Translations under genes and position numbers: made by a program
Notes under the pieces: generated by a model
The model's database searches: none
Told to the model about the DNA's origin: nothing
What the model saw: the letters and a program-made list of their open reading frames with translations, nothing else
In this document: positions 1 to 32,661 of the stretch, piece after piece
Layout: every line of letters begins with the position of its first letter
Position numbering within the stretch: position 1 is the first letter of the stretch
Assembly (NCBI GenBank): GCA_000205985.2
Contig: GG729998.1
Span: 1 to 32,661 of the forward strand
Direction: 5' to 3'
DNA length: 32,661 nucleotides
Source of the DNA: an uncultured Candidatus Thioglobus sp.
GTDB lineage: Bacteria > Pseudomonadota > Gammaproteobacteria > PS1 > Pseudothioglobaceae

Positions 1-228
1 GCCATACACCCAAATGTCCCCAGGGATCTGGGGAACATAAAGCTGCGTCCAAAAAAAGAGATAAGAAGTTTTAAAAAAAAGTTATTATGCCCTTGGGATT
101 TTTCTTTCCCAGTAGTCCCAAAGGGAAAGCAAAGGATTCGATCTCAAAATTTTGCTGCACCCCTAAAGGAGGATTTAGATAAGGCAATTAAAGGCTTTGC
201 ACAAACTTATAAAGAATTATCGCCTTAA
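1..228 (+). pseudogene. kbl: 3' remnant of glycine C-acetyltransferase (kbl-like), frame-disrupted
   Basis: Frame 1 reads without stops from about 97 to the TAA at 226-228. Its product contains FSFPVVPKGKQRIRSQ and then a helix ending in KELSP, which matches the C-terminus of 2-amino-3-ketobutyrate CoA ligase (the Kbl/BioF PLP family; Kbl proteins carry a VVPKGxARIR motif here). Further upstream the same protein continues only by switching frames: HPNVP in frame 1 (7-21), then GEHKAAS in frame 3 (30-50), then a stop at 72-74. Several breaks fall at homopolymer runs (51-57, 73-80). Either the gene is decaying or this is low-quality sequence at a contig end. The 5' part lies outside the window. 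The identification comes from motif recall and was not searched. Confidence 0.72.
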
Positions 229-233
229 TTTGC

Positions 234-268
234 CCAATCTTAAAATTTTCTTAAATTTTACGAATTGG
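234..268. repeat. AT-rich imperfect hairpin after kbl remnant
   Basis: CCAAT (234-238) pairs with ATTGG (264-268), and TAAAATTT (241-248) pairs with AAATTTTA (253-260). They are separated by a small asymmetric internal loop (ct versus cga) and a TCTT loop. It sits six bases after the kbl stop, where a transcript end is expected, but it has no trailing U run, so a terminator role is uncertain. Confidence 0.4.
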
Positions 269-388
269 CTTGTGTGGGAGGTAATTTTAAGTTCTTAAAA
301 ATACCTATAATTTCTTTAAAAAACCAATAATTTAAGGCTCCTTTTATGTATATTTTATGATTGGTTTGAAATAATTTCTGAAATTTTT

Positions 389-411
389 TAAAAATCCCAA
401 ATGGGTTTTTT
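389..411. terminator. Possible weak bidirectional terminator
   Basis: CCC (396-398) and GGG (403-405) flank an AAAT loop. An A run precedes the stem and a T run follows it. The layout resembles an intrinsic terminator between two convergent genes (the kbl remnant and the DJ-1 gene), but the GC part of the stem is only three pairs. Confidence 0.3.
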
Positions 412-470
412 AATATCACCTTTTATATTGGGGTTATTAAAAATTACACTCTGACCCCTAATTATAGACA

Positions 471-1031
471 TTAATAAATCTTTAACATTTGGGCTATAAT
501 TTCTTTTTTAATTTTCAGATATTTATCATTTCCTTGTAAGGTTTTGATAATTTCTAAAGCAAAACAAATCGCCGTTCCAACGCCTTGCGAGGTCATTACT
601 TTGCCATCAGTGACTATTCCCGTATTTTTATCGTAACCTTGTGTGCGAATTTTGTTTTCAATAGAAGGGTAGCAAGTAAAGTTGTCACTCAGTACACCGG
701 CAGCATTAAGTGCGTAGGGTGCGGCGCAGATTGCACCAATGTGTTTATCGTCTTGTTTCATTTGCTTAAGGATAGATTGTACGGTTTTATTACTGGCTAA
801 TGATTCAGTACCGCCCCAGCCACCTGGTAATGCAATCATATCTAGCGCATTAACATTGACTTCTTCGATTAAGCAGTCAGTATTAATAGATATATCGTGC
901 GCACCCATAATAGTAGAGCTATCAACACCAGCGACAATCACTTCGATATCTCCACGTCGACAAATGTCAATAATAGCAATGGCTTCAGTCTCTTCAAATC
1001 CATTCGCTAAAGGTACTAATATTTGAGGCAT
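471..1031 (-). CDS. DJ-1/PfpI (YajL-type) family protein
   Basis: The 186-residue product belongs to the DJ-1/ThiJ/PfpI superfamily. Members of the YajL branch are cytosolic oxidative-stress proteins reported to act as chaperones or glyoxalase/deglycase enzymes. Visible hallmarks are the N-terminal VPLANGFEETEA with the conserved glutamate, the ALPGGWGG glycine turn near residue 70, and the nucleophile elbow AICAAPYAL near residue 101 holding the reactive cysteine. The length is normal for the family. AAGGATG just upstream of the ATG is an adequate ribosome site. The gene is divergent from glyA, with 73 bases between the start codons. The exact substrate cannot be read from sequence. Confidence 0.9.
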   Translation of the reverse strand: MPQILVPLANGFEETEAIAIIDICRRGDIEVIVAGVDSSTIMGAHDISINTDCLIEEVNVNALDMIALPGGWGGTESLASNKTVQSILKQMKQDDKHIGAICAAPYALNAAGVLSDNFTCYPSIENKIRTQGYDKNTGIVTDGKVMTSQGVGTAICFALEIIKTLQGNDKYLKIKKEIIAQMLKIY

Positions 1032-1104
1032 AATTTCATCCTTGTTTGTGTTTGTGCGTTAAAATAAAAAATTCAAATTTAAGCATAACATTAAAAGGAA
1101 AATC

Positions 1105-2361
1105 ATGTTCGATAAATCTCAAACTCTAGCCATTGTTGATAGCGATATTGCCAACGCAATTAAAGCAGAAGAAGCCCGTCAAGAAGCGCACATCGAGTTA
1201 ATTGCCAGTGAAAACTACACCTCGCCTGCGGTGATGGAAGCACAAGGTTCTCAGCTAACAAACAAGTATGCTGAAGGTTATCCAAAAAAGCGTTATTACG
1301 GCGGTTGTGAACATGTGGATGTGGTTGAGCAGTTAGCGATTGACAGAGCCAAAGAATTATTTGGTGCAGATTATGCCAATGTGCAACCGCATTCTGGCTC
1401 TCAGGCTAACGCCGCAGTATTTCAGGCATTGTTAATACCGGGTGATACGATTTTAGGCATGAGTTTGGCGCATGGTGGTCATCTTACTCATGGTGCAAAG
1501 CCTTCATTTTCAGGCAAAAATTTTAATGCTATTCAGTATGGTTTAGATGAATCAACGGGTGAAATTGATTACGCTCAAGTTGAGGCGCTAGCAAAAGAAC
1601 ACAAACCAAAAATGATTATTGCAGGGTTTTCTGCTTATTCACGCGTGGTTGATTGGCAACGTTTTAGAGACATTGCTGATTCAATTGGCGCTTACTTAAT
1701 GGTAGATATGGCGCATGTTGCAGGTTTGATTGCAACGGGTGAATACCCATCTCCAGTTGCTATTGCAGATGTTACTACTACGACCACTCACAAAACTTTG
1801 CGTGGCCCTCGCGGTGGTTTGATTTTGGCTAAAGCCAATGAAGAAATCGAAAAGAAATTGAATTCTGCAATTTTTCCTGGTATTCAGGGTGGTCCGTTAA
1901 TGCACATTATTGCGGCTAAAGCGGTGAGCTTTAAAGAAGCAATGAGTGATGAATACAAAGTTTATCAAAAACAAGTTAAAGTTAATGCTCAAGCCATGGC
2001 TGAAACTTTTATTGAACGCGGTTTTGATGTGGTATCTGGCGGTACGGATGATCACTTATTCTTAGTGAGCTTTATTGATCAAGGTCTAACGGGTAAAGCA
2101 GTGGATGCAGCATTAGGTAATGCACATATTACGGTTAATATGAATGCGGTACCGAATGATCCGCAATCACCATTTATTACTAGCGGTATTCGTGTGGGCA
2201 CACCTGCTGTCACTACTCGTGGTTTTGGTGAGGCTGAGTGTCGTGATCTGGCTTCTTGGATGTGTGATATTTGTGATGATTTAGAAAATCAATCAGTCAT
2301 CGATGCAGTTAAAGAAAAAGTAGCCACCGTTTGCGCCAAGCATCCGGTTTACTCTTTTTAG
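1105..2361 (+). CDS. glyA: Serine hydroxymethyltransferase
   Basis: GlyA interconverts serine plus tetrahydrofolate with glycine plus 5,10-methylene-THF, the main one-carbon source in the cytosol. The 418 residues match the bacterial family length. The PLP lysine is K230 in [11 protein letters not shown], preceded by the polythreonine stretch typical of [12 protein letters not shown] near residue 31 and [13 protein letters not shown] near residue 55 are also diagnostic. An AAAAGGAAAATC leader supports the start. The one-carbon product feeds ThyA, which is also in this window. It is followed by nrdR and radA on the same strand. Confidence 0.98.
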
Positions 2362-2378
2362 TACCCACTTGATGGGTA
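2362..2378 (+). repeat. Short hairpin between glyA and nrdR
   Basis: TACCCA (2362-2367) and TGGGTA (2373-2378) form a six-pair stem with a CTTGA loop directly after the glyA stop codon. No U tract follows. It may act as a 3' stabilising or processing element, or as a partial attenuator before the AAGGGGG ribosome site of nrdR. Confidence 0.45.
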
Positions 2379-2403
2379 TAAATAGTATTATTTAAGGGGG
2401 AGA

Positions 2404-2856
2404 ATGCGTTGTCCATTTTGTCAGTCTGACGATACCAAAGTATTAGATACGCGTCTTATTGATGATGGCTCTCAAGTGCGTCGTCGTCGTGAATGTACTT
2501 CTTGTGGTGAACGTTATTCAACTCGTGAAACGGTTGATCTTAATCTTCCTCGCCTTATTAAGAGTGACGATTCTCGAGAAACTTTTAGTGAGGAAAAACT
2601 TCGATCCGGCCTTTTAAAAGCATTAGAAAAGCGCCCCGTTAAAACTTCACAAATTGAAACGTCCATTCAGCGCATTGAACGCAAGCTCATGACTCAATCT
2701 GAGCGCGAGGTTCCTTCTGCCAAAATTGGTGAATGGGTGATGGAGGAGTTAAAAGCACTCGATGAAGTGGCTTATATTCGTTTTGCCTCAGTTTATCGAC
2801 AATTTCAGGACATTGAAGCTTTTAAAAATGAGATTGACAAACTCATGCATAAATAA
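2404..2856 (+). CDS. nrdR: Transcriptional repressor NrdR
   Basis: NrdR represses ribonucleotide reductase genes in response to ATP/dATP. The 150-residue protein has the N-terminal zinc ribbon (C3, C6, C31, C34 in RCPFC and CTSCGERY) followed by an ATP-cone domain from about residue 48 to 140, which is the standard architecture and length. A strong AAGGGGG ribosome site precedes the ATG. The stop overlaps the radA start by one base (TAATG), so the two are translationally coupled. glyA-nrdR linkage is common in Gammaproteobacteria. No NrdR-boxed nrd promoter was seen in this window. Confidence 0.97.
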   Translation: MRCPFCQSDDTKVLDTRLIDDGSQVRRRRECTSCGERYSTRETVDLNLPRLIKSDDSRETFSEEKLRSGLLKALEKRPVKTSQIETSIQRIERKLMTQSEREVPSAKIGEWVMEELKALDEVAYIRFASVYRQFQDIEAFKNEIDKLMHK

Positions 2857-4217
2857 TGGCAAAAGCCAAGATTGAATTTGTTTGTCGAGAGTGCGGTGCA
2901 TCGCATCATCAGTGGGCAGGGCAGTGTCTAGATTGTAAAGCTTGGAATTCGTTAGAAGAGGTTGTGCTTTCTCAAGCGACATCCTCTAAACCTGCAAGCC
3001 TGCAAGACCTTCCACCATCAAAAGTTCAAAATTTATCCAATATTAAATCTGAAAATAGAGCCAGGCTAAGTACTGGTTTAACTGAGCTTGATCGTACTTT
3101 GGGTGGTGGTTTGGTAGACGGCTCTGTGGTGCTGATTGGCGGTGACCCTGGTATTGGCAAGTCAACGCTTATTCTCCAAGCAATGGCAGCTATCAATAAA
3201 GACAATACTACGCTATACATTAGTGGCGAAGAATCAGCAGAGCAAATTAGTGATCGAGCAATTCGACTCAATATTCACGAAGACATTTTACTGTTAAGTG
3301 AAACTCACCTAGAAAAAATCATCAAGCTGGCTAAAGAGGTACAGCCAAAAGTCATCGTGATTGATTCGATCCAAACCATGGTAACAGACGGCTCAACTTC
3401 AGCGCCCGGCTCAGTGACTCAGGTGCGTGATTGCGCCGCGCAACTTACCCAATTTGCCAAACAAACCAATACCATTTTACTCATGATTGGCCACGTCACT
3501 AAAGGTGGCGCTTTGGCTGGGCCGAGAATATTAGAGCATATGGTGGACGCTGTATTGTATTTTGAGGGTGATGCTGGCGGGCGCTACCGTATTATTCGCG
3601 CGGTCAAAAATCGTTTTGGTGCGGTGAATGAGATTAGTGTTTTTGCGATGGGTGAGGGCGGCTTACGGCAAGTGGACAATCCCTCAGCTATTTTCTTATC
3701 GAATCAGGCCAAGCCTTCCCCTGGATCAATGGTGATGGTTACGCGTGAGGCGACTCGCCCGCTAATGGTTGAGGTGCAAGCTTTGGTTGATCAGGCGGGC
3801 GGCAACCCTAAGCGTGTGAGCGTGGGTCTAGAGCAAAATCGCCTAGCTTTGCAGCTCGCCGTTTTACATAAGCATGGCGGGGTGGCAACACACGACCAAG
3901 ACGTATTTGTGAATGTGGTTGGCGGTATTAAGGTGAATGAAACCGCCTCTGATTTAGTAGTAATGCTGGCGATTATGTCGAGTCTGAGAGATCGAGTTAT
4001 TCCGAATGATTGGATTGCTTTTGGCGAAGTCGGGCTTACAGGCGAAGTTCGCCCCGTTTACAATGCGATTGAGCGCTTGCAAGAGGCGCAAAAACACGGC
4101 TTTAAGGTGGCAATCATACCAAAGGGCAATCTACCTAAAAAAGCCCCTAAAGGGCTAAAAATCGTTCCCGTGGAATATTTGTACCAAGCCTTGCAGTATA
4201 TGAGCGAGAATACTTAA
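2856..4217 (+). CDS. radA: DNA repair protein RadA
   Basis: RadA (Sms) is a RecA-like ATPase that promotes branch migration of recombination intermediates. In the 453 residues I see the C4 zinc finger (C10, C13, C24, C27), Walker A GDPGIGKST (96-104), the RadA-specific KNRFG motif (251-255) and a C-terminal Lon-like domain. The length is typical. The start codon overlaps the nrdR stop. The stop codon overlaps that of the convergent cobO gene, leaving no room for a separate terminator. Confidence 0.97.
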   Translation: MAKAKIEFVCRECGASHHQWAGQCLDCKAWNSLEEVVLSQATSSKPASLQDLPPSKVQNLSNIKSENRARLSTGLTELDRTLGGGLVDGSVVLIGGDPGIGKSTLILQAMAAINKDNTTLYISGEESAEQISDRAIRLNIHEDILLLSETHLEKIIKLAKEVQPKVIVIDSIQTMVTDGSTSAPGSVTQVRDCAAQLTQFAKQTNTILLMIGHVTKGGALAGPRILEHMVDAVLYFEGDAGGRYRIIRAVKNRFGAVNEISVFAMGEGGLRQVDNPSAIFLSNQAKPSPGSMVMVTREATRPLMVEVQALVDQAGGNPKRVSVGLEQNRLALQLAVLHKHGGVATHDQDVFVNVVGGIKVNETASDLVVMLAIMSSLRDRVIPNDWIAFGEVGLTGEVRPVYNAIERLQEAQKHGFKVAIIPKGNLPKKAPKGLKIVPVEYLYQALQYMSENT

Positions 4218-4807
4218 AGGTCAACCCCTTTTTGCGCTTTAATATTTGCTCTAAAAGCGTGCTTAATATCTTTTACTTCACTCACCGTATCAGCAATATC
4301 AATCAAGGCATCTGACGCTGCTCGACCAGTAATAACCACGTGTTGATCTTTTGGACGATTATTAAGACTATCAATAATCATTTTCTCATCTAGGTACTTA
4401 TAGCTAATCATATAAGTAAGCTCATCTAACACCACTAGATTAATAGATTTATCTGTTAAATATTGTACAGCCTTATTCCAAGTTTCAACAGCCATAGCTG
4501 TGTCGTATTCCTTATCTTGCGTATCCCAAGTAAAGCCAGTTTTCATAAAAGCAGTTTGCACGTTGGGCTGTTTAGCTAAAAATGCGTCTTCACCAGTATC
4601 TTGCACACCTTTTAAAAATTTAACAATACCGACTTTCATATCGTAGCCGAGTGCACGACAAACCATACCTAGAGATGAAGAAGATTTACCCTTGCCGTTG
4701 CCCGTTAACAATACGATAATACCTTTGTCAATATTGGCTTCCTCTATACGAGAATCAATATGTTCTTTCTTGCGCTGCATGCGCGCCTTATATTGATCGT
4801 CGGACAC
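4214..4807 (-). CDS. cobO: Cob(I)yrinic acid a,c-diamide adenosyltransferase
   Basis: This CobO/BtuR/CobA-type enzyme transfers the adenosyl group of ATP to reduced corrinoids, making the coenzyme form of B12. The 197-residue product has the P-loop GNGKGKSSSS near residue 36, TGFTWDTQ near 91, LDELTYM and ITGRAASD, all family marks. The start is GTG (4805-4807). It is favoured over the internal ATG because MSDDQYKARMQ aligns with the usual N-terminus, although no clear ribosome site precedes it. It begins nine bases after the BtuM-like gene, as last gene of the riboswitch-controlled B12 set. No corrin-ring biosynthesis genes are present, which suggests salvage of imported corrinoid. Confidence 0.95.
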   Translation of the reverse strand: MSDDQYKARMQRKKEHIDSRIEEANIDKGIIVLLTGNGKGKSSSSLGMVCRALGYDMKVGIVKFLKGVQDTGEDAFLAKQPNVQTAFMKTGFTWDTQDKEYDTAMAVETWNKAVQYLTDKSINLVVLDELTYMISYKYLDEKMIIDSLNNRPKDQHVVITGRAASDALIDIADTVSEVKDIKHAFRANIKAQKGVDL

Positions 4808-4816
4808 GGGTTAGTT

Positions 4817-5398
4817 CTAGTTTTTCTGCGCTGAGAAATACGGAATAAATGAATAACGATGATTGAGCGTAAATACAATTGATACAGCGATCATCCAGTA
4901 AAGCACTGGCGGAATTTCAGCGACTGACCACTGCGCCGCATAAGCGGGAAAGCTAGCCCAGCCTGTTTTTGCGTAAGTAGCAGTAAAGAAATAATAACTT
5001 GACGTTGCTACTAACCATTGAGTGCTGGTTGCTGCAATGACAATTAATGCATTTTTTACAATGCTAGTATCGATATTTAAGCTGTTAATGTATTTACCAA
5101 CCCAGAAGATTCCGTAGTACGTGAGTGGTAATACGCTATAAGCAGGGGTGATGCAGTTTGCACTAATGCCTTCATGTACGATTGCGTAATTGTCAATCGC
5201 AATGGCACTTAGGATAATAACAAAAGCCACCCAAAATTGACGCAAATATATACCAGCAATAAATAACGCAGGAATGGTGAAATCAGGTAAGTGCACAAAG
5301 CTTGATAGCCAATTAGAATGGCCACGCGTGGCAATCATTAATAGTACCATGATAAACACAGCAAAGATCGTTCTAGTTTTATTGATTTGATTTGTCAT
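4817..5398 (-). CDS. Predicted cobalamin transporter, BtuM-like membrane protein
   Basis: This 193-residue protein has about six hydrophobic spans (near 10-25, 40-70, 83-102, 113-138, 147-160 and 163-182). It lies between a TonB receptor and cobO. Its size, the N-terminal ATRGHS segment and a single cysteine, C82 in SANCITPAYS, resemble BtuM, the ECF-type S-component that takes up and decyanates cobalamin in Gram-negatives. In Thiobacillus denitrificans BtuM the cobalt-binding cysteine is at about position 80. AGGAGTAAT gives a strong ribosome site. The BtuM call is an inference from context, topology and the cysteine; another ECF-type S-component would be the alternative. Confidence 0.62.
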   Translation of the reverse strand: MTNQINKTRTIFAVFIMVLLMIATRGHSNWLSSFVHLPDFTIPALFIAGIYLRQFWVAFVIILSAIAIDNYAIVHEGISANCITPAYSVLPLTYYGIFWVGKYINSLNIDTSIVKNALIVIAATSTQWLVATSSYYFFTATYAKTGWASFPAYAAQWSVAEIPPVLYWMIAVSIVFTLNHRYSFIPYFSAQKN

Positions 5399-5421
5399 AA
5401 ATTACTCCTATAAATGTAATT

Positions 5422-5449
5422 ATTATAGCAAACATACATACAATGTAAG
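5422..5449 (-). promoter_or_regulatory. Possible internal promoter for btuM-like/cobO
   Basis: On the minus strand CTTACA (5449-5444) and TATAAT (5427-5422) are separated by 16 bases, about 24 bases before the BtuM-like start codon. The -35 matches only four of six consensus positions. If real, it would allow expression of the transporter and cobO independently of the riboswitch upstream of the receptor. Confidence 0.35.
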
Positions 5450-5460
5450 CATGCTAGTTA

Positions 5461-7422
5461 TTAAAAATGATATGTAAGGCCTGCTTTAATATTACGAGTA
5501 AAGCTTGATGGATAAATAATATCATCCCTTAGCCATGTTCCATAACTATTTTTAAACAAGTTTTCAATATCAACAGTAAAATCTAAATCTTTATTATGTT
5601 TATAAAAGTAACCAATATCAGTTGATTTAAATTCTTTTTGTTTTTGCAATTTGTCATTTGCAAAATCTTCTTCAGAAAAGGCTTTACTACGATATTTATG
5701 AGTTAATGATATTTTAGATTTGTCATCTATATTGTAATTTGCAGAAAGCGTTATATTATGTTTTGAGACCATTGGCAAGTCTTTGCCATTGTATGTGCCA
5801 GAAGCCTCATTCTCCTCATCTATAATTGCTTTTGTATAGGCATAGTTAACATTGGTTAGTAGTTTCGGATTAAACTGATATTTATTTTGTAGTTCTATGC
5901 CTTGTTTATGAGATTTATCAATATTAGTATTTTTAAATCCACCTGAGTAATAGTACATTTCATCTGTTACATTTGATCTAAATAGTGTAACTTTGGTTTT
6001 AGATTTATTGGTTAAATAGTTTAATCCAATATTAACTGTTTTACTTTTTGAAGGATTCATAAAACCATTAAACGTACCATTCCAATCAAAAAATCTATCA
6101 ATTAGTGGTGCTTGGAAAGCGACATTGTAATTTGAAAAAATAGTTGTTTTCTCATTAATTTTTTTATTAAACCCAATGTCGTAAGCCTTAAGGTTGTGAC
6201 CATCTGATAAAGCAGTCCCAGAATTCGGATTGTAGGCATAATTTACTGATTCTTTGCGAGCACCAATGCTGTAAGTGTAATTATTTAGTTTGTACGCCCC
6301 TTGCCCGAATACGCCTATGTTATCTTTTGTTGTGGTATCACTTGAGCCTTTTCTCTCTCCATTAAATGTTGTTAAGCCACTATCAACCTTTATATTTCCT
6401 GATTTAAAGTTATAAGATAAATCTGCAGTTCTGTAGTCATAATCATTTTTTGTAGGGGTGTCATACGTAACAATATCACTCCATAAATAATATGAATTTG
6501 TACTATCTTTAACTTCTCTTGATGTATTTAGTGATACTCCCAAACTGCTATTAATCTGGGATTTAATTTTTAAATTATAAATATCATAATTAGTTTTTTG
6601 GTGTGTATAAACTCTGCCAGAGCTATTTTGACCAGGATTTTCATTAAATTGTGCAAGTGTTAAAAAGTTAGGGTATCTAGTATCTAAGTTGCTTTGAGTG
6701 AGATCGAATAAAACCTCTGTTGATTTATTTGGATAAAAAACAACTCCTAATTTTTTATTAGTTTGTTTGCCTTTATCCTTATTTCCTTGAGGGTCTTCAA
6801 CGCCAAATCCACCTTGTTTTTGCGTATCTATTAAAATAGATAGGTCAAGATTATCTTGACTATGTCCAGCAGAAATAGATGCTGTTTGAATGCCGTAATT
6901 ACCCGTTGCAACCGTTGCTACTGTACCCACAGATTTTTTGGTGTAAATATGTATTGCACCAGCCATTGCGCTATCTCCATATACAACTGAACCACTGCCT
7001 TTAGTAATTTCTATTCTATTAATATTGTTGATATTGATAACACTTAAGTCTTGTATAGCTGTATCGATGTTATTTAACCTTCTTCCATTGAGTGTAATTA
7101 CAACATTTTGATATCCATCAGTTAGCCCGTATCCACGAACATCAATTTTCTGGGTAAATCTGTTACCAGAGCTTGGTGTAATGGCAATAGATGTATTTTG
7201 GTTTAAAAAATCATAAAGATTCTTTGAGTTTGAATTTTTTATATCTTCTTCTGTATAAATCTCAGATGCAAAGGTTGCATCTGTATCTAAATCATTAAAA
7301 TGATTTGAGCTAACCTCTACTGGATTTAGGTAAATAGGAATAGGGCCTAATACTGCATTAGTTGCAGTAGAAAAAGTCAGTGCTGAAACAGCAGTAACTA
7401 AAGATAGTTGTTTGATATTCAT
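5461..7422 (-). CDS. btuB: TonB-dependent outer-membrane receptor, probably for cobalamin (BtuB-type)
   Basis: The 653-residue protein has an N-terminal signal peptide (about 1-23). A plug domain follows, from about 35 to 165 (VEVSSNHF TonB-box area, DVRGYG, VVITLNGRRLN, IEITKGSGSVVYGDSAMAGAI), and then a long beta-barrel ending in the outer-membrane signature GLTYHF with terminal phenylalanine. Substrate assignment rests on context: a cobalamin riboswitch lies in its leader, and a BtuM-like carrier and cobO lie downstream. The gene is visibly more AT-rich, with many Asn, Lys and Tyr codons, than its neighbours, as is common for surface receptors. GGAGCAATC precedes the ATG. Siderophore receptors share the fold, but the riboswitch argues for B12. 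Confidence 0.88.
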   Translation of the reverse strand: MNIKQLSLVTAVSALTFSTATNAVLGPIPIYLNPVEVSSNHFNDLDTDATFASEIYTEEDIKNSNSKNLYDFLNQNTSIAITPSSGNRFTQKIDVRGYGLTDGYQNVVITLNGRRLNNIDTAIQDLSVININNINRIEITKGSGSVVYGDSAMAGAIHIYTKKSVGTVATVATGNYGIQTASISAGHSQDNLDLSILIDTQKQGGFGVEDPQGNKDKGKQTNKKLGVVFYPNKSTEVLFDLTQSNLDTRYPNFLTLAQFNENPGQNSSGRVYTHQKTNYDIYNLKIKSQINSSLGVSLNTSREVKDSTNSYYLWSDIVTYDTPTKNDYDYRTADLSYNFKSGNIKVDSGLTTFNGERKGSSDTTTKDNIGVFGQGAYKLNNYTYSIGARKESVNYAYNPNSGTALSDGHNLKAYDIGFNKKINEKTTIFSNYNVAFQAPLIDRFFDWNGTFNGFMNPSKSKTVNIGLNYLTNKSKTKVTLFRSNVTDEMYYYSGGFKNTNIDKSHKQGIELQNKYQFNPKLLTNVNYAYTKAIIDEENEASGTYNGKDLPMVSKHNITLSANYNIDDKSKISLTHKYRSKAFSEEDFANDKLQKQKEFKSTDIGYFYKHNKDLDFTVDIENLFKNSYGTWLRDDIIYPSSFTRNIKAGLTYHF

Positions 7423-7456
7423 GATTGCTCCGTTAAATCATTAACGAGCATGAGTA

Positions 7457-7487
7457 GAGCTAACACAGATGTGTGTCGATCTAACTC
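7457..7487 (-). promoter_or_regulatory. Hairpin in receptor leader, possible riboswitch expression platform
   Basis: In minus-strand RNA, GAGUUA (7487-7482) pairs with UAGCUC (7462-7457) with one G-U pair. Inside it, ACACA (7476-7472) pairs with UGUGU (7467-7463) around a CAUC loop. It lies between the cobalamin aptamer core and the GGAG ribosome site of the receptor, 35 bases before the ATG, where a ligand-switched structure would be expected. It lacks a U tract, so translational control is more likely than termination. Confidence 0.5.
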
Positions 7488-7592
7488 ACCACCCATCGTA
7501 GTTGTTAATATATTTGTATGAATGTGTATCGGACTTTACCGTTGCGAGGGCAGTGTTAGAATTTAACTAACTTCCAGTGATTCAAAACTTAG
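7488..7592 (-). promoter_or_regulatory. Cobalamin riboswitch (short variant)
   Basis: Read on the minus strand, the leader contains CTGGAA followed by a GTTAG/CTAAC hairpin, then the near-invariant core CTGCCCTCGCAACGGTAA (about 7553-7536), then AGTCCGATAC in the B12-box position (about 7534-7525). This order (GGAA, hairpin, CTGCCC.CGCAAC.GTAA, AGYCMG) is the adenosyl/aquo-cobalamin aptamer family. The long peripheral arm carrying GCCACTG, often found between the GTAA and the B12 box, is absent, so this is a compact form. The boundaries are approximate. It should reduce receptor expression when cobalamin is plentiful. Confidence 0.88.
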
Positions 7593-7597
7593 GCGAT

Positions 7598-7603
7598 ATT
7601 ATA
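7598..7603 (-). promoter_or_regulatory. -10 element for the B12 uptake transcript
   Basis: A perfect TATAAT on the minus strand would place the transcript start near 7591, immediately before the riboswitch aptamer. No good -35 hexamer was found at 16-18 bases, so the call rests on the -10 and its position. Confidence 0.4.
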
Positions 7604-7703
7604 CTTTTAATAAATATAGTGGTGTTACTTTTATGGAATCTGAAATAGTCATTCTCGGGTAAAATCTTTGATTTTTATATAATATAAGTAGGAGTGAGTG
7701 AAG

Positions 7704-8783
7704 ATGAGTCAGGTTTACAATTTTAGTGCCGGCCCTGCAATGCTGCCAGCGCAGGTAACAAAATTAATGCAAGAGGAGTTATTGGAGTACGGCAATGCCA
7801 AGGCATCAGTGATGGAAATCTCCCACCGTGGCGCTGATTTTATGGCGATGGCGCAAAAATCTGAGCAAGATCTTAGAGACTTGATGAGCATTCCTAGCAA
7901 CTACAAAGTTTTATTTTTACAAGGCGGTGCTTCAGCGCAGTTTTCAATGGTGCCGATTAACTTACTCCGTGGTAAAACTAAAGCAAATTATGCACACACA
8001 GGTCATTGGTCAAAGAAGGCGATTGCTGAAGGCCAACGTTACTGTGATGTAAATATTTGTACCGATAGCTCAGGCAATAAATACACCAATATTGATGATT
8101 TCTCAAATTGGAATATTGATGCTGATGGTGCGTACCTTCACTACACACCGAATGAAACCATTGCAGGCTTAGAGTTTGATTACGTGCCAGAAGTGGATAT
8201 GCCATTAGTGGCTGATATGTCATCAACAATTTTATCGCGTGAGATTGACGTATCAAAATACGGCGTGATTTATGCAGGTGCACAAAAGAACATTAGTATT
8301 TCTGGTTTAACAATTGTAATTGTTAGAGAAGATTTAATTGGCGATGTGGTTGCTAACCAGCCAATCTTATTTGACTATGCAACACAAGCTAATAATGATT
8401 CGATGTACAACACGCCAGCAACTTACCCTTGGTACGTGGCTGGCCGTGTATTTGAATGGTTAAAAAAGCAGGGTGGTTTGAGCGCAATGGCCAAGATTAA
8501 CGAAACTAAGGCTAAAACACTTTATGGTGCGATTGATAACTCTGATTTTTATTCAAATCCAGTAGCAGAAAAATACCGCTCTTGGATGAACGTGCCGTTT
8601 TTGTTAGCGAATGAAGATCTTAATGGTTTGTTCTTAGAAAAAGCAGCAGAGCGTGACTTAATTACACTTAAGGGTCATCGCTCAGTGGGCGGTATGCGCG
8701 CAAGTATTTACAATGCAATGCCACAAGAAGGCATTGATTCATTGGTTAGTTTTATGAAAGATTTTGAAAAGGAAAATGCATAA
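7704..8783 (+). CDS. serC: Phosphoserine aminotransferase
   Basis: SerC converts 3-phosphohydroxypyruvate plus glutamate to phosphoserine, and also acts in pyridoxal phosphate synthesis. PdxJ of that pathway is encoded elsewhere in the window. The protein begins YNFSAGPAMLP, and the PLP lysine is K195 in AGAQKN. I start it at ATG 7704 because AGGAG (7690-7694) is correctly spaced for it; a GTG at 7698 in frame would add two residues and lie too close. The result is 359 residues, the usual length. A TATAAT at 7678-7683 is a possible -10. The stop overlaps the serA start by one base. Confidence 0.97.
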   Translation: MSQVYNFSAGPAMLPAQVTKLMQEELLEYGNAKASVMEISHRGADFMAMAQKSEQDLRDLMSIPSNYKVLFLQGGASAQFSMVPINLLRGKTKANYAHTGHWSKKAIAEGQRYCDVNICTDSSGNKYTNIDDFSNWNIDADGAYLHYTPNETIAGLEFDYVPEVDMPLVADMSSTILSREIDVSKYGVIYAGAQKNISISGLTIVIVREDLIGDVVANQPILFDYATQANNDSMYNTPATYPWYVAGRVFEWLKKQGGLSAMAKINETKAKTLYGAIDNSDFYSNPVAEKYRSWMNVPFLLANEDLNGLFLEKAAERDLITLKGHRSVGGMRASIYNAMPQEGIDSLVSFMKDFEKENA

Positions 8784-9940
8784 TGGTCAAGATACAAACA
8801 CTCAATAATATTTCACCAATTGGTTTAGATAAATTACCAAGAGAGGGTTATGAAGTTGCCTCTGAAGTAACAAACCCTGATGCGATTTTGGTGCGTAGTG
8901 CCAAAATGCACGATATGGACATTGGCGATAATTTAAAAGCGGTTGGCCGTGCTGGTGCTGGTGTGAATAATATTCCACTTGACAAAATGAGCGATAAAGG
9001 TGTGGTAGTTTTTAATGCCCCAGGCGCAAATGCGAATGCAGTAAAGGAATTGGTTATTTCATCAATGCTTTTGTCTAGTCGTAATATTTGCCAAGCCTGG
9101 AATTACGTTAATGGCTTGCCACTTGATAACTTAAAAACAGCGATTGAAGATGGTAAGAAAAATTACGCTGGTTCAGAATTACCAGGTAAGACACTGGGTA
9201 TTGTTGGCTTAGGCGCAATTGGCGTGCAAATTGCCAATGCAGCAAATGCATTGGGTATGAAAGTAATTGGCTTTGACCCTAGTATTACGATTAAAAGTGC
9301 TTGGAAGTTATCAGCAGATGTTGAACAAGCATTAAGCGTTGATGAGCTTTTTTCACAAAGTGATTTTGTGTCATTTCATGTGCCATTAGTTGAAGGCACT
9401 AAGAACTTGTTAAACGAAGAGCGCATTGCATTATTACCAGAAGGAGCAACCATTCTCAATTTTGCCCGTGATGGCATTATTGATGAAGATGCGTTAATTA
9501 CCGCACTTGAAGCGGGTAAAGTTAAATACTACGTTACTGACTTTCCGATTGATGACAAGAAAGACCATGAGCGTGTTATTGCATTGCCTCACTTAGGTGC
9601 GTCAACTGCTGAAGCAGAAGATAATTGTGCGATTATGGTGGCTAATCAAATTAAAGATTATCTTGAAAATGGTAATATTTTAAATTCGGTGAACTTTCCA
9701 GAAGCTAAGATGCCTAGAGCAGGCAAAGAACGTTTGGCGATTACGCATAAAAATATTCCAAATATGGTAGGCCAAATCTCAACAGCAGTGGCTGACGCTG
9801 GCGCCAATATTGTTGACATGTTGAATAAATCAAGAGACGATGTTGCCTATACTTTAATCGACCTAGAGAGTGAAATTTCTGATACAGTAATCAGTAATTT
9901 AAAACAGATTGAAGGCATACTAACAGTAAGAGGTCTTTAA
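8783..9940 (+). CDS. serA: D-3-phosphoglycerate dehydrogenase, compact form
   Basis: SerA performs the first committed step of serine synthesis, NAD-dependent oxidation of 3-phosphoglycerate. It is fittingly coupled to SerC by a TAATG overlap. The 385 residues contain the split catalytic domain (GRAGAGVNNIP near 53), the Rossmann motif GLGAIGVQIANA near 145, the catalytic Arg in NFARDGIIDEDAL, the catalytic His in LPHLGASTAEAE and a C-terminal ACT domain from about 315. It lacks the extra intervening domain of the long SerA type. The ACT domain suggests serine feedback. Confidence 0.94.
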   Translation: MVKIQTLNNISPIGLDKLPREGYEVASEVTNPDAILVRSAKMHDMDIGDNLKAVGRAGAGVNNIPLDKMSDKGVVVFNAPGANANAVKELVISSMLLSSRNICQAWNYVNGLPLDNLKTAIEDGKKNYAGSELPGKTLGIVGLGAIGVQIANAANALGMKVIGFDPSITIKSAWKLSADVEQALSVDELFSQSDFVSFHVPLVEGTKNLLNEERIALLPEGATILNFARDGIIDEDALITALEAGKVKYYVTDFPIDDKKDHERVIALPHLGASTAEAEDNCAIMVANQIKDYLENGNILNSVNFPEAKMPRAGKERLAITHKNIPNMVGQISTAVADAGANIVDMLNKSRDDVAYTLIDLESEISDTVISNLKQIEGILTVRGL

Positions 9941-9948
9941 ACGAGAAA

Positions 9949-11028
9949 ATGGCTAAAAAAACACTGGACGAACTAAGAGTTAAAATCGATGCGCTAGATA
10001 AGGAAATCCAGTCACTCATTGGTGCGCGTGCCGAACTTGCTTCGGCTGTAGCTGAGGTTAAAAAAGCCTCAGAATACCAAAGTGTTTTTTACCGCCCTGA
10101 GCGTGAAGCTCAAGTGTTACGTAAGATTATTGATCGTAATGACAACCTGCTTAAAGACAAGGACATGGCACATATTTTTCGTGAGATTATGTCGGCTTGC
10201 CTTGCCTTAGAACAGCCACTTAATGTTGCCTACTTAGGCCCTGAAGGCACCTTCACACAGGAGGCTGCGTTAAAGCATTTCGGCCACGCGGTATCAACAC
10301 TTGATTGTGGCAGTATTGATGAAATATTCCATCAAGTTGAAAAAGGCAATGCACATTATGGTGTTGTGCCAATTGAAAACTCTTCCAATGGAGTGATTGG
10401 TGGCACCATTGATATGCTTTATTCTCAAGACTTAAAGATTTGTGGTGAAGTTGAAATATCGATCCAACACCAGCTCATGATGGCAGATCAATCGCAAGAA
10501 ATTAAAGCGATTTATGCGCACCAACAAGCGCTTGATCAATGTCAGCGCTGGCTGAGTAATCATCATCCGAATGCTGAATTAAAAAGTGTAGCTTCTAATG
10601 CTTTAGCGGCGCGACTTGTTAAAGATAAGCCTAATGCAGCAGCGATTGCATCGGAGGCAGCACTCAGTCTGTATGATTTAGAGAGGGTAGCTAAAAATAT
10701 TGAAGATAAAACTGGAAACATTACACGCTTCTTAGTCATCGGCAAAGAAGACGTTACTCCTTCGGGTAATGATAAAACCTCTATCTTGGTTGTTACTAAG
10801 CATGAATCAGGTGCATTGTTTGATTTATTAGAGCCTTTCAAAGAGCAAAGTATTAATATGGTTCAGTTGGCGCGTCATCCAATTCCTGGGGTGAAGTGGG
10901 AATATTTATTCTTAATTGATATTGAAGGCCATCAGCAAGAAGCACAAGTGCGAACCGCATTAGAAAAAGTTGCTGATAGAGTGTTAAAAGTTGATATTTT
11001 AGGATCATACCCAGTCGCTGTTCTATGA
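9949..11028 (+). CDS. pheA: Bifunctional chorismate mutase / prephenate dehydratase (P-protein)
   Basis: This enzyme takes chorismate to prephenate and on to phenylpyruvate. Domains in the 359 residues are an AroQ-type chorismate mutase (about 1-88; LRVKIDALDKEI, YRPEREAQV), a prephenate dehydratase (about 92-270; YLGPEGTFTQEA, PIENSSNG, catalytic TRF at 259-261) and a C-terminal ACT domain (about 276-359). In the ACT domain the phenylalanine-binding GAL motif is kept (288-290), but the usual ESRP is replaced by ARHP (308-311). The start lies eight bases after serA. The stop overlaps hisC by four bases (ATGA). Confidence 0.97.
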   Translation: MAKKTLDELRVKIDALDKEIQSLIGARAELASAVAEVKKASEYQSVFYRPEREAQVLRKIIDRNDNLLKDKDMAHIFREIMSACLALEQPLNVAYLGPEGTFTQEAALKHFGHAVSTLDCGSIDEIFHQVEKGNAHYGVVPIENSSNGVIGGTIDMLYSQDLKICGEVEISIQHQLMMADQSQEIKAIYAHQQALDQCQRWLSNHHPNAELKSVASNALAARLVKDKPNAAAIASEAALSLYDLERVAKNIEDKTGNITRFLVIGKEDVTPSGNDKTSILVVTKHESGALFDLLEPFKEQSINMVQLARHPIPGVKWEYLFLIDIEGHQQEAQVRTALEKVADRVLKVDILGSYPVAVL

Positions 11029-12089
11029 GTGTTTGTGAGTCTATACTCTCCCTGAGTCCGTATCAGGGAGGCAAACCCATTAGTGAGTTACGTCGTGAAT
11101 TAGGCTTGGATCATATTGTAAAGCTTGCTAGTAATGAAAATCCATTGGGTGCAGGCCCTAAAGCTCTTAATGCAATGCAAGAGGCAATGGCTGAGGTGGG
11201 TCGTTACCCAGACGGCAATGGTTTTGAACTCAAACAAGCCATTAGTGAGCATGTGTCAGTCGAAATCCAGAGCATTACCTTGGGCAATGGTTCTAATGAT
11301 ATTTTAGAATTATTAGCCAGAGCTTATTTATGCAATGCTGAAGATGAGGTGATTTTTTCACAATATGCTTTTGTGGTTTATCCATTAGTGACTCAAGCTC
11401 TAGGTGCTAAAGCTGTGATTACAAAATCTAAAAATTTTGGCCATGATCTCGATGCAATGTTAAAGGCGATTAATGACAAAACCAAATTAATTTTTATCGC
11501 TAATCCAAACAATCCAACTGGAACATTGCTGAGCAATGAAGCTCTTTATAAATTTTTATTGAAAGTGTCAAATTCAGTAATTGTGGTACTAGATCAAGCG
11601 TATGTTGAGTATTTAAATGTGGTTGATGACACTGTTCAGTGGTTACATGAGTTTGATAATTTGGTGATTACTCGCACTTTTTCAAAGGCCTATGGTTTGG
11701 CAGGACTTAGAATAGGGTATTCAATTTCCAGCAGTCAGATTGCTGATTATTTAAATCGAATCCGACAACCGTTTAATGTTAATTACGTTGCTCAAATTGC
11801 AGCGACAGCAGCCTTAGCCGATGAGGCATTTTTGGTCAGATCTGTCGTTGCCAATAAAAATGGTTTATTGCAGCTTTCACAAGGGTTTGATAAATTAGAC
11901 TTGTCTTACATTCCATCCTCTGCAAATTTTGTGGCCGTTAAGGTGAATGATGCTATTAAGATTTATCAAAAATTACTGGAAAAAGGGTTTATTGTGCGTC
12001 CGGTTGAAATGCAAAATTATTTGCGAGTTTCAGTAGGTACTCAAATTGAGAATGAAGAATTTCTTGATGCGTTAAAATCAGTTCTATGA
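11025..12089 (+). CDS. hisC: Histidinol-phosphate / aromatic aminotransferase
   Basis: A fold-type I aminotransferase of the HisC family, 354 residues. It has KLASNENPLG near residue 33, ANPNNPTGT near 159, the PLP lysine K221 in TFSKAYGLAGLRIGY, and a C-terminal RVSVGT segment. Set between pheA and tyrA, it probably transaminates phenylpyruvate, hydroxyphenylpyruvate or prephenate as well as, or instead of, histidinol phosphate; HisC proteins in such aromatic operons are known for this broad use. It overlaps pheA and tyrA by four bases each. No other his genes are near. Confidence 0.93.
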   Translation: MSVCESILSLSPYQGGKPISELRRELGLDHIVKLASNENPLGAGPKALNAMQEAMAEVGRYPDGNGFELKQAISEHVSVEIQSITLGNGSNDILELLARAYLCNAEDEVIFSQYAFVVYPLVTQALGAKAVITKSKNFGHDLDAMLKAINDKTKLIFIANPNNPTGTLLSNEALYKFLLKVSNSVIVVLDQAYVEYLNVVDDTVQWLHEFDNLVITRTFSKAYGLAGLRIGYSISSSQIADYLNRIRQPFNVNYVAQIAATAALADEAFLVRSVVANKNGLLQLSQGFDKLDLSYIPSSANFVAVKVNDAIKIYQKLLEKGFIVRPVEMQNYLRVSVGTQIENEEFLDALKSVL

Positions 12090-12940
12090 TGGATAAAATT
12101 TGCATTATTGGCGTTGGATTAATTGGCGGTTCTTTTGCCAAAGGATTGAAAGAAGCCAATCAAGTTAAAACCATTGTTGGTTTTGGTAGAAATGAAGAGA
12201 ATCTGATTAAAGCTCAAGCATTAAATGTGATTGATGAATACAGTTTGGACATTGCCACTGCTTTAAAAGACGCGCAGATGGTTTTAATTGCGACACCGGT
12301 TGACAGTTTTGAGTTTATTTTAAAATCAATTAAGCCTTATGTTAACGACTCAGTTATTATTTCAGACGTGGGTAGTACTAAGGGCAGTGTAGCAAATATT
12401 GCACGCTTAGTTTTTGATAAAGTACCTGCAAGATTCATCCCTGCACACCCGATTGCCGGTAAAGAAAAAAGTGGCGTTGGGGCCAGTGATGGCAGTCTAT
12501 TTAATCATAGGCGTGTGATTCTCACACCAGAAGATAATGCTGACACCGATGCAATCGAGCAAGTAACAAAACTATGGCAAACATTAGGGGCACAAGTAGA
12601 AACCATGACACATCAAAAACATGACGATTTATTAGCAATGACTTCACATCTGCCGCACATGCTGGCCTTTGGACTAATGGACTATTTGATTAGTAATGAT
12701 CCAGATGCTGGTCATTATGCGGCCGGAGGTTTTAAAGATTTTTCGCGTATCGCTTCAAGTGACGCGGTTATGTGGCGTGATATTTGCCTTAACAATCCGG
12801 ATCAAATTGTTAAACATATTAAAGGCTATCAACAGGTTTTAGACAAGCTGTCTGGTTTGATTGAAAATAATGAATCAGACGCATTGGAAAATTTATTTTC
12901 AGAGGCCAAGTCCGCAAGAGACGAGTGGATCAAGGATTAG
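12086..12940 (+). CDS. tyrA: Prephenate dehydrogenase
   Basis: TyrA oxidatively decarboxylates prephenate to 4-hydroxyphenylpyruvate in tyrosine synthesis. The 284-residue protein has an N-terminal NAD(P)-binding motif GVGLIGGSFA, ATPVDSF, SDVGSTKG and HPIAGKEKSG, plus the helical domain with TSHLPHMLAF, all typical of monofunctional TyrA. Two adjacent ATG codons occur (12086 and 12089); the first gives an ATGA overlap with hisC and is preferred. The length fits TyrA without an ACT domain, so feedback by tyrosine may be weak or act directly at the catalytic domain. Confidence 0.96.
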   Translation: MMDKICIIGVGLIGGSFAKGLKEANQVKTIVGFGRNEENLIKAQALNVIDEYSLDIATALKDAQMVLIATPVDSFEFILKSIKPYVNDSVIISDVGSTKGSVANIARLVFDKVPARFIPAHPIAGKEKSGVGASDGSLFNHRRVILTPEDNADTDAIEQVTKLWQTLGAQVETMTHQKHDDLLAMTSHLPHMLAFGLMDYLISNDPDAGHYAAGGFKDFSRIASSDAVMWRDICLNNPDQIVKHIKGYQQVLDKLSGLIENNESDALENLFSEAKSARDEWIKD

Positions 12941-12944
12941 CACG

Positions 12945-14249
12945 ATGAGTCGTTTTATTGCAAAGTCCACACAATCATTTTTTGGAAATATTAAAGTTCC
13001 AGGGGATAAGTCAATTTCACATCGTTCAATCATGCTAGGTTCGTTAGCAAACGGCATTACCAAGGTCACTGGTTTTTTAGAAGGTGAGGATGCACTCTCA
13101 ACGCTTAAAACTTTTCAAGCAATGGGCGTTAAAATTGAGCGTGAAGGCGATAACGTTACTATTTATGGTGTTGGTATTAACGGCTTAAAAAAACCCGACA
13201 AACCACTAGATTTGGGCAATTCAGGCACCTCTATGCGCCTAATGTCAGGTATTCTTGCAGCGCAAGCGTTTGATTGTGAGCTGGTAGGCGATGAATCCTT
13301 ATCCAAGCGACCAATGGGCAGGGTGATTAATCCACTAACAGCCATGGGTGCGGTGATTGACAGTAATGACGGCAAGCCACCTTTGAAAATCACAGGCGGT
13401 CAAAGTCTTAAAGGTATTGACTATGATTTGCCCGTGGCATCAGCCCAGGTTAAATCTTGTGTTTTGTTGGCAGGTTTGTACGCCAAAGGCAAGACCTGTG
13501 TAACAGAGCCAGCGCCAACGCGCGACCACACCGAGCGTATGCTCAAAGGTTTGGGTTATGAGGTGCGTGTAAACGACAACCAAATGTGCTTAACTGGTGG
13601 TGGCGAATTAACAGCAACTGATATACAAGTGCCGAGTGATATTTCATCTTCTGCATTTTTTATGGTGGCAGCGTGCATTGCACCTCAAGCAGATATCACA
13701 TTAACAGGGGTTAATATCAACCCAACCAGAACAGGTGTTATTGATATTTTAAAACTCATGGGCGCTAATTTAACCTTGTCTAATGAGTGTGAAATTGGCG
13801 GTGAATTATTGGCAGATATTCGTATTCAATCATCAGAGCTTAAAGGTATTCAAATTCCTGAGGCTCTTGTGCCACTGGCGATTGATGAATTTCCAGCGGT
13901 ATTTATCGCCGCCAGTTGTGCCCAAGGTGAAACCATTCTTACGGGCGCTAAGGAGTTGCGTGTTAAAGAATCAGACCGCATTCAAGTAATGGCGGACGGC
14001 TTAAGTATTTTAGGTATTGAAAATGAAGTATTAGAAGACGGCATTAAAATCCAAGGTGGTGTATTTAAAAAACCAACAGCCATGATTGAATCACATCATG
14101 ATCATCGAATTTCAATGTCTTTTGCAGTGGCATCTTTAAGGTGTGATTATCCAATTGAAATTAATGGTGTGGATAATGTGATGACTTCATTTCCAAATTT
14201 TGTTGACCTTGCCAATTCGGCAGGAATGAACATCAAAGAAATTCAATAA
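12945..14249 (+). CDS. aroA: 3-phosphoshikimate 1-carboxyvinyltransferase (EPSP synthase)
   Basis: AroA joins shikimate-3-phosphate and phosphoenolpyruvate, the sixth shikimate-pathway step. An in-frame ATG exists at 12861 inside tyrA, but homology begins at the MSRFIAK start (12945), four bases after the tyrA stop and preceded by AAGGA at 12932-12936; that gives 434 residues. Motifs are KVPGDKSISHRS, LGNSGTSMRL, KRPMGRVINPL, SAQVKS, TRDHTERML, NPTRTG and KESDRI. The combination of GDKS, SAQxK, DHTE and NPTR corresponds to what has been called the class II EPSP synthase type. It is the last gene of the operon, before a strong terminator. Confidence 0.97.
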   Translation: MSRFIAKSTQSFFGNIKVPGDKSISHRSIMLGSLANGITKVTGFLEGEDALSTLKTFQAMGVKIEREGDNVTIYGVGINGLKKPDKPLDLGNSGTSMRLMSGILAAQAFDCELVGDESLSKRPMGRVINPLTAMGAVIDSNDGKPPLKITGGQSLKGIDYDLPVASAQVKSCVLLAGLYAKGKTCVTEPAPTRDHTERMLKGLGYEVRVNDNQMCLTGGGELTATDIQVPSDISSSAFFMVAACIAPQADITLTGVNINPTRTGVIDILKLMGANLTLSNECEIGGELLADIRIQSSELKGIQIPEALVPLAIDEFPAVFIAASCAQGETILTGAKELRVKESDRIQVMADGLSILGIENEVLEDGIKIQGGVFKKPTAMIESHHDHRISMSFAVASLRCDYPIEINGVDNVMTSFPNFVDLANSAGMNIKEIQ

Positions 14250-14263
14250 AAAGAATCAGGCAT

Positions 14264-14292
14264 AAAAAAGGCGCTCAACGAGCGCCTTTTTT
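14264..14292. terminator. Bidirectional intrinsic terminator
   Basis: A perfect seven-pair GC-rich stem, GGCGCTC (14270-14276) with GAGCGCC (14280-14286) and an AAC loop, is flanked by six A before and six T after. It therefore works in both directions. It separates the aroA operon (+) from the convergent DsrC-like gene (-). Confidence 0.95.
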
Positions 14293-14305
14293 ATTGAGTT
14301 AGAGC

Positions 14306-14632
14306 TTAGTAGCCACCTTTACGTTTGGTTTCTGGTAGGCCTGCAACTTTACCTGCTTGTTTAGCAGGGCCTTTCGGAAATAAGGCGTACAACTCTTTAG
14401 TGGTTAATTTACCATCCCAATCGCCTTTTAAGCCTTTAACCATATTGCGTTCATTGGGTTGATTGGCATTATTATTAATATACTCATCACGTAAGAAGTT
14501 AATTAATTTAAAGCTCTCAGCAGTTAAATTAACTCCTTCTTCCTCTGCAAGTTCTGCAGCGATGTCTTCATTCCATTCATTAAGGTCAACTAGGTAACCG
14601 TGACCGTCTCTTTCTAAATCAGCTAATGCCAT
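14306..14632 (-). CDS. DsrC/TusE-family protein lacking both redox cysteines
   Basis: A 108-residue DsrC-fold protein: GYLVDLNEWNEDIA near residue 12, a FKLINFLRDEY helix near 41 and the C-terminal arm LYALFPKGPAKQAGKVAGLP (81-100). DsrC carries sulfur as a trisulfide with DsrAB, and TusE relays sulfur for tRNA thiolation; both depend on a cysteine in the C-terminal arm. Here the arm has Gly94 where CysB (ACKIAGLP) should be and GGY at the end where GCV should be. There is no cysteine in the whole protein. Cysteine-free DsrC relatives have been named RspA and proposed to be regulatory. GGAGG precedes the ATG. It stands alone, divergent from lepB. Confidence 0.9.
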   Translation of the reverse strand: MALADLERDGHGYLVDLNEWNEDIAAELAEEEGVNLTAESFKLINFLRDEYINNNANQPNERNMVKGLKGDWDGKLTTKELYALFPKGPAKQAGKVAGLPETKRKGGY

Positions 14633-14709
14633 TTAACTTCCTCCAATATTAAAATAATAAAATTAAAATATTATATAATAACTTTTTTTATCATTTCCAT
14701 CTTTTTATT

Positions 14710-15582
14710 ATGACTATTGAAAATGCTTCTCCTTTTTTTGCTTGGGATGTTTCCTCTTATTTGGCGTTGTTCTTGGTGGTTGCTTTTATAATTGTAGTTG
14801 TTGACCAGGTATTTGTGAGTCGTGCAGAAGAGGCCAAAGAAAAATCTTTTGTTGGAAGGTGGATTTATTTTATTTGTTTTTTAAAATTCAAAAAAGGTGA
14901 AAAATACCTTCATCGCCCTAAATGGGTGCAGTGGTCAGCTGAATTTTACCCAGTGCTTTTATTGGTGTTTTTACTTCGTGGCTTCATTGTAGAGCCATTT
15001 AGAATTCCTTCAAATTCCATGATGCCTACTTTGTTAACGGGTGATTTTATTTTAGTCAGTAAGTTTGACTATGGCGTCAGCTTACCGGTTTTAAATAAAA
15101 AAGTTATTGAGTTTTCAAAACCTAAAAGGGGTGATGTTATTGTGTTTAGATACCCTAATTATGAAAAAGATTCTAAATACAATGGTGCAGATTTTATTAA
15201 GCGCGTGGTTGGTATTCCTGGTGATCAAATCAGTTATTCTTCTGATCATCTGAGGATAAATGGAAATAAGGTTCATTACAAGGATCTTGGTACTTATCAA
15301 GGTGTTGAGTCCGGTTCAGGCATGACAGGATTTAAGCATAAGCGTGAATTACTTGACGACAATTCACACGATGTATTGCTAGATCCAAACGCTCACTCTA
15401 AAGGCGTTAAGCTTAAAGTGCCACAAGGGCATTATTTTGTCATGGGTGATAATCGCGCCCGTAGTAGCGACAGCCGTTTTTGGGGGTTTGTGCCTGAAGA
15501 ATACATTATTGGTAAAGCCTTCGGTATTTGGATGCATTACGATGACTCTTTAAAATTAGATCGAGTCGGTGGATTTGATTAG
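14710..15582 (+). CDS. lepB: Signal peptidase I
   Basis: LepB cleaves signal peptides of exported proteins at the outer face of the inner membrane. The 290 residues show two N-terminal membrane spans (about 15-33 and 80-95), the catalytic serine S103 in PSNSMMPTLL, the general base K164 in FIKRVVGIPGD, and the box MGDNRARSSDSRFWGFVP near the C-terminus. The length fits the gammaproteobacterial enzyme. In many relatives lepB precedes rnc-era; here it lies about 8 kb away. No clear ribosome site is visible before the ATG in a very AT-rich leader. Confidence 0.97.
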   Translation: MTIENASPFFAWDVSSYLALFLVVAFIIVVVDQVFVSRAEEAKEKSFVGRWIYFICFLKFKKGEKYLHRPKWVQWSAEFYPVLLLVFLLRGFIVEPFRIPSNSMMPTLLTGDFILVSKFDYGVSLPVLNKKVIEFSKPKRGDVIVFRYPNYEKDSKYNGADFIKRVVGIPGDQISYSSDHLRINGNKVHYKDLGTYQGVESGSGMTGFKHKRELLDDNSHDVLLDPNAHSKGVKLKVPQGHYFVMGDNRARSSDSRFWGFVPEEYIIGKAFGIWMHYDDSLKLDRVGGFD

Positions 15583-15593
15583 TTGCTAGGTGT

Positions 15594-16439
15594 TTATTTA
15601 ATATGCTTTAGAATGTTATTCAATTCATCAGCTGATGAATAATGAATAATAATTTTCCCTTTATCATTGGTTTGTTTAATTTCGGTTTTTGAATTCAGTT
15701 TATTACTTAAAGACTTTATTAATTCTTCAATGTGTGGATCGACTGAAGTGGATTTTTTAGGTTTTGGATTAAGTACTTTTTTAACTAACTCTTCGGTTTG
15801 ACGAACTGATAAAGAGCGTTGAACTACTTGATTAGCCACATCAAATTGCACGTCATCTTTTAAAGCCAATAGCGCACGTGCGTGACCCATTTCAATATCA
15901 CCATTGCCAAGCAATTGCTTAACAGGGTCGTTTAATTGCAATAGGCGAATTAAGTTGCTGACCGCAGAGCGAGAGCGACCCACAACATGGGATATTTCTT
16001 CATGCGTCATTTTAAAATCTTCAATCAGCTGTTGCAGTGCTTTTGCCTCTTCTAATGGTGTGAGTGATTCACGCTGGATGTTTTCAATCAGACCAATGGC
16101 AAGTGCAACTTGGTCGTCAATTTCTCTAACAATAACGGGCACTTCGCTAAGGCCTGCAATTTGAGCGGCTCTCCAACGTCTTTCACCAGCAATGATTTCG
16201 AACTTGTCGTAGGTGATTTTTCTTACAACCAGTGGTTGGATCACACCTTGTGAGGTAATGGATTCGGCTAATTCGTTGAGTGTGTCAGGATCAATATCAT
16301 CTCTAGGTTGGAATTTACCTCTTTGCAGTGATTTCACACTTAACATCTGCATGCTGTTCTCAGTATTAGATTGATTTTCTAAAGAAACCTGTCCCAGTAA
16401 TATGTCTAATCCACGCCCTAATTTTGAAGTTTTTGCCAT
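15594..16439 (-). CDS. parB: Chromosome partitioning protein ParB
   Basis: ParB is the CTPase clamp that loads at parS and works with ParA in chromosome segregation. The 281-residue protein starts KLGRGLDILLGQ, then the ParB/Srx domain with QPRDDID and the GERRWRAAQ box (about 112-120), a helix-turn-helix region (HEEISHVVGRSRSAVSNLIRL) and a C-terminal dimerisation segment. It begins 10 bases after the parA stop, so the two form one transcript. I found no parS-like palindrome (TGTTNCACGTGAAACA) by eye in the window. Confidence 0.96.
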   Translation of the reverse strand: MAKTSKLGRGLDILLGQVSLENQSNTENSMQMLSVKSLQRGKFQPRDDIDPDTLNELAESITSQGVIQPLVVRKITYDKFEIIAGERRWRAAQIAGLSEVPVIVREIDDQVALAIGLIENIQRESLTPLEEAKALQQLIEDFKMTHEEISHVVGRSRSAVSNLIRLLQLNDPVKQLLGNGDIEMGHARALLALKDDVQFDVANQVVQRSLSVRQTEELVKKVLNPKPKKSTSVDPHIEELIKSLSNKLNSKTEIKQTNDKGKIIIHYSSADELNNILKHIK

Positions 16440-16449
16440 TTTCTTTGTT

Positions 16450-17214
16450 TTATTGTGTTTTTCTTAATACTTCACTTGCTAACGATATGTATGAAATCGC
16501 CCCTTTGGATGATCTTGCATAACTAATTGCATCTTGACCAAAACTCGGTGCTTCAGCTAATTTTACATTTCTAGGGATGATTGTTTTAAATACTTTGTGT
16601 GAAAAATATTGCAATAATTGAATAGAGACTTCATTGGATAAATTATTACGATTATCAAACATAGTGCGCACCAAACCGGTAATTTCTAATTCTGGATTGG
16701 TGGTGGCTTTAATTTTTTCAATGGTTTGCATCAATGCACTCAAACCTTCTAAGGCGTAATATTCGCATTGCATTGGAATAATAATCCCGTTAGAAGCGGT
16801 AAAAGCATTAATGGTAAGCATGTTAAGTGAAGGAGGGCAGTCAATAATAATGTAGTCGTATTGATCAGCAATTTTTTCAATGGCAGTTTTTAATTTGTAC
16901 TCAGAGTTTTCTTGGCGCAGTAGTGTCACCTCAGCAGCAATTAAATCGGTGTTGGCAGGTAGGATATCAATTCCAACTTCTTGCGCATGCACAATGGCTT
17001 TATTAATGCTGCATTCATCCAGAAGCAATTCACACATTGAGTTTTCTAGATTGTGCTTATCTACTCCACAACCCATTGTAGCATTGCCTTGAGGGTCGGT
17101 ATCAATCAACAGTACACGTTTTTTAATGGCCTTTAATGCGGCGCTCAAATTAACGGCCGTGGTGGTTTTACCCACACCACCTTTTTGATTAGCAACAGAA
17201 AGGGTGATTGCCAT
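16450..17214 (-). CDS. parA: Chromosome partitioning ATPase ParA (Soj)
   Basis: A 254-residue chromosomal ParA with the deviant Walker A NQKGGVGKTTTAVNL (9-23), DTDPQGNATMG (Walker A') and IIDCPPSLNML (Walker B). It has no N-terminal helix-turn-helix, as expected for the chromosomal Soj type. Its ATG directly abuts the ctpA stop codon on the same strand, and parB follows. The usual oriC neighbours (gidA/gidB, atp genes) are not seen here. Confidence 0.96.
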   Translation of the reverse strand: MAITLSVANQKGGVGKTTTAVNLSAALKAIKKRVLLIDTDPQGNATMGCGVDKHNLENSMCELLLDECSINKAIVHAQEVGIDILPANTDLIAAEVTLLRQENSEYKLKTAIEKIADQYDYIIIDCPPSLNMLTINAFTASNGIIIPMQCEYYALEGLSALMQTIEKIKATTNPELEITGLVRTMFDNRNNLSNEVSIQLLQYFSHKVFKTIIPRNVKLAEAPSFGQDAISYARSSKGAISYISLASEVLRKTQ

Positions 17215-18561
17215 TTATTGCTTATTTAAAACCGTTAATGCCTTTAACAAGTTGGAAGCTTCGTGCACAAAGTAATCTTTCTTAAGTTTTTCAATGGTTT
17301 TTTTATCTTGCTCTTCTTTTTTGTTTTCTTGAGATTCTATAATTTCTTCTGAAGATAATTCAGAAGGATCATCTTCAACTTCTAGATGACCATTTAAATC
17401 TTTTTCTTTGGCATCGCCAATCACACTTTCTTCTTTTTCATTTTCAAGGCTTATATTTTTCAAGGCAATATCGGGCTCAATGCCTTTAGCCTGAATGGAT
17501 CGCCCTGATGGTGTGTAATAACGTGCCGTGGTTACTTTTAGGCCGTAGCCGTCTTCTAGCTCGATGATGGTCTGTACTGAACCCTTACCAAACGATGTCG
17601 CACCCATAATAATGGCGCGCTTATGATCCTGCAAAGCGCCAGCAACAATTTCAGCAGCTGAAGCAGAGCCTTCATTAATCAGCACAACAATAGGAGAGCT
17701 AAGCATAATATCGCCAGGTTCTGTTTTAAATTTAAGGTTTGAGCTTGGGATTCTGCCTTCGGTATAGACCACTAAACCTTTTTTATCAATGAATAAATTA
17801 GACACATCTACCGCACTGTCTAGTACACCGCCAGGGTTGTTTCTTAAATCAAGAATAAGCGATTCAAGATAGCGATCATTTTCTTTAACTAGTTTATTGA
17901 CTGTCTCTTTTAGTAATTTAGCAGTCGGGTTTTGAAAACTAGAAATACGAATATAACCAATGTCTTCTTCCAGTAAATAACCTTTGACTGAGGTAATGGT
18001 AATAATTTCTCGAACAATGTTAACCACAAAAGGTTTTTTGTTTTTTCTCACAATGGTAAGTTGAACTTCAGTTTCTGGTTCTCCGCGCATTAAATCAACA
18101 CCGTCTTCAAGTGTCATTCCACGTACTGGCTTATCGCCAATTTTCACAATCAAATCACCCGCTTGAATACCAGCACGATAGGCTGGAGTATCATCAATTG
18201 GGGAGATTACCTGAATGGAGTCATCTTTCATGCCGATGACAATACCAAGGCCGCCAAATTTTCCAGAAGCACTTTCAAGTAAGTCTTTTTGTTCTTTTGG
18301 CTCTAAATAATTTGAATGTGGGTCAAGGCCAGTTACCATGCCTTTAATAGCATTATCAAACAACTCTTTATTGTCAACATCATCAACGTAGAGTTGTTTG
18401 ATGTCGCTAAATACGCGAGTAAAAGACTCTAGGTCTTTAAAGAAAGCTTCTAGTTTTTGCTTTTCAGAATCTGTTTTTGCATAGGCGGGCAATAAAGCGC
18501 CGGCTAGAGAGTAAAAAAGTATTAAGAAGACAGAATGTTTAAAAAAATTAAAGAAAGTCAT
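17215..18561 (-). CDS. ctpA: C-terminal processing peptidase, S41 family
   Basis: A periplasmic or membrane-bound serine protease, 448 residues. It has a signal peptide or anchor (about 8-28), a PDZ domain (about 103-170; GLGIVIGMKDDSI, RAGIQAGDLIVKI) and an S41 catalytic core. The likely dyad is Ser301 (EGSASAAEI) and Lys326 (SFGKGSVQ), 25 residues apart as in E. coli Tsp. The C-terminus from about 376 carries an unusual tail rich in Glu and Lys before a final helix. Its stop touches the parA start, so protease and partition genes appear co-transcribed. In other bacteria such proteases trim cell-wall hydrolases and secreted proteins. Confidence 0.93.
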   Translation of the reverse strand: MTFFNFFKHSVFLILFYSLAGALLPAYAKTDSEKQKLEAFFKDLESFTRVFSDIKQLYVDDVDNKELFDNAIKGMVTGLDPHSNYLEPKEQKDLLESASGKFGGLGIVIGMKDDSIQVISPIDDTPAYRAGIQAGDLIVKIGDKPVRGMTLEDGVDLMRGEPETEVQLTIVRKNKKPFVVNIVREIITITSVKGYLLEEDIGYIRISSFQNPTAKLLKETVNKLVKENDRYLESLILDLRNNPGGVLDSAVDVSNLFIDKKGLVVYTEGRIPSSNLKFKTEPGDIMLSSPIVVLINEGSASAAEIVAGALQDHKRAIIMGATSFGKGSVQTIIELEDGYGLKVTTARYYTPSGRSIQAKGIEPDIALKNISLENEKEESVIGDAKEKDLNGHLEVEDDPSELSSEEIIESQENKKEEQDKKTIEKLKKDYFVHEASNLLKALTVLNKQ

Positions 18562-18568
18562 AATATAA

Positions 18569-18598
18569 TTGATTGCTTATAGAAAGTTTAAATATAAT
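18569..18598 (+). promoter_or_regulatory. Sigma-70-like promoter for the mlaC-like gene
   Basis: TTGATT (18569-18574) and a perfect TATAAT (18593-18598) are spaced by 18 bases. The transcript would start near 18605, giving a leader of about 60 bases. It lies in the gap between the divergent ctpA and mlaC-like genes. Confidence 0.6.
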
Positions 18599-18664
18599 AC
18601 TGTGAAATATCCACAAAGTTCTTTTGGATTTTACTGGTTTTGTTTTTAGATAATGGAGAAAAAA

Positions 18665-19249
18665 ATGAGAAGATTGAATGTATTTTTATTAGCACTGACA
18701 CTATTGATTTCACAAGCTGTATTTGCTAACGAAACTGAAGCACAGGAAAAAGGTCCTGCTCAGGCAATACAAACAGCTATTGTAAAGCTTAATCAGCTAA
18801 CAGCAGCAGCAACTTATTCCCCTCGAATGATGGGTTTTTTAATCGAGCAAGAAGTAGCGCCATTGTTTGACTTTGATTACATTGCGGATGAAGTTTTGTT
18901 AGTTACCAATGCAAATTTAAGCGAATCTGAGGTTCAGTTCTTCTCAAACAAGTTAAAGAAAAACATAGTTTCCACATTATTAGCACGATTATCTCAAGCC
19001 AACACCACTTCGTTTCGCTTCATTTCTGCCAGACCAATCGTGGGTGGCAATATTGCAGTACAACTTAAAGTGATTGGTTATTCTCGATACGGCATTTATC
19101 TTGATTTAATGTTCCATCAAGCTAATGATGGCGAATGGAGAATTTACGACATCGTGCTAAATAGCGATAGTTTGATTAATTATTATCAGAAGATGGTAAT
19201 AACCAAGGTAAGAAGGTATGGCATTTACGGAATGTTGGGTAGAATTTAA
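18665..19249 (+). CDS. mlaC: MlaC/Ttg2D-type periplasmic phospholipid-binding protein
   Basis: MlaC shuttles phospholipids between the outer membrane and the MlaFEDB complex. The product has a signal peptide (about 1-21, ending in FANETEA) and the Tgt2/MlaC domain with MGFLIEQEVAPLFDFDYIADEVL and the terminal block GEWRIYDIVLNSDSLINYYQ. ATG 18665 is chosen over ATG 18653 because GGAG at 18655-18658 fits it and nothing precedes the first ATG; this gives 194 residues. No mlaFED or mlaB genes flank it, so it is an orphan here. An ArsR-type regulator follows after 27 bases. Confidence 0.85.
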   Translation: MRRLNVFLLALTLLISQAVFANETEAQEKGPAQAIQTAIVKLNQLTAAATYSPRMMGFLIEQEVAPLFDFDYIADEVLLVTNANLSESEVQFFSNKLKKNIVSTLLARLSQANTTSFRFISARPIVGGNIAVQLKVIGYSRYGIYLDLMFHQANDGEWRIYDIVLNSDSLINYYQKMVITKVRRYGIYGMLGRI

Positions 19250-19276
19250 TCAATTTAGGGATAAGAGAAACTAATC

Positions 19277-19585
19277 ATGAGTGAAATGACACTGCTAGAA
19301 AAAGACGAAGACATTGAAAAGGCAACTAGAGCTTTAAAAGCAATGGCACACCCATTACGTTTAAAGATTTTATGCGCACTTAAAGACTCAGAATTACCAG
19401 TCCTTGAGATTGTTGAACAGGTCGGGTCTTCACAATCGAACATTTCACAGCATATTGATATTCTTAGAACTAAAGACATTGTTGAATCTCGGCGTGATGG
19501 CAACAAAATTTTATGCAAAGTTAAAGATACTAAAATTTTGAAGTTAGTTGCCAATATGCAATCAGTTTTTTGCTCTGAAAGCTAA
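19277..19585 (+). CDS. ArsR-family winged-helix regulator
   Basis: A 102-residue DNA-binding protein with the ArsR/SmtB winged helix: ALKAMAHPLRLKILCAL (19-35), recognition helix SSQSNISQHIDILR (51-64) and wing SRRDGNKILCKV (71-82). The classical metal motif ELCVCDL is absent. Cysteines C33, C80 and C99 remain, which would fit redox or sulfide sensing as in BigR/SqrR-type members, but the positions do not prove it. It lies between the mlaC-like gene and tRNA-Arg on one strand. The regulated genes cannot be named from sequence. Confidence 0.88.
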   Translation: MSEMTLLEKDEDIEKATRALKAMAHPLRLKILCALKDSELPVLEIVEQVGSSQSNISQHIDILRTKDIVESRRDGNKILCKVKDTKILKLVANMQSVFCSES

Positions 19586-19623
19586 TAATTAGAATAAATA
19601 CTTTAACTACTTTCGCAAATTAT

Positions 19624-19700
19624 GCGCTCGTAGCTCAGCTGGATAGAGTGTTGGCCTCCGAAGCCAAATGTCGGGTGTTCGAATCACCTCGAGCGCACCA
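19624..19700 (+). tRNA. tRNA-Arg (anticodon CCG)
   Basis: A complete cloverleaf of 77 bases. Acceptor GCGCTCG (19624-19630) pairs with CGAGCGC (19690-19696), followed by discriminator A and an encoded CCA. The anticodon stem TTGGC/GCCAA encloses CTCCGAA, so the anticodon is CCG, reading CGG arginine codons. The T arm has the standard GTTCGAATC loop. The lgt start codon follows only nine bases after the CCA. Confidence 0.97.
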
Positions 19701-19709
19701 CCTTATAAA

Positions 19710-20483
19710 ATGATTTATCCAAACATTAATCCCATTGCGCTAGATTTAGGCTTTGTTCAAATTTACTGGTACGGGCTGATGTACCTCATGGCTTTCTTAG
19801 CCGCTTATCTATTGGCTAATTATCGGGCTAAAAAATCTGATGATTGGAATACCCAACAAATTGAAGATTTAATTTTCTACGGCGCTATTGGAGTAGTAGT
19901 TGGCGGACGATTGGGTTACATGTTGTTTTACAGCTTGCCTAATTTCTTATCCGATCCTTTGTCAATTTTTTCCATCCAAGGTGGTGGCATGTCGTTCCAT
20001 GGTGGGTTTTTAGGTGTATTGTTGGCTATGTACCTGTTTAATCGAAAGTACGACAAAACTTTTTTTACCACCATGGATTTTGTTGCACCACTCGTACCGT
20101 TGGGTTTAGGCTTTGGTCGTTTGGGTAACTTTATCAATGGAGAGCTTTGGGGGAAGATTACCAGTAGTCCATGGGGTATGTACATTCAAGACCAAGGCGT
20201 GAGTCGCTATCCGTCACAACTGTATGAAGCCTTTTTAGAAGGCTTAGTTCTATTTATTATTCTTTGGCTGTTTTCCAATAAGCCTCGACCATTAATGTCG
20301 ATTTCAGCCTTATTTTTGATTTTCTACGGCCTCTTTAGATTTATAATTGAATTTGTTCGAGTGCCAGATGTGCAGTTGGGTTACTTGGCATTTGACTGGT
20401 TAACCATGGGGCAATTATTGAGTTTACCAATGGTAGTTTTGGGTATTTATCTATTATTTAAGGCGAAAGAACAAAAAACATGA
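19710..20483 (+). CDS. lgt: Prolipoprotein diacylglyceryl transferase
   Basis: Lgt attaches diacylglycerol from phosphatidylglycerol to the lipobox cysteine of lipoproteins in the inner membrane. The start is ATG 19710 (MIYPNINPIAL, the usual N-terminus); an in-frame upstream ATG at 19668 lies inside the tRNA and is rejected. The 257 residues hold about seven membrane spans, with family motifs YGLMYLMAF, GGRLGYMLFY, GGGMSFHGGFLG and the Lgt signature GFGRLGNFINGELWGK. The stop overlaps thyA by four bases (ATGA); lgt-thyA linkage is common in Gammaproteobacteria. Confidence 0.97.
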   Translation: MIYPNINPIALDLGFVQIYWYGLMYLMAFLAAYLLANYRAKKSDDWNTQQIEDLIFYGAIGVVVGGRLGYMLFYSLPNFLSDPLSIFSIQGGGMSFHGGFLGVLLAMYLFNRKYDKTFFTTMDFVAPLVPLGLGFGRLGNFINGELWGKITSSPWGMYIQDQGVSRYPSQLYEAFLEGLVLFIILWLFSNKPRPLMSISALFLIFYGLFRFIIEFVRVPDVQLGYLAFDWLTMGQLLSLPMVVLGIYLLFKAKEQKT

Positions 20484-21334
20484 AGACATACATTGACATC
20501 GGAAAACGAATTTTAGACGAGGGTGAGTGGGTTACTAACACACGCACTGGCAAAAAAACTCTAACCATTATTGGTGCTACTTTTGAGCACGATTTAAGTG
20601 ATGGAACGGTACCGGTGATCACCACAAAAAAACTATTCTGGAAAGCTGCCGTTGCGGAAATGCTTGGCTATATTCGTGGTTACCGATCAGCCGCACAGTT
20701 TCGTTCCATTGGTTGTAATACTTGGAATGCCAATGCTAATGAAAATCAAGCTTGGCTGGATAATCCTCATCGTTTGGGTAAAGATGACATGGGCTTGTGC
20801 TACGGTGTAATAGGGCGTGCATTTCCCGGCATTGAAGATGACGAGCCACTAGATCAATACAAAAAGATTGTCGATGATTTGTCCAAAGGTGTGGATGACA
20901 GGCGTGAAATTCTAACCTTTAATCACCCTAATTTAATTCATCGTGCTTGTTTACCGGCCTGTATGCACACGCACCATTTTAATCTTTTGGGTGATAATCT
21001 CTACATTGAGAGCTATCAGCGCAGTAGTGATTTTGCACTGGGCCAGCCGTTTAATCATTTTCAAGTGGCATTTTTATTATTGATCACTGCACAAATAACT
21101 GGCAAAACACCTAAAACCATGCGCCATCATTTGTCTAACATTCACTTGTATGAAGATCAGGTTGATACTTTTAAAAACGAACAAGTGGAACGTGAGCCAA
21201 TGGCATTGCCAAAGTTCAAAATTAATCCCGACATTAAAACCCTAGAAGACCTTGAGACTTGGGTAACCATGGATGACTTTGAGTTGATTGATTATGAACA
21301 TCATCCAGCTATTAAATATCCATTTACCGTTTAG
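20480..21334 (+). CDS. thyA: Thymidylate synthase, divergent form
   Basis: ThyA methylates dUMP to dTMP using 5,10-methylene-THF, the product of GlyA. The 284 residues keep the key positions: catalytic Cys161 in CLPACMHTHHF, QRS at 180-182, the nucleotide-binding block SDFALGQPFNHFQ (183-195) and the C-terminal HPAIKYPFTV. Sequence around the active site (PACM instead of APCH) and the ANANEN segment near 84 resemble the Vibrio/Pseudoalteromonas-type ThyA rather than E. coli ThyA. It is translationally coupled to lgt. Confidence 0.92.
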   Translation: MKTYIDIGKRILDEGEWVTNTRTGKKTLTIIGATFEHDLSDGTVPVITTKKLFWKAAVAEMLGYIRGYRSAAQFRSIGCNTWNANANENQAWLDNPHRLGKDDMGLCYGVIGRAFPGIEDDEPLDQYKKIVDDLSKGVDDRREILTFNHPNLIHRACLPACMHTHHFNLLGDNLYIESYQRSSDFALGQPFNHFQVAFLLLITAQITGKTPKTMRHHLSNIHLYEDQVDTFKNEQVEREPMALPKFKINPDIKTLEDLETWVTMDDFELIDYEHHPAIKYPFTV

Positions 21335-21339
21335 TTTCT

Positions 21340-21367
21340 TCCTGAGCAGCAGGCCTTGCCTGATCAG
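21340..21367 (+). repeat. Hairpin between thyA and yjdM
   Basis: CCTGA (21340-21344) pairs with TCAGG (21363-21367). Inside it, CAGG (21349-21352) pairs with CCTG (21358-21361), giving a two-part stem with an internal loop. It follows the thyA stop by five bases. No strict T run follows (TATTATTTA), so it is at best a leaky terminator or a 3' end stabiliser. Confidence 0.5.
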
Positions 21368-21393
21368 GTATTATTTATCTATAAAGGAAAAAT

Positions 21394-21723
21394 ATGAGCT
21401 TACCTAGTTGCCCAAAATGTAACTCTGAATATGTGTATGAAGATGGTAATCTTTTGGTTTGTCCTGAATGTTCGTATGAATTTTCAGCAGAGGATCTTAT
21501 CGAGCAAGAAGAAGTGGTTAAGGATGCTAACGGCAATGTGCTGGTTGATGGTGATACAGTAACAGTTATCAAAGATCTTAAAATCAAAGGCACTTCGAAT
21601 GCCGTTAAAGTCGGCACTAAAGTTAAAAATATCCGCCTATGTGAAGGTGATCATAACATTGATTGCAAAATCCCTGATCATGGTGCCATGAAACTTAAAT
21701 CAGAATTTGTGAAAAAAGTTTAA
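21394..21723 (+). CDS. yjdM: YjdM/PhnA family zinc-ribbon protein
   Basis: A 109-residue cytosolic protein of the family long called alkylphosphonate utilisation protein PhnA; that name is historical and a phosphonate role is doubtful. The N-terminus is a zinc ribbon, [15 protein letters not shown] then VCPECSYEF (C5, C8 and a second CxxC near 25-28). The conserved C-terminal domain contains [17 protein letters not shown] and KVKNIRL. AAAGGAAAAAT provides a good ribosome site. Its true biochemical function is unknown to me. Confidence 0.93.
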
Positions 21724-21759
21724 TTCTTATAAAAAGTTGTAAAATTTTTAAAATTAAAC

Positions 21760-22791
21760 TTATTTCCAAATATCTACTGTAACACCTTTGGCGCGAAGCT
21801 TATCTGAGCGCTCTTCAAGGTAACGTTGAAAGCTTGATTGGTGTTTATAACCTTCAGTGACAACGTATTCGATAATTCCGGTGAAGTGATATTCTTTAAA
21901 GAAAGCATCTTTTCGGATAATTTCCCCTCCCTGTTTGTCAAAGAAAACAACCGCTGGTTTGTAGGTGAGTTTTAGATCTTCATACCATGCTTTAGCAGTG
22001 GTACGCTTACCTGATGGGGCGATGAGTTTTTCATCTGACAAAGCGTTAAGCTGTACCACTTGCATACCTTTGAACAGTTCTTTGGTTTGTTTGAGCTGCA
22101 TAAGGGTTTGGTGGAAAGTGTCGCATTCTTGGCAGTTTGGCTCTTCAAAAAACACGGCTAGGTAGTTTTGTGCAGGCAGTGTTTTGCTACGCGCCAACAT
22201 GTGCGGACCGGATTCAAACAACGGGTTTTTGTTAAGTATACCAATCGTGTCTTTTTTTAGACTGTTAGCGTAATTAGCAAAAGATTGATTAAGGTATTTT
22301 TTAGTTGATACGTAATCAAGCACAGTGTGCATTTTTTCAATTGATTGGTAGCCATTAAGTCTAAGCACAACATCGCCTTTTGAATTTAAGAACAGGGTGG
22401 TTGGCGTGAATTGCACTTTCATAAATGCTGAGAATTCTTTTTCACTAAATTCACGACCTGTCCAATCAACCAGATCTCGATCGCCCCACATATTGGTTTC
22501 AATGACATCAAAGTCTTTCTGTAATTTGGCAACAATGGCTTTATCGCTAAAGTTGTCTTCAACCAATTTGGCACAATAAGGACAACCATTTTGATGAAAG
22601 TAGATCATCACATGTTTGTTTTCATCAGTGGCCTCTTCTAGATCTTCAGAAAAATCCATAAAGGTGGTTTTAAACCAATTGGGCAACACATCAACGACTT
22701 TAGCACCCAAGTAGTCACCTTCCTTGGCTTCAGGCGCTGAGAGCGAAGGCTGTAAAAACAATAAAGAAAAAATTAGAAATAAAATACGCAT
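21760..22791 (-). CDS. Secreted protein with two thioredoxin-like CxxC domains
   Basis: The 343-residue product begins with a signal peptide (about 1-19). It then has two thioredoxin-fold segments. The first (about 40-165) carries C70-P-Y-C73 in YFHQNGCPYCAKL and a cis-proline at QFTPTTLF (P130). The second (about 205-320) carries C220-Q-E-C223 and the cis-proline context YKPAVVFF (P279). The first half resembles SoxW-like or DUF-type periplasmic thioredoxins of sulfur oxidisers. Both motifs look redox-competent, suggesting a periplasmic thiol-disulfide carrier or reductase. A partner such as DsbD/CcdA is not in the window. The gene is upstream neighbour-free on its strand except for the Cas6-like gene 47 bases before it, so co-transcription is possible. 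Confidence 0.85.
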   Translation of the reverse strand: MRILFLIFSLLFLQPSLSAPEAKEGDYLGAKVVDVLPNWFKTTFMDFSEDLEEATDENKHVMIYFHQNGCPYCAKLVEDNFSDKAIVAKLQKDFDVIETNMWGDRDLVDWTGREFSEKEFSAFMKVQFTPTTLFLNSKGDVVLRLNGYQSIEKMHTVLDYVSTKKYLNQSFANYANSLKKDTIGILNKNPLFESGPHMLARSKTLPAQNYLAVFFEEPNCQECDTFHQTLMQLKQTKELFKGMQVVQLNALSDEKLIAPSGKRTTAKAWYEDLKLTYKPAVVFFDKQGGEIIRKDAFFKEYHFTGIIEYVVTEGYKHQSSFQRYLEERSDKLRAKGVTVDIWK

Positions 22792-22838
22792 AAATCCCCC
22801 GATATATGTTTTTATTGTAGTATTAAAGTAAAATTAGG

Positions 22839-23510
22839 TCAAGTAGCGGTTATATCGTCAATGCCTTTTTGTGGAATGAATAGCCCACAACCAAGCAATC
22901 GATGATTACCAATGCCTTTTTCTTGCAAGGTAACCGACTCTATTTTTTTTAGATTGGCTACCATTAAAGCACGAGTGTGAATAGTGCCATCTGGGGTTTT
23001 GATGCTTCTTTCCAAACCGGCCATCATCTTTTTAGGTGTGATGCCAAGTGCTTGGAGCTGATTGTAGGAATTTTTTAAAAAATCCTCTTCACTGAGTTTT
23101 TCATCGCAAGCGACGTGTTTTGCAAATAAAGCATTTAAATCACTTAATAATTTTGGTGCATGTGCTTTGACTATTTGGATTTGATATTCGCCTAAATCAA
23201 GTGTTTTTCCAATCAACAACTGAGTGTCGGCTAGTCTTTCTTTTGGCACTCTAATGCTTAATTTAGAGCGTTTAGAGGGGTAATAAAACCCAGATTCATG
23301 GTCTTGCTGCCAACCATTGCCATCAGCAACGCTGATATCGTGAATTCCGGCCTTTACGTCATCTAGCCAGGGAAGGTGCTCAAGCAGTGCTTTGCAGAGT
23401 AAATAAGCGTGATCAATGGGTAAGATTTTGCAGTGAATATTAAACACGGCATCCTGCACATCTTCAGGCAGAGTAAAATGTTGTTCTTTAGGGTCTTCTT
23501 GCCAAAACAT
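22839..23510 (-). CDS. cas6: Stand-alone Cas6/Cmx6-family protein (orphan CRISPR endoribonuclease-like)
   Basis: The 223-residue protein resembles the type I-MYXAN Cas6/Cmx6 family, which processes CRISPR precursor RNA. Recognisable parts are FNIHCKILPIDHAYLL (23-38; His34 is a catalytic candidate), NGWQ near 65, a LGITPKKMMAGLERSI block (155-170), TRALMVANLK (179-188) and the Cas6 glycine-rich loop GIGNHRLLGCGLFIPQKG (199-216). No CRISPR repeats and no other cas gene occur in the window. The start codon lies only 14 bases from the divergent rnc start, and no ribosome site is visible. The family call is by motif memory; nuclease activity is not shown. Confidence 0.75.
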   Translation of the reverse strand: MFWQEDPKEQHFTLPEDVQDAVFNIHCKILPIDHAYLLCKALLEHLPWLDDVKAGIHDISVADGNGWQQDHESGFYYPSKRSKLSIRVPKERLADTQLLIGKTLDLGEYQIQIVKAHAPKLLSDLNALFAKHVACDEKLSEEDFLKNSYNQLQALGITPKKMMAGLERSIKTPDGTIHTRALMVANLKKIESVTLQEKGIGNHRLLGCGLFIPQKGIDDITAT

Positions 23511-23524
23511 AGATTTTAATTTTA

Positions 23525-24190
23525 ATGAAAAAACTTGAGCAAAAAATAGATTATCAGTTTAAAGATATTTCTTTATTGAAATTAGCGCTTACTCATCGTA
23601 GTGTTGGTAAGAATAATAATGAGCGTTTAGAGTTTTTAGGCGATAGTATTTTAGGTTTGGTAATTTCTCGTGAACTTTATAAGCGTTTTACTCATGTTGA
23701 TGAGGGCAAGCTGTCAAGATTACGATCGCATTTAGTCAGAGGGCAAACACTAGCACAACTAGCCAGCACATTAGATTTATCCAATATTTTGATTTTGGGT
23801 TCTGGAGAGTTAAAAAGTGGCGGTTTTAGGCGTGAATCCATTCAGGCGGATGTGGTTGAGGCTATTTTTGGCGCGGTTTTTTTGGACTCTGATTTTGATA
23901 CGGTGAACACGGTTATTTTGAAGTTGTACAAAGAACGACTGGATATCATTAATCCGAACGATTCATTGAAAGATTTTAAAACTCAGTTGCAGGAGTATTT
24001 GCAAAAGCGTGGCAATGCTTTGCCAAAGTATGAGCTGATCAAAACCGTGGGAAAAGACCATAATGCGGTATTTACCATTAACTGCTCTTTGCAAGACCAA
24101 AATATGAAAGTTAAACAAAAAGCCACCAGCATCAAGAGAGCTGAGCAATCTTGTGCCCAGGCTTTATTGGATAGGTTGAGCGCATCATGA
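23525..24190 (+). CDS. rnc: Ribonuclease III
   Basis: RNase III cleaves double-stranded RNA in rRNA maturation and mRNA decay. The 221 residues have the N-terminal nuclease domain with the signature ERLEFLGDSILGLVIS (33-48; metal-binding Glu and Asp), ADVVEAIFGAVFLDS for the second acidic pair, and a C-terminal dsRNA-binding domain (about 150-219). The leader has no obvious Shine-Dalgarno. It is divergent from the Cas6-like gene with only 14 bases between start codons, and it heads rnc-era-recO-pdxJ-acpS. The stop overlaps era by four bases. Confidence 0.97.
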   Translation: MKKLEQKIDYQFKDISLLKLALTHRSVGKNNNERLEFLGDSILGLVISRELYKRFTHVDEGKLSRLRSHLVRGQTLAQLASTLDLSNILILGSGELKSGGFRRESIQADVVEAIFGAVFLDSDFDTVNTVILKLYKERLDIINPNDSLKDFKTQLQEYLQKRGNALPKYELIKTVGKDHNAVFTINCSLQDQNMKVKQKATSIKRAEQSCAQALLDRLSAS

Positions 24191-25071
24191 ATTTTAAAGC
24201 TGGATTCATTGCTGTGGTTGGTCGCCCTAATGTAGGTAAATCAACTTTAATTAATGAGCTTATTGGGCAAAAGCTATCCATTACTTCACATCGTCCACAA
24301 ACCACACGTCATCGTATTCACGCGATTGACACTGCCGATAATTATCAAATGGTTTTTGTGGATACACCAGGTATTCATATTGGCAATAAAAAAGCCATTA
24401 ATTCGTACATGAATAAAGCAGCCAGTTCTAGTATTAGGGACGTTGATATGATTCTTTGGTTGGTTGAATCGGATAAATGGACCAAAGAAGATTCGCGCGT
24501 GTTGGAGCATATTGAGCAAGTAGACGTGCCGGTGATTTTATGCATTAATAAAATCGATAAATTAAGATCTGCACAAGAGGTGTTGCCATTTTTAGAAAAA
24601 ATAGCCACTAAATACCAACCAACGGAATTGTTTCCTTTGTCGGCATTTAAGAAGCGAGACACTCAAGCATTAAGAGAATTGATCTTAAAACATTTACCAG
24701 AGCAGGAAATGATTTTCGATCCAGATTTTATTACTGATCGATCTGAAAAATTTGTGGTGGCTGAGTTTATTCGAGAAAAGCTCATGCGTCATTTGGAAGA
24801 TGAACTGCCTTACGATTTGACCGTTGAAATCGAGAAATACGAGCTCGATGGCAAGATGCAACGCATTGCTGCGCGTATTTATGTGGATAAGGCTTCACAA
24901 AAAAACATTGTTATTGGTTATAAGGGTGAAATGCTAAAGTTAATCGGCACAGAAGCACGCAAAAGCATTGAGGGATTTTTAGACAGAAAAGTATTCTTAC
25001 AATTGTGGGTTAAAGTTTCCACTGGTTGGTCGGACGATAAACGTGCACTGGCTTCACTAGGGTATGACTAA
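24187..25071 (+). CDS. era: GTPase Era
   Basis: Era binds 16S rRNA and assists 30S assembly. The 294-residue protein has G1 GRPNVGKST (12-20), switch region SHRPQTTRHR, G3 DTPGIH, G4 NKIDK, and a C-terminal KH domain including the VIGYKGEMLKLIG segment. Length and motif order are standard. It overlaps rnc (ATGA) and recO (eight bases), so the operon is translationally coupled. Confidence 0.98.
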   Translation: MNFKAGFIAVVGRPNVGKSTLINELIGQKLSITSHRPQTTRHRIHAIDTADNYQMVFVDTPGIHIGNKKAINSYMNKAASSSIRDVDMILWLVESDKWTKEDSRVLEHIEQVDVPVILCINKIDKLRSAQEVLPFLEKIATKYQPTELFPLSAFKKRDTQALRELILKHLPEQEMIFDPDFITDRSEKFVVAEFIREKLMRHLEDELPYDLTVEIEKYELDGKMQRIAARIYVDKASQKNIVIGYKGEMLKLIGTEARKSIEGFLDRKVFLQLWVKVSTGWSDDKRALASLGYD

Positions 25072-25756
25072 AGTTGATTTAACCCCTGCTTTTTTAATTC
25101 ATCGAAGGGCCTATAAAGACAGTTCTTTACTGTTGGATTTTTTGACCAAAGAACACGGCAAGATTCGTTTAATTGCCAAAGGCATTCGAAAGTCCAAAAC
25201 CAACATTCAAATGTTCCAATGTTTAAACATTAGTTTTGTTGGAAAGGGTGAGTTAAAAACACTGACCAATTGGGAGGTGGATGACGTACCTAGGCATTTA
25301 AAAAGTGAGGCGCTGATATTGAGCATGTATGTGAACGAGTTAATTTCACGTTTGTTGCAAGAGCAAGACCCTCATGTTGAGTTGTTTGAAATTTACAAGA
25401 AATTTGTGAATCAAGTGGGTAGTTTGAAGCAAGATTCTCGGCACTGGTTACTCAGAATGTTTGAAAATAATTTACTTGCTGAGCTGGGTTATGCTGTCGA
25501 TTTTGTTGTTGATGTTAATGGTAACGAGATTAGTCAAAATAGTTCTTATGAATATCAACAGCAAGCTGGTTTTTCACAAAGTTCCACTGGTAAAATATCG
25601 GGAAAATTACTGCATCAGTTGTCGGCAGGGGATGTTGAAAATAGACCGAATTTAGAGCAATTAAAAGCTTGTAGAGATCTAAACAGGCAGCGCTTGAATC
25701 CGCTGTTGGGCAACAAACCGTTAAAGAGTCGATCTTTATTTTTTACCAAACAATGA
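25064..25756 (+). CDS. recO: DNA repair protein RecO
   Basis: RecO loads RecA on SSB-coated DNA in the RecFOR pathway. The 230 residues start with the RecO OB-fold ([36 protein letters not shown]) and end in the helical domain with [20 protein letters not shown]. There is no C4 zinc cluster of the Gram-positive type, as expected for Proteobacteria. Sequence conservation is low in this family, but the operon position between era and pdxJ is diagnostic. Confidence 0.94.
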
Positions 25757-25763
25757 ACAAATT

Positions 25764-26510
25764 ATGAGTATTTATTTAGGCGTTAATATTGACCATATTG
25801 CCACTATTCGCCAAGCACGTGGCACTAACTACCCGTCGCCTATTGAAGGGGCATTATTGTGCGAACAATCAGGTGCTGATAGCATTACCCTGCACTTGCG
25901 TGAAGACAGACGCCATATTCAAGATTTAGATGTTGAAATTTTGCGTGATCAGCTCACCACTAAAATGAATTTAGAAATGGCAGCGACTGATGAAATGGTG
26001 AATATTGCCAGTAGAATCAAACCACAGGATTGTTGTTTGGTGCCAGAAAAACGTGAAGAATTAACAACTGAAGGTGGTTTGGATGTTGCCTCTAAAATAT
26101 CCAGAATGACTGATGTTTGTGCGAAATTAGCTGAATCAAAAGTAATTGTATCATTATTCATCGATGCTCAAAAGGATCAAATCGATGCAGCCAAACAATG
26201 TGGCGCACCGGTGATTGAACTGCACACAGGGCATTATGCCGATGCAATGGGTGATGAGCAAAAAGCAGAGTTTGAGCGCATTAAAGCCATGGCAACTTAC
26301 GCGCACTCGATTGGTTTGCAGGTGAATGCTGGCCATGGTTTAACTATGGAGAACACTGCAGAAATCGCTAAATTACCTGAGATTGTTGAGCTGAATATTG
26401 GCCATTCAATTATTGCCAGAGCGGTATTTGTTGGTCTTGAGAATGCCACTCGTGAAATGAAAGATTTAATACTTAAGGTTCGCACCCAGCAAGGGAGTAT
26501 AAAAGGATGA
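25764..26510 (+). CDS. pdxJ: Pyridoxine 5'-phosphate synthase
   Basis: PdxJ condenses 1-deoxyxylulose-5-phosphate with 3-amino-2-oxopropyl phosphate to form pyridoxine phosphate. The 248 residues match the family: [22 protein letters not shown] at the start, [39 protein letters not shown], and the C-terminal [16 protein letters not shown]. It supplies PLP used by GlyA, SerC and HisC of this same window. It starts seven bases after recO and overlaps acpS by four. Confidence 0.98.
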
Positions 26511-26893
26511 TTTACGGCGTGGGTACAGATATTATTAATATTGAGCGTGTTGAGCACATCTTAAACAAAAATAGAGATGGGTTTGTTAGGCGTGTATTGA
26601 GCGAGCATGAACAGGCTTTGTTTGCAAACAAAGGCAACAGCGCCTCTTATTGTGCCAAGCGTTTTGCTGCTAAAGAGGCCTTTGCAAAAGCTTTAGGTAC
26701 GGGCATTGGAAGAATTGTTAGTTTTCAGGATTTAACCGTTCGTAACAATGAAGAAGGTAAGCCTTATTTTATTCCAAGTGAAAAATTACGTTTGTACCTG
26801 CTGGATAAAAATATTAAGCACGCACATTTGAGCTTGTCGGACGAAAAGTACAACGCTGTGGCTTTTGTAGTATTGGAAAACTCTTTAGAGTAA
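26507..26893 (+). CDS. acpS: Holo-[acyl-carrier-protein] synthase
   Basis: AcpS transfers phosphopantetheine from CoA to acyl carrier protein. The 128-residue protein has the two magnesium-binding motifs: [12 protein letters not shown] at the N-terminus (Asp) and [21 protein letters not shown] in the middle (Glu and the catalytic Lys region). The length is typical of the short AcpS type. It is the last gene of the rnc operon and is followed after three bases by a convergent small gene, with no terminator visible. Confidence 0.97.
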
Positions 26894-26896
26894 CGA

Positions 26897-27202
26897 TTAA
26901 TTGATGTATTGACCGTACCCTGCTTTTTGTGCTTGTTGTTTGGTGCCGGCACAACCAAATTTTTGTGCAGTTTTATAGCCAGATATTGCCATTGAATTTC
27001 GCTCTAGAACAGGCAGCGGGGTTTTATTCATGTCAAATCTTTTAAGCCCTTTATTCATTTTTTCAATACCTGCCTGAGTAAGGCCTGAACAATTTTCATT
27101 GTAGTATTTAACCGCGCCAACAATTACCAGCATCTCGTTTGGAGACAGTGCTTTTGCCGAAAAAGTTGCCATTAACAACATCATTGTAAGTATTTTTTTC
27201 AT
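26897..27202 (-). CDS. Small secreted protein of unknown function
   Basis: I do not recognise this 101-residue protein. It has a clear signal peptide (MKKILTMMLLMATFSAKA, cleavage near 18) and a mature part of about 83 residues with two cysteines (C38, C84) that could form a disulfide; it is Lys-, Asn- and Gly-rich. An upstream in-frame ATG at 27214 overlaps the -10 box of a strong promoter and cannot be in the mRNA, so I use ATG 27202. That leaves a leader of only about five bases and no ribosome site. It is convergent with acpS. Confidence 0.7.
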   Translation of the reverse strand: MKKILTMMLLMATFSAKALSPNEMLVIVGAVKYYNENCSGLTQAGIEKMNKGLKRFDMNKTPLPVLERNSMAISGYKTAQKFGCAGTKQQAQKAGYGQYIN

Positions 27203-27212
27203 AACGGTTAAC

Positions 27213-27241
27213 ATTATACCTTAATCTATATCATAAGTCAA
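27213..27241 (-). promoter_or_regulatory. Strong sigma-70-like promoter, near-leaderless gene
   Basis: On the minus strand TTGACT (27241-27236) and a perfect TATAAT (27218-27213) are separated by exactly 17 bases. The transcript should start around 27206-27207, only about five bases before ATG 27202 of the small secreted protein. Confidence 0.75.
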
Positions 27242-27263
27242 TAATATAGACTGGGGAGGCGAT

Positions 27264-27962
27264 CTACCTAACGTAGAAACAAAGGTAGTTAACGCTCACA
27301 TCATGCTCTAATTTATAGACTTTAGTAAATGGGTTGTAAGTCATTCCTATCATGGTTTTAAGTGATAATCCAGCGTGCCTAGCCCATTCATCCATTTCAC
27401 TTGGTTGAATGAATTTATCCCAATCATGCGTACCTTGGGGTAATAGTTTGAGTACGTATTCAGCACCAATAATGGCAAATAAATAAGACTTTGGATTACG
27501 ATTAATAGTAGAGAAAAATACTTGCCCACCCGGTTTAACTAACTTGGCACAAGCTTTAATGATTGAGCTTGGATCGGGTACATGTTCTAACATTTCTAAG
27601 CAAGTCACCACGTCGAATTCACCGGCATGTTTTTCGGCTAATTCTTCAACTGGGATTTTTTGATAGTCTACATCCAAGCCTGATTCTAACAGATGAAGTT
27701 TAGCCACTTCAAGCCCAGCTTCGGCCATGTCAATACCGGTTACACTTGCTCCTTCGAGCGCCATGGATTCACTGAGAATACCACCACCACAACCCACGTC
27801 TAAGATTTTTTTATTTTTTAAACTTCCGCCACAATGCTCTTTAATGTAGTTTAGGCGTAAGGGATTGATGTCGTGCAGAGGTTTGAATTCAGAATTTTTG
27901 TCCCACCAGCGTGAGGCCAGTGCAGTAAACTTGTCAACTTCTTCAAAATCTACGTTACTCAT
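27264..27962 (-). CDS. ubiG: Ubiquinone biosynthesis O-methyltransferase
   Basis: UbiG carries out both O-methylation steps of ubiquinone synthesis using S-adenosylmethionine, at the membrane face. The 232-residue protein opens with the family block [29 protein letters not shown]. It then has SAM motif [16 protein letters not shown] (about 55-69), [12 protein letters not shown], and [21 protein letters not shown], as in other UbiG proteins. It overlaps the bcp gene by four bases (ATGA), so the two form a unit. Ubiquinone indicates an aerobic or nitrate-respiring chain. Confidence 0.97.
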
Positions 27963-28408
27963 AGTGCCTGCACAGTCTCCAGTACCTCGTCAACATGGCC
28001 TTTGACTCTAACCTTATCCCAAGCTTTAATAATATCACCATCAGCGTTAATTAAAAAAGTAGAGCGAACAATGCCCATGTATTTTTTTCCATAATTCATT
28101 TTTTCTTGAATCACACCAAAGGTATTACACAAGGTTTCTTCTGGATCTGAGATAAGTTCAAAAGGAAAGTTTTGTTTTGCTTTGAAATTTTCATGAGATT
28201 TTAAACTGTCACGACTCACGCCATAAATAACCGTATTGGTATCGATGAAAGCTTGGTGGTTATCTCTAAAGTCTTGCCCTTCAGTCGTACAGCCAGAGGT
28301 TGCATCCTTCGGGTAGAAATATAAAACAATATTGCGACCTTGGGTATCAGGAATACTGACTTCTAAATCGCTTGTAGCGGCACAGGTAATTGGTTGAACT
28401 TTATTCAT
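27959..28408 (-). CDS. bcp: Thiol peroxidase, BCP/PrxQ family
   Basis: A cytosolic peroxiredoxin reducing hydrogen and organic peroxides. The 149 residues carry the motif [20 protein letters not shown] with peroxidatic Cys40. The second cysteine five residues later, present in many Bcp proteins (GCTxxAC), is missing: the position is in GQD. Other cysteines are C9 and C94; C94 could still resolve, otherwise it acts as a 1-Cys enzyme needing an outside thiol. It is first gene of the bcp-ubiG pair and is divergent from lepA. Confidence 0.95.
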
Positions 28409-28420
28409 TGCTTGTATAAT
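28394..28420 (+). promoter_or_regulatory. Possible lepA promoter
   Basis: TTGAAC (28394-28399) and a perfect TATAAT (28415-28420), spaced 15 bases, overlap the 5' end of the divergent bcp gene. The spacing is shorter than ideal. The transcript would start near 28427, giving a leader of about 26 bases before lepA. Confidence 0.4.
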
Positions 28421-28452
28421 GGCGTGTTTAAAAAGCTCATTTTATCACTTAG

Positions 28453-30240
28453 ATGAAGAATATCCGTAATTTTTCCATTATTGCCCATATTGATCATGGT
28501 AAATCCACCATTGCTGATCGTTTTATTCAGTTTTGTGGTGGTTTAAGTGATCGAGAAATGTCGTCCCAAGTGCTGGATTCGATGGATATTGAAAAAGAGC
28601 GTGGCATTACCATTAAATCTCAAAGTGTTACTTTGGATTATGAGGCCAAAAATGGAGAAACTTACCAACTGAATTTTATTGATACACCTGGTCATGTTGA
28701 TTTTTCCTACGAAGTGTCGCGTTCACTCTCAGCTTGCGAAGGGGCGCTATTGATTGTGGACGCCTCTCAAGGCGTTGAAGCGCAAACGGTAGCCAACTGT
28801 TATACCGCACTTGATCAAGGTTTGGAAGTGGTGCCAGTACTTAATAAGATTGATTTACCAGCCGCTGATCCTGAGCGTGTGGTGGACGAAATTGAAGATG
28901 TGATTGGCGTTGAAGCCCATGATGCCGTACATGCTAGTGCAAAATCTGGCATTGGTATCGAAGACATATTAGAGCAAATTGTTGAAAAAATCCCTGCACC
29001 TGAGGGTAAGGTTGATGCACCCATTAAGGCGTTGATTATCGACTCTTGGTTTGATAATTATTTAGGCGTGGTATCACTCATTCGTGTGATTGACGGAGAA
29101 ATTAAAGCCAAAACTAAGATTAAAATTTTCTCAAATGGTAATGAGCATTTGGTTGATGAAGTAGGGGTGTTTACCCCTAAACGTACTAAAACTGAAAGCC
29201 TTAAAGCGGGTGAAGTTGGTTTTCTCATTGCTAGTATTAAAAACATTGATGGTGCGCCAGTAGGTGATACGATTACGGGCGCTAAAAATCCAGTGACTGA
29301 GCCACTCGAAGGGTTTAAACCGGTACAGCCTAGAGTGTTTGCAGGTTTGTTTCCAATCTCAGGTGAGGATTATGAAAAATTTCGCGATGCTTTAGCAAAA
29401 TTAAGATTAAATGATGCGGCATTGCAATACGAGCCTGAGAATTCAGATGCGCTAGGTTTTGGTTTCCGTATCGGTTTCTTGGGTTTGTTGCACATGGAGA
29501 TTGTGCAAGAGCGTTTAGAGCGCGAGTATGATCTTGATTTAATTACCACTGCCCCAACGGTAATTTATGAAATTTTAGACTCCAAAGGCAATCTTCACCA
29601 TGTAGATAGTCCCTCAAAAATGCCATCTAATCAATCGATTGCTGAATTTAGAGAGCCGATTATTACTGCCAATATTTTGGTTACAGATGAGTTTGTTGGT
29701 GCAGTGATCAGTTTGTGTGTTGAAAAACGTGGTGTGCAAAAAAGCCTGACTTATATGGGTAGACAGGTTCAATTGATTTATGAGTTACCACTGAATGAAG
29801 TTGTACTGGATTTCTTTGATCGACTCAAATCAGTATCACGTGGTTTTGCATCCATGGATTATCAGTTTGAGCGTTATCAAGAATCAGATTTGATTCGCCT
29901 CGATATTATGATTAATGGTGAACCGGTAGACGCTTTAGCACTGATTATTCACCGAGATGATTCAGTGCGCAAAGGACGAGAGATTGCTGAAAAGATGAAA
30001 GAGCTAATTCCACGTCAAATGTTTGATGTAGCTATTCAGGCTTGCATTGGCGTTAAGATTATTTCACGAGCAAATGTGAAAGCACTTAGAAAGAATGTAA
30101 CGGCTAAGTGTTATGGTGGCGATGTTTCTCGTAAGCGAAAATTGCTCGATAAGCAGAAAAAAGGTAAAAAACGCATGCGTAGCGTAGGGCGAGTGGATAT
30201 TCCACAAGAGGCGTTCCTAGCTGTCTTACACATCGATTAA
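28453..30240 (+). CDS. lepA: Elongation factor 4 (LepA)
   Basis: LepA/EF4 is a translational GTPase related to EF-G, linked to ribosome assembly and back-translocation. The 595 residues have G1 [13 protein letters not shown] (11-23), G3 DTPGHVDF, G4 NKIDLP, the EF-G-like domains II-V, and the specific C-terminal domain with the basic block [20 protein letters not shown]. The length is standard. In E. coli lepA precedes lepB; here lepB is 13 kb away and lepA is monocistronic, followed by hairpins and a convergent gene. Confidence 0.98.
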
Positions 30241-30248
30241 AACACCAG

Positions 30249-30266
30249 CTTTCGCCAACTTGAAAG
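30249..30266. repeat. Small hairpin after lepA
   Basis: CTTTC (30249-30253) pairs with GAAAG (30262-30266) around an eight-base loop, nine bases after the lepA stop. On the plus strand it is followed by TTTTT (30267-30271), so it may be a weak lepA terminator. Confidence 0.45.
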
Positions 30267-30311
30267 TTTTTATCTTTCGCCCATAGCTTTACTATGAGCA
30301 AAAGATAAAAA
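30267..30311 (-). repeat. Long hairpin between lepA and ypjD, best paired in minus-strand RNA
   Basis: Arms 30267-30286 and 30292-30311 pair over 20 positions around the loop CTTTA. In the plus sense there are two C-A mismatches (78/300 and 81/97 in the last digits of position). In the minus sense both become G-U pairs, so the minus-strand RNA has 20 consecutive pairs. It lies in the 3' region of the convergent ypjD-like gene. Confidence 0.7.
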
Positions 30312-30320
30312 ATCCAATTC

Positions 30321-30342
30321 AGCAAAATCTATCGTTTTTGCT
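30321..30342. repeat. Hairpin near the end of ypjD
   Basis: AGCAAAA (30321-30327) and TTTTGCT (30336-30342) form a seven-pair stem with an eight-base loop, 33 bases past the ypjD stop in its direction of transcription. It could contribute to the 3' end of that transcript. Confidence 0.45.
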
Positions 30343-30374
30343 AATAATCTGAATAAAAACTACTGCTTATTAAC

Positions 30375-31166
30375 TTAAGAAAGTAGCCTTTCTAAAACAA
30401 ATTTAGAGCCGAAATAAGCCAACACCAAAATTGCAAAACCGACTTGTATAGCGGTAATGGCTTGCTTACCGCGCCAGCCAAAGAGCTGCCTACCAAAGAT
30501 AAGTACAGCAAAAATAATCCAAGCAACCAAAGAAAGAACAGTTTTGTGAATCAAATGCTGAGCAAATAAATCGTCAATAAAAATAAAGCCAGTAGCGAGC
30601 GATAAGGTTAGTAAATAAAAGCCAATTCTAAGACTTTGAAACAGTAATCGTTCCATGGTTTGTAGTGGTGGCAGTTTATTAATAAAGCCATTAATTTTTC
30701 GAGCGTGTAAATGCTGTTCTTGAATTTTTAGCAGGACTGATTGGCACACAGCAAGTGCAAGCAAGGCATAGGCTGTAATCGATAAAAACACATGTGAGGC
30801 AAGGCTCATTGGGATAACCTTGGTGGTTGTATCTGGAAAAGAAATGCTAAAGATTAGAGTAATGGCGGTCAATGGGTAAACCAAAATACCCAGTACGTGT
30901 ACTGGCTTAGAAATTGATGATAGGAACAATAAAATAGCGATTAACCATGCCACAAAAGAGGCGCTATTGGCCAGACCAAATACTATACCTGAGAGTTCAT
31001 CACTCCAAAAATTGGTGAATCCAAGCGCTTGAGCAATAATCGCAAAACTGATTAAAAGCGATGTGGTTTGTTGATACCTATGTTGGGTTTCATTTTTGGT
31101 GAAATAACGCGCTAATAGTAGTGCAGCGGCCAGATAAGCAACAATGGCAAGATAAGATAAAAGCAT
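30375..31166 (-). CDS. ypjD: YpjD/CcsA-type cytochrome c assembly family membrane protein
   Basis: A 263-residue inner-membrane protein with about eight hydrophobic spans, related to the CcsA/CcmC heme-handling family. Diagnostic parts are the SLASHVFLSITAYALLALAVCQSVLLKIQEQHLH region (about 126-158), the PPLQTMERLLFQSLRIGFYLLT segment and HKTVLSLVAWIIFAVLIFGR. The position divergent from ffh is the usual one for YpjD in Gammaproteobacteria. The precise role of YpjD is not settled; a full cytochrome c maturation role is not implied. Confidence 0.9.
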   Translation of the reverse strand: MLLSYLAIVAYLAAALLLARYFTKNETQHRYQQTTSLLISFAIIAQALGFTNFWSDELSGIVFGLANSASFVAWLIAILLFLSSISKPVHVLGILVYPLTAITLIFSISFPDTTTKVIPMSLASHVFLSITAYALLALAVCQSVLLKIQEQHLHARKINGFINKLPPLQTMERLLFQSLRIGFYLLTLSLATGFIFIDDLFAQHLIHKTVLSLVAWIIFAVLIFGRQLFGWRGKQAITAIQVGFAILVLAYFGSKFVLERLLS

Positions 31167-31228
31167 CAGTAACTATGATTAATACAAAAACACTATAATA
31201 CGATACTTTAGTTATATTTGTTTAAAAA

Positions 31229-32653
31229 ATGTTTGATAATTTAACCGATCGACTTTCCAATAGTTTTAAAGTATTACAAGGTAAGCATAAATTATCTGAA
31301 TCTAATATTAAAGAGGCGATTCGTGAGGTACGTCGTTCGTTATTAGAAGCCGATGTTGCACTTGAGGTTATTAAGGTGTTTCTTGATCGAGTACAAGCCA
31401 AGGCATCGGGCCTTAAGGTTGGCGAAGGTTTAAATCCATCCCAAGCCTTTATTAAGCTGGTTGAAATAGAGCTTACCGATATTATTGGCGGTGAAAACGA
31501 ATCGCTAGATTTAAAAACACAACCACCAGCCGTAGTCATGGTAGCTGGCTTGCAAGGTGCAGGTAAAACTACTTCTATCGCCAAATTAGCGCGTTATTTA
31601 AAAGAGCGTGAAAACAAAAAAGTATTGGTAGTGAGTGCGGATGTTTACCGCCCCGCAGCCATTAAACAGTTAGAAGTATTGGCAGGCCAAGTTGGTGTAG
31701 ATTTTTACCCATCAACGATTAATGACAAGCCAGAAAAAATCGTCGCTAGCGCTAAGAAGCATGCACAAAAACAATTTTTTGATGTGTTGTTGGTGGATAC
31801 CGCGGGTCGTTTACACGTAGACGAAGCCATGATGGGCGAGATCAAAGCCCTGCAAAAGAAAGTCAATCCGATTGAAACACTATTTGTAGTCGATTCAATG
31901 ACGGGTCAAGATGCTGCTCACACAGCCAAAGCCTTTGCTGATGCATTACCACTCACCGGTGTCATCCTAACCAAAACTGATGGTGATGCGCGAGGTGGTG
32001 CAGCACTTTCTGTTCGTCATATTACTGGCAAGCCAATTAAGTTTTTAGGTGTCGGTGAAAAAATTGATGCACTAGAACCATTTCACCCTGATCGTGTAGT
32101 TTCACGTTTGCTCGGTATGGGCGACGTATTATCACTAGTAGAAGAAATCTCTCGTAAAGTTGATCACAAAAAAGCAGAAAAATCTTCCAAGAAAATGGCC
32201 AAAGGTCAGTTTGACTTGGAAGATATGCGTGATCAACTTATGCAGATGGAGCAAATGGGTGGCATGGAGGCTTTGATGGACAAGCTGCCAGGTATGGGTC
32301 AAATTCCTCAAAGTGTTAAAAATCAAATGATGGGTGGTACTGATACTAAAAGAATGGTCGCTATTATCAATTCAATGACACCTAAAGAGCGCTCACATAT
32401 TAAGCTAATCAAAGGCTCACGTAAAAACCGTATCGCTAGAGGATCTGGTACTAACCCTCAAGCTGTTAACAAACTACTTAAGCAATTTGAAAAAATGCAA
32501 AAGCAAATGAAAAAAATGGGCGGCGGAAAAATGAAAAAAATGATGGCTAAAATGAATCAAATGCAAGAAGGCGGACAAGCACCTGCCGGCATGCCGGACT
32601 TATCAAAGATGAAACTACCAGGCATGGGTGGCGGTAATAAATTTCCTTTTTGA
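31229..32653 (+). CDS. ffh: Signal recognition particle protein Ffh
   Basis: Ffh is the SRP54 GTPase that, with 4.5S RNA, targets nascent membrane proteins to FtsY. The 474 residues contain the N domain (1-90), the GTPase with GLQGAGKTTSIAKLA (about 106-120), DTAGRLHVDE, TKTDGDARGGAALS, and the methionine-rich M domain (about 325-440) that binds signal peptides and SRP RNA. A Met/Gly/Lys-rich tail ends in GGGNKFPF. It is complete, ending eight bases before the window edge. A TATAAT at 31194-31199 is a possible -10, without a clear -35. Confidence 0.98.
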   Translation: MFDNLTDRLSNSFKVLQGKHKLSESNIKEAIREVRRSLLEADVALEVIKVFLDRVQAKASGLKVGEGLNPSQAFIKLVEIELTDIIGGENESLDLKTQPPAVVMVAGLQGAGKTTSIAKLARYLKERENKKVLVVSADVYRPAAIKQLEVLAGQVGVDFYPSTINDKPEKIVASAKKHAQKQFFDVLLVDTAGRLHVDEAMMGEIKALQKKVNPIETLFVVDSMTGQDAAHTAKAFADALPLTGVILTKTDGDARGGAALSVRHITGKPIKFLGVGEKIDALEPFHPDRVVSRLLGMGDVLSLVEEISRKVDHKKAEKSSKKMAKGQFDLEDMRDQLMQMEQMGGMEALMDKLPGMGQIPQSVKNQMMGGTDTKRMVAIINSMTPKERSHIKLIKGSRKNRIARGSGTNPQAVNKLLKQFEKMQKQMKKMGGGKMKKMMAKMNQMQEGGQAPAGMPDLSKMKLPGMGGGNKFPF

Positions 32654-32661
32654 GATTTAAA

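Follow-up and report, generated by a model that had tools for sequence, protein, structure and literature searches.

The window, that is the whole stretch of 32,661 nucleotides analysed here, comes from an uncultured Candidatus Thioglobus sp. and carries on its reverse strand an ATG-started gene for a protein related to Cas6, the nuclease that processes crRNAs (Table 1). Given that the N-terminus of this protein, MFWQED, is conserved across relatives, the start codon is correctly called. The preliminary description had placed the gene head-to-head with rnc, its start codon 14 bases away, in a window with neither a repeat array nor another cas gene, and we could confirm this: the window has no direct repeats of at least 20 nt within 200 bp and none of cas1, cas3, cas5, cas7 or cas8. 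By running Rfam and ARAGORN on it, we found one ordinary tRNA and nothing else.

Table 1. Features of the window discussed in the text.
Feature	Position	Strand	Remarks
DsrC/TusE-family paralogue	14306..14632	-	Lacks the two C-terminal cysteines; tail LPETKRKGGY; PF04358 101.6 bits, TIGR03342 87.7 bits
Exported-looking protein with thioredoxin-like domains	21760..22791	-	Lies downstream of cas6 in most of the Thioglobaceae; other families show no such link
Cas6-family protein, dsr-associated subgroup	22839..23510	-	223 aa; His34 as presumed catalytic residue; glycine-rich loop in residues 199-213
Interval between the start codons of divergent cas6 and rnc	23511..23524		14 bp; L040 (same genus) is the only other locus with this length
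rnc (RNase III), divergent neighbour	23525..24190	+	Family-wide in Thioglobaceae, not elsewhere

First, we compared the protein with Cas6 profiles and structures. The PF09559 profile matched with 168.2 bits (cut-off 26.7), the cas6_cmx6 profile TIGR02807 with 113.2 bits (equivalog cut-off 98.85) and the PADLOC Cas6 model with 198.4 bits, so that all three recognise it and both curated Pfam/NCBIfam cut-offs are passed. The AlphaFold model (pLDDT 88.6, pTM 0.83) is predicted to adopt the tandem ferredoxin-like domains of the Cas6 fold, and its best 40 PDB matches were all chains of the Cas6 type or from Cascade complexes; the Cas6 of a type I-B CAST (8fcu/8fcj) ranked first, with 8fcu_B on top (TM 0.78/0.81). 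Both the glycine-rich loop and the candidate His34 pointed out in the preliminary description are real: 110 of 112 relatives keep the histidine, and nearly all keep the GxG..LGCGxFxP loop, whose GCG is present in 109-112 of 112. Together, these data identify the product as a genuine member of the Cas6 family.

Second, we looked for a CRISPR system in the genome of the window (G000; 1.17 Mb, 85.5% complete). Genome-wide there was no Cas1 and no DevR-type Cas7, Cas3, Cas5 and Cas8 being judged from the window only, and a scan whose positive control was detected found no CRISPR array in the 585 kb it covered out of 1,173 kb. In these searches and in the window, which lacks repeats, no hidden CRISPR system served by the Cas6-like protein was found. 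DevR-type Cas7 is absent from all 57 genomes compared, this one included, and a complete relative of 1.03 Mb (G024) has the Cas6-like gene with neither a CRISPR array nor Cas1. Complete 1.0-Mb genomes of clam symbionts keep the gene as well, which indicates that it outlasted strong genome reduction. Because a Cas6-family protein is retained without CRISPR in compact genomes, the domesticated role proposed in the preliminary description is well founded; what that proposal missed is the partner, namely sulfur oxidation.

The partner emerged from a class sample of 370 Gammaproteobacteria genomes, for which at least 90% completeness was requested and to which the genome of the window was added at 85.5%. 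PF09559 is carried by 128 of them (125 of 363 among the high-quality ones), and DsrB, called at E < 1e-40, by 126, of which 122 pass the curated cut-off. Both were found in 122 genomes, Cas6 only in 6, DsrB only in 4 and neither in 238, an association with an odds ratio of 1210 and a p value (1.5e-84) that overstates independence since shared ancestry is uncorrected. One Cas6-only genome, G388, has a true CRISPR-cas locus with an array and cas genes, and its Cas6 has neither WQED nor GNGW; the other five (G117, G146, G298, G314 and G369) show dsr-type neighbours, in four cases on short or contig-end pieces. The presence of dsr without Cas6 in G221, which is 99% complete, indicates that the Cas6-like gene is not strictly required. 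In a phylum-wide sample of 299, thin for genomes outside the class, there were 4 matches, and the 3 besides the window all lie at dsr loci. No relative turned up when viral contigs were scanned with two patterns, and a viral origin or spread of the gene was discarded on that result.

Within Thioglobaceae (36 genomes), both genes occur in 25, Cas6 only in 1, dsr only in 3 (drafts, 86-93% complete) and neither in 7 (p = 1e-4), so that the Cas6-like gene tracks dsr though it is sited away from the dsr locus. The co-occurrence with dsrB to be expected of a gene associated with the reverse dissimilatory sulfite reductase (rDsr) pathway is therefore found in the class and within this family alike; placement at the dsr locus is not found in the genome of the window, where dsr lies on contig C3 and cas6 on contig C39.

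Outside Thioglobaceae, the usual site of the gene is the dsr locus itself, divergent from dsrABEFHC, with a TauD-like gene on one side and a DsrC paralogue without cysteines on the other. The usual order in the 75 loci of these other families is dsrM-C-H-F-E-B-A, divergent from the TauD-like gene, a 61-aa protein, the Cas6-like gene and the DsrC paralogue, and we counted dsrA in 58 of these loci and the TauD-like gene, the 61-aa protein and the paralogue in 60 each. A protein of roughly 240 aa, which from its look only is TPR-like, sometimes lies between the 61-aa protein and the Cas6-like gene. The 61-aa protein, upstream of the Cas6-like gene (e.g. L084:9795-9980; L287 near 9169), has no Pfam/NCBIfam match.

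The window also encodes a paralogue of this kind (Table 1), the same kind of gene that other families have directly after cas6 at most of their dsr loci. The C-terminal cysteine pair is missing in 60 of 60 paralogues, 56 of which end in KGGY; of the operon-borne DsrC proteins, 41 of 44 have the pair. Cysteine-less DsrC/TusE homologues go by the name of RspA type. In 17 Thioglobaceae genomes the paralogue lies 6-19 kb from cas6, and a non-adjacent partner of 235 aa is present in 27 of the 36 genomes of the family, including that of the window, and absent mainly where dsr is absent. As a side observation, dsrA in the genome of the window (L223, 1386-2691) is split over two frames, by an assembly error or because the gene is broken.

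In a tree built with a quick method, 47 dsr-type proteins were parted from the CRISPR-type side, which consists of eight rows only, by one branch (SH-aLRT 98), and the window protein was nested within the dsr type. Residues specific to the dsr type include W3, GNGW, R81, E141 and K161, while His34, R87, Q196 and the glycine loop are common to both types. As judged by alignment and tree, the dsr-type proteins are a group apart from CRISPR-linked Cas6, with a signature of their own. Pairs of Thioglobaceae genes gave dN/dS values of 0.07-0.17, which indicates purifying selection. TIGR02807, a CRISPR equivalog model, matched all 44 dsr-associated proteins scanned, and such members are thus likely to be named CRISPR proteins in public annotation.

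The short distance to rnc had been read in the preliminary description as shared or interleaved promoters and as a hint of co-regulation of two ribonuclease genes. Our comparison speaks against this as a general rule, and it was rejected: the pairing is limited to Thioglobaceae, of 37 loci measured, 36 have the two start codons 36-218 bp apart, and the gap has no sigma-70-like promoter match. Relatives within the family keep the rnc neighbour, and those outside it usually have dsr genes and the DsrC paralogue instead.

Then, we searched the dsr regions for a possible RNA target. In most dsr loci, dsrC is immediately followed by a stable hairpin (e.g. L084, L086, L223 and L279), many of these hairpins being GC-rich and without a T-tract. 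Its median z score between dsrC and dsrM is about -2.4 to -2.7 (39 loci), other gaps of the dsr operon lying near 0 to -1.8, and it is found in the genome of the window and in G024. It is also found in G142, a dsr-positive draft where Cas6 was not found, and its sequence is not conserved; for both reasons it may be no more than a common intercistronic hairpin, and we regard it as an improbable target of the Cas6-like protein. A k-mer search of the gaps in dsr regions gave nothing between dsrC and dsrM and a weak excess between cas6 and rspA. A sequence-conserved RNA hairpin as target was hence rejected, the strong signal being a palindrome upstream of dsrA, TATCCCNNNNGGGATA, perfect in 15 of 53 dsr loci (loci L075-L220). 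Elsewhere in the dsr loci examined it is nearly absent, and over 1.03 Mb, 17 perfect copies fall within the dsrA gap and a single one beyond it. The genome of the window has it 129 bp upstream of dsrA (L223, on contig C3, 1241-1256); the window itself does not. The palindrome looks like a DNA operator of dsr, which could co-regulate dsr and the operon of the Cas6-like gene where the two are divergent.

Taking all our observations together, we consider it likely that this Cas6-family protein is an accessory of rDsr sulfur oxidation in Gammaproteobacteria with RNA as its ligand. A separate branch of Cas6 would have left CRISPR to become an accessory of the rDsr pathway, and the Cas6 site, with His34 and the glycine loop, would still bind and probably cut an RNA hairpin. 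From the Cas6 fold of the predicted model and the presumed catalytic histidine we infer that RNA is bound or cut; whether cleavage is active is an evenly balanced question. With the DsrC paralogue, the protein may process or regulate RNA of sulfur-oxidation genes, for example at the dsrC-dsrM hairpin. A more tentative version, to which we give somewhat less than even weight, is that the branch was recruited as a dedicated RNA processor of sulfur oxidation that cuts a specific dsr-linked RNA with the paralogue. In Thioglobaceae, the gene would have moved from the dsr locus to beside rnc with its function kept.

A reading with a smaller but real share of probability keeps the link to rDsr without any RNA enzyme: the Cas6 fold would be a non-catalytic platform, for example by partnering the DsrC paralogue in the control of dsr transcription or in sulfur relay. 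The strongest subgroup-specific residues (GNGW, R81, E141 and K161) indeed differ from those common with CRISPR Cas6, and the paralogue is among the steadiest partners, but conservation of His34 and of the RNA-contacting glycine loop is as strict as among the CRISPR-linked Cas6 proteins, which makes this reading rather unlikely. Since most members sit at the dsr locus, the gene might also be a passenger that linkage carries along, its own role being an unrelated housekeeping one. However, in Thioglobaceae it lies elsewhere and yet tracks dsr, as does the non-adjacent 235-aa partner, and we hold this to be very unlikely. Finally, it is hardly credible that the protein acts in trans, chiefly in crRNA processing, for CRISPR systems located at other sites of the genome: Cas1 is carried by 149 of the 370 class genomes and by 60 of the 128 with Cas6, but the other 68 do without it (Cas1 only 89, neither 153), complete G024 has neither array nor Cas1, and the link to Cas1 is negligible (odds ratio 1.5, p = 0.07) compared with the overwhelming one to dsr. 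A 19-repeat array about 3 kb from the dsr-type gene of G361 (L164, 1892-3108) favours such a role and possibly lies there by chance.

If the accessory reading is true, it would mean that core energy metabolism, in obligate symbionts too, has taken over an RNase of CRISPR; in the more tentative version, a Cas protein would have a role outside immunity and transposition. This would concern a single-copy branch of Cas6 tied to dsr in about one third of the sampled Gammaproteobacteria genomes, and it suggests that rDsr sulfur oxidation has a post-transcriptional layer. In addition, labelling of dsr-type proteins as CRISPR components by TIGR02807 would mislead surveys of CRISPR occurrence.

The full-text literature search, which covered titles and the beginnings of abstracts, returned no report of a link between Cas6 and dsr, its partial coverage making this weak evidence of novelty. 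Papers retrieved by it deal with a lineage-specific type I-E system (PMC7540712), a type I-F system with cas6f (PMC5728499), cas6 as a table entry (PMC10952691), CRISPR classification (PMC12669027), the type I-B Cascade of Synechocystis PCC 6714 (PMC11096372) and high dsrC/tusE expression in a symbiont (PMC13137333). The reverse Dsr cluster dsrABEFHCMKLJOP has been described, for instance, for the Solemya velum symbiont (PMC4287430), and the searched part of this literature does not mention a Cas6-like component; in our loci, the genes for the Cas6-like protein, the TauD-like protein and the DsrC paralogue devoid of cysteines lie divergently beside the cluster and co-occur with it. The same paper notes that dsrC homologues without the two cysteines exist outside the dsr operon (PMC4287430). 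Like RspA-type DsrC/TusE homologues, the paralogue here lacks the C-terminal cysteine pair, and it differs in its KGGY tail and its tie to the Cas6-like gene, which we did not find described in the parts searched. With the Cas6/Cmx6 of type I-B (I-MYXAN) systems, for which we took the Synechocystis PCC 6714 plasmid pSYLB (L345) and the structure 8fcj as examples, the dsr type has in common the fold, the glycine loop, the His34 region, the overall length and a score above the equivalog cut-off. In contrast to them, it adjoins neither cas3, cas8, cas5 or cas7 nor an array, and unlike CRISPR-linked Cas6 it carries the N-terminal WQED together with GNGW, R81, E141 and K161, on a tree branch of its own.
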